A DNA stretch of 64,000 nt, taken from contig CP003940.1 in assembly GCA_000317655.1 (NCBI GenBank), positions 806,001 through 870,000 on the forward strand. Reading direction: 5' to 3'. The position numbers were made by a program, and so were the translations under genes. Below are positions 1 through 64,000 of the stretch, piece by piece. The stretch comes from Cyanobacterium stanieri PCC 7202 (GTDB lineage Bacteria; Cyanobacteriota; Cyanobacteriia; Cyanobacteriales; Cyanobacteriaceae). How positions within the stretch are numbered: position 1 is the first letter of the stretch; each line of letters opens with the position of its first letter. The notes beneath the pieces are model-generated. The model was not told the DNA's origin. It was given only the letters and a program-made list of their open reading frames with translations, and searched no databases.

Positions 1-822
1 AGCGTGCAGTTTACATGAAATAATTAAATCAGAATTTAGTAAAGCATCTCTAACCTGCTCTATATTTTCATATCTGACAACTTGCTCATCTGATTCTGAA
101 CCGAGATACTCATAATCAAGAAAAGGTGGTTTTGATGGATTAAGCCATGAGAGGTGAGTTCTTAAGTACGTGATCTTACTATGACAGAATATAAAAAGTA
201 AATTAATTAATTTAAATATAATTCTTATGTTATTGCGTTTTGACAAATTGATCATGATTGAAAATTTGGAATTTTTCTGAGCTTTTGTTTCCACATAATT
301 ATCTGAATTAACAGGAAAGAATATAGGACTTGATAAAATAATATCAGGGTAAAATTCACAATCAATTTCTAATTCTTCAAAAAGTTTAACATCCGATTCT
401 AGCCTGACTGTTCCTGATTTTATATTGGGAAGAAGCAATGATTTTATTGCATATAAGCTCAACAGAGGAAGTGAGGAATTTCCGTCACCACCAATACTAC
501 AAAAATGAACAGGAATTGGGTACTGTGAAAGAGAGTGATAAAACTTTTTCCATTCATTATCCATCAAATTATCTGGACATAAAAGACCACCACCACCAAC
601 AATACAAGCAATTGAACCTGAGAAAAGAATATTTATGTCTGATTCAGAGGATATTCCGTAATACTCGGCTAACTTAGCGTCTAATTTATAAACAACAGGA
701 TGAAAACCTTGTTTTTGAAGATGACGAGATACCATAATTGCCATAACATCATCACCAAAGTTACCCCAAAGATATGATCCCCAAACTGCAATCTGTGGGG
801 CTTTATTTATTTGCTCACTCAT
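1..822 (-). CDS. Polysaccharide pyruvyl transferase family protein (C-terminus cut by window edge)
   Basis: The reading frame is open for 274 codons from an ATG at 822 to the left edge, with an AGAGGAA ribosome site just upstream. The N-terminus (IAVWGSYLWGNFGDDVMAI) is the glycine-rich start seen in polysaccharide pyruvyl transferases. An internal run of four glycines (IVGGGGLL) and a late SCKLHA, matching the family's S-x-R-L-H-A motif, agree with that. Members add a pyruvate ketal to exopolysaccharide sugars or make related glycan modifications in the cytoplasm. It is the last visible gene of a minus-strand run with the FkbM and glycosyltransferase genes, 24 nt after the FkbM stop. The substrate cannot be told. 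The family call is firm; the exact reaction is inference. Confidence 0.8.
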   Translation of the reverse strand, partial: MSEQINKAPQIAVWGSYLWGNFGDDVMAIMVSRHLQKQGFHPVVYKLDAKLAEYYGISSESDINILFSGSIACIVGGGGLLCPDNLMDNEWKKFYHSLSQYPIPVHFCSIGGDGNSSLPLLSLYAIKSLLLPNIKSGTVRLESDVKLFEELEIDCEFYPDIILSSPIFFPVNSDNYVETKAQKNSKFSIMINLSKRNNIRIIFKLINLLFIFCHSKITYLRTHLSWLNPSKPPFLDYEYLGSESDEQVVRYENIEQVRDALLNSDLIISCKLHA

Positions 823-846
823 TTTTTATTCCTCTGAATTATTACT

Positions 847-1680
847 TTATCTAATAATACTTTTAGTAAATTGAATTATTTGAAATTTCAACTTTAATTT
901 TTTTGTTGGGTTAAAACGTAGTAACCTTTCATTTTCAATATCAACTGGACAATAGAGCCATTCAGGATGCGTACAAATTGATAGCTCATTAGTTTTTGCG
1001 AAAGCACGTTTATCAGAGCCTCTGGTATGTGTTGCATCCATACCGAAACCTATATTTTGAATTAAGTTATTCATTGGTAAGATAGAGAAGGCTTTTTGCA
1101 GAGTGCAGGAAAAAGACCAAATATAATCCCATGTATCAACCATATTATTTTGTACATCTAAAAGTTGTTTTTGTCTAATAACTCTTTCGTTTAAATCCGG
1201 CCAAACATCAGCAAGTTGATTTCTCGAATTAAGTTCTGTTTTTCCTACTATACGATATTCTCCCCTCAAACCATCTCTTTCTTTGGCTAAGTCTTCAGAA
1301 AAACCATTTAAAGCAGGTTCGTTAAATTGATAATAAGTCAAACTTTCATTTTGGTTAGAAATTGCTAATTCAAGATTTATGTCATTTGATCTTAATTGAT
1401 TAAATTTCTCCATAGAACCCGGTAGCGGATCAATGTTAATTCCTCGCCATCCTTTTAAATAGAACAAATAAGTATTAGAAAATCGCTGAGGATGATGTGC
1501 TCCGACATCTACATAAAAACCTTTTTCTTGTCTTTCAAAAAATCGATTTAATATTCTATCCTCTCCTTCTTGACTAAATGAAAGCTGATGATATTTGTAT
1601 TGAGTTATCAAATAAGTATAATATTTGCCTTTTATTACATCAAATAGTTTATATGTTTTGTTTTTTATTTTACTGAACAT
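847..1680 (-). CDS. FkbM-family SAM-dependent methyltransferase
   Basis: A 277-residue protein. Residues about 33-75 (SFSQEGEDRILNRFF, then GFYVDVGAHHP) form the usual start of FkbM-type methyltransferases, with the SAM-binding VDVGAHHP loop. GINIDPLPG follows, holding the acidic residue expected at the end of the second strand. These enzymes O-methylate sugars or other small groups, often within polysaccharide clusters. It lies 5 nt downstream of the glycosyltransferase gene and 24 nt upstream of the pyruvyl transferase, so the three are probably one transcript for surface glycan assembly. The C-terminal 80 residues are basic and not diagnostic. The natural acceptor is unknown. Confidence 0.8.
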   Translation of the reverse strand: MFSKIKNKTYKLFDVIKGKYYTYLITQYKYHQLSFSQEGEDRILNRFFERQEKGFYVDVGAHHPQRFSNTYLFYLKGWRGINIDPLPGSMEKFNQLRSNDINLELAISNQNESLTYYQFNEPALNGFSEDLAKERDGLRGEYRIVGKTELNSRNQLADVWPDLNERVIRQKQLLDVQNNMVDTWDYIWSFSCTLQKAFSILPMNNLIQNIGFGMDATHTRGSDKRAFAKTNELSICTHPEWLYCPVDIENERLLRFNPTKKLKLKFQIIQFTKSIIR

Positions 1681-1685
1681 ATTTA

Positions 1686-2678
1686 TTAATCTAAAAGTTT
1701 ATTTTTAATAGGTTTTATTTTACTTTTAAGTTTATGAAATATACTACGTTTTTTTAACTCTTTTGGTTTTTGTTCAGGATTTTTTAAAAATCGATAGTAC
1801 AAAAATTCTTCCTGATAACGAATATTGACATCATATCCCTTCGTTAAACTAGCAAAGTCTGCGGAAGAATAATTCATATAATGGATGCGATGGATAGGTT
1901 TTAAGCCCTGCTTGTTGCACAGTACATTATCCACATTGATGAAAGGATCGGCATCAGCACAGTTACCCGTGCGATCTTGGGGATTTTCACTTAATGTAAA
2001 GTTGTATAAGGGGCGATCGCACCTTAGAGTTAAATAATTAAACAAAAAAGCATCATCCCACCAACGAGGAATCCAAGTAATTTCGTTATCATTAATTAAT
2101 CTCTTTCTTAATTTTCCTAATTCCTCCTCATTGAAAATACCTTTTTTTGAGCCAAATAAACTAGAACAATGCAACTTTGGTCTAACCTGTTCCTCCTTAA
2201 AAATACCAGTTTTTTCTATCAAAGATATATTTAAAGCTGATGTTTCTATGGGTTTACGATGCTCCCAATCATCAAAAACAAAGTCATAATCATTTAGCTT
2301 ATCAAAAATTTTATCGAGGGGCTGCATAGCCAAGCTATCAGCGTCATAAAAAACAAACTTATCAAAATCTCCATCAAAAGCGGCGAAACGGTGATGATGT
2401 CCTTTGCCCCAAAATTGCTTAGTTTGATTTGCTTTTGGATGTTTTGACCATATTTCAGTGGCAAAAGTTTCCCAACGCTTGATAGACTCTGGATTATCAA
2501 ATAAACTGACATTATCTCTTTGTTCGATTTCTCGCTTTACATTGTCAAGATTATCGTCAAAAGGAATAACGCAGATAGGAATATCTGGACTAACATTTTT
2601 TTCGATACTATTCAACAAAGCAACGAGCTGATCAAAGACAACATCATTGGCTAAGGTATAGATTCCTAATTTTTCCAT
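1686..2678 (-). CDS. Glycosyltransferase-like protein (Npun_R2821/R2822-type)
   Basis: A 330-residue protein that starts MEKLGIYTLANDVVFDQLVALLNSI and resembles cyanobacterial nucleotide-sugar transferases of the GT-A fold. The motif FVFYDADSLAM, about residues 107-117, is a DxD-type metal and sugar-nucleotide site. Downstream WIPRWWDDAFLFNYL and a late RIHYMNYSS fit the acceptor half. It would transfer a sugar in the cytoplasm during capsule or exopolysaccharide synthesis. It is the first gene of the visible minus-strand run, followed after 5 nt by the FkbM gene. Donor and acceptor sugars are not predictable. The family name is from memory of similar annotations, so function stays general. 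Confidence 0.7.
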   Translation of the reverse strand: MEKLGIYTLANDVVFDQLVALLNSIEKNVSPDIPICVIPFDDNLDNVKREIEQRDNVSLFDNPESIKRWETFATEIWSKHPKANQTKQFWGKGHHHRFAAFDGDFDKFVFYDADSLAMQPLDKIFDKLNDYDFVFDDWEHRKPIETSALNISLIEKTGIFKEEQVRPKLHCSSLFGSKKGIFNEEELGKLRKRLINDNEITWIPRWWDDAFLFNYLTLRCDRPLYNFTLSENPQDRTGNCADADPFINVDNVLCNKQGLKPIHRIHYMNYSSADFASLTKGYDVNIRYQEEFLYYRFLKNPEQKPKELKKRSIFHKLKSKIKPIKNKLLD

Positions 2679-2943
2679 GGGAAATTCAGTAATGTTAATT
2701 AAACATATACTAATAGATATTTAAGAAACACAACCATTAGCTTTTATACATCGCTGAGAACAAAAATAAATATTGTTATTTCTTCACACCAAAAATAGGT
2801 GCGATCGCCCTTACTGTTCTAGCTTCCTTAGCCTGATAATTTTCTTGAAATCTCGTCTGTTTCTAAGATTAATGGGTAAAGGCGATCGCCGTGGGCTTAA
2901 TTTATGGAGTTGTAAAACCTAGAGGGATTGATAGACAAGATGA

Positions 2944-3471
2944 CTATGGTTGAGATATAGGAGGAATTGTACCTTTGTTTAACCAATTAACGGCTAAATA
3001 AGGATGAACAATATGAATATTATGATGAGGAAAATCATAAATAGCGTACTTATTTGGAATAATGGTTTTCACATCTTTATTAAGAAAGTCCTGAAAATTA
3101 GCAGTTATCAATAAATCAGCTTTTCCAGCTACAGCGGTTTCTAAAACTTGTTGATCTTCTAAATCATCAATAGCAAGAACTCCTGTACCGCCTAAGATTA
3201 ACTGAGGATTACTAAGCTGGGCATAGCCAGAAATAACATTGACATAAAAAGAAGCATCCTCAGCTAGGGGAGTTAGTTGTAACAAAACTTATTCTAAACG
3301 ATTTAACATTCCCCAAGAAATAATAAGTTCTACTTTTCTTGAGTAACAATGTCCATAACGAACAAAATTAACAATACTTTGACAAGCAGAGTTTTGGTTA
3401 CCTTTAATATCAGCTAATAGTGCCGCACACCAAATATTTAGATCAAGGCATAACTTTAAAGGTTTACACAT
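2944..3471 (-). pseudogene. PIN-domain toxin gene interrupted by an in-frame stop
   Basis: Two open segments in the same frame (3471-3292 and 3288-2944) are separated only by a TAA at 3289-3291. Read through, they make one PIN-domain ribonuclease of about 175 residues. The first part has the N-terminal LCLDLNIW (first catalytic Asp), the second has AIDDLEDQQVLETAVAGKAD and then LLITANFQDF, the usual late Asp motif. The start ATG overlaps the antitoxin stop by 8 nt (ATGTGTAA), which is typical of a coupled toxin-antitoxin operon. A single base change would restore the frame. It is likely an inactivated toxin, unless the stop is a sequencing error. A TTG at 3285 could start the second part, but that would lack the first Asp. 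Confidence 0.75.
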
Positions 3472-3811
3472 TACCAGTTAATTTTATTGATGCGGATAAA
3501 ATATCATCTTCTGTTTCCAAGCTATTTAATAATTCTTGATCTATATTTTCAGCAATTCTTTTTTGGGCTAGTTGATATTGATGGTGTAATAATACTCTGG
3601 TAATGTCTTGGCTAATTTCGAGCCATTGTGATTTTGACGCAACATTAGTTAATTGCAACAAAGCCGACCAAGCATTTGGTGGCAAGATAGAACATAGTTT
3701 GATGGCAGTACTGGCAATTTGAGATTTTGAACGATTTTCTCTTTTTGATAAAGCGGTAATTCTTTCTGAAGTCTCCATATCAACATGGGCTGAGAGAGTT
3801 TTTCCGGTCAT
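3464..3811 (-). CDS. Ribbon-helix-helix type antitoxin of the adjacent PIN toxin
   Basis: A 115-residue protein. The N-terminus (TLSAHVDMETSERITALSKREN, then RSKSQIASTAIK) has the strand-helix-helix pattern of CopG/RHH DNA-binding antitoxins: hydrophobic alternation at residues 5-11, then SKSQIA at the start of the second helix. The C-terminal half is helical and would wrap the toxin. It is followed by the broken PIN gene with an 8-nt overlap, so it was the antitoxin and autorepressor. With the toxin interrupted, it may persist as a lone repressor or be decaying. The RHH call rests on pattern, not on a search. Confidence 0.65.
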   Translation of the reverse strand: MTGKTLSAHVDMETSERITALSKRENRSKSQIASTAIKLCSILPPNAWSALLQLTNVASKSQWLEISQDITRVLLHHQYQLAQKRIAENIDQELLNSLETEDDILSASIKLTGNV

Positions 3812-4128
3812 TTCTTTAATATAGATTCTCTGGTTTCTATAGAAATTATAACTTATATTTATTTATTGCTCCCACCCCTAGCCACGCAACCATTTAAGAA
3901 AATTCCATGTTTATTAAAATTTTTTGATGATCAAACTCTTTTTCCTTTTCAAATACTTGCTGGGAGTTTTCGATGGAATCAAGACAAGGGCAAAAAATAT
4001 TAATCACTTGTGTACTCTATTTTTTCAGTCAAACTTTTTTTCTAATTATCAACTAAATTCATTAGTCAACAAGCAAGAATCAGTTATCCTAGAAAGCGTA
4101 AAGTTTCGGATGAGACTAGGAAATAGTC
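3812..4128. other. Intergenic region, nothing firm
   Basis: This is a 317-nt AT-rich gap between divergently read antitoxin and recG. It should hold promoters for both. I see no RNA gene, repeat or clear palindrome. A short open frame across it, running into recG, looks non-coding. Confidence 0.6.
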
Positions 4129-6627
4129 ATGAGTGGAGAGGGTAGAAAATCCCCTGATTGGGCAAGAATAGAAAGGGCGTTGTCGGTGGAGAGGGAATAT
4201 GGTTATAAAAATCTGAAGGGAAATCAATATCGCTTCCATGAGTTTCTCTGTCTTAGTTTTGGGGGTATTCCTCCTGTGCTAAATTTGATGATTGCTTTTA
4301 AGTGGCAAAAAGTGGCGAAGGATTTTGCGGAGTATCCTCGACTAACTTTACAGGAAAAAAAAGATTTGATCGATTATGTGGAGAATTTCATTGATGAGGT
4401 AAAGGAAAAACAAAAGGAAGAAGCACAAAGAAAGGAGACGATAAAAGAGGATAATATAATACCTTTCCCTTCTAAGGTGGAAACTGTCACTGTTACTCCC
4501 AAGGTAAAGGAAACTGTTGAAAAGATTACTTTAAATAGTCCTGTAATTAATTTAAAGTGTGTCAATAATCGACAAAATAAGTTGTTGGAAAAGTTGGGTA
4601 TTTATCGGGTTAGGGATGTTTTATTTTACTATCCTCGGGAGCATATTGATTATGGTAATAAGATTGCCATTAAGGATTTGGAGGTAGGGGAAACTGTTAC
4701 GGTGATTGGGAAGGTGAAAAAATGTTCTTGTTTTAGTAGTCCTAAAAATAAAAAACTTACTATTTTGAGTCTTGTTATTCGAGATAAGACAGGAGACTTA
4801 AAAATAAGTCGTTTTTTTGCGGGAAATTATTTTAGTAGTAGGGGATGGCAGGAGAAGATGAAGCGCTCTTATCCTATGGGGGCGTTAATTGCGGCTTCGG
4901 GGTTGGTGAAGGGAAATAAGTATGGTATCACCCTTGATAATCCTGAATTTGAGGTTTTGGATTCGGCTGGGGATAATATTAACTCTTTGAAAATAGGTCG
5001 TTTGCTGCCTGTATATTCTCTCACCGAAGGGGTGGCGGCGGATTTAATTCGTAAGGCGGTGGTGGAGTGTTTACCAACTCTCTCGGAAATTGATGATCCT
5101 TTACCTGTTAATCTTAAAAGACAGTATAGCTTAGTTGAGTTACAAAGGGCGATCGCCCATATCCATTACCCAGACAATCAAAAACAACTAACAGACGCTA
5201 GAAGAAGGCTAATTTTTGACGAATTTTTTTATTTACAACTGGGCTTCTTAGAAAGAAAAAAACAAGACAAGCAAAACCGCCAAGCCTCCCCCTTCATCCC
5301 CCAAGGAAAACTCATCGAAGAATTTAACAAACTCCTGCCCTTCCAACTCACCGATGCCCAACAAAGAGTAATCAACGAAATCGAAGCCGACTTAGAATCA
5401 TCCTCCCCCATGAATCGTCTAGTGCAAGGGGATGTAGGCTCAGGAAAAACCATCGTCGCCGTATTCGCCATCCTTGCAGCCCTCCAATCAGGGTATCAAG
5501 CAGCCCTCATGGCACCCACCGAAGTATTAGCCGAACAACACTATCGCAAGATAGTCCAGTGGTTTAACCTGCTCCATTTGCCCGTAGAATTGCTCACAGG
5601 GTCAACCAAAACCGCTAAACGGAGGGAGATCCATTCCCAACTCCAAAGCGGTGAATTACCCCTTTTAATCGGCACCCACGCCCTAATTCAAGATCCCGTC
5701 AAATTCCGTAACCTAGGTTTAGTCGTTATTGACGAACAACATCGCTTCGGGGTACAACAACGCGCCCGTCTTTTAGCCAAAGGAAAAGCCCCCCATGTGC
5801 TTACCATGACAGCCACCCCCATCCCCCGCACCCTCGCCCTCACCCTCCACGGTGACTTAGACGTAAGCCAAATTGACGAACTTCCCCCTGGACGACAACC
5901 CATTCAAACTACGGTATTGGCAGGAAAACAGCGCACCCAGGCCTATGAATTAATCAAAAGGGAAGTTGCCCAAGGCAGACAGGCTTATGTAATCTTTCCC
6001 ATGATTGAAGAATCAGAAAAATTAGATGTAAAAGCCGCCGTAGTTGAACATCAAAAATTTAGCGAGAAAATCTTTCCCGATTTTAATGTGGGCTTACTCC
6101 ATGGGCGTATGTCATCAGACGAAAAAGAAGCCGCCCTCACCGCTTTTCGGGATAACCAAACCCAAATAATCGTCTCCACCACCGTTATCGAAGTAGGGGT
6201 TGACGTACCCAATGCCACGGTAATGTTAATTGAAAATGCCGAACGTTTTGGCTTGTCACAACTGCATCAGTTGAGGGGTAGGGTAGGCCGTGGCAGTCAT
6301 AAATCCTTTTGTTTACTCATCAGCGGTAGTAAATCCCCCGATGGGGTACAACGGTTAAAAGTGTTGGAACAGTCACAGGATGGCTTTTTCATCTCAGAGA
6401 TGGATTTAAGGTTAAGGGGGCCTGGGGAGGTGTTAGGCTCTCGTCAATCGGGTTTGCCTGATTTTGCCCTAGCGAGTTTGGTAGAAGATCAAGAAGTGTT
6501 GGTTTTAGCGAGGGATGCGGCGGAGAAGATTTTGTTACAGGATAAGTATTTGCAGGATGGCTCTAGTTTAAAAAATGAGTTGGCAAGACGTTATAAAAAG
6601 CTGATTGGGGCAGAAATGTTGACTTAA
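4129..6627 (+). CDS. recG: ATP-dependent DNA helicase RecG
   Basis: An 832-residue superfamily 2 helicase that remodels stalled replication forks and Holliday junctions. Residues 1-150 are an N-terminal extension of the kind found in cyanobacterial RecG. An OB-fold wedge domain follows (YYPREHIDYGNKIAIKDL, about 165-185). The helicase core has Walker A GDVGSGKT near residue 434, the RecG-type DEQHRFG box near 535, MTATPIPRTLAL, and the C-terminal QLRGRVGRG motif. The size is slightly above the roughly 690 residues of enterobacterial RecG because of the extension. It is transcribed alone, away from the toxin-antitoxin pair and before a MITE-like element. The ATG at 4129 is preceded by an in-frame region with no better start. 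Confidence 0.97.
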   Translation: MSGEGRKSPDWARIERALSVEREYGYKNLKGNQYRFHEFLCLSFGGIPPVLNLMIAFKWQKVAKDFAEYPRLTLQEKKDLIDYVENFIDEVKEKQKEEAQRKETIKEDNIIPFPSKVETVTVTPKVKETVEKITLNSPVINLKCVNNRQNKLLEKLGIYRVRDVLFYYPREHIDYGNKIAIKDLEVGETVTVIGKVKKCSCFSSPKNKKLTILSLVIRDKTGDLKISRFFAGNYFSSRGWQEKMKRSYPMGALIAASGLVKGNKYGITLDNPEFEVLDSAGDNINSLKIGRLLPVYSLTEGVAADLIRKAVVECLPTLSEIDDPLPVNLKRQYSLVELQRAIAHIHYPDNQKQLTDARRRLIFDEFFYLQLGFLERKKQDKQNRQASPFIPQGKLIEEFNKLLPFQLTDAQQRVINEIEADLESSSPMNRLVQGDVGSGKTIVAVFAILAALQSGYQAALMAPTEVLAEQHYRKIVQWFNLLHLPVELLTGSTKTAKRREIHSQLQSGELPLLIGTHALIQDPVKFRNLGLVVIDEQHRFGVQQRARLLAKGKAPHVLTMTATPIPRTLALTLHGDLDVSQIDELPPGRQPIQTTVLAGKQRTQAYELIKREVAQGRQAYVIFPMIEESEKLDVKAAVVEHQKFSEKIFPDFNVGLLHGRMSSDEKEAALTAFRDNQTQIIVSTTVIEVGVDVPNATVMLIENAERFGLSQLHQLRGRVGRGSHKSFCLLISGSKSPDGVQRLKVLEQSQDGFFISEMDLRLRGPGEVLGSRQSGLPDFALASLVEDQEVLVLARDAAEKILLQDKYLQDGSSLKNELARRYKKLIGAEMLT

Positions 6628-6750
6628 GCGTTGCTGATTTTAGATATGATTTATCATTTAAGGGAACAGGAAATGGGGAACAGGCAATAGTGATAATATT
6701 TTGAAGATTTAGTTTTTCGCATCATTCAATTATATTTCATACCATTATTA

Positions 6751-6855
6751 ATATTAAGTTCAGATAAATCATGATAATGGAAAGTCCCCCAGAATTGGGG
6801 GATTTAGGGGGCTAAAATACGATTCTTTTCAGAACTTATTACTCGAACTTGATAT
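6751..6855. mobile_element. 105-bp MITE-like element, copy 1
   Basis: The element starts ATATTAAGTTCAGATAA and ends with the imperfect inverse (…GAACTTGATAT), matching 13 of 17 positions as terminal inverted repeats. Its core is GTCCCCCAGAATTGGGGGAT followed by TTAGGGGGCT, itself a G/C hairpin. A second element of exactly the same length lies at 7875-7979. No transposase is present. It sits in the 323-nt recG-cpcE gap (6628-6950), which holds nothing else I can name apart from a short CATTGCC-type repeat near 6660-6690. Confidence 0.65.
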
Positions 6856-6950
6856 AAGCAATGCCTTGACTTAAAACAATTCTTTTGCTTTTGTTGACAG
6901 TTACAATGTTTTTGTGACAGTTTATTATTGACAATATTTTTGCTATTTCT

Positions 6951-7778
6951 ATGACTGAAGCTCCTAATTTGACCGTTGAAAGCGCGATCGCCCATTTGAA
7001 CCAAACAGAAGATTTAGGACTCCGTTACTATGCGGCTTGGTGGTTAGGGAAATTTCGGGTAAATGATGCCGTTGCCCTAGAGGCACTGATTAACGCCCTC
7101 ACAGATACCAAAGACATAGCTCCTGATGGTGGTTTTCCTCTGCGTCGAAATGCGGCTAAGGCTCTCGGGAAGTTAGGAGATGAAAGGGCAGTGATGCCTT
7201 TGATTCAATGCCTTGATTGTGAGGATTATTACGTCAGGGAGTCGGCGGCGCAGTCTTTGGAAATGTTAGGAGATGTAAGGGCGATCGCACCTTTACAAAA
7301 TTTACTAAAAAAAGCAGTTTCAGCGGGTGAATTAACGGATTATGCCATAGACACAGTCGCCGACAAACCTCACCTATACCAACCCTACGAAGCAATCTTA
7401 GAGGCTTTAGGCACCCTTGGGGCAAAAAATGACCTAACTTTGATTAAACCCTTCCTTAACCATCCTTTTGCTAAGGTTAAATATGCCGCCCAAAGGGCAA
7501 TGTATCAGTTGACGGGGGATGATAGTTATGGAGAAATGTTAGTCGAAGCCCTCAAGGGTAAAGAATTACAACTCAGACGCTCCGCTTTAATGGACTTAGG
7601 CGCCATTGGTTATGTGAAATCTGCAGGGGCGATCGCCTCTGCCTATGCAGAAAACAGCCTCAAACTCATTGCGATGAAAGGATTATTAGAATATCAAGTC
7701 AAGGTAGATCAAGAAAATCAACAAGAGTTATCCGATGATACTATGATGGTGATGAAACTTATGGACTCGCTTTTATAA
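6951..7778 (+). CDS. cpcE: Phycocyanin alpha-subunit phycocyanobilin lyase subunit CpcE
   Basis: A 275-residue protein made of HEAT-like repeats. CpcE pairs with CpcF to attach phycocyanobilin to the alpha-84 cysteine of phycocyanin. Diagnostic segments are RYYAAWWLGKFR (about 25-36), GGFPLRRNAAKALGKLGD (about 60-77), CEDYYVRESAAQSLE, and the C-terminal LMDSLL, all very close to Synechocystis CpcE as I recall it. Length is as expected. No cpcF, cpcA or cpcB lies within the window, so the gene is separate from the rod operon, as in Synechocystis. It is enclosed by two MITE-like elements, one 95 nt upstream and one 97 nt downstream. Its own promoter must lie in or after the upstream element. 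Confidence 0.93.
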   Translation: MTEAPNLTVESAIAHLNQTEDLGLRYYAAWWLGKFRVNDAVALEALINALTDTKDIAPDGGFPLRRNAAKALGKLGDERAVMPLIQCLDCEDYYVRESAAQSLEMLGDVRAIAPLQNLLKKAVSAGELTDYAIDTVADKPHLYQPYEAILEALGTLGAKNDLTLIKPFLNHPFAKVKYAAQRAMYQLTGDDSYGEMLVEALKGKELQLRRSALMDLGAIGYVKSAGAIASAYAENSLKLIAMKGLLEYQVKVDQENQQELSDDTMMVMKLMDSLL

Positions 7779-7874
7779 ATTGACAATTAAACATACATGA
7801 ATGTTCTCAACATTTTTGGGTCTAAAATCCTGCCCTTTTAAGACAGCCTCATCGTAGCATTGAAAAAAGGCTTT

Positions 7875-7979
7875 ATATTAAGTACGGATCAATTATTACG
7901 ATAAAAGTCCCCCAGAATTGGGGGATTTAGGGGGCTAAACAAGAGTGTTTTTTCACAGCTGATTACCTGAACCTAATAT
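7875..7979. mobile_element. 105-bp MITE-like element, copy 2
   Basis: It has the same length and the same G/C hairpin core as the element at 6751-6855, with imperfect terminal inverted repeats (ATATTAAGTACGG at the left, CTGAACCTAATAT at the right). It ends 20 nt before the ABC ATPase start, so it may carry or replace that gene's promoter. Confidence 0.65.
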
Positions 7980-7999
7980 TATTCCCCACACACAAAAAA

Positions 8000-8953
8000 A
8001 TGATAGAAGTCGAAAATCTCAGTAAAACCTACGGAGCAACCCAAGCCATTAACAATGTCTCCTTTAATGTCGAAAAAGGAACTATTTTAGGTTTTTTAGG
8101 CCCCAATGGCGCAGGAAAAACTACCACCATGCGCATTTTAACAGGCTATATTCCTGCTACCCAAGGTCGTGCCACCGTTGCGGGGTATGAAGTCCACGAA
8201 AACCCCATGGCAGTGAGAGAAAATATTGGTTATCTCCCAGAAACTCCCCCCCTTTATCCTGATATGTCCGTGGAGGATTTTTTATCATTTGTTGCTAAAA
8301 TTAAAGGAGTGTCATCGGGCGATCGCACCGATAAAGTACAAAGGGCGATCGAATGTTGTCAATTAGAAGATAAAAGCAAAATTCTGATTCGTAAACTCTC
8401 AAAAGGCTATCGTCAAAGGGTAGGTATCGCCCAAGCCATAGTCCATGAACCCCCTGTTATCATACTAGATGAACCTACCGTAGGTTTAGATCCTCGGCAA
8501 ATTATCGAAGTACGTAACCTAATCAAAAGTTTAGCAGGGGAAAGAACCGTAATTTTATCCACTCACATTTTGCCAGAAGTGAGCATGACTTGTGACATTG
8601 TGACCATCATTAACAAAGGTAAAATAGTTGCAACAGATACCCCCAATCAACTCTTAGAGCGTTTAAGTAGTAATTCTGGTTATGAAATCGAAGTGGAAGG
8701 CAACACCGAAACAATTTTATCTCCTTTACAAAACATTCAGGGAGTAAAATCTGTTAAGGTTCAACCCCTTATAGACAGACAAAACCGCCATCTCATCAAA
8801 ATGGAATTGAGCAATAGTGATGAGAGTGGCAAGGACATTGCCTCGTTGATTGTTAATCAAGGATTGGGTATCTATGAAATGAAAAGAATTAAACCCTCCC
8901 TAGAAGATGTATTCTTGCAGTTAACCACCACCGAATCAAAAGAAGATCAATAA
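8000..8953 (+). CDS. ABC transporter ATP-binding protein (ABC-2/export type)
   Basis: A 317-residue ATPase. Walker A GPNGAGKTT is at about 35-43, the signature LSKGYRQRVG at about 132-141, Walker B VIILDEPTVGLDP at about 153-165, and the H-loop STHIL soon after. The C-terminal 100 residues carry the accessory domain common in ATPases of ABC-2 exporters, GldA and CcmA-like families. It should power an integral membrane permease, but the next gene is a convergent dehydrogenase and no permease lies nearby, so its partner is encoded elsewhere. The start ATG follows an A-run with no clear ribosome site, and copy 2 of the MITE-like element ends 20 nt upstream. The substrate is unknown. Confidence 0.9.
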   Translation: MIEVENLSKTYGATQAINNVSFNVEKGTILGFLGPNGAGKTTTMRILTGYIPATQGRATVAGYEVHENPMAVRENIGYLPETPPLYPDMSVEDFLSFVAKIKGVSSGDRTDKVQRAIECCQLEDKSKILIRKLSKGYRQRVGIAQAIVHEPPVIILDEPTVGLDPRQIIEVRNLIKSLAGERTVILSTHILPEVSMTCDIVTIINKGKIVATDTPNQLLERLSSNSGYEIEVEGNTETILSPLQNIQGVKSVKVQPLIDRQNRHLIKMELSNSDESGKDIASLIVNQGLGIYEMKRIKPSLEDVFLQLTTTESKEDQ

Positions 8954-8957
8954 TTTA

Positions 8958-9740
8958 CTAATCAGGGGAAAACTGCTTTTTCACCGCCCTTAAAAGTAAT
9001 TCTCGGGGCAAAAAACGAGGCAGATTAACAATAATTTGATTGACAAACCCCCCTGTAACACTATTGGATTTCTTCTGAGCAAGGGAATCAAGGGCATCTT
9101 TGACAACATCCTCTGCTTTTGCTAAGGACATATCAGAGGTGTTTTGATTGGGTTTAAACTCAGCTACTTGACCAAAATTTGATTCTGTGGGTCCAGGACA
9201 AAGAGCTAAAATGTTGACACCAGAGTCTTTATTTTCTGCCCATAGTGCTTCGGAAAAGGACAAAATGAATGCTTTACTAGCAGCATATACAGAGATATAA
9301 GGTAAGGGTTGATAACCGGCAATGGAACCCACATTAATAATATCGCCCTGATTTTTTTTCTTCATGTCCTGTAAAAATAAATGAGTGAGGGCAACTAAGG
9401 CGCTAATATTTAGTTGGATCATTTTTAATTGCTTGTCTAAAGGGCGATCGCAAAAAGCCCCATAATCTCCAAAACCAGCATTATTTATTAATAAATTGAC
9501 TTCAATTTTTTCTTGCTTTATTTGTTCATAAATATCTTGACAAGCATTCGGTAAAGTTAAATCTTTAGTAATTACTTTTACAGTTATTTTGTTTTGATTT
9601 TCTAACTCTTTTTTTAGATTATTTAGAGCGTCTGTACTTCTGGCAATAATAATTAAATTATAGTTTCTTTTTGCCAACTCTTCAGCAAATGCTTTACCAA
9701 TCCCTGATGAAGCTCCTGTAATTAATGCAGTTTTAGTCAT
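8958..9740 (-). CDS. Short-chain dehydrogenase/reductase (classical SDR)
   Basis: A 260-residue NAD(P)-dependent oxidoreductase. The cofactor motif TGASSGIG lies at 8-15, NNAG at 86-89, the catalytic Ser at 139, and YAASK gives Tyr152 and Lys156. These are the complete classical SDR catalytic residues. The C-terminal region (FLPRELLLRAVKKQFSPD) resembles members annotated as DltE/YqjQ-like dehydrogenases that act on lipid-like or acyl substrates, but this is weak. It is convergent with the ABC ATPase (4 nt between the stop codons) and monocistronic. The reaction cannot be assigned. Confidence 0.9.
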   Translation of the reverse strand: MTKTALITGASSGIGKAFAEELAKRNYNLIIIARSTDALNNLKKELENQNKITVKVITKDLTLPNACQDIYEQIKQEKIEVNLLINNAGFGDYGAFCDRPLDKQLKMIQLNISALVALTHLFLQDMKKKNQGDIINVGSIAGYQPLPYISVYAASKAFILSFSEALWAENKDSGVNILALCPGPTESNFGQVAEFKPNQNTSDMSLAKAEDVVKDALDSLAQKKSNSVTGGFVNQIIVNLPRFLPRELLLRAVKKQFSPD

Positions 9741-9863
9741 TATATTTTTTTGTTAATATGATTATACGTTATTTTATTAACTATAAATATTTTAATAAAT
9801 TGTTATCTAAACAACAAACAATAAATGTTTCAAAACAATTAATAAAAATTGCTTTTAGTGACC

Positions 9864-10081
9864 ATGAAATTTAATCTAGCATACCTTCTCAATCCTCTCA
9901 AACCTGAAGATTTCTTTCGTGATTATTGGGAACAAAAAGCGATCGCCCCTCCCTACACCTTACCATCGGCATCAGTTGCGAAAATTTTTTGGATTGGTTT
10001 AAATGGCTCGAAAAAAATTTACCCTTCTCCCTCACCCCTTATCCCCCCGTACTCTTCATCACCTTAATATCTACAACCTAA
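9864..10081 (+). pseudogene. Remnant of a cupin/JmjC-like gene with internal deletion and frameshift
   Basis: From the ATG at 9864 the frame reads MKFNLAYLLNPLKPEDFF and RDYWEQKAI, the N-terminal start of cyanobacterial cupin_4 (JmjC-like oxygenase) proteins. After about 9945 the second frame reads PSLHLTIGISCENFLDWFKW, which fits the SLHLTIG segment just after the cupin barrel in the same family, and ends at TAA 10079-10081. The roughly 200 residues expected between these parts are absent. The two pieces therefore look like the ends of one gene joined by deletion, with the junction at or near a HIP1 octamer (9939-9946). The alternative is a short unrelated frame. The family call is from recognition only. 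Confidence 0.5.
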
Positions 10082-10086
10082 GAAGA

Positions 10087-10106
10087 TTATCCCGAACTGA
10101 GGTTAA
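10087..10106 (+). repeat. 20-bp dispersed motif TTATCCCGAACTGAGGTTAA
   Basis: The same 20 bases occur at 62666-62685, and a near copy (18 of 20) at 36232-36251. Here it lies between the cupin remnant and rpmH. Confidence 0.7.
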
Positions 10107-10170
10107 TTAATGGACGAGACTTAACATTGTGTCTTATAATGTAAGATGCTGTTTTTTTTACCAAGGATAA

Positions 10171-10308
10171 ATGAGTAAGCATACTTTAAACGGAACTAGA
10201 CGTAAACAAAAAAGAACTTCAGGTTTTCGCGCTCGTATGAGAACCAAGGATGGACGCAAAGTTATTCAAGCACGTCGTCGTAAAGGCAGACAAAGATTAG
10301 CTGTATAA
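10171..10308 (+). CDS. rpmH: 50S ribosomal protein L34
   Basis: A 45-residue, strongly basic protein, too short for usual ORF cutoffs. It reads [20 protein letters not shown] and goes on with [12 protein letters not shown] and [13 protein letters not shown], the complete L34 sequence with its GFRARM motif. It is part of the large ribosomal subunit. AAGGAT 5 nt before the ATG is the ribosome site. It opens the rpmH-rnpA-PH-yidC-khpB block, whose order is conserved across cyanobacteria. Confidence 0.97.
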
Positions 10309-10360
10309 CAAAATTGATTGTTTTTTTCGTTCATCCAATCCATTTATCCTCTAAATTAAA

Positions 10361-10729
10361 GTGGGATTACCGTCACGACATCGACTTAAAAAGCGGTCGG
10401 ATTTTCAAACTGTTTATCAGCAGGGTATTCGCCGCTATAGTCGTCATCTAATTATTAAAGCATTGCCCATGGTTTCAGACCCTTTGGTTGACCCCGCTTC
10501 TACAAAATTGGGGGTTTCCATTAGTCGTAAAGTTAGCAAAAAAGCCGTGGTACGTAACCGCATTAAAAGACAGATAAAATCTGCTTTTCGTTCTTTACTT
10601 CCTGATATTTCCCCTAACTGGTTAATTGTTATTATTGTTAAATCTGATGCGGGGGAATGCAATTATGAGCATTTTTTGAGAGAATTAAAAGAGTTACTTA
10701 TTAAAACAGAAATTATCTATGGGAATTAA
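10361..10729 (+). CDS. rnpA: Ribonuclease P protein component
   Basis: A 122-residue protein subunit of RNase P, which matures tRNA 5' ends together with the RnpB RNA. It starts at GTG (GLPSRHRLKKRSDFQTVY), the usual RnpA N-terminus. The RNA-binding helix KKAVVRNRIKRQIKSAFR, about 67-84, is the diagnostic RNR motif. It lies 52 nt after rpmH and its last 11 nt overlap the next gene, implying coupled translation. Length is normal. Confidence 0.95.
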   Translation: MGLPSRHRLKKRSDFQTVYQQGIRRYSRHLIIKALPMVSDPLVDPASTKLGVSISRKVSKKAVVRNRIKRQIKSAFRSLLPDISPNWLIVIIVKSDAGECNYEHFLRELKELLIKTEIIYGN

Positions 10730-11111
10730 AGAAGAAGTTTATTACGAAGGTGGACCTCATATTGGGGATCTGATTTTTAATGTGTTATTAGCTTTTACTG
10801 TTATTTGTTTACCTTTAACTGTTGGTGCCATTGTGCGAGCTATTTGGTTACGTTATCGTATTACTGATCGTCGTATTTCTGTTACAGGAGGATGGCAAGG
10901 GCGCGATCGCACCGATATTATTTATTCAGAAGTGATCAAGGTGGTAAAAATGCCTAGGGGCTTAGGCCTTTGGGGTGATATTGTCGTAACCCTCAAAGAT
11001 AGAAGTCGTTTGGAATTACGAGCTATGCCCAACTTCAGAAATATTGCTGAATACATCGCTCAAAAAGCCGCCGATAAAACAGGTAGATCTTTAGAGGCGA
11101 TCGCACCTTAA
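10719..11111 (+). CDS. PH-domain (bPH2-like) membrane protein
   Basis: A 130-residue protein with two hydrophobic stretches near residues 17-42 (FNVLLAFTVICLPLTVGAIV) followed by a small beta-rich domain: YRITDRRISVTGGW, DIIYSEVIKVVKMPRGLGLWGDI, LELRAMPNFRNIAEYI. This is the bacterial PH-like (YdbS/bPH2) pattern. It overlaps rnpA by 11 nt and precedes yidC, a placement conserved in cyanobacteria. A role near membrane-protein insertion is suggested only by context. Its biochemical function is not known. Confidence 0.8.
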   Translation: MGIKEEVYYEGGPHIGDLIFNVLLAFTVICLPLTVGAIVRAIWLRYRITDRRISVTGGWQGRDRTDIIYSEVIKVVKMPRGLGLWGDIVVTLKDRSRLELRAMPNFRNIAEYIAQKAADKTGRSLEAIAP

Positions 11112-11298
11112 ATAATTGAGAATGGATAATTGAGAATGGATAATATTATTCTTTAATCTATGTTATGACTTACAAATGCAACGAAAAAGTCGAGATCAAT
11201 TTTAATAATCAATTATTAACTATCAATTATCCATTAATTTGTCAATTGTCCACTGTACATTGTAAATTATTAGCATATAGTAAGGAAATAAAATAAAA
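11112..11298. repeat. AATTGAGAATGGATAAT-type repeats before yidC
   Basis: This 187-nt gap has tandem AATTGAGAATGGATA units at about 11113-11145 and related TCAATTATCCATT / TGTCAATTGTCC units at about 11220-11260. Similar pieces recur at 26804-26835, 30271-30305, 42310-42335 and 43680-43711. I see no gene. Confidence 0.6.
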
Positions 11299-12447
11299 AT
11301 GGATTTTGGTATAGGTTTTATATCAACAAATATCATGTTGCCAATCCTAGATTTTTTCTACGGGATTGTGCCAAGCTACGGATTCGGGATTGTAGCCCTA
11401 ACCCTAGTAGTGCGTTTTGCCGTCTATCCCCTTAGTGCAGGGCAAATCCGCAACATGAGAAAAATGCGCATCACCCAACCCCTGATGAAGCAAAAACAAG
11501 ACGAAATTAGAAAAAAATATAAAGATAATCCCCAAAAACAACAGGAAGAAATGGGGAAAATCATGCAAGAATTTGGGAATCCCCTCGCAGGATGTTTGCC
11601 CCTTCTCTTGCAAATGCCTATCCTCTTTGCCCTTTTTGCTACCCTCAGAGGATCACCCTTTGCCAATATTAACTATAACGTTGATGTGCAAATCTTCCCC
11701 CAAGAACAAGTAGAACGCATTGCACCCCAATCTTATAGCACCAAAACTCAGAACGTTTTTGTCAGTGATGGGGTACATCATAAAGTTGCGGCTATCATAC
11801 CCACAGGTAATAAATTAGTAGTAGGAGAAACAGAAAGAATCGAGTTTCAAACCCCCGAAGGCACATCATTACAAGAGTTGGTCGCTCAATATCCCAATGA
11901 AAAAGACGTAGTTCCCCAGTGGCAAGTCACCAAAGGACAAGAAAGACTTTCTATCGATGAAAACGGAAATATTACCGCCCTCGCCACAGGAGATGCCACC
12001 ATTCAGGTAACTTTACCCGGTATCGCTGCTGACAAGGGCTTTTTGTTTATTGAAGCCCTCGGACGTATTGGCGTAACAGGGGAAAATGGCAGAATCCACT
12101 GGGATATTTTGGGCATGGTGATCTTTTTTGGGGTTAGTATTTACCTCAACCAAGAGTTATCTGGTGCCGCCCAACCCAATACAGGTAATGATCAACAAAA
12201 AAGCATCAACAAAATTACCCCTGTTATTTTTTCAGGAATGTTTTTGTTTTTCCCTCTTCCTGCTGGGGTGTTGATGTATATCGTTTTAGCTAACGTTTTT
12301 CAAACTATCCAGACTCTGATTTTGATGCGTGAACCCTTACCAGAAAATATCCAAAAGATCCTCGATGATCAGATAAAAGCAAGTAAAGGTCGGGAAGCAA
12401 TTCCTTTTGAGAAAAAAAGTAAAAAGAAAGAGAAAACTTCAGGTTAA
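11299..12447 (+). CDS. yidC: Membrane protein insertase YidC/Alb3/Oxa1
   Basis: A 382-residue insertase that places proteins into the plasma and thylakoid membranes. Transmembrane segments lie near 20-42 ([20 protein letters not shown], with the conserved Arg of the hydrophilic groove), 92-115 ([19 protein letters not shown]), 265-285, and 305-345 ([19 protein letters not shown]). Between the second and third is a lumen/periplasm-side insert of about 140 residues with an Ig-like segment ([20 protein letters not shown]); as I recall, Synechocystis YidC has the same insert. The C-terminus is basic ([11 protein letters not shown]), suited to ribosome contact. The next gene, khpB, follows after 7 nt. 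Confidence 0.96.
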
Positions 12448-12454
12448 ATAAATT

Positions 12455-12943
12455 ATGGATGAACAAGTCCAACGGGGTCAACAGTGGTTGGAAACCCTAC
12501 TTAAGTTAATGAATATTCCTGCCGATGTGCAACTAGGCAGAATTGAAGAAAATGGAGAACAGGGAATTTCCTGCTGGTTAACCATCGATGAGGCTAATCT
12601 GGAGCAAAATCAGATTAATGCTCTTATTGGTAAAAAAGGGGATACCATTGATGCCATTCAATATTTGGCAAATTCTTTGTTAAATATTGATTTGGGTGAT
12701 AATCCTCCTTGTTTCTATACTGTGGAGTTAAATGGTTACCGCATTCGTCGTCAGGCGGAATTAGTGGCGATCGCCCAAACTGCGGCGGCTAAAGTTAGAG
12801 AAACAGGTAGCCCAGAGGAAATAAAATATTTATCTTCTGTGGAAAGACGACAAATTCACAGCATTCTCCAATCCTCCGAAGATTTAACCACCGAAAGTCA
12901 GGGTAACGAACCCGAACGACGATTAATAGTTAAATTACGTTAG
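12455..12943 (+). CDS. khpB: KH-R3H RNA-binding protein KhpB/Jag
   Basis: A 162-residue RNA-binding protein. A KH domain with the GxxG loop (IGKKG, residues 58-62) is followed by an R3H domain with the R-x3-H pair at about 121-125 (RRQIH) and the end ERRLIVKLR. The N-terminal Jag domain of Firmicutes is absent, as in other cyanobacteria. It closes the rpmH-yidC operon, 7 nt after yidC, and a strong terminator follows. KhpB proteins bind many small and messenger RNAs in other bacteria; the targets here are unknown. Confidence 0.9.
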   Translation: MDEQVQRGQQWLETLLKLMNIPADVQLGRIEENGEQGISCWLTIDEANLEQNQINALIGKKGDTIDAIQYLANSLLNIDLGDNPPCFYTVELNGYRIRRQAELVAIAQTAAAKVRETGSPEEIKYLSSVERRQIHSILQSSEDLTTESQGNEPERRLIVKLR

Positions 12944-12958
12944 TTTTTAACTGAATTA

Positions 12959-12990
12959 CCCCCGTCCACAAATTCGGGGGGATTTTTTTT
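12959..12990 (+). terminator. Rho-independent terminator of the rpmH-khpB operon
   Basis: Stem CCCCCG (12959-12964) with CGGGGG (12975-12980), then an eight-T run, 16 nt after the khpB stop. Confidence 0.88.
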
Positions 12991-13147
12991 GTGTGGTGTT
13001 AAGGGCTTGTATTTGGTGTTAAGGTGCGCTGGTTGAGATTATCTGTCATTTATTTAGGGAAAAAATTCGACAAATACTTATTGATTTAAAAGAGAAGATG
13101 ATTCTCAAGTAAGGATAGAAGATGCAAAACTAAAAACTATATCATCT

Positions 13148-13573
13148 ATGAATATATATCAAATCGTACTTGATACAAATGTACTGGTAACTGGATTACA
13201 ATCTAATAAAGGAGCATCTTATCAATTATTAAGTATTTTGAATGATGAGCGATTTCAACTTAATATTTCTCCTACTCTAATTGTTGAGTATGAGGATGTA
13301 CTTAAAAGAAAAAACGAGAATTTAGGACTAACTTATAAAGATATAGACGATGTAATCGATTTTATTTGTTCAATAGCAAATCATCATCAAATATACTATC
13401 TCTGGAGACCCCTATCAACAGACCCTAATGATGATTTTATAATTGATTTAGCCTTAAAAGCCCAATGTAACTATATCATCAGCTATAATAAAAAGCATCT
13501 CAAAAATATCATAAAACTAGGGGTTGATATTTTAACACCTAAAGAATTTTTGCAATTATTAGGAAAAATTTAA
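13148..13573 (+). CDS. PIN-domain toxin (COG1569 type)
   Basis: A 141-residue predicted ribonuclease. The N-terminal strand IVLDTNVLV carries the first Asp (D9). Glu residues at 47 and 49 (IVEYEDVL) and the DPNDDFI segment (D92, D95, D96) complete the metal site, and the late SYNKKHLKN motif corresponds to T/S-x-N-x-x-D/H-F. These are the marks of 'putative toxin-antitoxin system toxin component, PIN family'. It is 2 nt upstream of a small antitoxin-like gene, with toxin first. All catalytic positions appear intact, unlike the PIN gene near 3 kb. Confidence 0.82.
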   Translation: MNIYQIVLDTNVLVTGLQSNKGASYQLLSILNDERFQLNISPTLIVEYEDVLKRKNENLGLTYKDIDDVIDFICSIANHHQIYYLWRPLSTDPNDDFIIDLALKAQCNYIISYNKKHLKNIIKLGVDILTPKEFLQLLGKI

Positions 13574-13575
13574 CT

Positions 13576-13806
13576 ATGATTATTAATGCTCAAATTTCAG
13601 ATGCTTTGTATGAAAAAATAAAGCATTTATCTAGCCAAGAAAATATTTCTATAGATGAATTAGTTAGTATTGCTTTATCTAATCAACTATCTTATATGGA
13701 TAAAAATTTTCTGGCAGAAAGAGCAAAAAAAGGTAGTTGGGAAAATTTCCAAAATGTACTTAGTAAAGTTTCAGATCAAGAACCAGAAAAATGCGATCGA
13801 ATTTAA
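13576..13806 (+). CDS. Antitoxin of the PIN pair (RHH/HicB-like)
   Basis: A 76-residue protein with the pattern MIINAQISDALYEKIKHLSS, then QENISIDELVSIALSNQLSY: a strand followed by two helices, typical of Arc/CopG-like or HicB C-terminal antitoxins. It begins 2 nt after the PIN toxin stop, so both are translated from one mRNA. It probably neutralises the toxin and represses the operon. The last 25 residues are unrelated to DNA binding and may contact the toxin. The call rests on position and fold pattern. Confidence 0.65.
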   Translation: MIINAQISDALYEKIKHLSSQENISIDELVSIALSNQLSYMDKNFLAERAKKGSWENFQNVLSKVSDQEPEKCDRI

Positions 13807-13897
13807 TGAGAGGTGCAGGGTGCTGTGTGGGGTTGCCAAAATTATATGCCGACAATTAGCTTTGATTATTTGCCCTTCTATGGCAGAAAATTATTGG

Positions 13898-16800
13898 CTA
13901 ACTAATTGGGAAAAACTGTAAACAAAAACAAGTGCCTTCATCCTTAGCAGAAGTCACCTCAATTTCTGCGTCTAATTGTTGAGTAAGTAACCTAACTAAC
14001 CTTAAACCCAGAGAAGGACTTTCTTCCCAATTTAAATCCTCTGGAAATCCCTTACCATCGTCCTTTACTTCGAGGGTAATATGTTGATTATCTTTGAGGG
14101 ATAAATTGATAGTAACTTGTCCTTTTCCATGGGGAAAGGCGTGTTTAAAAGCATTGGTTACCAATTCATTAATCAATAAACCTGCGGGAATAGCAGTTTC
14201 AATATTCAAAGAACATTCTGCCAAATTGGTCACGGGTTTAATGCCTTCTCGATTACTGTTGTAGGAAAGGAAAAGATTAGATACCAGACGATTAATATAG
14301 TCTGCCAAATTTATTTCTGATAAATCATCGGATTGATATAATTGTTCATGGATAACTGCCATGGTTTGGATACGATTTTGACTGTCATGGAAAAGATTAC
14401 GCACAATGGCATCCTCTACATAACTTGATTGTAAATTGAGTAGTCCTGAGATGACGTATAGATTATTTTTGACTCGATGATGAATTTCTTTGAGTAAAAC
14501 TTCTTTCTCTTGGAGAGATTTAAATAGTTTTTCCTCGGCTTCATGGCGTTGGGTTACATCGGTAGAAATTCCGTCAATGCTTACCGCCCTACCATATTTA
14601 TCATAGACTATGTGCGATCGCTCCCTAATCCATCTTTCCTTACCTGTAGATAAAATAATCTTATATTCCAATTCCCAACTCTTGTTAGTATCATTTTGTA
14701 AAATTCCTAACCGATAACCCTCCAAAATTTCCTGCCATGTATCCTCCACCGTTTGACGATATTCTGGGGCAACCATCTCCAACAATAACCCTCGATTTGC
14801 CAAAATTGAAGCAGGGGAATGACCGTATAAAATTTCACAGGCAGGATTTATATACCTCAAATTCATATCGGGCAAAGACATAGACCATACCACATCCTGT
14901 AAGGAACTGAGTACACTATTTAAGCGAGACTCACTTTTTTGTAAAGATTCCTCCGCCTGTTTGCGATCGCTTATATCATTAATTACAGCGATAAAGTAGG
15001 ATGGCTCAACGGATACCCATACCACCGACATGGTGAGATAAATCCAAATATAATCATCATTAGGACGTTTAATTCTAATTTCCCGCTCAAAAGTAGCCCG
15101 ATGACTAGCCAACAAATCAGATAAATCCGTCAGGGTATCAGAAACATCATCAGGATGAATCAAGGCATGAAAATCCATCTCTGATAAATCATTACGACTA
15201 TAACCCACCAACTGAGTAAACTTATCATTCACCAATACCAGCTTACCCGGTAAACTAACCTGCACGATACCCACCGCCGCTTGATTAAAAATACTGCGGA
15301 ATCTTTCCTCACTCAATTTGAGCCTCAGTTGTGCCAGTCTTACCTCTTCTATATCTTGCCCACAGGCAATAATACCAATACCTTCACCCTTACCATCAGT
15401 AAAACGGTTGACATTCCATAACAAAGTCCTTTCTGTACCATCAGCCACCATTACCTTACTTTCTAAATTTCTTTGTACCGTACCCTCTAATAAGGTAATA
15501 TCTAGTTTTGTCCTCAAAATATCCCGATCACTAGGAGCAACAAATAATAAAAAGTAATCTTCTCCCAACACAGACTCCCTCGTCCAGCCGAAGATTTTTT
15601 CTGCTTCCTCGTTCCACTCCATAATGCGATAATTTTGGTTTAATACCACCAAAACTGTCCCCGCAGTTTGCACAAAGGTACGTAATTGGGTTGTGGTTTG
15701 TTCTAACTCCTCGGTACGATCTTTTACTCTGGTTTCTAGTTCTTCATTTAAACTGCGTAACTGTTCCTCAGCTTGTTTTGCCAAGGTAATATCCCGTGCT
15801 ACAGCATAAATGGTTCCTTCCTCATAGGGTAAACTTTTCCATGCCAACCAACGATATAATCCCTCATTGGTGCGCCAACGATTTTCAAAGTTTTGACTGG
15901 GGAATCCGTGGCTCAATTTTTCTAATTCTTGGGCAGTTACTTCAACATCATCGGGATGAATAAAGGAGAGCATATTTTTATTAATCATCTCCTCTTCGGC
16001 ATAGCCTAGGGTAGTAGAAAAACTGGAGTTTACCCTTTTAAATGAACCGTCAACCCCTGCAATACAGAACATATCGAGGGATAAGTTAAAAAAATAGTCC
16101 AACTGTCTTTGGGATTTGGTGCGCTCGATGGCAGTGGCTAAAACGTTGGCGACGGTTTGTAAAAAGTTGATTTCTTCGGGGCTAAATTTCCGTGGTTTTT
16201 TGCTATATACGCCGATAATGCCAAAGTAATTATCATTACTACCAATATTCACCATGGCCCCACTAACAATATTGGTATTATGCAAAAAGGGAGGGGGGCT
16301 AAATCTTGTTTCTACTAGCAAATCTTCGGTGATTACGGGCTGTTTGACGGTCATGGCATACCCCGGCATCCAACGGGGAGAAGCACCTATTCTGGCGACT
16401 CCTAGCCACATATCCTTCCATCCTCTACCTGCTTTGAGAACGAAGGCGGCTTGATTGGCTTGTAATTCAAGGAGGTTACAATATTCAACCTCGAGGGTAT
16501 CGGCAATGATTTTGACGGTGGTTTTTTCTAATATTTCTAGGTTGTTGGAGATCAGTGCTGTATTACCTAAATGGGCGATCGCAGTTTGATATTCTGCCAC
16601 TTGTAGGGCTTTTTGGGCGTATTCTGACTGTTGAATGGCGATCGCCACTTGAGCCGCTAATTTTTGCAATAAGTCCAGTTCGTCCTTTTGCCAATGGCGA
16701 GGATGAAAAGAATTTTGAGCCGCCAACAAACCCCAGAGTCGATCATGAAATATAATCGGTACCACTAAATTAGCTTGTACCTGAATCCCTAACAACAAAT

Positions 16801-18043
16801 CGAGATGGCAGGGAGATAAATTAGCAGTGAAAACATTATCCGTGGCTTGGATTCTGCCATTCAAATAGGGTTGAATAAAATCCTTAGCAAAACAATGATC
16901 CCTAACTACTCGCCCTAAAATAGACATGACATTCTTTCCTGCTGATTCGGCGATAATCACTCCATCTCCATCGGGGTATAACTGATAGATAATCACGCGA
17001 TCGCAATCTAAAAAAGAACGTACCTCATTAACTGTACTATCCAAAATATCCTCTAACCGAAGAGATTGGCGAATACGATAACTAAGACTAGATAATAACT
17101 TTTCCTGCTCAACCTGCTTTTGTTCTAATCTGACCGCCGTTTTGAGATAATCTAACTCCTGTTGTTGCTCTCGTAAAAAATTTTGTTGCCAAACAGGATT
17201 GAAAACTTCAATCAAATCACGGGGAGTAATCAAACTCAATTCTTCCACAAAACTGGGGGGAATATTATTCACCCCCAACTCACAAAAGGAAGAGGTCAAA
17301 TATTGATGATTTGCCAGATTTTTGTGATGGAGTAAAATGGCAGGTTGGTGTTGTAAGGCATCAATAATATTAGGAAGTTTTTGCTCAAAGCAAAAAGAAG
17401 GAATATCTCCCAAAACTAAGTTTTGAATAGGAGTCGTATTCCAATTATCCTTTAAAAAAGCCCCGATAATATGTTGAGCATTAATGATTTTTAATTTTTG
17501 ATTTTGCTTGAAAATAAAGCCGTATTTACCATTATTTTTTACATATTGTTCCGTTACTTCCAAAATACTATCTTCTTCATCAACCAAAATTAGATTAGGT
17601 TTAAAAAAATGTTGGAGGCTAATTCTTTGATATAAAACATCCGTCTCCAAATGATTAATTAAACTTTTAGGAGTTATTACTCCACTCAAATCATCATGAT
17701 TATTTAAACAACCAAAAACATCATAATTACCCTTCAAAATTCCTTGGGCAATGGTAAAAATATCCGTTAATTCCGCTTCTTTTTGACAGGGAAAACTCTG
17801 ACAAAAACTTTTTGCCCGTAAAGAATATATATTAACCCCTGTTGTAATAATTTTAATTACCCTTTCCGCTGTGATAACTCCCAAAGGAATATGACAATCC
17901 ATCACAATTAAATAGTCACATCCTTGGTCAAACTTTCTTAATATTTCCAAAAAAGTAGCGTTCGGGGAAACAGTTACAGGTTGACGATCAATGATGGCCC
18001 AATTAGTAACAATTGAAGCACTTTCTGCCATAGGATAATTCAT
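13898..18043 (-). CDS. Hybrid sensor histidine kinase with DXCF-type cyanobacteriochrome GAF
   Basis: A 1381-residue soluble sensor kinase. Residues 1-285 look like CBS-domain pairs (GVITAERVIKII, GVITPKSLINHL). A coiled coil leads to GAF1 at about 325-470, which has RDHCF (C384, the DXCF motif) and SPCHLDLL (C412, the Cys-His bilin site), 28 residues apart, then ANLVVPI and RLWGLLAAQ; this is the plan of blue/green DXCF cyanobacteriochromes such as TePixJ. GAF2 (about 485-640) lacks these cysteines. Four PAS domains follow (starting near 645, 788, 913 and 1036), then a HisKA_2 box EIHHRVKNN with His1188/1189 and a C-terminal ATPase domain (NELVTNAFKHAF, GKGFP). No response regulator is adjacent. 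The photoreceptor role is inferred from motifs. Confidence 0.85.
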   Translation of the reverse strand: MNYPMAESASIVTNWAIIDRQPVTVSPNATFLEILRKFDQGCDYLIVMDCHIPLGVITAERVIKIITTGVNIYSLRAKSFCQSFPCQKEAELTDIFTIAQGILKGNYDVFGCLNNHDDLSGVITPKSLINHLETDVLYQRISLQHFFKPNLILVDEEDSILEVTEQYVKNNGKYGFIFKQNQKLKIINAQHIIGAFLKDNWNTTPIQNLVLGDIPSFCFEQKLPNIIDALQHQPAILLHHKNLANHQYLTSSFCELGVNNIPPSFVEELSLITPRDLIEVFNPVWQQNFLREQQQELDYLKTAVRLEQKQVEQEKLLSSLSYRIRQSLRLEDILDSTVNEVRSFLDCDRVIIYQLYPDGDGVIIAESAGKNVMSILGRVVRDHCFAKDFIQPYLNGRIQATDNVFTANLSPCHLDLLLGIQVQANLVVPIIFHDRLWGLLAAQNSFHPRHWQKDELDLLQKLAAQVAIAIQQSEYAQKALQVAEYQTAIAHLGNTALISNNLEILEKTTVKIIADTLEVEYCNLLELQANQAAFVLKAGRGWKDMWLGVARIGASPRWMPGYAMTVKQPVITEDLLVETRFSPPPFLHNTNIVSGAMVNIGSNDNYFGIIGVYSKKPRKFSPEEINFLQTVANVLATAIERTKSQRQLDYFFNLSLDMFCIAGVDGSFKRVNSSFSTTLGYAEEEMINKNMLSFIHPDDVEVTAQELEKLSHGFPSQNFENRWRTNEGLYRWLAWKSLPYEEGTIYAVARDITLAKQAEEQLRSLNEELETRVKDRTEELEQTTTQLRTFVQTAGTVLVVLNQNYRIMEWNEEAEKIFGWTRESVLGEDYFLLFVAPSDRDILRTKLDITLLEGTVQRNLESKVMVADGTERTLLWNVNRFTDGKGEGIGIIACGQDIEEVRLAQLRLKLSEERFRSIFNQAAVGIVQVSLPGKLVLVNDKFTQLVGYSRNDLSEMDFHALIHPDDVSDTLTDLSDLLASHRATFEREIRIKRPNDDYIWIYLTMSVVWVSVEPSYFIAVINDISDRKQAEESLQKSESRLNSVLSSLQDVVWSMSLPDMNLRYINPACEILYGHSPASILANRGLLLEMVAPEYRQTVEDTWQEILEGYRLGILQNDTNKSWELEYKIILSTGKERWIRERSHIVYDKYGRAVSIDGISTDVTQRHEAEEKLFKSLQEKEVLLKEIHHRVKNNLYVISGLLNLQSSYVEDAIVRNLFHDSQNRIQTMAVIHEQLYQSDDLSEINLADYINRLVSNLFLSYNSNREGIKPVTNLAECSLNIETAIPAGLLINELVTNAFKHAFPHGKGQVTINLSLKDNQHITLEVKDDGKGFPEDLNWEESPSLGLRLVRLLTQQLDAEIEVTSAKDEGTCFCLQFFPIS

Positions 18044-18116
18044 AACTGTTTAACCTTGTACCTACTCCTATGGTAGTCGATATTTAACTTTTTGTTCTCA
18101 GAACAAATAATAATAC

Positions 18117-18917
18117 CTAATATCCATAAGGATCATCAGGGGTAGGTACAACTTCCACATTGTCAGCATTTAATACCAAATGCCTTACTTCTCTGGTGCT
18201 ATTGGTATTGGTTGCATCCAAAGGAGGTAAAGTTTCGGTCATCATTGCCCCTTGTACCGTTAACCAAGTATCAGGAGGATAATTATCCCTTGATTGAGGT
18301 AATTTTACAGGTATACCCACAGGATAAGCATCCACCGCGCAACAGGTAATGATAAAACGAGAGAGATAAACATAGTCATCGGGCAGGGAATCTAAATGCA
18401 CCACAAATCCTGTAATATTTGCCCGTTGTCCAGTGTAGGTGTCAGGCTCAGGATAAACATTTAGGGTGCGTACCCATTGAATTAAAGTTCTTTCCTCTGG
18501 CTTTGTACCTGCCCCAAAGGCTTCTGGCTGTAAAGTTACGGGGGGTAATGAATCCACCAGTCCCCTTTGAATGGCACTTTGACTGTTCAAAATCATCGGT
18601 TCAGTGACTAAACCAAATACTGCCACAAAAATCAGCAGAGAACTTCCCCATCCTTTAGGCAATAATAAAATCGAGTTTTGATTGTCTCTAGTATAGGATT
18701 TCCGGCGATAGAATCTCAGATAGATATGTAAAATCTTGAGAGCTGAAATAATAAATAGTAAGATGCTACAGATAAAAACTAATAGGAAATAATTAGGGTG
18801 AATCAACCTATTTATTTGTCCCGTAACCCAATACTTCAAAAGCAACACCCCCCAAAACAAAAAGGCGGTGAAGTCTAATAACGGGAAAAATAAAGGATTT
18901 TTCTTAATAGTATTCAT
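18117..18917 (-). CDS. TIGR03943/DUF1980 membrane protein (YcgQ type)
   Basis: A 266-residue protein with N-terminal transmembrane segments near 10-30, 40-62 and 85-105. A soluble part follows with NITGFVVHL, YLSRFIITCCAVDAYPVGIP (the family's Cys-Cys-Ala-Asp motif, about 188-196), and TWLTVQGAM. It is the standard partner of the permease encoded just upstream (32 nt apart), as YcgQ is of YcgR in Bacillus. The pair is thought to handle metals or small ligands at the membrane, but no substrate is proven. The Cys-Cys pair would suit metal contact; that is inference. Confidence 0.85.
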   Translation of the reverse strand: MNTIKKNPLFFPLLDFTAFLFWGVLLLKYWVTGQINRLIHPNYFLLVFICSILLFIISALKILHIYLRFYRRKSYTRDNQNSILLLPKGWGSSLLIFVAVFGLVTEPMILNSQSAIQRGLVDSLPPVTLQPEAFGAGTKPEERTLIQWVRTLNVYPEPDTYTGQRANITGFVVHLDSLPDDYVYLSRFIITCCAVDAYPVGIPVKLPQSRDNYPPDTWLTVQGAMMTETLPPLDATNTNSTREVRHLVLNADNVEVVPTPDDPYGY

Positions 18918-18949
18918 TATTAAGTTTCAATATATGACTAATTATTTCG

Positions 18950-20038
18950 CTAGAAAAAATAACTATAGGAAAGGGTAAAGATAAAGGTAAATTGGGCAAT
19001 AATTACCATTAAATATAAAATCATTCGAGGCTTAAATATTGACAACATCAACCCCATGGCTTTGATGTCAATCATCGGGCCAAATACTAAAAATGCCACG
19101 AGGGAGGCGGTGGTAAAGGTGGAGGAAAAGGAGAGGACAAAAAATGAATCTACGGTAGAACAAATGGACACCACGGAAGCTAATACCATCATGGCAATAA
19201 TTGATGTAATGGTATCTTGTCCTATGTTTAAAATAATCTCTCTAGGGATAAATACTTGGATAGAAGAGGCGATCGCACTTCCTAGAATCAATACCCCCCC
19301 TAAGTCTCGTAATTCTTGGGTCACATTTTCAATAAAGAGATTAAACTTGCGCCCGAGGGCTTCCTTTTTTTGTTTTTCCTCCTCTGCTTTTAACAAAGCA
19401 TCATCCATCTTAATTACTTGTCCGGGTTGACCGAGAATAAAACTCCCCGATTGCAATAAACTATAATTGGCCGCAGGACTTGTCTTGATAGGTTTAGATT
19501 TTGCTTGAGCTTTAGCATTTAACAATACGGTTAAGCGTTTGGCAAGGGAAGGTTTTAGGAGAGGACGACAATCTTTTTGTAAACTAAACAAACAACCTAA
19601 AGTAATGGCAATAGTCAAAGAAAAAATAATCCTTAACCAAAAAACCTCTGGCTGTCCCCGAAAAGCTACATAGGTTGACCATAAAACCACAGGATTAATC
19701 GTCGGTGCCGCCAACAAAAAAGAAATTGCCACCGAAGTGGGTAAACCCTGTAACAAAAAACGTCGGGCAACGGGTACATTTCCACACTCACACACAGGAA
19801 AACAAAAGCCAAAAAAACTACCCAGAAATGCGCCTAAAATGGGATTGGATGGCAATAATTCAATTAATTTACCTTCATCAAGAAAAACAATCAAGCTACT
19901 AGAAAGAAGTACCCCAAACAATAGGAAGGGCATTGCTTCTACTAATAGACTGATAAATAAGGTAAAGGCACTATATATCTGATCCATGGGGTATATTTGA
20001 TTTTGTCCATCTCTCTTTTGACTCCAAATAAGGCTCAA
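18950..20038 (-). CDS. Permease of the UPF0718/YraQ-YcgR family
   Basis: A 362-residue polytopic membrane protein with about eight transmembrane segments. The diagnostic CFPVCECGNVPVARRFLLQG, near residues 78-97, is the family motif with three cysteines. A cytoplasmic loop at about 165-240 is rich in Lys and Glu. The second half (VLASVVSICSTVDSFFVLSF) repeats the first. The TIGR03943 gene follows 32 nt later, so the two form one membrane unit. The start could be the M at residue 18 (MDQIYSAFTLF), which would remove a polar N-terminus. The substrate is unknown; conserved cysteines suggest a metal link. Confidence 0.85.
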   Translation of the reverse strand: MSLIWSQKRDGQNQIYPMDQIYSAFTLFISLLVEAMPFLLFGVLLSSSLIVFLDEGKLIELLPSNPILGAFLGSFFGFCFPVCECGNVPVARRFLLQGLPTSVAISFLLAAPTINPVVLWSTYVAFRGQPEVFWLRIIFSLTIAITLGCLFSLQKDCRPLLKPSLAKRLTVLLNAKAQAKSKPIKTSPAANYSLLQSGSFILGQPGQVIKMDDALLKAEEEKQKKEALGRKFNLFIENVTQELRDLGGVLILGSAIASSIQVFIPREIILNIGQDTITSIIAMMVLASVVSICSTVDSFFVLSFSSTFTTASLVAFLVFGPMIDIKAMGLMLSIFKPRMILYLMVIIAQFTFIFTLSYSYFF

Positions 20039-20150
20039 AAGTTCATTATGACGTTTTGCTGATTTTGATTTTACCCCATAAAGGTTAAATGATAGACAGG
20101 AATCCCTGAAATCGTCTCTTGAAGCCAGATATTCAACACTTATTTAACAT

Positions 20151-20705
20151 CTAAAATTTTAGCTTAACTCCTCTACCTGTGGCAATTCCTCCCCCGTCTG
20201 CCACAAGGTTATCATCTCTGTCAAAGGCTTCATAGGTAATGGTAGAAGTGAATGAGGTACCATCTCCATTGATGGTGATATTTTCGGTTAATACTCCTCT
20301 GGTAGAATGTCGCCATCCATCCCAAATATCTAATAATGTAGAGTTTTCTGGGCGCCCGGTGGCGTAATATTCATATTTTGCCTCAAACTTATTATTTTCT
20401 ATCTGTCGCCAAATGCCATAGGCAGGGGGTACAGGGGGCGCTCCATCATAGTTGGATGATTCGGTCATGGTTCCGCCCAAATTAAAGCTATACATAAATT
20501 CTAGGTCATCTACTGCTGCAAATCCTCCTGTGGTAAATTGTACCTGCGATCGCCACTGCCCAATCAAAGGAGAGTTATTATTTGTCGCCTGAGAAGTTTT
20601 CAGAGGATTAATGACCAAGAAAGAAATCAATACCGTCAAAACCATGGCAAAACGATATTTAACCATCAATTTCCACAACATTTTAAACAGTTTCATGATT
20701 ACCAC
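20151..20705 (-). CDS. Secreted hypothetical protein with lipocalin-like pattern
   Basis: A 184-residue protein that I do not recognise as a named family. The N-terminus is basic then hydrophobic (FAMVLTVLISFLVINPL, about residues 19-35), followed by SQATNN, a likely Sec signal peptide with cleavage near residue 40. The mature part begins SPLIGQWRSQVQFTTGGF and has alternating beta pattern with many Gly/Thr/Asn, like calycin or small beta-barrel proteins (GQW near the start, GTSFTSTITYEAFD near the end). ATG choices at residues 1 and 4 are both possible. It stands alone between the permease pair and the divergent GAPDH gene. Confidence 0.6.
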   Translation of the reverse strand: MVIMKLFKMLWKLMVKYRFAMVLTVLISFLVINPLKTSQATNNNSPLIGQWRSQVQFTTGGFAAVDDLEFMYSFNLGGTMTESSNYDGAPPVPPAYGIWRQIENNKFEAKYEYYATGRPENSTLLDIWDGWRHSTRGVLTENITINGDGTSFTSTITYEAFDRDDNLVADGGGIATGRGVKLKF

Positions 20706-21022
20706 CTGACCTTTTAAATATTTTGAAATTATATATCAAATTTTCCCATATCATACAGATTGTTATTTTGGCGATGCTCAAAACAGCATCAAACAATAAA
20801 AATTGATACTTGTTTGTACATAAAACAAAATATACTTTATTAAAAATAATATTCTTCCTCTGCCTAGACCCATCCATAACTAGACACAAAGACATCAAAA
20901 CTACTTTATCAACTGTTTTTTTGTTAACCTATCCTTAACCAAGAAAAGATACAAACCAAGTTTTTTTGATGCTATGATAAGCATAAAAATATAAACCAAT
21001 TTTTTTTGTTATATAAAATTCT
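20706..21022. promoter_or_regulatory. Divergent promoter region with inverted repeat ATGCTATGATAAGCAT
   Basis: This 317-nt gap lies between the secreted hypothetical (minus) and GAPDH (plus). At 20969-20984 the arms ATGCT and AGCAT flank six bases, 39 nt before the GAPDH start, with ACAAACCAAGTTTTTTT and ATAAACCAATTTTTTTT on either side. It could be the site of an ArsR-type repressor; no such regulator is in the window. Confidence 0.4.
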
Positions 21023-22036
21023 ATGTCCATCAAAATAGGAATAAATGGTTTTGGTCGTATTGGTAGATTGTCTTTACGAGCAGGATGGGATAATCCAGCC
21101 ATTGAGTTTGTCCATATCAACGAAATCAAAGGAGGGGTAGAATGTGCTGCCCATTTACTCGAATTTGACTCTGTCCATGGTAAATGGGATAAAAACATCC
21201 AAGTCCGAGAGAATAAATTGATCATTGAAGAAAAAGAGATCACCTTTTCTGAATATGCTACTCCCCAACAAGTGCCATGGTCAGATTATGGGGTGGATAT
21301 TGTCATCGAAAGTTCTGGTAAATTTCGCACCCCCGAAACCCTAAATCCCTACTTTGAATGTGGCGTAAAAAAAGTAGTGGTAGCGGCCCCCGTAAAAGAA
21401 GAGGCTTTAAATGTAGTGGTGGGGGTAAACGATCATTTATACAATCCCGAAAAACATCATATCTTAACCGCTGCCTCTTGTACCACCAACTGTTTAGCCC
21501 CTGTGGTGAAGGTAATTCAGGAGGGTTTGGGCATCAAACACGGAGTTATTACCACCATCCATGATGTGACTAATACCCAAATTGTGGTCGATGCACCCCA
21601 CAAGGATTTGAGAAGGGCTAGATCTTGTTTACAGTCTCTTGTACCCACTACTACAGGATCCGCCAGTGCGATCGCCCTTATTTACCCAGAACTAAAAGGA
21701 AAACTTAACGGAGTAGCCGTTAGAGTCCCCATGCTCAACGCTTCCCTCACCGACTGTGTTTTTGAGGTAAATCGTAAAACCACCGTCGCAGAAGTCAACC
21801 AACTGCTCAAAGAAGCAGCAAATACAACACCCCTCCAAGGCATCCTCGGTTACGAAGAACGCCCCCTCGTCTCCATTGATTATAAAGATGATCCTCGCTC
21901 ATCCATAGTCGATGCCCCTTCCACCATGGTAATTGATGATACCCAAGTAAAAATTCTCGCTTGGTACGACAACGAGTGGGGTTACTCCAACCGCATGGCA
22001 GAATTAGTCGCCAAAATCGCTCAGTCAATTAATTGA
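21023..22036 (+). CDS. ArsJ-associated glyceraldehyde-3-phosphate dehydrogenase
   Basis: A 337-residue type I GAPDH. NAD-binding GFGRIG is at 9-14, the active-site SCTTNC gives Cys153, His180 follows in GVITTIH, and the C-terminal [12 protein letters not shown] is complete. Together with the downstream arsJ gene this matches the arsenate-resistance pair in which GAPDH uses arsenate in place of phosphate to form 1-arseno-3-phosphoglycerate. The signature that separates it from glycolytic Gap is the pairing and features such as [19 protein letters not shown]. It starts at ATG 21023 after an AT-rich promoter with an inverted repeat. A purely glycolytic role cannot be excluded from sequence alone. 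Confidence 0.88.
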
Positions 22037-22108
22037 GGGAATGGGCAATGGACATCTCCAACAATAGGCATTTTAAGGGCTAAAGCCCTTACTACCAACT
22101 ATTACATT

Positions 22109-22144
22109 CCCCCCTTATTAAGGGGGGCTAGGGGGGATCAAACC
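22109..22144 (+). repeat. Dispersed repeat CCCCTTATTAAGGGGGGCTA type
   Basis: A 36-bp G/C hairpin repeat; a nearly identical copy is at 44358-44393 and a partial one follows at about 22158-22192. It fills the GAPDH-arsJ gap of 184 nt. Confidence 0.75.
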
Positions 22145-22220
22145 CCAACACTTTTCCTCCAAATTCAGAGGGCTAGGGGGATCAAACCCCAATACTTTCC
22201 AGCACTACACATATAAAAAA

Positions 22221-23453
22221 ATGGACAAAAACTTAAAAAATTATTGCCTCGTCACCGCTGCCTATTGGGGTTATACCATCACCGATGGGGCATTAAGAAT
22301 GCTCGTATTATTACACTTTAACCAACTTGGCTTTACCCCTATTGAAATCGCTTTTTTATTCCTCTTTTACGAAATCTTTGGTGTAGTGACCAACTTTTTT
22401 GGGGGGTGGATTGGTTCACAATTCGGCTTACGACTAACCCTTTATGGAGGTATTGGTTTACAAATTTTTGCCCTCGTAATGCTTGGTTTTCTTAACCCAG
22501 AATGGGCGGTATGGTTTCAGGTGTTATACGTGATGACATCCCAAGCCTTTTCGGGAGTTGCCAAAGATTTAACCAAGATGAGTTCAAAAAGTGCCGTGCG
22601 TTTGGTGGTACCTAAAGAAGCAGAATCGAAGTTATTTCGATGGGTTGCTATTCTCACAGGTTCAAAAAATGCCCTCAAGGGTTTAGGATTTTTTGTGGGG
22701 GCGGCATTACTAGAATTAACAGGATTTACCAATGCTTTATTTATTCAGGCAGGGGTATTATTGATTATCTTTTTGACAGGTCGATTATTACCCAGAAATA
22801 TGGGTAAAATCAAGGCTAAAGTTAAATTTAAACAGCTATTTTCCAAGAGTAAAGCTATTAATATCTTATCCCTTGCCAGATTTTTCCTCTTTGGTGCTAG
22901 GGATATATGGTTTGTGGTGGCGTTGCCCGTATTTTTACAAAGCGAATTGAATTGGACTTTTATTCAAGTGGGTACTTATATGGCCTGTTGGGTAATTGGT
23001 TATGGTTTCATTCAATCTTTTTCCCCTGCCATTCTCGGACAAAATAAAAAAAGTTCCGCCCCCCAAGCCAAAACTATCCAGATTTGGACTTCAATTTTAA
23101 CTATTGTACCAGTGGCGATCGCCCTTAGCTTCATGGCAGGATTAGATCCGCAATGGGTAATTACAGGGGGTTTAATAATCTTTGGTATCGTCTTCGCCTT
23201 CAACTCCGCCGTCCATTCCTACCTCGTTTTAGCCTATACCGAAGATAACGACGTGGCTTTAAACGTAGGCTTTTATTACATGGCAAACTCAGGAGGGAGA
23301 TTACTGGGTACCATTACATCAGGTATAAGTTACCAACTATTTGGCATTGTCGGCTGTTTATGGATTTCTAGCTTCTTTGTCCTCGTCGCCGCCCTCGTCT
23401 CCTTTAAACTACCATCTTCCCAAAAACTAGAACCTGCCTCAGAAAATCAATAA
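22221..23453 (+). CDS. arsJ: Organoarsenical efflux MFS transporter ArsJ
   Basis: A 410-residue major facilitator protein with about twelve transmembrane segments. It begins NYCLVTAAYWGYTITDGALR, the ArsJ-type N-terminus, with GVAKDLTKMSSKSAVRLV near residues 112-129 and GSKNALKGLGFFVGAALL near 147-164. ArsJ exports 1-arseno-3-phosphoglycerate, which then breaks down outside to arsenate, so export plus the neighbouring GAPDH gives arsenate resistance. The 184-nt spacing from GAPDH is long for an operon and contains repeats, but both run in the same direction. No arsR, arsC or acr3 gene is close. A terminator follows. Confidence 0.92.
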   Translation: MDKNLKNYCLVTAAYWGYTITDGALRMLVLLHFNQLGFTPIEIAFLFLFYEIFGVVTNFFGGWIGSQFGLRLTLYGGIGLQIFALVMLGFLNPEWAVWFQVLYVMTSQAFSGVAKDLTKMSSKSAVRLVVPKEAESKLFRWVAILTGSKNALKGLGFFVGAALLELTGFTNALFIQAGVLLIIFLTGRLLPRNMGKIKAKVKFKQLFSKSKAINILSLARFFLFGARDIWFVVALPVFLQSELNWTFIQVGTYMACWVIGYGFIQSFSPAILGQNKKSSAPQAKTIQIWTSILTIVPVAIALSFMAGLDPQWVITGGLIIFGIVFAFNSAVHSYLVLAYTEDNDVALNVGFYYMANSGGRLLGTITSGISYQLFGIVGCLWISSFFVLVAALVSFKLPSSQKLEPASENQ

Positions 23454-23495
23454 CTCCCAATCTTTACATCTCCCCCCATCCCACCTAACTTTTCT

Positions 23496-23523
23496 ACTCC
23501 TTTGCCCCAAGGGAGTTTTTTTG
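23496..23523 (+). terminator. Terminator after arsJ
   Basis: Stem ACTCC (23496-23500) with GGAGT (23512-23516), extended inward by T/A pairs, then a T-run. Confidence 0.75.
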
Positions 23524-23556
23524 TAAAAAACTATCCCTCACAATAAAAATATTTAT

Positions 23557-23593
23557 TATCAATTATCAATTATCAATTATCAATTATCAATTA
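23557..23593. repeat. Tandem heptamer (TATCAAT) x5
   Basis: Five uninterrupted copies of TATCAAT. The same heptamer in another phase (AATTATC) forms five units at 60914-60948. Confidence 0.9.
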
Positions 23594-23664
23594 CCCCACA
23601 AACTGATCCAGATTCTGAGAAATAAAGATATAATTTGTAACAAAAGCGTTAAGAAATATTGCAA

Positions 23665-23985
23665 ATGAGTAATCCAGTAACAGAAGCATTCTTTTTTGGC
23701 AAAGCCCTAGCCGAAGTATTAACAGAAAAAGCAGAAGACACCCTCACCAATACCCTCAGTGAATTTGGCAAATTTGACGCTGAAACGAGGGAAAGATTGA
23801 GACAATTTGCCGAAGAAGTCAGGCTGAGAGCAGAAATTGCCAAACAACAATCGGAAAATAGCAGTACCAATACCACCATCACAGTAGAAGTTGATAGCAG
23901 TGTTGATTTACAAGAACTTTTAGACGAACTAAGGGCAGAAATTGCTAGATTAAAAGCAGAATTAAATAAATATAGACAAAAATAA
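23665..23985 (+). CDS. Small cyanobacterial helical protein (DUF6825-like)
   Basis: A 106-residue protein read from ATG 23665; an upstream TTG in frame is less likely. It starts MSNPVTEAFFFGKALAEVLT, then EKAEDTLTNTLSEFGKFDAE, a pattern of small conserved cyanobacterial proteins that I recall as DUF6825. The middle is acidic and the end (DLQELLDELRAEIARLKAEL) is a leucine-zipper-like coiled coil at about 80-100, so it probably oligomerises. The role is unknown. It is in line with the downstream UbiB-type kinase gene, 79 nt away. A similar layout (N-terminal helix, C-terminal coiled coil) is seen in the protein at 33295-33654. Confidence 0.7.
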   Translation: MSNPVTEAFFFGKALAEVLTEKAEDTLTNTLSEFGKFDAETRERLRQFAEEVRLRAEIAKQQSENSSTNTTITVEVDSSVDLQELLDELRAEIARLKAELNKYRQK

Positions 23986-24064
23986 CCCCTTTGATTTCCG
24001 TTTTACTCACATATTTCAACTTTTTTTAATTCAAAAATAAAAAACTTATCATTATCAAATAAAA

Positions 24065-25822
24065 GTGTCATCAGCCTATCCCAACACCAGTAAATATTTG
24101 GAATCCTCCCCAGAGATTCCTGCCGTCAATCCCCGTCGTAAACCCGAAGCGGGAAAAAAAGTCTATCGTTGGAATAGCGAAAATTATTCCCCCCTACGTC
24201 GTCGTATTGATATTTGGACTTTTGTTCTTTTATTACTCTTCAAACTTTGGCGTAACGGCAAAAAATGGAGTTATGCAGGGGGGTATAGTGAAGAAAAATT
24301 AGTCGCCCGTCGTCGTGTTCAGGCCGGGTGGATTAGGGAAAATCTCCTCGAATTAGGGCCCACTTTTATTAAGGTTGGGCAGTTATTTTCTACTCGGGCG
24401 GATTTATTTCCCGAAGAATATGTCAATGAGTTATCAAAATTACAGGATCGAGTTCCTGCCTTTAGTTATGAGCAGGTATGCGCCATTATCGAAAAAGACT
24501 TTAATAAACCGTTAAATAAATTATTCCTCAGTTTTGACCCCACCCCTTTAGCGGCGGCTAGTTTGGGGCAAGTTCACAAAGCCCAGTTAATTACGGGGGA
24601 GGAGGTAGTGGTCAAAATCCAACGGCCCGGATTACCAAAACTATTTGGCATTGATTTGGGTATTCTTAAACAAATTGCCCGTTACTTCCAAAATCATCCT
24701 CGTTGGGGCAAAAATCGAGATTGGATGGGGATTTATGAGGAATGTTGTCGCATCCTCTGGCAGGAAACTGATTATTTATTAGAAGGCACTAGCGCTGACA
24801 CTTTTCGCCGTAATTTTCGGGATGAAAGTTGGGTGAAAGTTCCTCGGGTATTTTGGCGTTATAGTTCCCCTCGGGTGCTTACCCTTGAATATATGCCGGG
24901 GATTAAAATTAGCCATTATGATGCCCTAGAGGCGGCGGGGTTAAACCGTAAGGAGTTGGCAAGATTGGGAGCAAGGGCTTATCTCCATCAGCTTCTCAAT
25001 GATGGCTTTTTTCATGCGGACCCTCACCCTGGGAATTTGGCGGTGGATGCGGATGGCTCCTTGATTTTCTATGACTTTGGTATGATGGGGCAACTGCAGT
25101 CTAATATCAAAGAGAAGTTATTGGAAATGCTCTTCGGTATTACGGAAAAAAATGCTGATCGGGTGGTAACTGCGTTGGTAGATTTAGGGGCTTTGGCACC
25201 TATGGAAGATCCTGGCCCTGTAAGGCGTTCGGTGCAGTTTATGCTCGATAATTTCATGGACAAACCTTTCGAGGAACAGTCCATCAGTCAGATTAGTGAG
25301 GATCTTTTTGAGATTGCCTACGATCAACCTTTTCGCTTCCCTGCTACTTTTACCTTTGTGATGAGGGCTTTTTCTACCCTTGAGGGGGTGGGTAAGGGAT
25401 TGGATCCTGAGTTTAATTTTATGGAAGTTGCACAACCTTTTGCTCTCAATGTTATGAATCAATTTAATGCTGAAAATGGTAAGTCGATTATTGATGAGTT
25501 TAGCCGTCAGGCTTTACAGGTAAGTAATACGGCTTTTGGTTTACCCGCTCGTTTGGATGATACCATCGATAAACTAGATCGGGGGGATATTCGTTTAAGG
25601 GTACGCTCTTTGGAAGCGGAGCGGTTATTACGACGTATTAGCAGTACCCAAATGGCGACAAATTATACTTTAATTGTAAGTACCTTAGTTTTATCGGCTA
25701 CTATTTTAGTGGTTAATAGTCTGTGGCAAGTGGCGATCGCCCTTGGAGTTGTAGCAGTTTTACCGACGGTGGCACTGCTAAAGTTACTCAGACAAATCAA
25801 AAAATTAGACCGAAAATTTTAA
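24065..25822 (+). CDS. ABC1/AarF/UbiB-type atypical kinase
   Basis: A 585-residue protein of the UbiB/ADCK family, linked to quinone and lipid metabolism in plastids and bacteria. The family's KxGQ motif appears as FIKVGQLFSTRADLFPEEY (about 101-119), the Ala-rich loop as AAASLGQVHKAQL (about 168-180), the catalytic part as FFHADPHPGNLAVD (about 317-330), and the DFG box as YDFGMMGQL. Two hydrophobic helices at the C-terminus (about 530-575) anchor it in the membrane. The start is GTG at 24065; the first 40 residues are variable. Which of the several cyanobacterial paralogues this is cannot be told. Confidence 0.92.
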   Translation: MSSAYPNTSKYLESSPEIPAVNPRRKPEAGKKVYRWNSENYSPLRRRIDIWTFVLLLLFKLWRNGKKWSYAGGYSEEKLVARRRVQAGWIRENLLELGPTFIKVGQLFSTRADLFPEEYVNELSKLQDRVPAFSYEQVCAIIEKDFNKPLNKLFLSFDPTPLAAASLGQVHKAQLITGEEVVVKIQRPGLPKLFGIDLGILKQIARYFQNHPRWGKNRDWMGIYEECCRILWQETDYLLEGTSADTFRRNFRDESWVKVPRVFWRYSSPRVLTLEYMPGIKISHYDALEAAGLNRKELARLGARAYLHQLLNDGFFHADPHPGNLAVDADGSLIFYDFGMMGQLQSNIKEKLLEMLFGITEKNADRVVTALVDLGALAPMEDPGPVRRSVQFMLDNFMDKPFEEQSISQISEDLFEIAYDQPFRFPATFTFVMRAFSTLEGVGKGLDPEFNFMEVAQPFALNVMNQFNAENGKSIIDEFSRQALQVSNTAFGLPARLDDTIDKLDRGDIRLRVRSLEAERLLRRISSTQMATNYTLIVSTLVLSATILVVNSLWQVAIALGVVAVLPTVALLKLLRQIKKLDRKF

Positions 25823-26000
25823 GGTTATTAAGAGTATAAATAACTGATCAGGTTATGGTAAAATCAAATATACTAAAAGACGAATAAATAATTTGCTTGA
25901 AATAATTTGTGAGCAATTAAAAAATGGACGGTGGGGTATCCCGTCTGATCAATCTATAAAGGTAATTAGTATTCAATCCCAATCAAGGTAAATTAGTTAT

Positions 26001-26738
26001 ATGAAATGTGCATTCGCTGGCTTGAGTGATCCCGGACTGGTCAGATCATACAATCAGGATAATTATTATACAGATACCTCTGGGAGGTTCTTTATTTTGG
26101 CCGATGGCATGGGTGGTCACGCTGGTGGAGAACAGGCCAGTAAAATTGCTGTGGAAGTGATTAAAGAGTATTTGGAGGAAAATTGGGAGGCTCCCATCGA
26201 ATCCTATGACCTTCTCGAAAAGGCAGTCTTTCAGGCTAATGAGGCAATTCTTGAAGATCAAGCAGTTCACCCTGAACGGGCGGATATGGGTACTACCGTA
26301 GTAGTAATTATTTTTCGTCAGGGAGAAACTTGGCGCGCCCACGTGGGGGATTCCCGCCTCTATCAACTCCACGCTGATATGCTAATTCAGATTACCTCCG
26401 ATCATACTTGGATTGGTCAGGCGATTCGGGCAGGGGAAATTACCGTCGAAGATGCTAAACACCATCCTTGGCGCCATGTTTTATCCCAATGTCTCGGGCG
26501 TAGGGATATGTTTGAAGGCATTGATATTCATCAGATTGAAACTATTGATAAGGGCGATCGCTTTTTGCTCTGTAGTGATGGTTTGACCGAAGAAGTAACT
26601 GACCCGATTATCTCCAAACTTTTAGGAGATGGAGATGATTTAGATAAAGTTGCCGATAACCTCGTTACCGAAGCAAAAAATAACGGTGGTTCCGATAACG
26701 TTACCGTGGTTTTAGTCAAAATTGACGAGGATAATTAG
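26001..26738 (+). CDS. PP2C-type Ser/Thr protein phosphatase
   Basis: A 245-residue Stp1/PrpC-like phosphatase that would reverse Hanks-kinase phosphorylation. Metal-binding residues lie in RSYNQDNYY (D20) and LADGMGGHAGG (D35, G36). ADMGTTVVV, HVGDSRLYQL, LLCSDGLTEEV and GGSDNVTVVLV follow in the normal order. The length is that of the catalytic domain alone. The 178-nt gap upstream has a GACGG/CCGTC hairpin near 25924-25943. A Ser/Thr kinase is encoded at 60944-62437 but not next to it. Confidence 0.95.
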   Translation: MKCAFAGLSDPGLVRSYNQDNYYTDTSGRFFILADGMGGHAGGEQASKIAVEVIKEYLEENWEAPIESYDLLEKAVFQANEAILEDQAVHPERADMGTTVVVIIFRQGETWRAHVGDSRLYQLHADMLIQITSDHTWIGQAIRAGEITVEDAKHHPWRHVLSQCLGRRDMFEGIDIHQIETIDKGDRFLLCSDGLTEEVTDPIISKLLGDGDDLDKVADNLVTEAKNNGGSDNVTVVLVKIDEDN

Positions 26739-26840
26739 GGTTTGATAAAACAGTGAGGTTGTACAAGTAGGCAAAAGTAATAATCTTTAACTGTTTGTTT
26801 CATTATCAATTCTCAATTATCCATTATCCATTATCACCCC

Positions 26841-27377
26841 ATGTCAAACCAAATTGTTGAAATTCTCTCCCCCGAAGAAATCCGTCGTACAGTCAACCGC
26901 CTAGCTTCTCAAGTTATAGAAGAGGCTCCTGATTTGTCTGGGGTAGTATTGTTGGGGATTTACACTCGGGGAGTTCCTCTGGCTCAACTATTGGCGGATC
27001 AAATTCAACACATTGAAGGGAAACAAGTAACCGTAGGGGCGATCGATATTACCTTTTATCGGGATGATTTGGACAAAATACAAATTAGAACCCCAGAAAG
27101 AACCGAGATTCCTGTGGATTTGACAGGGAAAACAGTCATTTTAGTAGATGATGTGATTTATAGTGGACGCACCATTCGCGCTGCCCTAAATGCTGTGGCA
27201 GAATATGGCCGACCAGAAATTGTCAAACTCTTGGCTTTGGTAGATCGAGGACATCGTCAATTACCCATTCACCCCGACTTTGTGGGGAAGGTTTTACCCA
27301 CTGCCAAGGATGAGAAAGTTAAGGTGTATCTGCAATCAGTGGATGGTAGAAATGCAGTGGAGTTAAGGAAGTTTTAA
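26841..27377 (+). CDS. pyrR: PyrR bifunctional regulator/uracil phosphoribosyltransferase
   Basis: A 178-residue type I phosphoribosyltransferase. The PRPP loop [10 protein letters not shown] is at 102-111, with [17 protein letters not shown] at about 37-53 and the C-terminal [13 protein letters not shown]. In Gram-positive bacteria PyrR binds pyr mRNA and also makes UMP from uracil; in cyanobacteria RNA binding is unproven and the enzyme activity may be the main role. No pyr genes are adjacent. Its stop and the recJ start share one base (TAATG), so the two are translationally coupled. Confidence 0.93.
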
Positions 27378-29098
27378 TGACGGGTAATTTACCAAAACAA
27401 CGATGGCATTTTAATCAACCCAATCAGCAACTGGTGCAACAATTTTCCCAGTTGTTGGGTTTGTCTCCCATTATGGCGGAGGTGGTGATTAATCGTGGTT
27501 TGGATGTTCCTGAAGATGCCCAGATTTATCTTGATCCTGAAAAACAAAATTTACCCTCCCCTTTAACGGAATTTCCTGACCTAGCAAAATGTCTTGATTT
27601 ACTCCTAGGGGCGATCGCCCTTAACTCCAAAATAGCCATCTGCGGCGATTATGATGCCGATGGTATGACCAGCACAGCCCTGTTAATTCGAGCCTTAAGA
27701 CACCTTGGAGCCAATGTGGACTATGCCATTCCTAGCCGTATGCAGGACGGTTACGGCATCAATAAACGCATTGTACGGGAATTTAAAGAAGAAGGGGTAA
27801 GTTTAATTTTGACCGTGGATAACGGTATCTCAGCCTACGAACCCATCGCCCTCGCCAAAGAATTGGGTTTACAAGTAATCATAACCGATCACCACGATTT
27901 ACCACCCCAACTCCCCCCCGCCGATGGCATTCTCAACCCCAAACTATTGCCCCCCAACTCTCCCTATGGTGGCTTGGCAGGGGTGGGGGTAGCCTACGTA
28001 TTGGGGGTTACTCTTGCTCAAAAAATGGGCAAATTAGAAGGTTTAACAAGGCAATTGCTCGAACTTTTTACCCTCGGCACCATTGCCGATTTGGCACCCC
28101 TGACGGGGGTTAACCGTCGTTGGCTTAAAAGGGGCTTAAAACGATTAGCTCAACCGCAAATTTTGGGCATCCAAGCCCTAATCAAAGTGGGGGGGGTTGA
28201 TAAGAAGAAAAAAACCCTCAATTCCGATGACATCGGTTTCAAATTGGGCCCTAGAATCAACGCCATCGGGCGTATCAGTGACCCTCAAATTGTCATTGAA
28301 TTACTGACCACAGAAGATGAAACCATTGCTTTTGATAGGGCGAGGGAATGTAATGCCGTCAATCAAAAACGACAGGAGTTATGTAAACAAATCGAAAAAG
28401 ATGCCATAAACCTCATTGAAGCACAAAAAATTGATTATAAGGGCGATCGCTTCCTACTACTTTTAGGAGAACACTGGCACCATGGAGTAATTGGCATCGT
28501 TGCCTCCCGTTTAGTAGAACGTTATGGAGTGCCTGTATTCATTGCTACCTATGAAGATGAAGAAAAAAACCATATCAGAGGTTCGGCTAGGGGCATAGAA
28601 GAATATAATATTTTTGATGCTCTCCAATATTGTGATGATTTATTAATGAAATATGGCGGTCACAAAGCCGCAGGGGGATTTAGTTTTGTCACCAAAAACA
28701 TAGATTCCATTAAGCATAGATTACGTCAATTTAGCCATCAATTATTATCCCCTGAACACCTCAAACCTTTATTAAAAATTGATAGTAAAATTAGTTTTGA
28801 AGAGGCTAATTTTGAATTAATAAAAGAGATTGAAACGCTTTATCCTTGGGGCATAGAGAACGCCCCTCCTATTTTTTGGACTTCCGAAGTAAAAGTAGTT
28901 AAACAAAACTTAACCAAAGGAGGAGAACACCTACAATTGAGATTAAAAGATGATTCAGGAACAGAAGTAAAATGTATTGTATGGAACAAAAGTTATTATT
29001 ATCCCCTTCCCCCAGTTATTGATGTTGCTTATAAAGTTTGTGTCAATGAATGGCAAGGAAATAAAACAGTACAATTAGACATTCAAGGATTTAAGTAA
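27377..29098 (+). CDS. recJ: Single-stranded-DNA-specific exonuclease RecJ
   Basis: A 573-residue DHH-family 5'-3' exonuclease for recombination and repair. The metal motifs are DYDADGMTS (91-99), TVDNGIS near 146-152, ITDHHDLPP (the DHH box at 171-173), and the DHHA1 segment HWHHGVIGIVASRL and KYGGHKAAGGFSF. The C-terminal OB domain follows (ENAPPIFWTSEVKV). Size is as expected. It overlaps pyrR by one base. Its 3' end overlaps a convergent small gene by 24 nt. Confidence 0.95.
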   Translation: MTGNLPKQRWHFNQPNQQLVQQFSQLLGLSPIMAEVVINRGLDVPEDAQIYLDPEKQNLPSPLTEFPDLAKCLDLLLGAIALNSKIAICGDYDADGMTSTALLIRALRHLGANVDYAIPSRMQDGYGINKRIVREFKEEGVSLILTVDNGISAYEPIALAKELGLQVIITDHHDLPPQLPPADGILNPKLLPPNSPYGGLAGVGVAYVLGVTLAQKMGKLEGLTRQLLELFTLGTIADLAPLTGVNRRWLKRGLKRLAQPQILGIQALIKVGGVDKKKKTLNSDDIGFKLGPRINAIGRISDPQIVIELLTTEDETIAFDRARECNAVNQKRQELCKQIEKDAINLIEAQKIDYKGDRFLLLLGEHWHHGVIGIVASRLVERYGVPVFIATYEDEEKNHIRGSARGIEEYNIFDALQYCDDLLMKYGGHKAAGGFSFVTKNIDSIKHRLRQFSHQLLSPEHLKPLLKIDSKISFEEANFELIKEIETLYPWGIENAPPIFWTSEVKVVKQNLTKGGEHLQLRLKDDSGTEVKCIVWNKSYYYPLPPVIDVAYKVCVNEWQGNKTVQLDIQGFK

Positions 29099-29482
29099 AA
29101 ATTCATACCATTCCCCCGCTAGGGTTGCCTGAGTAAAAGGAATCACAATAGATTGCTCCTGATTATGGATAAACTCCAAACTAGCCTCTTCTTTTTCCGA
29201 TAAATCCTGTACCCTAACAACTTTACCCTTAACCAAAAAATTGATCTGCTTAATATCATCCAGAGAAAATTGACTTTGATTCAAAATCCCTTTGGCAGTG
29301 GGTTTCCCCCAAGTGAGCATATTTCCTTTTTTTCCTAAAACAGCATAAATATCATATTTAGATTTATCAAAATCCTCCGCCCAAACTTTATAGTTTTCCA
29401 ACTTTTGATACTCATTTTTACCACTCCACGCTAACCAAAAGAAAAGTATTAGTAAAGGCAACCAAAATAAACCACGTTCCAT
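29075..29482 (-). CDS. Small membrane-anchored hypothetical protein
   Basis: A 135-residue protein read from ATG 29482; an in-frame TTG 15 nt upstream is a less likely start. MERGLFWLPLLILFFWLAWS is an N-terminal membrane anchor (residues 4-19), and the rest is soluble with KYDIYAVLGKKGNMLTWGKP and QINFLVKGKVV, probably a beta-rich PH-like fold. I do not recognise the family; similar single-anchor proteins occur in cyanobacteria. It is convergent with recJ with a 24-nt overlap and divergent from the DUF3318 gene. Confidence 0.65.
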   Translation of the reverse strand: MERGLFWLPLLILFFWLAWSGKNEYQKLENYKVWAEDFDKSKYDIYAVLGKKGNMLTWGKPTAKGILNQSQFSLDDIKQINFLVKGKVVRVQDLSEKEEASLEFIHNQEQSIVIPFTQATLAGEWYEFLLKSLNV

Positions 29483-29574
29483 GTTAAAATTTAGCAACTC
29501 AAATTAAAATCAGATTACCATAGAATAAGATCAACAAGATCTGAATATAGAGAATAGTTAAGCAGAATAATTAT

Positions 29575-30270
29575 ATGACCTCTTATACAACTTCCGCCAG
29601 AGCAGAAATGAACGAATTAAGAAGATTAAAAACCCTTCTCCCCCCTGAGTTACAGAGTTGGGTAATGGTAGAATCTTCCACTGAAGTGAATCCTCCTCTC
29701 ATCCGCAGTGAAGAATTAGGAAAAGATGAGGTAGAAATTCAAATCGACTTAGCCAAATGGGAAAACTTAGCTATTGACCAAAGAAATCTGATGTTTTGGC
29801 ACGAAGTCGCTAGGATTCAAAATGACACTATTCCCAAAGAAGGATGGGAAATGGCTGCCCTTGCCATTGGTTTAGGGGGTGCTGTGGGTGAGCTTTGGGT
29901 GCAGGATGGTTTATTATTATTGTTAGCTCTATCTTTGTGTGGTATTTCTGGTTATCGTCTCTGGCAAAAAAACAATGGGGAGAAAAATCTTAAGGATGCC
30001 ATTGAAGCGGATGAAAAGGCGATTGTTTTAGCAACTCGTTTTGGTTACTCTTTAAAAAATGCTTACCAAAGTTTAGGTAGCGCCCTAAAAACTTTAATTG
30101 AGCAAACCCCGAAACGTAATCAACGCAAAAAATATGAGGAACGTTTACAGGCACTTCGTCGCAGTGCGGCAAAAGCTAAACAAAGGGAAGCTGAAAATAT
30201 GGGTAATCAACCTTTACAAACTCCTCCTTCTTCTCGCTCTCGTAGTAGTGCAAGAATGCGTAATATTTAA
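29575..30270 (+). CDS. DUF3318 membrane protein
   Basis: A 231-residue protein. It starts with SARAEMNELRRLKTLLPPEL, typical of DUF3318, followed by LMFWHEVARIQNDT, a zincin-like HExxR near residues 81-85. One or two membrane segments at about 95-122 (AALAIGLGGAVGELW, LLLLLALSLCGISGYRLW) come next. The C-terminal 60 residues are basic and helical, ending in an Arg/Ser tail. The family is conserved in cyanobacteria with no known function. The HEVAR motif hints at metal binding, but I would not claim peptidase activity. CATTG-type repeats follow the stop. Confidence 0.8.
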   Translation: MTSYTTSARAEMNELRRLKTLLPPELQSWVMVESSTEVNPPLIRSEELGKDEVEIQIDLAKWENLAIDQRNLMFWHEVARIQNDTIPKEGWEMAALAIGLGGAVGELWVQDGLLLLLALSLCGISGYRLWQKNNGEKNLKDAIEADEKAIVLATRFGYSLKNAYQSLGSALKTLIEQTPKRNQRKKYEERLQALRRSAAKAKQREAENMGNQPLQTPPSSRSRSSARMRNI

Positions 30271-30336
30271 ATCAATTGACAATGGACAATGGATAATGGA
30301 TAATTAATTTTCATTAATAGTTAGTTATCCTCTATT

Positions 30337-31320
30337 TTGTCTATTAATCATCAATTTAACTCTGTGGTCACTTATAGCCCTGCTTTTACGTTAGTGCCAA
30401 CTTATGAGTGTTTTAATCGCTGTAGTTATTGTAATTTTCGCACTGAACCGGGACAGGATTCATGGTTAACTTTGAGTGAGGCTGAAAAAATACTGGCTTC
30501 TTTGAGAGGAAGAGAGGTTACGGAGATTCTTATTCTCAGTGGGGAGGTGCATCCCCAATCAAAAAGGCGTGGGGATTGGTTGCAGTTGATTTATGATATT
30601 GCTGATTTGGCTTTGTCTATGGGTTTTTTTCCCCATAGTAATGTGGGGCCTTTGAGTTATGGGGAGATGGCTTTATTAAAGAAGGTAAATGTTTCTATGG
30701 GGTTGATGCTAGAGCAGTTAACCCCTAAACTTTTGGATACGGTACATCGTCAGGCACCTAGTAAGATTCCCAAGATACGATTGGAACAGTTGGAGTGGGC
30801 AGGAATGTTGCAAATTCCTTTTACCACGGGGCTTTTGTTGGGGATTGGAGAATCACATTTTGACCGTCTGGAAAGTCTAAGGGCGATCGCCTTTATCCAT
30901 CAAAAATATGGTCACATCCAAGAGGTAATATTACAACCCTATGCCAAAGGAAGTCAAGAGGAATACGCCCAAAATAATTTTAGTTCCTCAGAAATGATAG
31001 AAACAGTAAAAATGGCTCGGGAAATTTTGCCAGATAGTATTACGATTCAAATTCCCCCTAACCTCATTGAAGATGAAAAAACCTTAATTAAATGTTTACA
31101 ATTAGGAGTAAGAGACTTGGGGGGTATCGTACCTAAAGATGAGGTAAATCCAGATTATCATCACTCTCACATAGAACAATTAGAAACCATCTTACTCAAT
31201 CATGGATGGCAATTAAAACCACGTTTACCTGTATATCCTCAGTATTATCAATATTACCAAGGCTTTTTCGATGAGATTGAATTTCACGAAATCCACAGAT
31301 CCCTTGCAAAATTATTATAG
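30337..31320 (+). CDS. cofG: 7,8-didemethyl-8-hydroxy-5-deazariboflavin synthase subunit CofG
   Basis: A 327-residue radical SAM enzyme. With CofH it makes the deazaflavin F0, which serves cyanobacterial photolyases as antenna. The cluster motif YECFNRCSYCNF gives Cys25, Cys29 and Cys32. VTYSPAFTLVPTY before it, ILSGEVHP, and SMGLMLEQLTPKL are CofG marks. The frame starts at TTG 30337; a GTG near 30364 (VVTYSPAF) is the alternative and would give the usual CofG N-terminus. cofH is not in the window. It follows the DUF3318 gene after a repeat-rich 66 nt. Confidence 0.93.
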   Translation: MSINHQFNSVVTYSPAFTLVPTYECFNRCSYCNFRTEPGQDSWLTLSEAEKILASLRGREVTEILILSGEVHPQSKRRGDWLQLIYDIADLALSMGFFPHSNVGPLSYGEMALLKKVNVSMGLMLEQLTPKLLDTVHRQAPSKIPKIRLEQLEWAGMLQIPFTTGLLLGIGESHFDRLESLRAIAFIHQKYGHIQEVILQPYAKGSQEEYAQNNFSSSEMIETVKMAREILPDSITIQIPPNLIEDEKTLIKCLQLGVRDLGGIVPKDEVNPDYHHSHIEQLETILLNHGWQLKPRLPVYPQYYQYYQGFFDEIEFHEIHRSLAKLL

Positions 31321-31387
31321 GATTTGAAAAAAACTAATTTTCCCTGATATTTTAAAGAAATATTATTAATATTTATTTACACTAACC

Positions 31388-33184
31388 ATGGTAAAAAAAA
31401 CCTATCTCTGCGCATTTTTTCTCCTAACCGCATTACTAACCATCGCCCCCTATCACCTTAACAACAAAATAAAACCCGTTCAAGCCCAGAACAACCCCCT
31501 GAAAATAGTTTATCCCCCCGACAATCATCAAACCGTTGCCCCATCAATATTTTTAATCGGTTCTGCCCCCGAAAATGCCACAGTATCAGTAAATGGAGCA
31601 ACCATTGACACCTCCTCACAGGGATTTTTTGCCCCTAGCTTTCCCCTCGAAATGGGAGCTAATACCTTTGTAGTTCGTTCCCAAAATCAAACAATCACCA
31701 AAACAATCACCAGAACCTCAAACCAACCCAGTCAAGAAGACTTAAGGAGTTTAGCACCAAATTTATTGTATCCCTCCGTAGATATAGCTCGATTACCCGA
31801 TGAATTAGTGTGTTTTGAGGCGATCGCCCCTAAAAATGCCCAAGTATCAGTAAAACTAAGCCAAAACACCATCCCATTAAACCCCACAGACACCACCGTC
31901 AACCTTCCGCCAAATTACGCCGTTTTAACCGCCAACAACAAACCAGAAACTATCCCATCCCCTCATTGGGCAACCATGAAAGGATGCCAAAAACTGACCA
32001 CCGTGGGCAACATTGAAACCCCCATCTTTACCATGGATTATCAAGGGCAAACCATCACCCAAAATCAAGTGGGAACCATTGAAACCCTTGCTCCTCAAAA
32101 CCTCAGAGTCATTGAAGTGACAGCTTCCCAAGGAGTTGCCCGTACCGGCCCTAGTACCAACCACTCCCGCCTTACTCCCCTACCCCAAGGCACCCAAGCC
32201 CAAGTAACAGGCATCGAAGGAGAATGGTTAAGACTCGATTATGGAGCATGGATTAGGGAAAATGAAACCCGTACCCTTTCTATCCAAGCTCCCCCCATCA
32301 GTAATATTCGTAGTGTCAACTCCCGCACCACCGCCAACGGCACAGAGATTATCTTCCCCCTCCAAAATCCTGTCCCCATTACCATCCAACAAGCTGATGA
32401 TACCTTTACCTTTTCTTTACACAACACCATCGCCCAAACCGATACCATCCGTTTTGATGATAATCCCCTCATTCGTCGCCTCGACTGGCATCAAGTCACC
32501 CCCACCCAAATCGACTATATTTTCCGTCTCAAAACTCCCCAACAATGGGGGTTTGATGTGCGTTACCAAGGCAATAATTTAATCTTGACTCTCAACCATC
32601 CCCCCACAGTGCAATCCACAGAAAATTTACGGGGCGTTACCATATTACTAGATCCCGGTCATGGGGGTGATGAATTGGGCGCTGTAGGGCCGAATGGTTA
32701 TACAGAAAAAGAAATCAACCTCGTCATGTCCAAGTTAATCGCCCAACGTTTGCGCTCAAGGGGTGCTGAGGTAATATTAACAAGGGAAGACGATAGTTTT
32801 GTTTCTTTGGGCGATCGCATGGCGATGATTGATCAAACAAAACCCACCCTTGCCCTATCCATTCATTACAACGCCCTCCCCGATGCAGGAGATGCCATTA
32901 ACACCAAAGGGGTAGGAATGTTTTGGTATCATCCCCAAGCCCATGATTTAGCCATCTTTTTACAGGATTATTTAACCACCAATTTAAATCGTCCTTCCTA
33001 CGGAGTTTTTTGGAATAATCTTGCCCTCACTCGTCCCCACACTGCCCCTAGTTTATTATTAGAACTAGGCTTTATGATTAATCCCGAGGAATTTGAGTGG
33101 ATTATCAATCCTCAAGCCCAACAGGAATTAGCTGATGGAGTTACCAATGGCGTGGCTCAATGGTTAGTTAGTAAAACCAATTGA
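31388..33184 (+). CDS. N-acetylmuramoyl-L-alanine amidase (AmiC type)
   Basis: A 598-residue periplasmic cell-wall hydrolase. A signal peptide (residues 1-33, CAFFLLTALLTIAPYHLN ending in VQAQ) leads to an Ig-like domain (about 38-110), a middle region with an SH3b-like part (GVARTGPSTNHSRLTPL, about 250-300), an AMIN-like part (VPITIQQADDTFTFSL), and the Amidase_3 domain at about 420-597. Zinc ligands are in LLDPGHGGDELGA, TEKEINLV and LSIHYNAL, and the catalytic Glu in LLLELGFMI. It cuts septal peptidoglycan so that daughter cells separate. Monocistronic. Confidence 0.93.
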   Translation: MVKKTYLCAFFLLTALLTIAPYHLNNKIKPVQAQNNPLKIVYPPDNHQTVAPSIFLIGSAPENATVSVNGATIDTSSQGFFAPSFPLEMGANTFVVRSQNQTITKTITRTSNQPSQEDLRSLAPNLLYPSVDIARLPDELVCFEAIAPKNAQVSVKLSQNTIPLNPTDTTVNLPPNYAVLTANNKPETIPSPHWATMKGCQKLTTVGNIETPIFTMDYQGQTITQNQVGTIETLAPQNLRVIEVTASQGVARTGPSTNHSRLTPLPQGTQAQVTGIEGEWLRLDYGAWIRENETRTLSIQAPPISNIRSVNSRTTANGTEIIFPLQNPVPITIQQADDTFTFSLHNTIAQTDTIRFDDNPLIRRLDWHQVTPTQIDYIFRLKTPQQWGFDVRYQGNNLILTLNHPPTVQSTENLRGVTILLDPGHGGDELGAVGPNGYTEKEINLVMSKLIAQRLRSRGAEVILTREDDSFVSLGDRMAMIDQTKPTLALSIHYNALPDAGDAINTKGVGMFWYHPQAHDLAIFLQDYLTTNLNRPSYGVFWNNLALTRPHTAPSLLLELGFMINPEEFEWIINPQAQQELADGVTNGVAQWLVSKTN

Positions 33185-33294
33185 TTCTAGTTACTATCAC
33201 CAATCTTTTAAACTCAATTATTTTTCATCTAATTCCAATGGCAGAAAGGGCAATTGTTATAATTCAATTAATAAATTTATAAGTGTAATTAATT

Positions 33295-33654
33295 ATGACT
33301 AGCAATAATACCCCCAATCCTATCCAACAAGGTTTAAGAATCGCCATTGGTGCCACTGCTTCGGCGGTGGAAACTATCCAAGATAGGGAAAAATTTAATC
33401 AAAAAATTAGTGAGTTAACCAGAGACTTACAAGCAAAATCAGAAATATGGGCGCAAAAAGGTGCTTTGACTGAGGAGGAAGCAAAAAAAATGATTGAAGA
33501 TTTTTTTAATCAGAAAAATGATCCTCCAAAAAGTTCTGGTAGTAGTCAATCTAGTTATTCCAATTCTTCTAATGAGGATTTAAGAACTTTAACCGAGGAA
33601 GTGATTAGTCTTCGGGAGGAGTTAAATAAACTCAATAATAAGTCTGCGCAATAA
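33295..33654 (+). CDS. Small helical protein, phasin-like
   Basis: A 119-residue protein. IQQGLRIAIGATASAVETIQ, then DREKFNQKISELTRDLQAKS is amphipathic helix, followed by GALTEEEAKKMIEDFF, a Ser/Asn linker, and a C-terminal coiled coil (LTEEVISLREELNKLNN). Such proteins are common in cyanobacteria without a firm name; the layout recalls phasin-like or DUF6825-like proteins. The gene stands alone with a repeat-rich gap after it. Function unknown. Confidence 0.65.
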   Translation: MTSNNTPNPIQQGLRIAIGATASAVETIQDREKFNQKISELTRDLQAKSEIWAQKGALTEEEAKKMIEDFFNQKNDPPKSSGSSQSSYSNSSNEDLRTLTEEVISLREELNKLNNKSAQ

Positions 33655-36022
<2,368 letters not shown>

Positions 36023-36038
36023 GAGTTTAGGTTAATTA

Positions 36039-36094
36039 AAGTCCCCCAGAATTGGGGGATTTAGGGGGCAAAACAAGAGTATTTTTTCACCTTG
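36039..36094 (+). repeat. Partial third copy of the MITE-like element
   Basis: It contains the same G/C core (GTCCCCCAGAATTGGGGGAT) and right-side bases AACAAGAGTATTTTTTCAC as copy 2 (7875-7979), but no matching ends, so it is a fragment. Confidence 0.65.
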
Positions 36095-36244
36095 GCAAAT
36101 GACGGTGGGCATTGCCCACCCTACTATAATTTAATTTAACCTCCCCCTGACCAAAACCATTGATTATTAAAAATATCACCACTATTGCCCATTGCCTGTT
36201 GCCCATTCCCCGCCCTAACCAGAAAATGTTATCTCGAACTCAGG

Positions 36245-38761
36245 TTAATTTAAATTGATTGTTCCTAAATCATAAATACCCGTTTCACCTGCTGGAATAG
36301 TAAACTCAGTGCTAAGAGGAGGACTGGTAAATAAATTAATGCGATAACTTCCGGGAGTCAAACCCATGAGGGCAAAACGTCCCACTTGATTAGTAAATAG
36401 AGTTAAAGGTTCAAAATTAGGATCCGAGAGGGAAACCACTTCCCCTGCTTGGAGGGAGATGGGATTTCCTTCCCCATCTAGCAGAGTACCCCGAATAAAT
36501 ACCGTAGCATCAGTACCCACCACAATAGCTGTACCACTTTTGTAGCTAGGAAAGAGGGTAAAAGCGGATTCTCCTAAATCAAAACCAAGGGGTAAGTCAG
36601 GGGCATCAATGCGAATATTACTCAGGGAATAGGAACTTAAAGTAGGTACCACCGCAGGGCCAAAAATTCCTGCCTCGGCAATATGTCCCCTCGTGCTAGG
36701 ATTCACCAAAATAGATTGATTTGCAAAATTATCGTTACGGGCAATGATCACAAAACTATCGGTAACTGGACGAGTCCACCCAAAACGTCCGTCGGCAAAA
36801 ACAAAGGCGGTATCAAAATTAAGATTGCTTCGTTGTTGACTTTGATCATAAGTATGGGCAAAATTAAGACTACCCACAAAGTTACGATAATCTAACCCCA
36901 AACGAGAACCAAAACTGCGAGGCTGGGGATTGAGGTTGAGGGTAAGGTTACTATTAATACTATTAAAGGTATTGGGATTACGGCGATTCCATCTCACTTC
37001 GGTGGTGCCTTCTCCTTCGGTGGTTAGGGTATTTCTGGCACTGATAGATTGATTTCTACCGCTTTGTAATAGGTTTACCCTCAATTGGGTATCGTCTTCC
37101 CCTGACTGTTGACGACGATGGCTGAGGGTAAGGTTCAATGACATATTACTACTTAATCTCGTGTTCAAGCCGATCGCCCCTCGATAGGCATCAGGATTAT
37201 CCAAGCTACCCACCTGATAACCGACATTGAAATTTACCCCCAAATTAGGAGCCAATCGTTGTCCATAATTTAAACCAAAATTCCAAGCCACCGTATTAAT
37301 AGAATCACTAAAAACATTATCAGGATTACCAATACTCAAGTTTCCGAAACGCTGGAAAAAAGGCCCTTGATATTCCACATTAAAACCAAAATTTGGCGCC
37401 CTACGTCCTCCTGTGGTGAGGGGTAAATATTGATACCTGAGACGAAAAGCATGGTCAACTCCCACGGGGTTATTACTCAGTGCCACATCCCAACCAAAAT
37501 TACCTAAATTGGTCGCTAAAATGCCTTCTGAGCCGAATAATTGTTGTACATCTGCCCCCTGAAAATAAGCCCCAAGGGTAAGGTTAGGGGCAATGCCTTG
37601 ACGGTAAAAGCCTGTGGCGATGGGGCGAGATGTATCATAACGTCTGGTACCTTCTTCACTAAAGGAGGGTACCCCTACCCCCACCCCAAATTGACTTAAA
37701 CCCACTGCCAACAAATCCGAGGCGAGGGGTGCAGAAAAGGAGAGGTTTTGTACTTGTCCTAAATCATCGGTGATTTGTAGGGTAATATTATTTAGTCCTG
37801 TGTTGAGGGCAAAGTTGCGAATATCTTGGTTTCCTGCGGGAAGTTCTAGGGTTTGTCGTAATAGTCCATTAACGAAAATTTCTACGGTGGAGGGGCGCTC
37901 GAGGAAAAATTCAAATTGTCCTGTGGGTACGGTAATCAAGGATGGTTGCAAGGAGAAGTTACGCACCATGGCAATGCCTCCCATGGGAACAAAACTTTGA
38001 TACCCTCGGTTGAAACTGAATAAGTCTCCCATGACGTAGCGGATACCGTTGTTGGGGTCATCCCTGACTAGGCGAATATCAGATCTGACAAAGGAAGGGG
38101 TTGCTCCTTCGCTGTAGGTGCCACTGGCTTCTAATACCCAACCTCGGTAGTTAAGCGCCCCATCGATGCCTAAGCCAAAGGGTTCTCGTCCGAGGTTGCC
38201 ACTACCGCTCCAAAGGTAGGATTGTCTGCCTCTGAGGTTGACAAAACCGCTCAGAGGGGCTGGTCTGATGGCGTTTTCTGCCCCTGGGGGCAAAGTTTGG
38301 TTTCCTGAGCCATAAACGATGGTTTTACGTAAATTGGGGGGGATTTCTAGGCGTAGTTGGAGCGATCGCCCATCGAAAAATCCTTCGATACCTGTGGATT
38401 GAATGCCGCTGAGGGTTAGGTTACCACTATCTGCCACCAAATCTTGTAAGGTTTCTTGGACGTCGGGGCGCACAAATTGCTCTAGGCGATTTAAGAGGGT
38501 ACTGGCAATTACTTCTACGTTATTATCATCTCCTAGTGCAACAAATACCACGATCTCTCCTTGGGCTTGATCGTTGATGAATAATGGTACTATTATTCTC
38601 TGTAGTCCTGTGGGTCGAGGTCGATTAAAGATTCTTTCAAATAGTTCATCGGTGTTTTGGTTGATGTTGTTGGGGCGATCGCCATTGGTTTCGGTATCCT
38701 GAGCGACTAAATCATACCCAGGGATGGTGATAATATGATGGGGTGGTAAATTTACAAACAT
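36245..38761 (-). CDS. Outer-membrane usher, chaperone-usher (Csu-like) family
   Basis: An 838-residue protein from ATG 38761. The N-terminal domain (IIVPLFINDQAQGEIVVFV, about 57-75) fits an usher substrate-binding domain. A long beta-barrel-like region follows, with the plug-associated segment FFLERPSTVEIFVNGLLRQT near 280-300 and NNITLQITDDLGQVQNLSF near 322-340, the hallmark of Csu-type ushers. The C-terminal part (GRFALMGLTPGSYRINLF) is a carboxypeptidase-like Ig domain. It would export and anchor pilus subunits, but no chaperone or subunit gene is nearby. No signal peptide is encoded: in-frame codons upstream reach a stop at 38813-38815. The usher call is by recognition; function without a signal is doubtful. 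Confidence 0.72.
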   Translation of the reverse strand: MFVNLPPHHIITIPGYDLVAQDTETNGDRPNNINQNTDELFERIFNRPRPTGLQRIIVPLFINDQAQGEIVVFVALGDDNNVEVIASTLLNRLEQFVRPDVQETLQDLVADSGNLTLSGIQSTGIEGFFDGRSLQLRLEIPPNLRKTIVYGSGNQTLPPGAENAIRPAPLSGFVNLRGRQSYLWSGSGNLGREPFGLGIDGALNYRGWVLEASGTYSEGATPSFVRSDIRLVRDDPNNGIRYVMGDLFSFNRGYQSFVPMGGIAMVRNFSLQPSLITVPTGQFEFFLERPSTVEIFVNGLLRQTLELPAGNQDIRNFALNTGLNNITLQITDDLGQVQNLSFSAPLASDLLAVGLSQFGVGVGVPSFSEEGTRRYDTSRPIATGFYRQGIAPNLTLGAYFQGADVQQLFGSEGILATNLGNFGWDVALSNNPVGVDHAFRLRYQYLPLTTGGRRAPNFGFNVEYQGPFFQRFGNLSIGNPDNVFSDSINTVAWNFGLNYGQRLAPNLGVNFNVGYQVGSLDNPDAYRGAIGLNTRLSSNMSLNLTLSHRRQQSGEDDTQLRVNLLQSGRNQSISARNTLTTEGEGTTEVRWNRRNPNTFNSINSNLTLNLNPQPRSFGSRLGLDYRNFVGSLNFAHTYDQSQQRSNLNFDTAFVFADGRFGWTRPVTDSFVIIARNDNFANQSILVNPSTRGHIAEAGIFGPAVVPTLSSYSLSNIRIDAPDLPLGFDLGESAFTLFPSYKSGTAIVVGTDATVFIRGTLLDGEGNPISLQAGEVVSLSDPNFEPLTLFTNQVGRFALMGLTPGSYRINLFTSPPLSTEFTIPAGETGIYDLGTINLN

Positions 38762-38842
38762 CAATCTTTTAAAGACTCTGCCGAGAAAACGTTGTTTCGA
38801 GCTAAAATTAAGCTACTGTTATACGGGCGTTTTAGTTTTGAG

Positions 38843-39532
38843 ATGAAATTACTGTTTAAGTATATTACTTTTTCCCTCAGTTCGTTATCGGTTTTTCTAC
38901 TTATTCTGTTAACTTCTGTGAAGCCCCTACGGGCAGAGGTGGATCTTGCCCCGGAGGTTTTATTTGAGCAGGGGGTGAGTTTGGGGGAGTCAGGCAATTA
39001 TCAGTCTGCCATAGAAGTTTTTTCTCGCATCATTACCATTTCTCCTTTTGTGCCAGAGCCTTATTATAATCGTGGTCTATCTTTTGAGCGTCTTGGTCAA
39101 TATCAAAGGGCGATCGCCGATTACAACCAAACTCTCCAATTAGATCCTGAATATATCCCTGCCTACATCAACCGAGGCAACCTTTACAGCCTTCAGGATG
39201 ATCATCAAAGGGCTATTAACGATTTTACCCGTGCCATCAATCTTGATCCCAATCATTATCGTGCCTATTACAATCGTGCCAATAGTTATTTTTATCTGGG
39301 TGAATATCAAAGGGCGATCGTCGATTATAACCAAACCCTTACCCTCAACCCCCATTACTACGATGCTATCTACAATCGAGGACTCACCCACTACCAAATG
39401 GGCGACCTAGAATCTGCCCAAAAAGATCTTTTCCAAGCCGCCCGAGCATACCTAAATCAGAATGATCAAAACAGCTACCTGGAAGCCCTAGAAAGAATCC
39501 AAGAACTAGAATTAGTCAACGACTCAGGTTAA
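38843..39532 (+). CDS. Secreted TPR-repeat protein
   Basis: A 229-residue protein from ATG 38843; an in-frame TTG 51 nt upstream would overlap the usher control region. The signal peptide MKLLFKYITFSLSSLSVFLL is followed by ILLTSVKPLRA. Five tetratricopeptide repeats follow (AIEVFSRIITISPFVPEPYYNRG, AIADYNQTLQLDPEYIPAYI, then three similar units), each about 34 residues. It should act in the periplasm as a protein-binding scaffold. Its start lies 81 nt from that of the divergent usher, so the two may be co-regulated or cooperate at the outer membrane. That link is inference. Confidence 0.85.
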   Translation: MKLLFKYITFSLSSLSVFLLILLTSVKPLRAEVDLAPEVLFEQGVSLGESGNYQSAIEVFSRIITISPFVPEPYYNRGLSFERLGQYQRAIADYNQTLQLDPEYIPAYINRGNLYSLQDDHQRAINDFTRAINLDPNHYRAYYNRANSYFYLGEYQRAIVDYNQTLTLNPHYYDAIYNRGLTHYQMGDLESAQKDLFQAARAYLNQNDQNSYLEALERIQELELVNDSG

Positions 39533-39571
39533 ATTTATCGTCAGTCTTGCGTAAAGTCAGTTAATTATCCA

Positions 39572-40176
39572 TTATTCCTCGTCTCTATTTTCCGTCAAAT
39601 GATAGGGAGAAAAACTATCATAGGTCAAATTTGATTTACGGTGTTTTTGGATGTCTTCCCTAATTTGATCGAGATCGATGTAACGATCTGCTACATTAAT
39701 AAGACTATCACTGGTCATGGAACGTAAACTGACCACCTCAATCCGAGCGCCCCTATAACTGACAGCATCCACAGCATAAGCCAAATCCCCATCACCACTA
39801 ACCAAAACGGCGGTGTCATAGGAACCCACCAAAGCCATTAAATCTACGGCAATCTCCACATCTAAATTGGCTTTTTTTGAACCATCGGGCAACTGTACCA
39901 AATCCTTGGCAATGACTCGATAGCCATTACGCCTCATCCATAACAAAAAGCCCTGTTGCTTCTCGTTGGTGCGATCTACTCCTGTATAGAAAAAAGCTCT
40001 AAGGAGTTTTGCCCCTGCGGTGAGACGATATAAAAGTTTGGTATAGTCTATTTCTACTCCCAGCTGCAGGGCAGCATAGAATAAGTTAGAGCCATCTATA
40101 AAAATGGCTACACGCCCCGATTTTCCAACACTTGTTCGGGCGGAAAAACGGGATCGCTATCAAAGTTATCCCACAT
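39572..40176 (-). pseudogene. NYN-domain (LabA-like) gene with a one-base frameshift
   Basis: The start at 40176 has a good ribosome site (AAAGGAT) and reads MWDNFDSDPVFPPEQVLENR, then hits a stop. One added G in the run at 40115-40118 restores GRVAIFIDGSNLFYAALQLG, with the NYN catalytic Asp, and the frame then runs unbroken through LLRAFFYTGVDRTNEKQQGF to ANLDVEIAVDLMALVGSYDT, VLVSGDGDLAYAVDAV and the stop at 39572. NYN proteins are PIN-like nucleases, and LabA is linked to circadian output. The gene is therefore inactive, sequenced wrongly, or read by slippage. A start at the TTG near 39946 would lose the first catalytic motif. Confidence 0.75.
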
Positions 40177-40515
40177 TTTTTTTATCCTTTTTGATGATAT
40201 TAAATATAAATTAAAAAAGTTTATTAAATTGGTTTGATTAAATGTTAAATTGTTGATATATAAAGTATTTTTATCTAGGAGAACACCGACATTTTATCAA
40301 GATTTACAGAATTTTTAAAGCTGTTTTTAATTTGATAATATATTATTGATATTTTGCCTTCAATTATTGAATGGTGAAATTTAATTGTTTTATTTATATA
40401 AATATTTTTATGGTTTATTATGTTTATGTTTTCACGATTTTTACCAATAATTAGGCTTGAATATATAAATATATGTCTATTCCCCATAATTGGAGGAGAT
40501 AAAAAATCTTGAGGA
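40177..40515. other. AT-rich gap, nothing firm
   Basis: This is 339 nt of very AT-rich sequence between metG and the NYN gene, both minus. The NYN promoter should lie at its left end. A short open frame here has low-complexity composition and looks non-coding. Confidence 0.6.
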
Positions 40516-42117
40516 TCAGTTGGAGTCTCCTATTTCGAGTTTAGCAAAAATAGGAACTGCTCGGTTTAAATCTTTATTTAAACTTAATGTTCCCCAACTA
40601 AAATGGTCTTTTAGAGCCTCACTGTTAATAGTTAAGTTTTTATTATTAAAGTCATAATTAAAACCTAATTGTTGATATATTTTACTACTGATATTGGGGA
40701 TAATGGGGACAAGAAGAAGCCCTGATAATCTCACCGATTCGAGGACGGTATATAAGATTTCTTGGACTTTTTGACTTTCTCCTTGTTTATGCAATGCCCA
40801 AGGGGCGCTTTCGTCAATATATTTATTACAAGCCCTGACTAATTCCATTATTTCTTCACAGGCTTGATGAAATTGATATTTATTATAAGCATTAGAAGTG
40901 CGATCGCACAGGGTTTCGCCAATTTTTTTGATGGGGTTATCCTCAGAAATAGTCAAACCATCATCCAAACTACCCTTACAGTATTTTTTCAACATTCCCA
41001 AACTACGGTTAAGCAAATTGCCCAAATCGTTAGCTAAATCAGCATTAAGGGTGTTGACAAAACGGGTTTCGTTAAAATCTCCATCCTTGCCAAATTCAAT
41101 GGCCTTGAGGAAATAATAACGCACCGCATCAGAATCATATTTTTCCAAAAGTTCTACAGGATCTAATGTATTACCCAAACTTTTACCCATTTTCTGCCCA
41201 TCTTTGGTTAAAAAACCATGCCCAAATACCTGTTTTGGCAAAGGTAAATCCGCTGACATCAACATAGCCACCCAGTAGATGGCATGGAAACGTAATATAT
41301 CTTTGCCGATGAGGTGTAAGCTGTAGGGATACCACTTTTTAAGGGCATTGGCGAGGGTAACTTCTTCTCCTTCTTCTAACAGAGGGGTAATGTAACCCAA
41401 AAGAGCATCAAACCAGACATAAATGGTATGTTCGGGATTTTCGGGGATGGGGATACCCCAATCAAGGTTTACCCGTGAGATGGAAAAATCCTGTAAGCCT
41501 CCTTTGACGAAATTTAGAACTTCATTGCGACGGCTGACAGGTTGAATAAAATCGGGGTTTTCTTGGTAAAATTTTTCTAATTTTTCTTGGTAGGCAGAAA
41601 GACGGAAAAAATAATTTTGCTCATCGCGCCATTCTGCTTTGCGGTTGGTATGGATAGGGCAACAGCCATCCTCTAGTAATTCTCTTTCTTCTTTGAATTC
41701 TTCACAGGCGACACAATACCAGCCCTGTTGTTGATCTAAATATATATCTCCTTTTTCCCATACCCGCCCTAAAAACTCCTGTACAATTTTCTCATGATTG
41801 GGGGCAGTGGTACGGCTGAAACGATCATATTGAATGTTTAATTTTTCCCATAGCTCTTTAAATGTGGCTGAAATGCGATCGCAATGGGCTTGAGGTTCCA
41901 CACCATTTTCTTCAGCGGTGCGCTGGATTTTTTGACCATGTTCATCGGTACCCGTTAATAGTAGCACCTCACGACCTGCTAACCGTTGCCAACGGGCGAT
42001 CGCATCGGCTGCCATGGTAGTATAGGCACTACCAATGTGAGGAAGACCATTAACATAATATAAAGGAGTAGTTAATGCAAAGGTATCTTTTGTAATAGAA
42101 TTATTAACACTATTCAT
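40516..42117 (-). CDS. metG: Methionyl-tRNA synthetase
   Basis: A 533-residue class I synthetase that charges tRNA-Met. The HIGH-type motif is PHIGSAYTT (about 21-29) and KMGKSLGNT is the KMSKS box near 310-318. The zinc knuckle CVACEEFKEERELLEDGC (about 130-147) and the methionine pocket VWFDALLGYI are present. The length matches the short cyanobacterial form lacking the C-terminal tRNA-binding domain. Transcribed alone on the minus strand. Upstream (42118-42382) is a repeat-rich gap with GGCAATGGGGAATGG-type units at 42178-42212. Confidence 0.97.
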   Translation of the reverse strand: MNSVNNSITKDTFALTTPLYYVNGLPHIGSAYTTMAADAIARWQRLAGREVLLLTGTDEHGQKIQRTAEENGVEPQAHCDRISATFKELWEKLNIQYDRFSRTTAPNHEKIVQEFLGRVWEKGDIYLDQQQGWYCVACEEFKEERELLEDGCCPIHTNRKAEWRDEQNYFFRLSAYQEKLEKFYQENPDFIQPVSRRNEVLNFVKGGLQDFSISRVNLDWGIPIPENPEHTIYVWFDALLGYITPLLEEGEEVTLANALKKWYPYSLHLIGKDILRFHAIYWVAMLMSADLPLPKQVFGHGFLTKDGQKMGKSLGNTLDPVELLEKYDSDAVRYYFLKAIEFGKDGDFNETRFVNTLNADLANDLGNLLNRSLGMLKKYCKGSLDDGLTISEDNPIKKIGETLCDRTSNAYNKYQFHQACEEIMELVRACNKYIDESAPWALHKQGESQKVQEILYTVLESVRLSGLLLVPIIPNISSKIYQQLGFNYDFNNKNLTINSEALKDHFSWGTLSLNKDLNRAVPIFAKLEIGDSN

Positions 42118-42382
42118 TGAAAAGTTAATTATTGTTGGTTTAAATAGTAGATGTGCTGTATATATTTCATATCATATAGGCGGGGAATGGGGAATAGGCA
42201 ATGGGGAATGGTAATAATAGGGAGAATATTTAAGTGCCTTTTGTGATTCAATAATACTTCATCTTACTAAACCACATCCTCAATTCTAACTAAACTGGGG
42301 AAAAAGATTCATTGTCAATTGTCCATTGTTAATTGTTTAACACCAAAGAACAAAATTTTCAACACCAAATCAAAAACTACCT

Positions 42383-43564
42383 ATGGAAAATAATTGGATT
42401 CACCGTGCAGATCGTTTAAGTGCTTTACCTCCCTATGTTTTCGCCCGTTTAGATGAACTAAAAGCCAAAGCCAGAGAGCAAGGATTAGACTTGATAGACT
42501 TAGGGATGGGAAATCCTGATGGTTTTGCACCTGAACCAATTATCGAAGCCGCCAAACAAGCCCTTTCCGTTGCCCAATACCATGGTTATCCCCCCTTTGA
42601 AGGTACCGCTAACTTTAGAAATGCGATCGCCCAGTGGTACCAAAGACGCTATGACGTGGAGTTAAGCCCCGATAACGAAGCCTTACCCCTTTTGGGTTCA
42701 AAAGAAGGTTTATCCCATTTAGCCCTCGCCTACGTCAACCCAGGGGACACTGTCATCGTTCCTAGTCCCTCTTACCCTGCCCATTATCGAGGCCCCGCCA
42801 TCGCAGGGGCAAACATCTACGCACCCCGCCTCAGTGCCGAAAATAACTGGTTAATCGACTTTGACACCATACCCGAAGAAGTAGCCCAAAAAGCCAAAAT
42901 CATTTACTTTAACTATCCTAATAATCCTACCACCGCCACCGCACCCCGAGAATTTTATGAACAAGCGGTGGAATGGGCAAGACATTATCAAGTGATGCTC
43001 GTCCATGATTTAGCCTATGCAGAATTAGCTTTTGAAGGATACGAACCCACCAGCTTACTCGAAATCAAAGGCGCCAAAGAAATCGGCGTGGAATTTCATA
43101 CCCTCTCCAAAACCTATAATATGGCAGGTTGGCGTGTGGGATTTGTTGTGGGCAACAGCGACATCATCCAAGGATTGCGCACCCTAAAAACCAACCTCGA
43201 CTATGGTATTTTTAGCGTCATCCAAGCCGCCGCCCAAACCGCCCTCGAATTGCCCGATAGCTATATTCACGAAGTACAAAAAAGGTATCAAAAACGCCGT
43301 GACTTCTTCCTCGAAGGTATCAAAAAAATGGGTTGGGATGTAAAACCCTCTCAAGCAACCATGTATCTTTGGATTCCCACCCCCCGCAATTCCAATTCTA
43401 CCGATTTCGCCCTCGATTTATTACAAAAAACTGGGGTGGTAGTAACTCCCGGTAACGCTTTTGGGGAAGGGGGTGAAGGTTATGTAAGAGTTAGTTTAAT
43501 CGCCGATTGCGATCGCCTTGGGGAAGCCTTACAACGATGGGAGAATGCAGGTATTACCTTTTAA
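42383..43564 (+). CDS. Class I/II aminotransferase (DapL/AlaC-like)
   Basis: A 393-residue PLP enzyme of fold type I. HTLSKTYNMAGWRVGFV holds the PLP lysine (K243); YFNYPNNPTTA, the N-P-x-N-P-T motif, is near 174-184; and YVRVSLIADCDRL is near the end with the substrate-binding Arg. The start SALPPYVFARLDELKAKARE fits proteins annotated as LL-diaminopimelate or alanine aminotransferase in cyanobacteria (similar to Synechocystis sll0480 as I recall). It may act in lysine, alanine or aromatic amino acid synthesis. The amino donor cannot be fixed from sequence. Hairpins follow the stop. Confidence 0.9.
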   Translation: MENNWIHRADRLSALPPYVFARLDELKAKAREQGLDLIDLGMGNPDGFAPEPIIEAAKQALSVAQYHGYPPFEGTANFRNAIAQWYQRRYDVELSPDNEALPLLGSKEGLSHLALAYVNPGDTVIVPSPSYPAHYRGPAIAGANIYAPRLSAENNWLIDFDTIPEEVAQKAKIIYFNYPNNPTTATAPREFYEQAVEWARHYQVMLVHDLAYAELAFEGYEPTSLLEIKGAKEIGVEFHTLSKTYNMAGWRVGFVVGNSDIIQGLRTLKTNLDYGIFSVIQAAAQTALELPDSYIHEVQKRYQKRRDFFLEGIKKMGWDVKPSQATMYLWIPTPRNSNSTDFALDLLQKTGVVVTPGNAFGEGGEGYVRVSLIADCDRLGEALQRWENAGITF

Positions 43565-43568
43565 TTTA

Positions 43569-43617
43569 GTTCAATTTATTGAACGTTAACTGTTAACCGT
43601 GTAATTCATTACACGGT
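43569..43617 (+). terminator. Hairpins after the aminotransferase
   Basis: GTTCAA/TTGAAC (43569-43584) is followed by a stronger stem ACCGTGTAA/TTACACGGT with loop TTCA (43596-43617). No T-run follows, so termination is only likely. Confidence 0.55.
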
Positions 43618-43715
43618 AGATACTGGTAGAACTAATCAGACTTGGTATCATCATGGAAGACAAAGGAGAAGATGATAATTGTTCATTGTCAATTATCAAT
43701 TGTCAATTTTCCTTA

Positions 43716-44288
43716 TTACCAACTCCTAGGCTCAAAACCATCCCCATTAAGGATACCCACCGTTTCCCCTGCCTGTGCCAACACAAATAACCCTTGACGA
43801 TAAGCATACTTATCCACTCCCCCCTCCAACTCAATTCCTGCCACTGCCCCATACAACTGCTTCTCTTTATACTCAGGAAAAAACTTCCTAAATTCCTTTA
43901 AATCTTCCACAAATTCCTTCACATCTTCTACACTTAAACTGCTCTTAATTTCCACCACCAAAACATGATTTTCATTGGTCACTAAAACATCTATTTCCAA
44001 CGTTTTATTATCTAACTTTTTCTTGACTCTTTGGGAGACTTGATGCACAGGAATACCACGACTAGCAAAAATAGTCTCACAGGCAGGTGCCACCATATTC
44101 TCCACAAAACGCCCCCATCTACCGCCGAGCGCCCCTATTTCCTTACTCAATCGTTTAATTTGTTTATCCGTCTCCTTAAAACGTCTATCAGTCTCTTGAG
44201 ATTGCTCTTTTAATAGTTGCTCAGTCTCCTTTTGAGCTTCTATCAACTCACCCAATAATCTCCAAACATCATCTGCTGTGGTAGCCAT
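43716..44288 (-). CDS. Coiled-coil plus PD-(D/E)XK nuclease-like protein, copy A
   Basis: A 190-residue protein of the DUF3782-like group common in cyanobacteria. Residues 17-55 are a coiled coil made of 7-residue units (EQSQETDRRFKETDKQIKR). The C-terminal domain has VENMVAPACETIFASRGI, LEIDVLVTNENHVLVVEIKS (Asp at about 100 and Glu-x-Lys at about 112-114), the D-(E)xK pattern of restriction-like nucleases. It is a tandem duplicate of the gene at 44494-45108, with almost the same DNA downstream of the coil. No target DNA or partner is known. Both lie in an area with repeats and an unusual radical SAM locus. Confidence 0.78.
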   Translation of the reverse strand: MATTADDVWRLLGELIEAQKETEQLLKEQSQETDRRFKETDKQIKRLSKEIGALGGRWGRFVENMVAPACETIFASRGIPVHQVSQRVKKKLDNKTLEIDVLVTNENHVLVVEIKSSLSVEDVKEFVEDLKEFRKFFPEYKEKQLYGAVAGIELEGGVDKYAYRQGLFVLAQAGETVGILNGDGFEPRSW

Positions 44289-44357
44289 AATCTTATTTAT
44301 TTTATTTTTATTCTTTCATCATACTTTATACCTAAAGGCGATCGCACCTTACACCAT

Positions 44358-44393
44358 CCCCCCCTTATTAAGGGGGGCTAGGGGGGATCAAAC
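44358..44393 (+). repeat. Dispersed repeat, second copy of the 22109-22144 type
   Basis: CCCCTTATTAAGGGGGGCTA followed by GGGGGGATCAAACC, the same order as at 22109-22144. It lies between the two duplicated nuclease-like genes. Confidence 0.75.
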
Positions 44394-44493
44394 CGAGGGG
44401 CTAGGGAGTATCACCAAACGCCCTCAAAGTCAACCCCTTCATCTCCTCATCCACCAAAGGAAAAGTCCTGTTTGTTATTCTCAATTGCCCTTA

Positions 44494-45108
44494 TTACCAA
44501 CTCCTAGGCTCAAAACCATCCCCATTAAGGATACCCACCGTTTCCCCTGCCTGTGCCAACACAAATAACCCTTGACGATAAGCATACTTATCCACTCCCC
44601 CCTCCAACTCAATTCCTGCCACTGCCCCATACAACTGCTTCTCTTTATACTCAGGAAAAAACTCCCTAAATTCCTGCAAATCTGCCACAAATTCCTTGAC
44701 ATCTTCCACACTTAAACTACTCTTAATTTCCACCACCAAAACATGATTTTCATTGGTCACTAAAACATCTATTTCCAACGTTTTATGATCTAACTTTTTC
44801 TTGACTCTTTGGGAGACTTGATGCACAGGAATACCACGACTAGCAAAAATAGTCTCACAGGCAGGTGCCACCATATTCTCCACAAAACGCCCCCATCTAC
44901 CGCCGAGCGCCCCTATTTCCTTACTCAATCGTTTAATTTGTTTATCCGTCTCCTTAAAACGTCTATCAGTCTCTTGGAAACGTTTATCCATTTCTTGAGA
45001 TTGCTCTTTTAATAGTTGCTCAGTCTCCTTTTGAGAAACCACCAACTCAGCTTGTTTTTTAGTCACCTCTGCTAAGATTGCCCAAACATCATCAATAGTC
45101 GTCGCCAT
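44494..45108 (-). CDS. Coiled-coil plus PD-(D/E)XK nuclease-like protein, copy B
   Basis: A 204-residue paralogue of copy A. It differs in the first 25 residues and by 14 extra residues in the coiled coil, where an additional unit (MDKRFQETDRRFKETDKQ) is present. From KQIKRLSKEIGALGGRWGRF onward the two are almost identical, including the D-ExK nuclease-like core and the end NGDGFEPRSW. The DNA offset is constant (778 nt) through the conserved part. This is a recent tandem duplication or gene conversion. Family members often occur in several copies in cyanobacteria; the role is unknown. Confidence 0.78.
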   Translation of the reverse strand: MATTIDDVWAILAEVTKKQAELVVSQKETEQLLKEQSQEMDKRFQETDRRFKETDKQIKRLSKEIGALGGRWGRFVENMVAPACETIFASRGIPVHQVSQRVKKKLDHKTLEIDVLVTNENHVLVVEIKSSLSVEDVKEFVADLQEFREFFPEYKEKQLYGAVAGIELEGGVDKYAYRQGLFVLAQAGETVGILNGDGFEPRSW

Positions 45109-45199
45109 TTCTTTGTCTTTGGTTTGTTATTCCCCTTTTATTTTAATTCATGAATAAGGGCAATAATTATAAATCGTCTTCAAGCATTTAAAAAAATAA

Positions 45200-46357
45200 C
45201 TAACTGGGGATCATTTGATTTTCTAAAGAAGAATCATGGGTAATATCCAAAGAATTTAACAGAAGTTTACCAGAATCAGATTGCTCAATTTCATTGATCA
45301 TAAACTGAATCATGGGTTTGGCTATCGTACATTCTAATTTTCCATTCTCATCGTAAACCCTCTCGCTAGAAATAGCTTCAGCAATAGGTAACTGATTACA
45401 ATGACCGTAAAAAGAACAACTATGACATGTTTCTAAACGACTTTGACGAATAGCAACAGTGTTTTGATATTCAGGAGCTTTTCTAATCTCAGATAATGGT
45501 TGTTTGAAAATATTACCCATAAAACCCTCTGGGGAATAAGCATCTCCGTGATCATAAGTATCCCCATTTGTATTAACAATATAGACCCATTCCTCTACTT
45601 GGGGATCATAAATCGCCTTTCTTCCTCCCGTTAAATAACTAACGGCGGCCTTAAAATAATCCCATAAAGGTAAAACCCGAATATTACTAGGATTCGCAAA
45701 CTGAGCCTTGGCTACTTCCTGAAAAGCTGTCAAAGTTTCTTGATGACTAATAAGAATTGGTTCTATACGAGCAGGAGGGTCAACATGGCTAAAAATAGGT
45801 AACATTCGATAGTTAATTCTTAACCTATTATAAAAATCATAAATCCGCAAAACATGCTCTATATTAGCTCCATGAAGTACTGTAATGGCACCACCAAAAC
45901 GAATATTTCTATCAATTAATCTTTGTAAATTATCTAAGACTCTATCTTGAGTATCTCTGCCCTTTATGTCAACTCTTTGATTACCAAAAACATCAAAGGA
46001 AATCCCTAAAGAAATATTTAACTCCTGTAACAAATCGAGAGTCGCATCAGAAATCTGTACCAAGTTACTCTGTACCCCATTAGTATATTCAATACCTGCG
46101 GCATCCAGATGTTTACGTTGTAATTCTCGAAAAGAACGTAAATAACTGTGGGGTAAAAGTAATGCTTCTCCGCCGTGGAGAATAAAGTGAGGAATTCCGA
46201 TTTGTTTGGGTTTAGATTGTATATAAGTTACAAGATGACGAAAAAAGAAATCTAGTCCTTCTAAGGGCATTCTCTCCTTATGACTTAATTCTTCGTATTC
46301 ATAGCAATAATTGCAGCGTAAGTTGCACAATTTGCTCAATTTCATTACAAAGTGCAT
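45200..46357 (-). CDS. Radical SAM/SPASM peptide maturase
   Basis: A 385-residue enzyme with a very strong ribosome site (TAGGAGGAAT) 5-6 nt before its ATG. MKLSKLCNLRCNYCYEYEEL holds the CxxxCxxC cluster motif (C11, C15, C18). HFILHGGEALLL is the GGE segment, and a C-terminal SPASM region has ETCHSCSFYGHC (C311, C314, C320) and a later C343 for auxiliary clusters. The plan matches maturases of ribosomal peptides (FxsB, XyeB and GrrM groups), which crosslink aromatic residues to nearby side chains. Two paralogous proteins with Trp-rich tails are encoded just upstream in the same direction and are the likely substrates. That pairing is inference. Confidence 0.85.
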   Translation of the reverse strand: MHFVMKLSKLCNLRCNYCYEYEELSHKERMPLEGLDFFFRHLVTYIQSKPKQIGIPHFILHGGEALLLPHSYLRSFRELQRKHLDAAGIEYTNGVQSNLVQISDATLDLLQELNISLGISFDVFGNQRVDIKGRDTQDRVLDNLQRLIDRNIRFGGAITVLHGANIEHVLRIYDFYNRLRINYRMLPIFSHVDPPARIEPILISHQETLTAFQEVAKAQFANPSNIRVLPLWDYFKAAVSYLTGGRKAIYDPQVEEWVYIVNTNGDTYDHGDAYSPEGFMGNIFKQPLSEIRKAPEYQNTVAIRQSRLETCHSCSFYGHCNQLPIAEAISSERVYDENGKLECTIAKPMIQFMINEIEQSDSGKLLLNSLDITHDSSLENQMIPS

Positions 46358-46526
46358 TTGATTCCTCCTATGTCAATATAGTATGAGTATTTAGGATTTG
46401 CTGAAAAAGTGGGGTCATATAGGGTATGGAAAAATAAATCAGCAATATTGGGCAGATGCTATCTAGGAATAGAAGAAGACAAGATAATTTTCTTCTACTC
46501 CTAATATTCAGTATTTTTTGCTTGAA

Positions 46527-47168
46527 CTATCTGCCGAAGTTAGGGGTAATATTACGAGAAGGTGTTTGGTTAGGATCTCTTTGAATTTGAGGATTCAAGG
46601 GTGAGGATGGATTGATAGGAGTACTGTTTCCAGAAGGTACACGGGGTCGAGGTTGAATTTGTTCAAAAGTATCTCTTACTCCAGGGCTAGTTTGTTGATT
46701 CAAGGGATTAGACCTCTCTTCGTCGTCACCGCTAGTATCTCTTTCCCAAAGCCAACCATCTCGCCAACCAGCTTCATCAAAAGGACAGTTGATCATGCAG
46801 TCATCGGCTGCTCTTTGTCTGTTGGTGATAATACCTCTTTCAAGGGTTAGTATGTCACCTCCAGAAAACATATAATATCCATCTTCAAGAGGTGTACGGA
46901 TGCCTTTGTCGTTGATTTGATAGGCTTGTGTGCCTTCAATTTTGATGGTATCAGCATTAATTTTTTCCATTTTTAAGTGGTTTAATGAAGCGGTGTCCAC
47001 TTCTGGGGAAGACTCAATAGTATGGGCAGAGGCGGACTGAATGACGTTATTACCTAACATCTGAAATAATTGACCAGCCAAACCACTCTGACTCGCAACG
47101 GAAAAACCTGTTACTGCAATTAAAGCTAGGACTATATTTTGGGAGTTGTGATGGGGAGTTTTATCCAT
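46527..47168 (-). CDS. Candidate radical SAM substrate A (leader plus Trp-rich tail)
   Basis: A 213-residue protein with no family I recognise. Residues 8-30 (NSQNIVLALIAVTGFSVASQ) are a hydrophobic segment almost shared with the next gene, so a signal or leader. A middle domain follows (YQINDKGIRTPLEDGYYMF, about 83-101). The tail has GWRDGWLWERDTSGD (W135, W139, W141) and then PGVRDTFEQIQPRPR, rich in Pro/Asn. The W-x-D and W-x-R spacing is what three-residue cyclophane enzymes act on. The gene is 169 nt upstream of the radical SAM gene. It is larger than most RiPP precursors, so it may instead be a modified periplasmic protein. Confidence 0.6.
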   Translation of the reverse strand: MDKTPHHNSQNIVLALIAVTGFSVASQSGLAGQLFQMLGNNVIQSASAHTIESSPEVDTASLNHLKMEKINADTIKIEGTQAYQINDKGIRTPLEDGYYMFSGGDILTLERGIITNRQRAADDCMINCPFDEAGWRDGWLWERDTSGDDEERSNPLNQQTSPGVRDTFEQIQPRPRVPSGNSTPINPSSPLNPQIQRDPNQTPSRNITPNFGR

Positions 47169-47315
47169 GATGTATCAATTTTGTTAAAAGCATTAGGGGA
47201 ATAATACCATATATCAAACTAAATCTCTGGGTCTGTTTTATGATGTGATACAAGGTAAATTAAGAGTAGGAAAAACTGTTTTTAATTTGCTCCTAGTCCT
47301 AATTTTTTCATTCAT

Positions 47316-47918
47316 TTACCTTCTTAAATCGGGATTGATATTATTTGGTGGTACTCGATTGGTACCGGGTTGGATTCTTTCAAAGGTATCTCTGACCCCT
47401 GGGATACCACGCTGTATTAGTTGTCTTTGCAAAGACTGATCTCCACTGGTGTCTCTGACCCATACTTCTCCTTCATTCCATCCTGGGGGTGGACCTGCAT
47501 CTGGTCCTTGTTCCCATGTATTTCCTTGCTCCCATTCATTTTGCCGTTCACCTACCATGGATCGCTGATGATGAATGATTCTACTGCCTTGGATGGTTAA
47601 TATTTCACCACTGGGAAATCGGTAATATCCATCTCGGAGTGGAGTGCGATCGCCCTCATTGGTAAGTTGATAACCTCGATTATTTTCTATGAGGATAAAA
47701 TTGGCATTGAGTTCTTGTATGCTTAGGTCACGGGTGGGGGTAGTTCTACCTTCTTCGGGACCTCTTATATTTTGAGCAGAGGCAGATCGAATTACACTTT
47801 CATCTAACGCTTGAAGGAGTTGAGTTGTTAACCCACTTTGACCCACTACAGAAATACCTGTTACTGCGATTAGAGCAACCACAACATTTTGAGAGTTGTT
47901 TTTCGGTGGTTTTTTCAT
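47316..47918 (-). CDS. Candidate radical SAM substrate B, paralogue of A
   Basis: A 200-residue protein from ATG 47918 (a longer in-frame start adds 19 basic residues and is less likely, since MKKPPKNNSQ aligns with the start of A). The leader NNSQNVVVALIAVTGISVVG, middle YQLTNEGDRTPLRDGYYRF, tail GWNEGEVWVRDTSGD and PGVRDTFERIQPGTNRV each match A. Trp residues at 129, 135, 147 and 153 sit in W-E-Q, W-E-Q, W-N-E and W-V-R triplets. It is the first gene of the three-gene run. Conserved leader plus variable Trp tail is the pattern of RiPP precursors. No experiment is known to me. Confidence 0.6.
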   Translation of the reverse strand: MKKPPKNNSQNVVVALIAVTGISVVGQSGLTTQLLQALDESVIRSASAQNIRGPEEGRTTPTRDLSIQELNANFILIENNRGYQLTNEGDRTPLRDGYYRFPSGEILTIQGSRIIHHQRSMVGERQNEWEQGNTWEQGPDAGPPPGWNEGEVWVRDTSGDQSLQRQLIQRGIPGVRDTFERIQPGTNRVPPNNINPDLRR

Positions 47919-48409
47919 TATAAATTTAATTTTTATAAAAACTGCTTTAATCCTAACATACGCATCTATTGCCATTAATATATTGAGCTAGTTTGAGTAT
48001 AGTTACAAATTAGTTGATATTAAAGGGGTTTGTGGTTATTTATGTATATAAATACTGACTTTATTATCGATTTTAATTTTAAAAAAACTTTACATTTACC
48101 CAATGATAAATAATAAGTCTAATTAACACTGTGACTGTAAAAATTGATATTTAGTCTAATTATGATATAGCTAAATTATCATAAATTCATAATTAAAAGA
48201 CATAGTTTATTCGTTCCTTCAAGTTTTTATGCAAAAATAAAACATAAGTGGTTAATTTTTACCCAAGAAAATAATTAATAGGTAGTAATAATTTTATTTT
48301 TAATTATTTATCACATATAGCTCTCCATTTAAATAACTTATTTTTTTGTTAAATTTTTATAAAAAATGGTATAGTTGATTAAGTTTTGAGCAGCAATATA
48401 AATTAGCCA
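47919..48409. other. AT-rich divergent promoter region
   Basis: This is 491 nt of about 75-80% A/T between candidate substrate B (minus) and the DUF3531 gene (plus). It must hold both promoters. I see no gene, RNA or strong palindrome. Confidence 0.6.
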
Positions 48410-48856
48410 ATGGAAGTTTTATTTAGAGAAATCAACCCCTTTGACTTATGGATTTGGGTCGAATTTGAAACCGTGCCAAAAGAGATGGAAAAACAATATA
48501 TAGAAGAGTTATTTAATTCGTGGTTTTTCCTAGGCAAATTAGGGGGTTATAATGCCGAAAATTTCCAAGTGCAAGAGGTGGGAGTGGATGTTAGTTATAT
48601 GAACTATGACCCAGACTATGCCGAAAATTCCATGATGTCTTTGATGCACAATATGGGAGAATTTGAGTTTTTGGGAAACTGGGGTAGATGTTGGTTTGAT
48701 TTGGGTACTAGCGATTTAGTGGCCCTAGATATTTTGATCAACTCAGTGAGAGAACTATCCAAAGATTATGTAACAATTAATCAGTTAATTATTGGGGGAG
48801 AAAACCAAGATTGGCCAGTGGAAACCAATCCTGAAGATAAATTCATGGAGGAATAG
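48410..48856 (+). CDS. DUF3531 family protein
   Basis: A 148-residue protein, MEVLFREINPFDLWIWVEFE with NSWFFLGKLGGYNAENFQVQ and GRCWFDLGTSDLVALDILIN, the pattern of DUF3531, conserved in cyanobacteria and plastids. Acidic and soluble, with no known function. It is convergent with the small membrane protein gene, with 6 nt between stops. Confidence 0.82.
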   Translation: MEVLFREINPFDLWIWVEFETVPKEMEKQYIEELFNSWFFLGKLGGYNAENFQVQEVGVDVSYMNYDPDYAENSMMSLMHNMGEFEFLGNWGRCWFDLGTSDLVALDILINSVRELSKDYVTINQLIIGGENQDWPVETNPEDKFMEE

Positions 48857-48862
48857 TTTTTT

Positions 48863-49102
48863 TTAATCACTAAATTTTTCCTTCCATTTTTTGATTATCC
48901 AACTAGAAAACGCTCCCAAAAATAATATTCCAATGGCTGGGTTAAATACAGGTTGCCATAACTTGTACCAAATTTCCCAACCCATTGGAATACCCATGGA
49001 TTTACCCACAAGGGCGATCGCAAACCAGCCAAAACCAATCATGACTAAAAAAACATCAGCGATCAAAAAACGATCCAACCAAACTAAAAACTTTTCCCTC
49101 AT
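48863..49102 (-). CDS. Small two-TM membrane protein
   Basis: A 79-residue protein from ATG 49102 (an adjacent in-frame TTG is not needed). Two hydrophobic helices, FLIADVFLVMIGFGWFAIAL (about 11-30) and NPAIGILFLGAFSSWII (about 53-69), have short polar ends (KKWKEKFSD). Similar small proteins are widespread in cyanobacteria without assigned role. It is convergent with the DUF3531 gene. Confidence 0.7.
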   Translation of the reverse strand: MREKFLVWLDRFLIADVFLVMIGFGWFAIALVGKSMGIPMGWEIWYKLWQPVFNPAIGILFLGAFSSWIIKKWKEKFSD

Positions 49103-49368
49103 CAATTTCTAAAAACCCAATAACGATAGTTAACAAAAATAAATATTAAAGTTTAAAAAACTTCAATAATTTTACCTAAAAATCCCATAAATATAGGTCA
49201 AATTCAGTTATAATTGTTTGCAAGTTAATCTATATGATAAACGCATAAGTGCCATAAAGTATAGTAAACTTTCTGCTATACGAGATTTCTTGCTGTTTTT
49301 AAGCGTCGAAAAAAACAGAAGTTCACGACCATAGCAGTAGTACAAAAAACCACCTTACTGATTAGAGA

Positions 49369-50085
49369 ATGTCTAAAGTTATTATAATAGTCAATGCTCA
49401 AGTCGAGCAGGGTAAAATTGCTCCCTCAGCCCCCATTGCCCAAAAAATGGCAACGGCATTGACCAAGGGAATAATGACAACCGCCCCTAGCACCGAAATA
49501 AAAATTATGGGGGCGGCCGATTTATGGTCAAAATCAATCACTTTAGCCAATCCCAGTCGAGAACTAATTTACTGTCCCCTAACTATTAAACTACCAGAGT
49601 GGTTTAACTTCAAAGCCTATAACGTCTATAAAGCCTGTTATGAAGTAGAGAAAAGACGAAAATGGGTAGAACAAAACTTTAACTACCGTACCAGTACCGA
49701 ACACCTTTGGTTAGGAGATTTATGGCTACCGATCATCTGTACCACCAAAGGTTTAGTATATGGAGAAGTAATTGGAGAAGGAGAAATTCCCAACTCCTAT
49801 CAACAGCCCTATGATTTAAGCGATAATCTTCGACAACCTCTTTATCGTCTGGCCCATGACCTATTAGAATCCATTGAAGCCACCCCAGCAGTCTATCTAA
49901 TGCAGTTTAGAATGGTGGATGAGGGAATTATTTTCGATCGCCTTTGGCCTTTCCCCGCAACCCCTGCCATTGCATCGATTAACATACAACAACCCGACTT
50001 ATACACCTGTCACTGGCACTGCCTAAGTAACCATCCCTTTACAGACATAAAAATTCCCCCATCTCCAGAATTAGTTTTAAACTAA
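49369..50085 (+). CDS. Uncharacterised cyanobacterial protein
   Basis: A 238-residue soluble protein I do not recognise. Visible segments are KVIIIVNAQVEQGKIAPSAP, ELIYCPLTIKLPEWFNFKAY, EHLWLGDLWLPIICTTKGLV, VYLMQFRMVDEGIIFDRLWP and a C-terminal Cys/His group (TCHWHCLSNHPF, about 217-228) that could bind metal. No signal peptide or membrane helix is seen. It stands alone and ends at a bidirectional-type terminator shared with rlpA. Confidence 0.7.
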   Translation: MSKVIIIVNAQVEQGKIAPSAPIAQKMATALTKGIMTTAPSTEIKIMGAADLWSKSITLANPSRELIYCPLTIKLPEWFNFKAYNVYKACYEVEKRRKWVEQNFNYRTSTEHLWLGDLWLPIICTTKGLVYGEVIGEGEIPNSYQQPYDLSDNLRQPLYRLAHDLLESIEATPAVYLMQFRMVDEGIIFDRLWPFPATPAIASINIQQPDLYTCHWHCLSNHPFTDIKIPPSPELVLN

Positions 50086-50131
50086 CCCTATCCATGGGGG
50101 CGAACAATCGTTAATCTCATCATCAATCAAA

Positions 50132-50160
50132 AGGTCAGGATTTTCTCCCGACCTATTTTT
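50132..50160 (+). terminator. Terminator between convergent genes
   Basis: AGGTC (50132-50136) pairs with GACCT (50150-50154), with GGA/TCC inside, then ATTTTTG on the plus strand. Confidence 0.75.
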
Positions 50161-50174
50161 GTATTAAGAAAAAA

Positions 50175-51071
50175 TTAACGACCTAAAACTTGAATGGTAA
50201 CAGGACCAACACCTCTACTCTTTAAGCCGATAGCTTGAGCCGCACCTGCCGCCAAATCAATGACACGACCACCAGTAAAAGGACCACGATCATTAATTCT
50301 GACCACCACGGAGCGACCATTATTAACATTAGTAACCCTTACCCTAGTACCAAAAGGTAAACTACGGTGAGCCGCAGTCAAAGCATTTTGGTCAAATCTT
50401 TCACCATTAGCGGTTCTGCGTCCATGGAACCCTGGACCATACCAAGAAGCGATCCCTCTAATGACCCTGCCAGTAGAACCTTTTACCCCTGCGGTACTAG
50501 CCACCTGAGCTTCGGGTTGATTAATAATAGTGCTAATGGGATCAGCATTACCCAATAATCTGCGTAATCTATTAGTAGCTTGGAGGGCATCAGTTCCCGC
50601 ATCAGCAGTAGAATCAGGCAAAATAGTGGTGTCATTTAAAGCAATAATATCTTGCCCATCATACTGAATGATATGTTCAGAGGTTTGATCATCCCAACGA
50701 ACAGCGATTTTATTAGCATCAGCTTGTTGTTGGTGAAGTTGATCAAGACGAGTAGCTAAATCTCTTGCTTGGGCATTAATTGCTCCCTCATCATCACCCA
50801 CGAAAGTAAGTAAAGGAATATTTTGAAAATGTAGGGTAGCGGCTTGTTGAGATTGCCAGTTATGAGAATAAATTCTGCTCGTTAAAAATTCCTGCACAGT
50901 ATCCTCTAACTGTACAGCAACAGGATTTTGTGCCTGAGAAGTACCTGCTGGATTTTGCTCAGAGAAGTTCGCCGTGTTAGCTCTTACGTTAGGAGCTACT
51001 GCTAAACTAGATACTCCTAAAATAACTGTGATGGCTGATCTAACAGCGTTGTTCCAAGTGTTTGTAAGCAT
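50175..51071 (-). CDS. rlpA: RlpA-family septal ring lytic transglycosylase
   Basis: A 298-residue secreted protein from ATG 51071; the longer TTG start would put nine residues before the signal peptide. The signal ([19 protein letters not shown], about 12-30) is followed by a variable region of about 150 residues. The double-psi beta-barrel at about 205-298 starts at [40 protein letters not shown] and [19 protein letters not shown] follow, with the catalytic Asp and His of RlpA. RlpA cleaves naked glycan strands in Pseudomonas; here activity is inferred. No SPOR domain is present, as usual in cyanobacteria. Divergent from purM. Confidence 0.9.
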
Positions 51072-51666
51072 AATTGTTTCTTGATTGAATGAGATCAAAA
51101 CCCTGAATAGGGATTTATTCTGTTCTTTACTCCTTGTAATGGAATGTTTACATTCGTTAATAGTTTTTGACTCTACCTAAGTTAACACGTGATTTTTGCT
51201 TAGGGGGTAATAAATACTTATCAATAAGAGAAAAAACTTCAGTATTGCTTATTTAGATTGACAGGAGAAAAAATAATCACAATAATAGTAAGTTTATTTA
51301 AAAAAAATAAATTGATTTAAGTTAAACAAAACTAATCAATGAACCCTTGAACCATAGTTTTTGATTGCTGAATGAATACACAGATATATCTGGAGATCAG
51401 GGTAAATATCAAAATTTCATGACAAAGTAACCAATAGGTGTAAAATTTTGTATATTGACCCCAAACTTACGGGAAAACATCTCATTGTCCTTGGATCATT
51501 GCTAAAAATTTCTCCCATAAACTCCCAAAAAAACAGGGTTAATGATGGTATGATTTCCCCTAGTAAAGTGATGGTAATGTGGTCAAAAAATCAGATAAGG
51601 AGAAATGATCATATTAGCTAATATGATTACTGTCATAATTTATAATTATTAAAAGAACAGGAAAAT
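51072..51666. promoter_or_regulatory. Divergent rlpA-purM region with a perfect 20-bp palindrome
   Basis: This 595-nt gap should hold both promoters. At 51608-51627 lies ATCATATTAGCTAATATGAT, a perfect 20-bp palindrome 39 nt before the purM start. It could be an operator for a dimeric regulator or a 5' leader hairpin. No coding frame or known riboswitch was found in the rest. Confidence 0.6.
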
Positions 51667-52692
51667 ATGGATTACAAACAGGCTGGAGTAGATATTGAAG
51701 CAGGAAGAGAATTTGTTAATAAAATTGGTTCGGCGGTACAAAGCACCTACCGTCAGGGCGTTTTAGGAGGACTAGGTGGTTTTGGTGGTTGCTTTGAAAT
51801 TCCTTCTGGCTACAAACAACCTGTTTTAATTTCTGGTACCGATGGAGTTGGTACTAAATTAAAAATCGCCCATCAATTAGATTGTCATGACACCGTTGGT
51901 ATAGATTTAGTCGCCATGTGTGTCAATGATATTCTCACCTCGGGGGCAGAACCTTTATTTTTCCTCGATTATTTAGCCACGGGAAAGTTAAATCCTCAGC
52001 AATTACAAGAGGTTGTGGTGGGTATCGCCGAAGGATGTAAAGAAAGTGGTTGTGCTTTGTTGGGGGGAGAAACGGCGGAGATGCCCGGTTTTTATCAGGT
52101 GGGCGAGTATGATTTAGCTGGTTTTTGTGTGGGTATTGTGGAAAAATCAGCTATTTTGGATGGTCAAAATGTTCAAGTAGGAGATCAGGCGATCGCCCTT
52201 AGTAGTAGTGGAATCCATAGTAACGGCTTTTCATTAGTCAGAAAAATTATTGAAATAAACGGATGTAGCTGGGAAGATAAACCAGAAGAATTAGGAGGAA
52301 AAACCCTCGGCGAAACCTGCCTTACCCCCACCCAAATTTATGTAAAACCAATTCTCAAAGCTCTGAAAAACGACCTTGGCATCAAAGCCATGGCTCATAT
52401 TACAGGGGGAGGAATCCCCGAAAATCTGCCCCGCTGTTTACCCGACAACCTTTCTATTGAGGTAAATCTAAATAGTTGGCAAATTCCTCCTATTTTTCAG
52501 TGGTTAGCCAAAACAGGCAATGTTAACCAGCAAGATATGCTCGATACCTTTAACATGGGAGTGGGCTTTGTGGTTATAGTGCCTCCCCATAAAGTAAAAG
52601 AAACCCTCGCCTTTTTTGAATCCGAAGAGATTCCCTCTTATCATATTGGTAAAGTAATTGAAGGCAAAAAAGACATTCAATTTGTCTGCTAA
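51667..52692 (+). CDS. purM: Phosphoribosylformylglycinamidine cyclo-ligase
   Basis: A 341-residue enzyme of purine synthesis that closes the imidazole ring (FGAM to AIR) using ATP. Family marks are [20 protein letters not shown] (1-21), [18 protein letters not shown] (about 54-71), [20 protein letters not shown] and [13 protein letters not shown], all in normal order. A ribosome site (AGGAAA) precedes the ATG. It is followed by a hairpin terminator, so monocistronic. A 20-bp palindrome lies just upstream. Confidence 0.97.
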
Positions 52693-52719
52693 ACTCCTCA
52701 AATCTAACCTAAATCTATG

Positions 52720-52752
52720 AAGACGTATCATTGATACGTCTTTATGGTTTTT
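52720..52752 (+). terminator. Terminator after purM
   Basis: A long stem AAGACGTATC / GATACGTCTT with loop ATT (52720-52742), then a T-rich tail. Confidence 0.85.
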
Positions 52753-52807
52753 GAACAATCAAAATCCCTCAAAGTATAATAAAAATACTGATCTAATTTC
52801 TTGAACC

Positions 52808-53716
52808 ATGACCAATGAACCTGAAAACCTTTCCCAAGAAGAGATTAACCTTCAACCCCAAGAAGAAAATACTCCCATAGAAGAAGAATCGAACATCGAA
52901 ACCACTCTCCCTCCCCTCACCAGCCAAGAACAAATTAAGTTAAAACAAGAGGGGAACTTAGTCTATATCTTTTTACCATCTCAAAAAACCATTAATAATC
53001 ACCAATGGCAAAGGATGATCGAAGACTTGAAAACTCGCCTTCAGCAAATGGATAAATCATGGCTTCCCAATACCAAAGCCCACCTAGAAAGTGGTGATAG
53101 ATTATTAGATACCCGTCAAATCAGAGAATTAGATGAAATCCTCGAACATCATTTACTAAAATTAGATTTAGTGATTGCCCAACGCCGTCAAACCGCTGTG
53201 GCTGCTGCAAGTGCTGGTTATTCTGTCAAGCAAAATCCCTCCATATCTCTTTTTGCCAAAACCAAGGAAAATCCCCCTCAAAATTTGGCCGAACCTTTAT
53301 ATATTAAAAATAATCTACGCTCAGGAGTACAAATATCCCATCCAAGTACCGTAATTGTTTTCGGTGATGTCAACCCTGGGGCAAGGGTAATTGCAGGGGG
53401 AGATGTTTATATTTGGGGTACTTTAAAAGGTATTGCCCATGCTGGGGCTGGGGGTAATCGGGAATCGTTAATTATGGCTCTGAAAATGAATCCTACTCAA
53501 CTGAGGATTGCGGATTTGGTGGCAAGGGCCCCCGATGATGCTCCTGAAAACAGTATGGCAGAGGTTGCTTATGTCAGTGTTGATGGTATTAGAATTAGGG
53601 AAGCAGATAGTTTTCGTAAGTTGAATGTGTTTAACTCAGAAAAAAAATGCTGGGTCAATAATCACAATTCGGAGTTGAGATTTGAGCGCACGGATAATTT
53701 GACCATTCAAAATTAA
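52808..53716 (+). CDS. minC: Septum site-determining protein MinC
   Basis: A 302-residue FtsZ inhibitor. Residues 1-50 are an acidic low-complexity tail. The N-terminal FtsZ-binding part is at about 55-170, and the C-terminal beta-helix domain that binds MinD is at about 180-285 with GDVNPGARVIAGGDVYIWGT and LKGIAHAGAGGNRESLIMAL. Here minC is not followed by minD and minE; the next gene is a VOC protein. In several cyanobacteria minC-minD-minE are adjacent, so the separation is notable. No operon partner is visible. Confidence 0.93.
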   Translation: MTNEPENLSQEEINLQPQEENTPIEEESNIETTLPPLTSQEQIKLKQEGNLVYIFLPSQKTINNHQWQRMIEDLKTRLQQMDKSWLPNTKAHLESGDRLLDTRQIRELDEILEHHLLKLDLVIAQRRQTAVAAASAGYSVKQNPSISLFAKTKENPPQNLAEPLYIKNNLRSGVQISHPSTVIVFGDVNPGARVIAGGDVYIWGTLKGIAHAGAGGNRESLIMALKMNPTQLRIADLVARAPDDAPENSMAEVAYVSVDGIRIREADSFRKLNVFNSEKKCWVNNHNSELRFERTDNLTIQN

Positions 53717-53768
53717 TTTTTATTAGTGGGTTTGGGAAAAGTACATTTATTATTTTTGGTTCACGGTT

Positions 53769-54197
53769 ATGAATAATATTATTTTTCATTTAGCAATTCC
53801 TATGATTAATGCCGAGGAAACTAAAAGGTTTTATGGAGATGTTTTGGGGGCAAAGGTAGGAAGAAATAATGACCATGCCATGATTTTTAATTTTTATGGA
53901 CATCAATTAGTTACCCATACCAGCAAAGAAGATATTACCCCCCCAAGGGGAATCTATCCCCGTCATTTTGGCATGATTTTTACTCAGGAATCTGACTGGG
54001 ATGATTTAGTTTCTATTTGTGAAAATAAAGGGGTTGATTTTTATCAACCTCCCCGTATTCGTTTTACTGGAGAATTAACTGAACATAAAACCTTCTTTTT
54101 ACAAGATCCTGCCTATAATATTCTTGAATTTAAGTTCTACCGCCACTATGAGGCTATTTTTGGGGCTGATAATATCATGGCTATAGGCGATCGCTAA
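53769..54197 (+). CDS. VOC/glyoxalase-like family protein
   Basis: A 142-residue protein of the vicinal oxygen chelate fold. FHLAIPMINAEETKRFYGDV (about 5-24) and the second module around DPAYNILEFKFY (about 116-127) carry the His and Glu pair (H6, E122) that bind metal. The insert PPRGIYPRHFGMIF also has His. Such enzymes include glyoxalases and extradiol dioxygenases, and the substrate cannot be told. It lies 52 nt after minC in the same direction. Confidence 0.82.
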   Translation: MNNIIFHLAIPMINAEETKRFYGDVLGAKVGRNNDHAMIFNFYGHQLVTHTSKEDITPPRGIYPRHFGMIFTQESDWDDLVSICENKGVDFYQPPRIRFTGELTEHKTFFLQDPAYNILEFKFYRHYEAIFGADNIMAIGDR

Positions 54198-54390
54198 TTA
54201 AGAATTAAGTCATAATTAGCCTATATTTATCTATCTATAAAAGGGTTATTATTTTCAGAATAAAATTAATTTAAAAATTATCATCCCATAACCTTAATTT
54301 CCCATTTGTTGTCGGTGAAAAATCGTTGTTAATCTCAAAAATTAAAGATATGATAACTCTAGTCATTATCTATAACAAATAATAAAATTG

Positions 54391-54651
54391 ATGGACATTA
54401 AATTAGTCAATATCGGTTTTGGAAATATTGTCTCAGGGAATAGAATTATTGCGATCGTTTCTCCAGAATCGGCTCCCATTAAAAGAGTGATCAATGAAGC
54501 GAAGGATAAAGGTCAATTAATTGATGCTACCTATGGAAGAAGAACCAGAGCCGTTATTATTACAGACTCTAACCATATTATCTTATCTTCCATTCAACCC
54601 GAAACCGTAGCCCAAAGATTTGCCTCTCCTAAAGATGGAGAACATAAATAG
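54391..54651 (+). CDS. RemA/DUF370-family DNA-binding regulator
   Basis: An 86-residue protein from ATG 54391, directly after an in-frame [38 protein letters not shown], and [19 protein letters not shown] are the RemA pattern, including the GRRTR arginines that bind DNA. RemA activates matrix genes in Bacillus; in cyanobacteria homologues are conserved with unknown targets. It is followed by a terminator and a tRNA on the other strand. Confidence 0.85.
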
Positions 54652-54660
54652 CTAAAAAAA

Positions 54661-54689
54661 AGTAGTTACCTCGAATAGAGATAACTACT
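54661..54689. terminator. Bidirectional terminator between remA-like gene and tRNA-Leu
   Basis: AGTAGTTA (54661-54668) pairs with TAACTACT (54682-54689). An A-run lies to the left and T-rich bases to the right, so it can stop both strands. Confidence 0.8.
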
Positions 54690-54704
54690 TTATTCTCCCA
54701 CAGA

Positions 54705-54789
54705 TGGGGGTGGAGAGACTTGAACTCTCACGACCGATAAAGGTCAACGGATTTTAAGTCCGCAGCGTCTACCATTCCGCCACACCCCC
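54705..54789 (-). tRNA. tRNA-Leu(UAA), no intron
   Basis: On the minus strand the 85-nt cloverleaf begins GGGGGTGTGGCGGAATGGTA and ends CTCTCCACCCCCA. The anticodon stem GCGGA/TCCGT holds loop CTTAAAA with anticodon TAA. A long variable arm (TTGACCTTTATCGGTCG) marks a class II leucine tRNA. CCA is not encoded. The group I intron that many cyanobacteria carry in this anticodon loop is absent. Confidence 0.95.
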
Positions 54790-54995
54790 TCAGTTGAGGT
54801 TGCTTTGTGAATTGCTCACAGATAACTATTATAGCAACCTCTTTTTGAAAATGCAAGGTAAAACTCAAAAAATATGGATATAGGTATCTATTCCGTCATT
54901 GTTCACTATGAAAGAGTAGATATAATAAGGATTATCAAGTTATTAACGGTATTAAGCATAAAGTTAATTGACATTGCTTTGGGTAATTAGGAGTT

Positions 54996-55844
54996 ATGGC
55001 GAAAAATTATTTTGTACTCACTTATCATCGAGATTTGGATAAAGTCTATAACGATGTGATTTTGTGGTTTAAGGGAAAACAATACCAAGTAGAAGGTGTT
55101 TTAAAAAATGGCGTTTATATTGTTCAAGCCCGAAAAAGTGACGTTATTCGGACTATCTTAGGAACTAATATTGCTTTTAAGGTCAAAATTTATTTGTCGG
55201 CGGATAATGCTGGGGAATTTATTATCGAAACCTCACGGGGAAAATGGATCCAAAATATTGCAGGGGCTAGTGTGGGGGCTATTTTTACGGGGGGTTTAAC
55301 CTATTTGACGGGTATTGCTAGTGCCAGTTGGACTTTTATTTTGGAAAATGAGTTAATTAATTATTTACAAAAGAGCTGTCAATTAGCTAGGGTGCAACCT
55401 ACGGTTGATAGTCAAGATTCGGATGTATGGTACTCTGATAAGCCCACTAACACTTGTGAGTACAAAACAGCCGAACAACAGGAAGTAATTGACAATTTAG
55501 AGAAAGAAATTAGAAAGTTAGAGGATGCTTTTGGTAATGATATTTTGACGGAGGGAGAATTTAATCGCAAAAAATCTGTTTTGGAGAAGCAAATTGATGA
55601 TCATGAGGTTAATTTTTTAATTGAAAACAAGGTAAAGCAATTACAGGAGGCTTTTGCCCAAGGAATTTTAAATCAGGAAGAGTATGCCGCTAAGTTAGAA
55701 AAGTTGGAGGCTCAAACTAGGGATGAGATTTTGCAGGAAAAATATGCAGAACGTAATCGATTAAAGATGATTAAATTAAAGGAGGCTTTGAATAGTGGTA
55801 TTCTGACTCAGGCAGAATATGAACGTAAAATTGCTTCTCTTTAA
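54996..55844 (+). CDS. Membrane-associated protein with three SHOCT-like repeats
   Basis: A 282-residue protein. The N-terminal part (about 1-120) has beta-pattern and a glycine-rich hydrophobic stretch, GASVGAIFTGGLTYLTGIAS at about 89-108. The C-terminal part has three units of one motif: KLEDAFGNDILTEGEFNRKK, QLQEAFAQGILNQEEYAAKL and KLKEALNSGILTQAEYERKI, each a short helix-turn-helix of the SHOCT (short C-terminal domain) type, separated by coiled coil. SHOCT domains bring proteins together, often at membranes. No enzyme site is seen. The next gene follows after 6 nt, so they are probably co-transcribed. Confidence 0.72.
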   Translation: MAKNYFVLTYHRDLDKVYNDVILWFKGKQYQVEGVLKNGVYIVQARKSDVIRTILGTNIAFKVKIYLSADNAGEFIIETSRGKWIQNIAGASVGAIFTGGLTYLTGIASASWTFILENELINYLQKSCQLARVQPTVDSQDSDVWYSDKPTNTCEYKTAEQQEVIDNLEKEIRKLEDAFGNDILTEGEFNRKKSVLEKQIDDHEVNFLIENKVKQLQEAFAQGILNQEEYAAKLEKLEAQTRDEILQEKYAERNRLKMIKLKEALNSGILTQAEYERKIASL

Positions 55845-55850
55845 AGGGTT

Positions 55851-56807
55851 ATGAAAATTATTGTTTTTGCTATTGTTTTTGGTGTTATTTGTTTTTTATT
55901 ATTAGAATTTTTTTTGAGGTTTAAATGGGGATTTGGTAATCCTTTACTTTATATTGCTGATTCAGAAATTGGTTATTTAATTGCTCCTAATCAGGTGACA
56001 AAAAGAAACGGTAATTTGATTAAGATTAATAATTATTCGATGCGTTCTGATGATGTTGATTTTTCTGTAAAGGATGGAGATTATCGTATTATTTTATTGG
56101 GTGATTCTATTGTTAATGGTGGTTGGTGGACTGATCAAAAAAATACTTTATCTAGTTTGTTAAAAGATGAGTTAGGAGAAAAAACAACTAATTTTAATGA
56201 TATAGAAGTTTTGAATATTTCTGCTAATTCCTGGGGCGCTCGTAATGAATTGGCATATTTAAAAAAATATGGTACTTTTTCGGCAGATGTCTTAATTTTG
56301 GTACTCAATACTGATGACTTTTTTAGTTTTGCTCCCTCTAGTATTCAAGTAGGCAAGGCTATTAATTATCCTGATAAAAAACCTTTATTAGCCATAGAAG
56401 AGTTGGTGAAAAAAGTATTTCCTTTACCTGTTCATCCCGATTTAAAAAGTATTCCCAAGGAAAGGGGTGATATTGTGGGCTTTAATTTGGATGCGGTGAG
56501 GGAAATTTATGACATTACTCAAGAAAATAATATGATTTTTTTTGTGGCTTTAACTCCTCTAAAAAGAGAAGTGTTGCCCCCTTTTTCTAAGGATTATGAG
56601 TTAAAGGCGAGGGCAAGATTGAATGCTCTTATTCAAGAATTGAATATTAGTTATACGGATTTTTTATCTATTTTTCAGGATCATCCTAATCCTGAGCAGC
56701 TTTATCATGATCATATTCATCTTAGCCATGAAGGAAATCAACTTTTGGTTAATAATTGGCGAGAAAATCTTTTGCTTGAAATAAATCAAAGTAGTCAAGG
56801 AAAATAA
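55851..56807 (+). CDS. SGNH/GDSL-type hydrolase with N-terminal anchor
   Basis: A 318-residue protein. The N-terminus IIVFAIVFGVICFLLLEFFL is a membrane anchor or signal. IILLGDSIVNGG gives the catalytic Ser86, NISANSWGARNELA has the Gly and Asn of the oxyanion hole, and HDHIHLSHEGNQLL gives the C-terminal Asp-x-x-His. Such enzymes deacetylate or esterify polysaccharides and lipids outside or at the membrane. It lies 6 nt after the SHOCT-repeat gene, an arrangement suggesting a common task at the envelope. The substrate is unknown. Confidence 0.82.
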   Translation: MKIIVFAIVFGVICFLLLEFFLRFKWGFGNPLLYIADSEIGYLIAPNQVTKRNGNLIKINNYSMRSDDVDFSVKDGDYRIILLGDSIVNGGWWTDQKNTLSSLLKDELGEKTTNFNDIEVLNISANSWGARNELAYLKKYGTFSADVLILVLNTDDFFSFAPSSIQVGKAINYPDKKPLLAIEELVKKVFPLPVHPDLKSIPKERGDIVGFNLDAVREIYDITQENNMIFFVALTPLKREVLPPFSKDYELKARARLNALIQELNISYTDFLSIFQDHPNPEQLYHDHIHLSHEGNQLLVNNWRENLLLEINQSSQGK

Positions 56808-56943
56808 TCTTCACCTTAATGGTCTTGAGAGGTATAATCGTTGATAAACTTGATGGGTAAAAATCACTGATTCTGATATAATGCCTATGGTGTTATGGGA
56901 ATTTCAGTCTTTCTCGGTCAAATTTAACTAGGAATATTTATTG

Positions 56944-57861
56944 ATGCCTAAAATCGGTGTTATCTACAACGATGTAAAACCTATTGCCTGTCAAATCGCT
57001 GCGGAATTACAATCAAGTTTAATGGCAAAGGGTTACGATGTTTATTTAGCCACGGGCTACACTGGTATTTTAGGTTATTCTTATCCCGATCGCCCCGTAT
57101 GTCATAGCCCTATAGAACAAATTGCGGAACCAGAGTTTGACCGGGATATGGAGTTAGCTATTGTTTTGGGGGGTGATGGTACGGTATTATCTGCCTGTCG
57201 TCAGGCCGCCCCCCACAATATTCCCCTGTTAACGGTGAATACAGGACATTTGGGCTTTTTGACCGAAATTTATCTTAATCAGCTAGATATGGCGATCGCA
57301 CAGGTCTTGGAGGGAGATTTTCAGATCGAGGTGCGATCGATGATCGAAGTAAATGTGATTCGGGAAGGACAAAAGTTATGGGAAGCCCTTTGTTTAAATG
57401 AGGTGGTGGTGCATCGTGAACCCCTTACCAGTATGTGTCATTTTGAAATCAAAATCGGTAGACACGCCCCCGTGGACATTGCCGCCGATGGGGTAATTAT
57501 TTCTACTCCCACGGGTTCTACTGCCTATTCTTTGAGTGCGGGGGGGCCTGTGGTGACCCCTGATGTGCCTGTGTTTCAATTGGCGCCCATCTGTCCCCAT
57601 TCCCTTGCTTCTCGGGCGTTAGTTTTTTCGGACAAAGAGCCTGTGACCATCTATCCTGCCACCAAAAATCAAATGGTGATGGTGGGGGATGGTAATGCAG
57701 GGTGTTATATTCTTCCTGATGATGAGGTGCAAATGGTGCGATCGCCCTATGATGCCAAATTTATTCGCCTCCAATCCCCCGAATTTTTCCGCATTCTCAG
57801 GGAAAAACTAGGCTGGGGTTTACCTCACATCGCCAAACCTACATCGGTGGAACTGCCATAA
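56944..57861 (+). CDS. nadK: NAD kinase
   Basis: A 305-residue enzyme that makes NADP from NAD and ATP or polyphosphate. GGDGT is at 76-80, the NE motif in [30 protein letters not shown] follows, and the C-terminal [23 protein letters not shown] 56944 is chosen over the adjacent TTG. Cyanobacteria usually have two NadK paralogues; this one has the longer insert around [15 protein letters not shown]. It is 38 nt before the MFS gene, in the same direction. Confidence 0.95.
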
Positions 57862-57899
57862 TAGAAAATGAACTTTCATAACTAAATTAGTCATCCACA

Positions 57900-59297
57900 G
57901 TGAATTTTCTTAAGGTTTTTCAAACCATCGAGCGCCCCAAACTCGTTAACATGGGCATCCTCTTTGCTTCAGGGTTATTATTTTGGATGAGTATGTCTTC
58001 TCTCCTTCCCACCCTTCCCGCCTACATTGAAGACATGGGAGCGCAACCCAAACAAGTGGCCCTAGTGATGAGCTTTTTTGCCATTGGTTTACTCGGCTCT
58101 CGTATTTGGCTTGGACAATTAGCCGATGAAAGTCTGGATCGCTTTTTAAAAAATATTCCTCTTTTTCCACCCATCAATCGATTAATCTTTGTTTTCGGTA
58201 AATTAATCTTTGGTAGTTTAGTTTATTACCCCAGTCGTAAAGTAATTATACTCATTGGTACCACCGTAGCGGCGATCGCCCCTATGTGCTATTTATTCTT
58301 TAACCAAATCCCGCAACTAATGGCCATCAGAGCCTTCCATGGCATCAGTATCGCCGCCTTTACCACGGGTTACAGCGCTCTGGTGGTGGACATATCACCC
58401 CCCAAACAAAAAGGAGAATTAATCGGCTATATGAGTCTTGTAATTCCCCTTGGTATGGCAGTAGGGCCTGCGGTGGGTGGTTTTTTGCAAGAATATAGTA
58501 GTTATCAAACCCTATTTTTATTTTGTGCAGGATGTAGCATATTATCCCTATCCCTTGCCTCCCAAGTGAGGGAGTTTCCCCCCGAAAGACGAAAAGAAAT
58601 CAAAGCACAAGAAAAAAACTCCTCCCCAAACTCTAATTCTGAAAAAGAAGATTTTGGTCGTAGTTTCAAAGAACTATTTTTAGATCGCTCATTTTTTGTA
58701 CCCACCCTTGTATTACTCCTCGTTGGTTCACTATTTAGTACCATCGTCACCTTTCTTCCCCTGCATATTAGGGAATTAGATATAAACTTTAACGTCGGCT
58801 TTTTTTATACAGGAACGGCGATCGCCTCTTTTTCCATGCGTTTTTTTGCTGGTCAGGCCTCAGATATGTATGGTAGAGGGCGTTTCATCACCCTAAGCCT
58901 CCTGTGTTATGTTATCTCCATGGTTATTTTGGTATCCGCCCAAACTCCCCCCTCTTTGATTGTTGCCGCCCTATTTGAAGGGGCCGGGGCAGGAATGCTT
59001 CTCCCCATTACCATCGCCCTAATTTCTGATCGTTGCACCTTCCGAGAAAGGGGAAAAGTCTTCTCCCTCTGTGTCGGTGGCTTTGATGTGGGGGTGGCTG
59101 TGGGTAGTGCCATTTTAGGTTCACTCTTTCTCGACTTTGGCGGTTATACTTTCCTCTTTACCATTGCAGGAATCATGGCAACCATTGCCCTAGTTATCTT
59201 TATGACCAGTGCGAATAAAAATCTCTTAAGTTCTCTCAAATTTGCATGGGGTAACACTCCAGATTACCACGCCCTTAACATAGAAAAACCTAGTTAA
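57900..59297 (+). CDS. Major facilitator superfamily transporter
   Basis: A 465-residue transporter starting at GTG. There are about twelve membrane helices with a central hydrophilic loop at about 225-255 (PPERRKEIKAQEKNSSPNSN). The sugar/drug MFS loop motif (GLLGSRIWLGQLADES, between helices 2 and 3) is near residues 62-77 and its half-repeat (MRFFAGQASDMYGRGRFITL) near 312-331. It resembles cyanobacterial drug or solute exporters; the substrate is unknown. It is close behind nadK and ends 2 nt before a tRNA on the opposite strand. Confidence 0.88.
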   Translation: MNFLKVFQTIERPKLVNMGILFASGLLFWMSMSSLLPTLPAYIEDMGAQPKQVALVMSFFAIGLLGSRIWLGQLADESLDRFLKNIPLFPPINRLIFVFGKLIFGSLVYYPSRKVIILIGTTVAAIAPMCYLFFNQIPQLMAIRAFHGISIAAFTTGYSALVVDISPPKQKGELIGYMSLVIPLGMAVGPAVGGFLQEYSSYQTLFLFCAGCSILSLSLASQVREFPPERRKEIKAQEKNSSPNSNSEKEDFGRSFKELFLDRSFFVPTLVLLLVGSLFSTIVTFLPLHIRELDINFNVGFFYTGTAIASFSMRFFAGQASDMYGRGRFITLSLLCYVISMVILVSAQTPPSLIVAALFEGAGAGMLLPITIALISDRCTFRERGKVFSLCVGGFDVGVAVGSAILGSLFLDFGGYTFLFTIAGIMATIALVIFMTSANKNLLSSLKFAWGNTPDYHALNIEKPS

Positions 59298-59299
59298 AA

Positions 59300-59373
59300 C
59301 GGGACTGGGCGGAATCGAACCACCGACCCAGTGCTTAGGAGGCACTTGCTCTATCCTACTGAGCTACAGCCCC
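59300..59373 (-). tRNA. tRNA-Arg(CCU)
   Basis: On the minus strand the 74-nt cloverleaf begins GGGGCTGTAGCTCAGTAGGA and ends TTCCGCCCAGTCCC plus discriminator G. The anticodon stem AGTGC/GCACT encloses CTCCTAA, anticodon CCT, reading AGG. CCA is not encoded. Confidence 0.95.
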
Positions 59374-59445
59374 AACTCTTTTTGAGCGATTTCGTTACAT
59401 ATTGTAACATAAATTGAAGCTATTATATCAAGCCTAATTTTCCAT

Positions 59446-59898
59446 TTAAACCAAAGGCAGAAAAATGGCAGAGCTTAAAATTCCCAAGATTAAACCCACC
59501 ACCACCTGAAAGGGAGTATGACCTAATAATTCTTTTAATCTTTCTTCGTTAAAGTCTTCATGGTTAATCATCCCTTCCATGATTTGGTTTAATACCCTTG
59601 CTTGTTTTCCTGCCGCCTGACGTACCCCCGCCGCATCGTACATGACGATACCTGCAAAAATAGAGGCGATCGCAAATTCAGGAGAAGACCAACCCAAAGT
59701 TTGCCCTACCCCTGTCGCCAGAGAGCCTACAAGGGCGGAGTGAGCGCTGGGCATTCCTCCCGTACTGACGATATAACGAAAGCTAAATTTGCGGTTAGAA
59801 ACAGTATCGACGGTGACTTTGATAATTTGAGAAATGATACAGGCTAAAAGAGGAATAACAATTAACTTGTTTGCCAGAATTTCATTAACAATTTCCAT
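59446..59898 (-). CDS. Divergent PAP2 family membrane protein (DUF212)
   Basis: A 150-residue protein with four hydrophobic segments. STGGMPSAHSALVGSLATGV (about 46-65) holds the conserved GGMPSAHS phosphatase-like box, and MYDAAGVRQAAGKQARVLNQ is the second DUF212 mark. It may be a lipid-phosphate phosphatase, though activity is unproven for this branch. It follows crtE by 12 nt in the same direction, and the pairing with a prenyl diphosphate synthase suggests a role on prenyl phosphates; that is inference. Confidence 0.88.
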   Translation of the reverse strand: MEIVNEILANKLIVIPLLACIISQIIKVTVDTVSNRKFSFRYIVSTGGMPSAHSALVGSLATGVGQTLGWSSPEFAIASIFAGIVMYDAAGVRQAAGKQARVLNQIMEGMINHEDFNEERLKELLGHTPFQVVVGLILGILSSAIFLPLV

Positions 59899-59910
59899 GT
59901 TTAGCTCCTA

Positions 59911-60795
59911 CTAATTTTTTCTGCTAACAATAAATTCTGCCAAGGCTTTTAAAGATTGGGCTTTTTCTCCATATACCTCCAACTGGGCGATCGCACTTTC
60001 GATCAACTCATCAGCCTTCGCCTTAGACTCCTCCAAACCCCACAACTTGGGATAAGTTGCCTTATCCGCCGATAAATCTTTTCCTGCCGTTTTCCCCAAC
60101 TCCTCTGTAGTGGCAGTGACATCCAAAATATCGTCAATAATCTGGAACGCTAAACCGATATTTTTTGCATAGATAGAAAGACGACTTAAATCTTCTTGGG
60201 TTGCACCAGCCAAAACCGCCCCAGAAGTCACACAAGCCTCCAACAAAGCCCCTGTTTTGTGAATATGGATAAAACTGAGCATCTCCGCCGTTACATCCGT
60301 CTTACCCTCACACTCCAAATCCATTACCTGTCCACCCACCAAACCCTCGGCACCCACTGCCTTAGTCAAAATTTTAATCACTTCCAACACATTCTCAGCA
60401 GGTACCCCCTTAGTTTCCCTTGCCACATATTCAAACGCATAGGTTAACAATCCATCCCCCGCCAAAATGGCAATATCATCCCCATACACCTTATGATTAG
60501 TCAACTTACCCCGACGATAATCATCATTATCCATAGCAGGTAAATCATCATGGATTAACGACATAGTATGGATCATTTCCAAAGCACAAGCAGAAGGAAG
60601 GGCCATCTCATCAGTGCCTCCCATCAATTCACAAGTAGCTAAACATAAAATAGGGCGCAATCTCTTGCCCCCCGCCAACAAAGAATAACGCATCGACTCA
60701 TAAATCTTTTCAGGCTTACCCATAGGTAAAGACTCATCCAAAGACTTTTCTACTAATTTTTGTTTCTCTTTTAAATAGCTTTGTAAATCAAACAC
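59911..60795 (-). CDS. crtE: Polyprenyl (geranylgeranyl) diphosphate synthase
   Basis: A 294-residue trans-prenyltransferase that builds GGPP for carotenoids, chlorophyll tails and quinones. The first Asp-rich motif DDLPAMD is at 83-89 and the second DDILD at 221-225. GGKRLRPIL and GGQVMDL are also present. Length fits CrtE. It is upstream of the PAP2-like gene in one run. The exact chain length (C15 or C20) is set by residues before the first Asp motif, and cyanobacterial homologues of this form make GGPP. Confidence 0.93.
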
Positions 60796-60913
60796 AGAAC
60801 TTTACTTCCTCTCAGTGCCTTAACTTTTTCAATAATCTTTGGCTAGATATACCAGATATTATTATCAATGATCACCGACCATTAGGCAATAAAAAAATAG
60901 GGCATAAAAATTT

Positions 60914-60948
60914 AATTATCAATTATCAATTATCAATTATCAATTATT
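60914..60948. repeat. Tandem heptamer (AATTATC) x5
   Basis: Five units of AATTATC (last one with a T), overlapping the final codons of the Ser/Thr kinase gene. It is a circular permutation of the TATCAAT tandem at 23557-23593. Confidence 0.85.
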
Positions 60949-62437
60949 TAGCCCTTGCTACTGCCGCCAAAATCGTTTTTTTCACCGATTCAAATTGTTT
61001 TTTCAAGATAATTTTACTCCCCTCTGGTTGTTTACTACCGTGCCAAGAAGAAGCCTTGAAAACAAAACTTTGTAACTGCTTAATTTTTTCTGAGCTTAAA
61101 TTAATGGTGAGCTTTTGTTGATAACTAGAAGGATTACCCAATTCAAACAGTAATATATGATATTTTTTTTGACCAATCAGATTATGACTAATTTGATAAC
61201 CAATATCTGTTTTCAAATCTAAATAACAGGGCAACCATTTCGGTTCATAATTACGGTTGTAGAGTAAATTTACCCATAAAATCATCGGATGAGGATTTGC
61301 TTGAAACATAAAATGACCAAAACAAAAAGTGGATTTAGCTTGAAAATGTTGCACCTCCGCAGGTTCTAGCATTGTCCATAAACTAGAAAAAGTACCCTCC
61401 TTAGCTTCGGTGAGATTAGGGAAAACAATTTTTTTCTGGGGTTTATCTTTTGGCCAAGGAGTATGATTATAGATAGTATCGATAGAAGAAAGAGAAGGAG
61501 AGGAGCTATTTTGACTAACATTTTGCTCACTATATTTTTTTTGTAGGGCAATGATTACCTTAAGAATTTCTCGGATGCTTTGAGGGCGACGGGTGGGGGA
61601 TTTTTGAAGACATCCCATAATTAAATTATCTAAATCTTTGGGTAATTCTAAGTAGCTAGGGAGTTTTTTGGGGGGAAATTCATTGTGGGCTTTATACCAT
61701 GACTGAAAGTTATGGGCTTCGGCTTTGATGGGGGTGTCTTGAGTTAACATTTGATACATCAAAACCCCTAAACTATAAATATCGGAGGTGGCCTTTAAAT
61801 CTTCTTCTGCCATTTGTTCGGGGGAACAATATTCGGGGGTACCCATGAAGGTTTTTTGAGTGAGGGATTGATCCGGGTTATGAATTTGGGCGATGCCAAA
61901 GTCGAGGATTTTGACAAAATGACCCATTTTTTCATCTTTGGCTAAAAATATATTACTGGGTTTTATGTCTCGGTGAATGATGGGGGCTAATTCATTGTTA
62001 ATGAGAATACCGTTATGGGCGCATTGTAAGCCTAAACAGATTTGATGGGTAAGAGATAAAAATTTGGGTAGGGAAAGGGCTTGTTTTTTGACAAGTTGAT
62101 CTAGGTCATATCCTTCTAAGTATTCCATGACATAAAAGGGTACTTGACTATCATCAACTCCATAGTCTTTTACTCTGACGATATGGTTACTTTGTTCTCC
62201 TAGTAATGCGCTTATTCTAGCTTCTTTTTGAAAACGATCGCGCATTTTTTGATCTAATAGTGCTTGGGAAAGAAATTTAATGGCGACTATGGAATCATTA
62301 TTATTGGTGTCAAATGCTTTATATACCTGTCCCATGGCGCCTTTGCCCAAAATACCAGCAATTTTGTATCGATTTGCCAGTAACTCCTCTGAATCTTTGT
62401 GTAATGATTTGACCAAGTCAGAGATAGGTTTAAACAT
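60944..62437 (-). CDS. Hanks-type Ser/Thr protein kinase
   Basis: A 497-residue cytoplasmic kinase. The glycine loop is ILGKGAMGQVY (about 29-39), the ATP lysine is K54 in VAIKF, the catalytic loop HRDIKPSN starts at His155 with D157, and DFG is at 179-181, followed by GTPEYCSPEQM. The domain ends near 295. The C-terminal 190 residues (FSSLWTMLEPAEVQHFQAKS and on) lack membrane helices and look like a sensing or substrate domain not known to me. It belongs with the PknB-like kinases of cyanobacteria; its target is unknown. Confidence 0.92.
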   Translation of the reverse strand: MFKPISDLVKSLHKDSEELLANRYKIAGILGKGAMGQVYKAFDTNNNDSIVAIKFLSQALLDQKMRDRFQKEARISALLGEQSNHIVRVKDYGVDDSQVPFYVMEYLEGYDLDQLVKKQALSLPKFLSLTHQICLGLQCAHNGILINNELAPIIHRDIKPSNIFLAKDEKMGHFVKILDFGIAQIHNPDQSLTQKTFMGTPEYCSPEQMAEEDLKATSDIYSLGVLMYQMLTQDTPIKAEAHNFQSWYKAHNEFPPKKLPSYLELPKDLDNLIMGCLQKSPTRRPQSIREILKVIIALQKKYSEQNVSQNSSSPSLSSIDTIYNHTPWPKDKPQKKIVFPNLTEAKEGTFSSLWTMLEPAEVQHFQAKSTFCFGHFMFQANPHPMILWVNLLYNRNYEPKWLPCYLDLKTDIGYQISHNLIGQKKYHILLFELGNPSSYQQKLTINLSSEKIKQLQSFVFKASSWHGSKQPEGSKIILKKQFESVKKTILAAVARAK

Positions 62438-62625
62438 TCTAATTTTGCACCTTTACCATGATAGATTGCAATATTACTTTATTTATTGCATATCTTTATA
62501 TTTTATAATAAATTGTCGTCAGATTATTATTTTTATTTTATTTTAATTATAGGGGCGATCGCTCTTATTTTTACTCCTAGAAAAAATATGCAAATTATGA
62601 ATATAAACGATCAAAAAATAATTTG

Positions 62626-62685
62626 AGTTCGGGATAAAATTTTGACCTACCATATCGATAAATAATTATCCCGAACTGAGGTTAA
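62626..62685. repeat. Inverted repeat AGTTCGGGATAA / TTATCCCGAACT
   Basis: A perfect 12-bp inverted repeat (62626-62637 and 62666-62677); the right arm is part of the 20-bp dispersed motif also found at 10087-10106. It sits just after the ppa stop codon (minus strand), where it could fold as a terminator-like hairpin. Confidence 0.75.
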
Positions 62686-62688
62686 ATA

Positions 62689-63198
62689 TTACTTATAAGC
62701 CTTTACACATTGTTCCACCAAAGGAGCAACTTGATCCACATCTTTCCAACCTAAAATTTTAGTTTCTTTTTTCTCTAAATTTTTATAAGAACGGAAAAAC
62801 TCAGCAATTTCTTCGAGACGATGAGGAGCAATATCCTTCAAAGACTTAACATGATCATAGCGAGGATCTTCGGCAGGAACACAAAGAATTTTCTCATCTC
62901 TATCTCCCCCATCAACCATTTCCAACATAGCCACAGGGCGCGCTGCAATCACACAACCAGCGAAAGTAGGTTCATCCATCATCACCATACCATCTAAAGG
63001 ATCACCGTCATCCGCCAAAGTATTAGGTACAAAACCATAATCATAAGGATATTTCACCGAGGAAAATAATACTCTATCTAAAATAAAAGCATTCATATCC
63101 TTGTCAAACTCATACTTATTTTTGCTTCCTCCAGGGATTTCAATTAAAACATTGATTAAACCAGCCTTGGGTTGTGCGGGAATACGAGATAAATCCAT
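62689..63198 (-). CDS. ppa: Inorganic pyrophosphatase (family I)
   Basis: A 169-residue enzyme that hydrolyses pyrophosphate, pulling biosynthesis forward. It has [40 protein letters not shown] (the metal-binding D-D-G-D-P-L-D signature), and [19 protein letters not shown]. Length is normal for bacterial family I. It is divergent from sufC and followed by a hairpin repeat. Confidence 0.97.
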
Positions 63199-63389
63199 TT
63201 AAAATTCTCCTTCATAAAACTTATTCATACGCCTACTTATTTAATCACAGATTCGACTCATGGGGTTTTGTGAATTTTAACAGGGAAAAATAATAAAACA
63301 ACAAAAATGTTGCTAAAGTACCTTAAAATAGATCCACAGAAGAAAATATATAAAAATTAAGAACGCTCACCAGTATTAAATAACTCATT

Positions 63390-64000
63390 ATGACTGAAAC
63401 TATATTATCTGTCCGTAACCTTACCGCTTCCGTAGATGGCACTCCTATCCTCAAAGGGGTTAACCTAGAAATCAAAGCAGGAGAAGTCCATGCTATCATG
63501 GGGCGTAACGGTTCAGGAAAAAGTACCCTCTCCAAAGTTTTAACAGGGCATCCTGAATATGAAGTTACAGGGGGAGAGGTAATTTATAAAGGGGAGAATT
63601 TATTAGAAAAAGAGCCTGATGAGAGAGCATTGGCAGGAATTTTCTTGGCTTTCCAATATCCTTTAGAAATCCCTGGGGTAAGTAATTTAGACTTTTTGAG
63701 AGTGGCTTATAATGCCCGTTGTAAATATTTAGGTTTAGAAGAAATCGACGCTTTTGATTTTGAAGATTTGATCGAAGAAAAATTGGGCGTTGTCAAAATG
63801 GATTCGGCTTTCCTCAGTCGTAGCTTAAATGAGGGTTTTTCTGGAGGAGAGAAAAAGCGCAATGAAATTCTACAGATGGCTTTATTAGAGCCTAATTTGG
63901 GGATTTTAGATGAGATTGATTCAGGGTTAGATATTGATGCTTTACGCATTGTTTCTGAGGGGGTAAATCAGTTGAAAAAACCTGATAATGCTTTCTTGTT
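63390..64000 (+). CDS. sufC: Fe-S cluster assembly ATPase SufC (C-terminus cut by window edge)
   Basis: The frame is open from ATG 63390 to the right edge (about 203 residues of roughly 250). Walker [11 protein letters not shown] is at about 37-46, the Q-loop in [15 protein letters not shown], the signature [18 protein letters not shown], and Walker [17 protein letters not shown]. SufC powers the SufBCD scaffold for iron-sulfur clusters. Upstream is the divergent ppa, so sufB does not precede it as in the Synechocystis sufBCDS order; downstream genes are not visible. Confidence 0.95.

Follow-up and report, generated by a model that had tools for sequence, protein, structure and literature searches.

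A radical SAM enzyme downstream of two paralogous genes

Within the window, by which we mean the whole 64,000-nucleotide stretch of Cyanobacterium stanieri PCC 7202 contig CP003940.1 that was analysed, a radical SAM/SPASM enzyme gene lies downstream of two paralogous genes on the same strand, S1 and S2 (Table 1), an arrangement that a preliminary description of this DNA had reported and that our analysis bears out. The enzyme contains seven cysteines in total, precisely those named earlier, in the pattern C11-x3-C15-x2-C18 and C311-x2-C314-x5-C320-x22-C343; like the enzymes of the triceptide class, it thus carries a radical SAM CxxxCxxC motif and a SPASM-type C-terminal cluster. The Pfam SPASM model alone gives 20.8 bits, just below its cut-off of 21.5. 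The strong ribosome site ascribed to this gene is also confirmed as AGGAGG, with AGGAGGAATCAA directly preceding the enzyme ATG, and inspection of the start regions of S1 and S2 revealed no site of this kind. Terminator-like sites occur at chance level only, with none in the two intergenic gaps.

Table 1. Features of the locus (window coordinates)
Feature	Position	Strand	Remarks
Radical SAM/SPASM enzyme	45200..46357	-	385 aa; PF04055 59.4 bits
AGGAGG ribosome-binding site	46364..46369	-	6 bases 5' of enzyme ATG
Precursor protein 1 (S1)	46527..47168	-	213 aa
S1 C-terminal 'follower' motif GVRDTFEQI	46656..46682	-	0/500 shuffles
S1 core, Trp triplets WRD, WLW, WER	46740..46766	-
S1 residues 67-118, small all-beta domain with RTPL-DGYY block	46815..46970	-	predicted
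S1 residues 1-48, putative export/leader segment	47025..47168	-	hydrophobic, ends SASA
Precursor protein 2 (S2)	47316..47918	-	200 aa, ATG at MKKPPKNN; longer ORF to 47975
S2 C-terminal 'follower' motif GVRDTFERI	47373..47399	-	0/500 shuffles
S2 core, Trp triplets WEQ, WEQ, WNE, WVR	47454..47534	-
S2 residues 1-48, same putative export/leader segment	47775..47918	-

The two precursor candidates are 44% identical across 197 aligned residues (E 6e-48). The RTPL-DGYY block and the tail sequences GW..G..W.RDTSGD and PGVRDTFE are all present as first described; the common leader sequence NNSQN stands in one paralogue, but the other reads HNSQN. Likewise, the proposed Trp spacing of W-x-D/R/E/Q holds for WRD, WER, both copies of WEQ, WNE and WVR, but not for the WLW of S1. 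Export by the N-terminal segment is putative: SASA may provide an A-x-A signal peptidase site, and its final Ala is invariant across 15 homologues. Some 20 residues separate the hydrophobic segment from A-x-A, more than is usual in signal peptides. The beta-domain rests on a precursor model that is weak overall (mean pLDDT 57), with values of 77-87 in the blocks spanning residues 71-120 and 49 in block 61-70, and a Foldseek search of this model against the PDB returned nothing below E 0.1. Neither S1 nor S2 matched Pfam or NCBIfam near any cut-off, and four other precursors searched against Pfam had no matches.

The enzyme belongs to a separate clade

The enzyme scores far below every NCBIfam cut-off listed, and those models would therefore leave it unnamed. 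GrrM/OscB (TIGR04261) gives 70.7 bits against a cut-off of 310, FxsB (TIGR04269) 72.8 against 370, XyeB (TIGR04496) 32.9 against 450, YhhB (NF041707) 73.2 against 445, AmcB (NF041718) 66.5 against 425, DarE 90.7 against 650 and DynA (NF041298) 103.5 against 450. Assignment to any of these seven families was rejected on these scores. Among the NCBIfam models, DynA nonetheless ranks first for each of the five family enzymes that were scanned (103-160 bits; 137-160 for the four relatives). In a genome search, TIGR04261 reached 59-81 bits at clade A/B sites, and genome G000 had no match to TIGR04260, the Gly-rich-repeat precursor family. Among solved structures, 4k36 and 4k37 come closest in sequence (E ~1e-26).

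Two trees place the enzyme in a supported clade separate from GrrM and YhhB. One of them omits CbpB, DarE, the sulfatase maturase and the enzymes of L078 and L187 because of their long branches, and the other includes them. FxsB, XyeB, DynA, XncB, MscB, YxdB and HaaB are absent from both, FxsB because it found no match at E 1e-30 in six genomes of relatives; the enzymes of L059, L080, L045, L046 and L070 lie outside the trees and were placed by neighbours and similarity. The family occurs in cyanobacteria, Nannocystis and Bradyrhizobium. Its sister branch, found in cyanobacteria, myxobacteria and Nocardia, has precursors with cores that are mostly F-x-(Q/E/D/R/N), where the residue at Phe+2 is polar in 77 of 102 cases. 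Homologues of the 2OG/Fe(II) oxygenase MicC (PDB 9vkm) adjoin many sister-clade enzymes and one GrrM, and none was seen among the ORFs at the window locus or at those clade A/B loci for which ORFs were listed. A search for a viral origin gave 63 pattern matches, among them one viral contig with a relative (31%) and no recognised precursor. A plasmid search gave only relatives of less than 60% identity (22-26% among the 20 of 159 matches listed).

One cysteine further characterizes the family. The Cys that follows GD-x-x-x in the aux-I stretch is absent from all 37 family members, as it is from the five GrrM and one YhhB compared; the DarE, the sulfatase maturase and the CbpB in the comparison do have it. 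GrrM and YhhB bring us to the triceptides, made by the 3-CyFE radical SAM enzymes XncB, OscB, MscB, YxdB, HaaB and YhhB according to a review (PMC11002830). The window system resembles these in pairing a radical SAM/SPASM enzyme with an adjoining precursor that carries repeated aromatic-x-X triplets, the candidates having been picked by eye, yet differs in its sub-threshold NCBIfam scores, its separate clade and its predicted acceptor residues.

Enzyme and precursor occur together

The preliminary description proposed that the tails of S1 and S2 are substrates of the enzyme, and the comparative data lend this support across phyla. This genome holds two copies of the system, with enzyme and precursor adjoining in both. 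Each of the 19 clade A/B enzyme genes inspected is preceded, on its own strand, by a candidate precursor gene. These candidates are small upstream ORFs chosen by eye, often with the core visible, and the one from Bradyrhizobium shows no detectable homology to the rest (best E 0.08). Eight of 388 genomes of the order have strong precursor matches, and all eight also have the enzyme (hypergeometric 5e-13). The comparison of loci started from 80 retrieved ones, of which it set aside weak partial matches with E values of 5e-10 and above (L082-L088, L090-L134). The fragment L050 and the duplicates L064, L066, L073, L044 and L047 were also left out; L078 and L187 have no assigned precursor, and an ORF upstream of the L078 enzyme with one WAE was not counted.

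Precursor homologues with no enzyme beside them were sought in the same 388 genomes, since their regular occurrence would speak against a substrate role; they were found only where the genome has an enzyme elsewhere, and all three are devoid of Trp. Two of them read LSAEYC where precursors with an enzyme have LWLQYC or MWLQYC in the core. At L188 a precursor stub has neither core nor enzyme; the sequences on either side match those around the L028 system, at 92% and 75% identity.

The C-terminal follower motif was scored with a leave-one-out weight matrix, a broad regular expression having missed both S1 and S2. It is significant in 27 of 46 proteins, including L030a, where the best match lies N-terminal to the domain, and not in the three homologues that lack an adjacent enzyme. 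L033, the sole Nif11-type precursor scanned, passes TIGR03798.

Polar residues follow tryptophan at the second position

In the tails of 21 enzyme-adjacent precursors, the residue at Trp+2 is D, E, N, Q, K or R for 54 of 61 Trp, a level reached in 0 of 2000 shuffles (mean 0.39), and for 33 of 37 in a non-redundant set. For comparison, 82 of 199 Trp fit this pattern across the 43 window ORFs that reach 150 aa, a set to which the enzyme and precursor genes belong. The seven exceptions include WLW in S1 and WKL in L056. All Trp and Phe counts exclude residues 1-50 of every precursor, and the Trp counts also exclude the L080 precursor, which is split between frames, and a fifth, truncated precursor ORF in L030.

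The predicted acceptors are Q/E at 37 of 61 positions and N/D at 8 of 61, against 0 of 63 and 57 of 63, respectively, in eight GrrA precursors (one TIGR04260 match from each of eight loci, two of them near-identical; these replaced an earlier regular expression that matched 2 proteins). Thus, judging from sequence, the acceptors are likely to be mostly Gln/Glu here, versus Asn/Asp in GrrA, and Gln/Glu are not among the acceptor residues named in the accessible part of the triceptide review (PMC11002830). The two systems are otherwise alike in being cyanobacterial, in the hydrophobic N-terminus of their precursors and in having two precursor genes by the enzyme in several genomes, and yet no genome among the 388 contains both enzyme families. 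Of the features first held to separate S1 and S2 from GrrA, the lack of Gly-rich repeats stands, but a secretion-type leader does not, as the GrrA N-terminus also appears hydrophobic by eye. What sets S1 and S2 apart is that they have a predicted folded domain, a C-terminal motif and predicted Gln/Glu acceptors.

Discussion

Overall, we believe that the enzyme is a maturase that forms three-residue, triceptide-like Trp cyclophanes in the tails of S1 and S2, a reading to which we assign a probability of roughly 75%. Its basis is the pairing of the genes, the enrichment at Trp+2, the clade, the cysteine pattern and the absence of Trp where no enzyme adjoins. In the mechanism we propose, a [4Fe-4S] cluster held by C11, C15 and C18 would cleave SAM, and the resulting 5'-deoxyadenosyl radical would abstract a side-chain hydrogen from the residue at Trp+2, in most cases Gln, Glu, Asp or Arg. 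This would leave a carbon radical that bonds to the indole ring, with a single auxiliary cluster (C311, C314, C320 and C343) accepting the final electron. At two hydrogens lost per Trp-x-X triplet, up to four rings would form in S2 and two or three in S1. The substrates appear to begin with an export-type N-terminus, followed by a beta-domain, a disordered core rich in Trp and, towards the C-terminus, a motif through which the enzyme may recognise them. After modification, S1 and S2 would leave the cytoplasm by the general export route, and they probably act as cross-linked extracytoplasmic proteins.

The form of the final product is where a competing view has most to offer. A small peptide might instead be cut from the precursor, as in a classical secreted RiPP with an antibiotic or signalling role, and the modular cores would suit this, as would the two G026 precursors that each contain domain and core twice (77.9% across 113 aa for L030c) and the Bradyrhizobium candidate of just 122 aa. 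Against this, no gene for a transporter or protease was apparent by eye next to the window enzyme or others of its clade, and the homologues L026 and L189 keep the beta-domain sequence with neither core Trp nor an adjacent enzyme; the protein may therefore have a use of its own. We consider a cleaved peptide the less probable outcome, and one that still deserves serious weight.

A different radical SAM modification of the same tails, such as a darobactin-type ether, an aryl-alkyl crosslink of other spacing, hydroxylation or epimerisation, seems unlikely to us. DynA and DarE do yield products with Trp crosslinks, the relevant parts of the literature describing a Trp-Asn i/i+3 link in dynobactin (PMC11002830) and a Trp-Trp ether in darobactin (PMC9055067), a bond that the W-L-W triplet of S1 brings to mind, and DynA is the best-scoring model. 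However, the scores fall far under the DynA and DarE cut-offs, the aux-I Cys of DarE is missing from the window family, and polar residues are enriched at Trp+2, not at +3 (12/61) or +4 (12/60). Cys thioether links of the sactipeptide or ranthipeptide type are a good deal less credible: type B precursors do have Cys near the core (C-x2-C, YCPGG-x-C), but S2 has none and S1 only two, and two of the homologues without an adjacent enzyme retain Cys and not Trp. Sulfatase maturases act on a C/S-x-P/A-x-R motif. That the enzyme is an anaerobic sulfatase-type maturase with unrelated neighbours, as 4k36 and 4k37 and a TIGR03942 (sulfatase_rSAM) score of 98.8 bits might suggest, is scarcely tenable given the cut-off of 349, the missing aux-I Cys, the absence of the substrate motif from S1 and S2, and the co-occurrence of enzyme and precursor.

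Returning to the cyclophane maturase, a bolder version of this reading, which we offer tentatively and consider doubtful as a whole, is that the family represents an undescribed branch of cyclophane chemistry that joins Trp to Gln/Glu at +2, possibly through C-gamma rather than C-beta, in exported folded proteins, as opposed to small peptides, recognised by a C-terminal follower. It is similarly tentative that the follower survives replacement of the leader, whether this is a signal segment or a Nif11-like leader. If the cyclophane maturase reading is right, the family would constitute a new branch of crosslinking enzymes, with an acceptor unlike that of GrrM and with protein-sized substrates. 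It would also supply a natural substrate set for studying how the ring chemistry copes with a longer side chain and which part cross-linked tails play extracellularly.

The window locus

Three minus-strand genes, separated by 147 and 169 bases, make up the system. The last encodes the radical SAM enzyme, in which Pfam recognises the Radical_SAM domain at 59.4 bits and a SPASM match at 20.8 bits, slightly below the cut-off of 21.5. The seven cysteines named for it in the preliminary description are all present and are its only cysteines, and the strong ribosome site claimed for it is borne out by AGGAGGAATCAA preceding the ATG; S1 and S2, the candidate precursors, have no such site at their starts. 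Their description as paralogues agrees with 44% identity over 197 residues, and neither has a significant match in Pfam or NCBIfam. Directly downstream of the enzyme lie two tandem copies of a DUF3782 / PD-(D/E)XK-like gene, 94% identical in DNA over 556 bases; the second, the one scanned, scores 38.9 bits for DUF3782.

Features of the window and of compared loci (L-numbers)
Feature	Locus	Position	Strand	Remark
S2	window	47918-47316	minus	first in gene order
S1	window	47168-46527	minus	second in gene order
Enzyme	window	46357-45200	minus	third in gene order; 385 residues
DUF3782-like copies	window	43716-44288, 44494-45108		
Long enzyme frame	L068	5977-8136		
Radical SAM gene	L196	2053-3646		Calothrix plasmid
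'YHGS' protein	L058	7191-7652		
'YHGS' protein	L061	7185-7616		
'YHGS' protein	L062	4656-5600		
Precursor-like ORFs	L072, L077	about 5400-5850		Nocardia

Placement of the enzyme

The window enzyme does not belong to the known maturases by score. The top NCBIfam model, among 25 listed of 57, is DynA, at 103.5 bits against a cut-off of 450, and assignment to DarE (90.7 against 650), YhhB (73.2 against 445), FxsB (72.8 against 370) or GrrM/OscB (70.7 against 310) fails likewise; four relatives also fall below every listed cut-off. In a first tree of 45 proteins, the enzyme groups with 33 relatives (support 100/99); the remaining proteins, five GrrM, YhhB, DarE, CbpB, a sulfatase maturase and two further rows, stand outside. 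When long rows were dropped and Nannocystis, Polyangium and another Nocardia brought in, the resulting tree of 43 sets 35 rows (100/100) against GrrM, YhhB and two others. There, clade A/B (window, other cyanobacteria, Bradyrhizobium, Nannocystis) has support 99/95 and its sister clade C (cyanobacteria, Nocardia, Polyangium) 96/96, or 88/66 with a Myxococcales genome added; deep joins are unsure because of the long rows. By sequence, the closest solved structures are the anaerobic sulfatase maturases 4k36 and 4k37 and the radical SAM domain of ChlB (9gm3), which the title of a reference in PMC12636437 terms a multiple cyclophane synthase. Our literature search found no description of the family, though the main triceptide papers may still contain one.

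At L068, L197 and L198 the enzyme reading frame runs to about 720-770 aa, which probably means an extra domain; L197 and L198 lie near each other in one genome (G607). The Calothrix plasmid gene at L196, which follows a 69-aa ORF, groups with YhhB and L036.

All seven cysteines are kept in 37 of 37 family members compared. DarE, CbpB and the sulfatase maturase carry a cysteine after GD-x-x-x in the aux-I stretch (GDVSPCD, GDLFPCS, GDVYTCD), a residue found in none of the 37 family rows, five GrrM or one YhhB; all 17 clade A/B rows lack any cysteine in this stretch, and in seven clade C rows a cysteine occurs at another place within it. Because this aux-I cysteine is absent from the family, GrrM and YhhB rows compared, we infer that the window enzyme would hold one auxiliary cluster, at C-x2-C-x5-C-x22-C, like the cyclophane formers compared.

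Pairing of enzyme and precursor

Upstream and on the same strand, a candidate precursor accompanies 19 of 19 clade A/B enzyme genes inspected (window, L025, L027, L028, L029, two in L030, L055-L062, L080, L089, L190, L191). The window's genome itself encodes another such enzyme (54% identity), and a precursor lies immediately upstream of it. The L056 candidate is short, with WKL its sole triplet, and that of L080 is divided between frames; the Bradyrhizobium candidate (122 aa; WTQ, WGQ, WAQ, WNR) has no detected homology to other precursors (best blastp E 0.08, profile E 1.4).

A profile of enzyme-adjacent precursors and one non-adjacent homologue, searched blind to position, matches strongly (E < 1e-10) in 8 of 388 genomes of the order, all 8 within the 15 carrying the enzyme (P 5e-13). 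Weak matches alone (E 5e-4 to 0.01) in sixteen more genomes are taken as chance. The remaining seven enzyme genomes comprise four with clade C enzymes and other precursors (G017, G028, G039, G055), two absent from the trees and clade C-like by neighbours (G317, G320), and a fragment (G379). The enzyme occurs in 10 of 386 genomes of a phylum-level draw that overlaps the order-level set.

Several neighbouring features were observed. At L030 (G026) a tandem duplication holds two near-identical enzymes, four precursors, a truncated fifth and broken gene pieces between. 'YHGS' proteins, alike by eye across Calothrix, Plectonema and Bradyrhizobium, sit beside the system, that of L061 weakly resembling DUF6886 (18.7 bits, cut-off 27); they possibly reflect transfer as a unit with the system, or a third component. 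Proteins of about 260-320 aa adjoin sister-clade enzymes (L031, L033, L045, L046, L065, L072, L074, L076, L079, L081), a GrrM (L144) and a YhhB-like enzyme (L036). Eleven of them (L081 excluded), when aligned, match the 2OG/Fe(II) oxygenase MicC (PDB 9vkm, E 6e-54) and keep H-x-D...H; NCBIfam names none of the 11, and Pfam neither of two scanned.

Core triplets

Counting Trp after residue 50 in 21 precursors adjoining clade A/B enzymes, with candidates chosen by eye and the counts thus not blind, position +2 is D/E/Q/R/K in 54 of 61 and never N. Shuffling predicts a fraction of 0.39 (sd 0.06), and 0 of 2000 shuffles reach the observed value; a non-redundant set gives 33/37. Other offsets give 33/61 (-3), 29/61 (+1), 12/61 (+3) and 12/60 (+4), and the window background, S1 and S2 included, is 82 of 199 Trp in 43 ORFs of at least 150 aa. 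Phe+2 is not enriched in A/B precursors (30/105) and is enriched in 22 clade C precursors (77/102; Trp+2 11/13), whose cores include F-x-Q runs (two Nocardia), F-x-E/F-x-D (Myxococcales genome) and W-x-D (G017), and for which the A/B profile gives no match (E 0.25 or weaker). The Nocardia ORFs at L072 and L077, precursor-like and with F-x-Q runs beside the enzyme, form an actinobacterial version of the system.

Precursor architecture and follower

Residues 1-48, which close with SASA, include a hydrophobic segment whose mean hydropathy across 15 residues is 2.3-2.6. We take SASA to be a putative A-x-A site; its final Ala is invariant in 15 homologues, Nannocystis among them, as are just two other positions. 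Despite the long distance to A-x-A, we read this N-terminus as a putative export signal. AlphaFold predicts a small beta-domain at 67-118 (pLDDT 77-87, blocks 71-120) and a low-confidence tail; no fold in the PDB matched the model. In two G026 precursors, domain and core are present twice behind a single leader.

A C-terminal follower, [x]-V/A-x-D/E-x-F/L-x-x-I/L, was examined by a leave-one-out test with a matrix seeded from hand-picked copies. Of 46 proteins, 43 enzyme-adjacent and 3 non-adjacent, 27 pass; for L030a, counted among these, the top-scoring site lies ahead of the domain and does not represent the true motif. Two clade C proteins (L068, L079) have, by eye, a Nif11-like leader ahead of the core and the same follower, so the follower can persist while the leader changes; it is absent from two Nif11-type proteins in L031 and one in L033. 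Our guess is that the enzyme recognises the precursor through it.

Homologues without an adjacent enzyme

The preliminary description held that homologues regularly lacking a nearby radical SAM gene would speak against the system. Three do occur, two in the window's genome (L026, L188) and one in a sister species (L189), with no enzyme remnant (no tblastn match below E 0.5); all are Trp-free and without a significant follower, and the strong-match genomes all carry the enzyme. L026 and L189, 71% identical, keep leader, beta-domain sequence and Cys, with ALSAEYC/SLSAEYC where enzyme-adjacent precursors have PLWLQYC/PMWLQYC. At L188 only a 141-aa stub is left, which corresponds to residues 1-86 and 174-216 in the precursor of L028; the flanks share 92% and 75% identity with their counterparts at the L028 enzyme locus. 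Trp is present in 21 of 21 enzyme-adjacent and 0 of 3 non-adjacent proteins (Fisher 0.0005, the cases not being independent), a contrast that, with three cases, is suggestive and falls short of proof.

Relation to GRR and proposed mode of action

Across GrrA precursors of relatives (eight sequences, two of them near-identical), Trp/Phe+2 is N/D in 57 of 63 and never Q/E, whereas in A/B precursors Trp+2 is Q/E in 37, N/D in 8 and R/K in 9 of 61 (Fisher test on N/D and Q/E alone, 3e-20, counting related sequences as independent). The i+2 acceptors named in the passages of PMC11002830 consulted are Asn, Asp, Arg, Ser and Ala. Given these GrrA counts and named acceptors, Gln/Glu dominance stands out as the main difference in the predicted chemistry. 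The same source describes the thioether-forming PapB as linking to Asp at C-beta and to Glu at C-gamma; the predicted bond to Gln/Glu could be at either carbon.

GrrM occurs in 76 of the 388 genomes, none in common with the 15 enzyme genomes (P 0.036, uncorrected for kinship). Of the 15 genomes in the window's own family, GrrM occurs together with GrrA in seven, spread over two genera, and the window-type system in three, all of the window's genus; five have neither. Replacement between the two is a possibility to which these counts point weakly.

Most likely, the radical SAM enzyme would close Trp-x-X rings on an exported, domain-bearing protein. Since two homologues without the core retain the domain sequence, the comparison suggests that the precursor protein itself, and not just a peptide, has a role.
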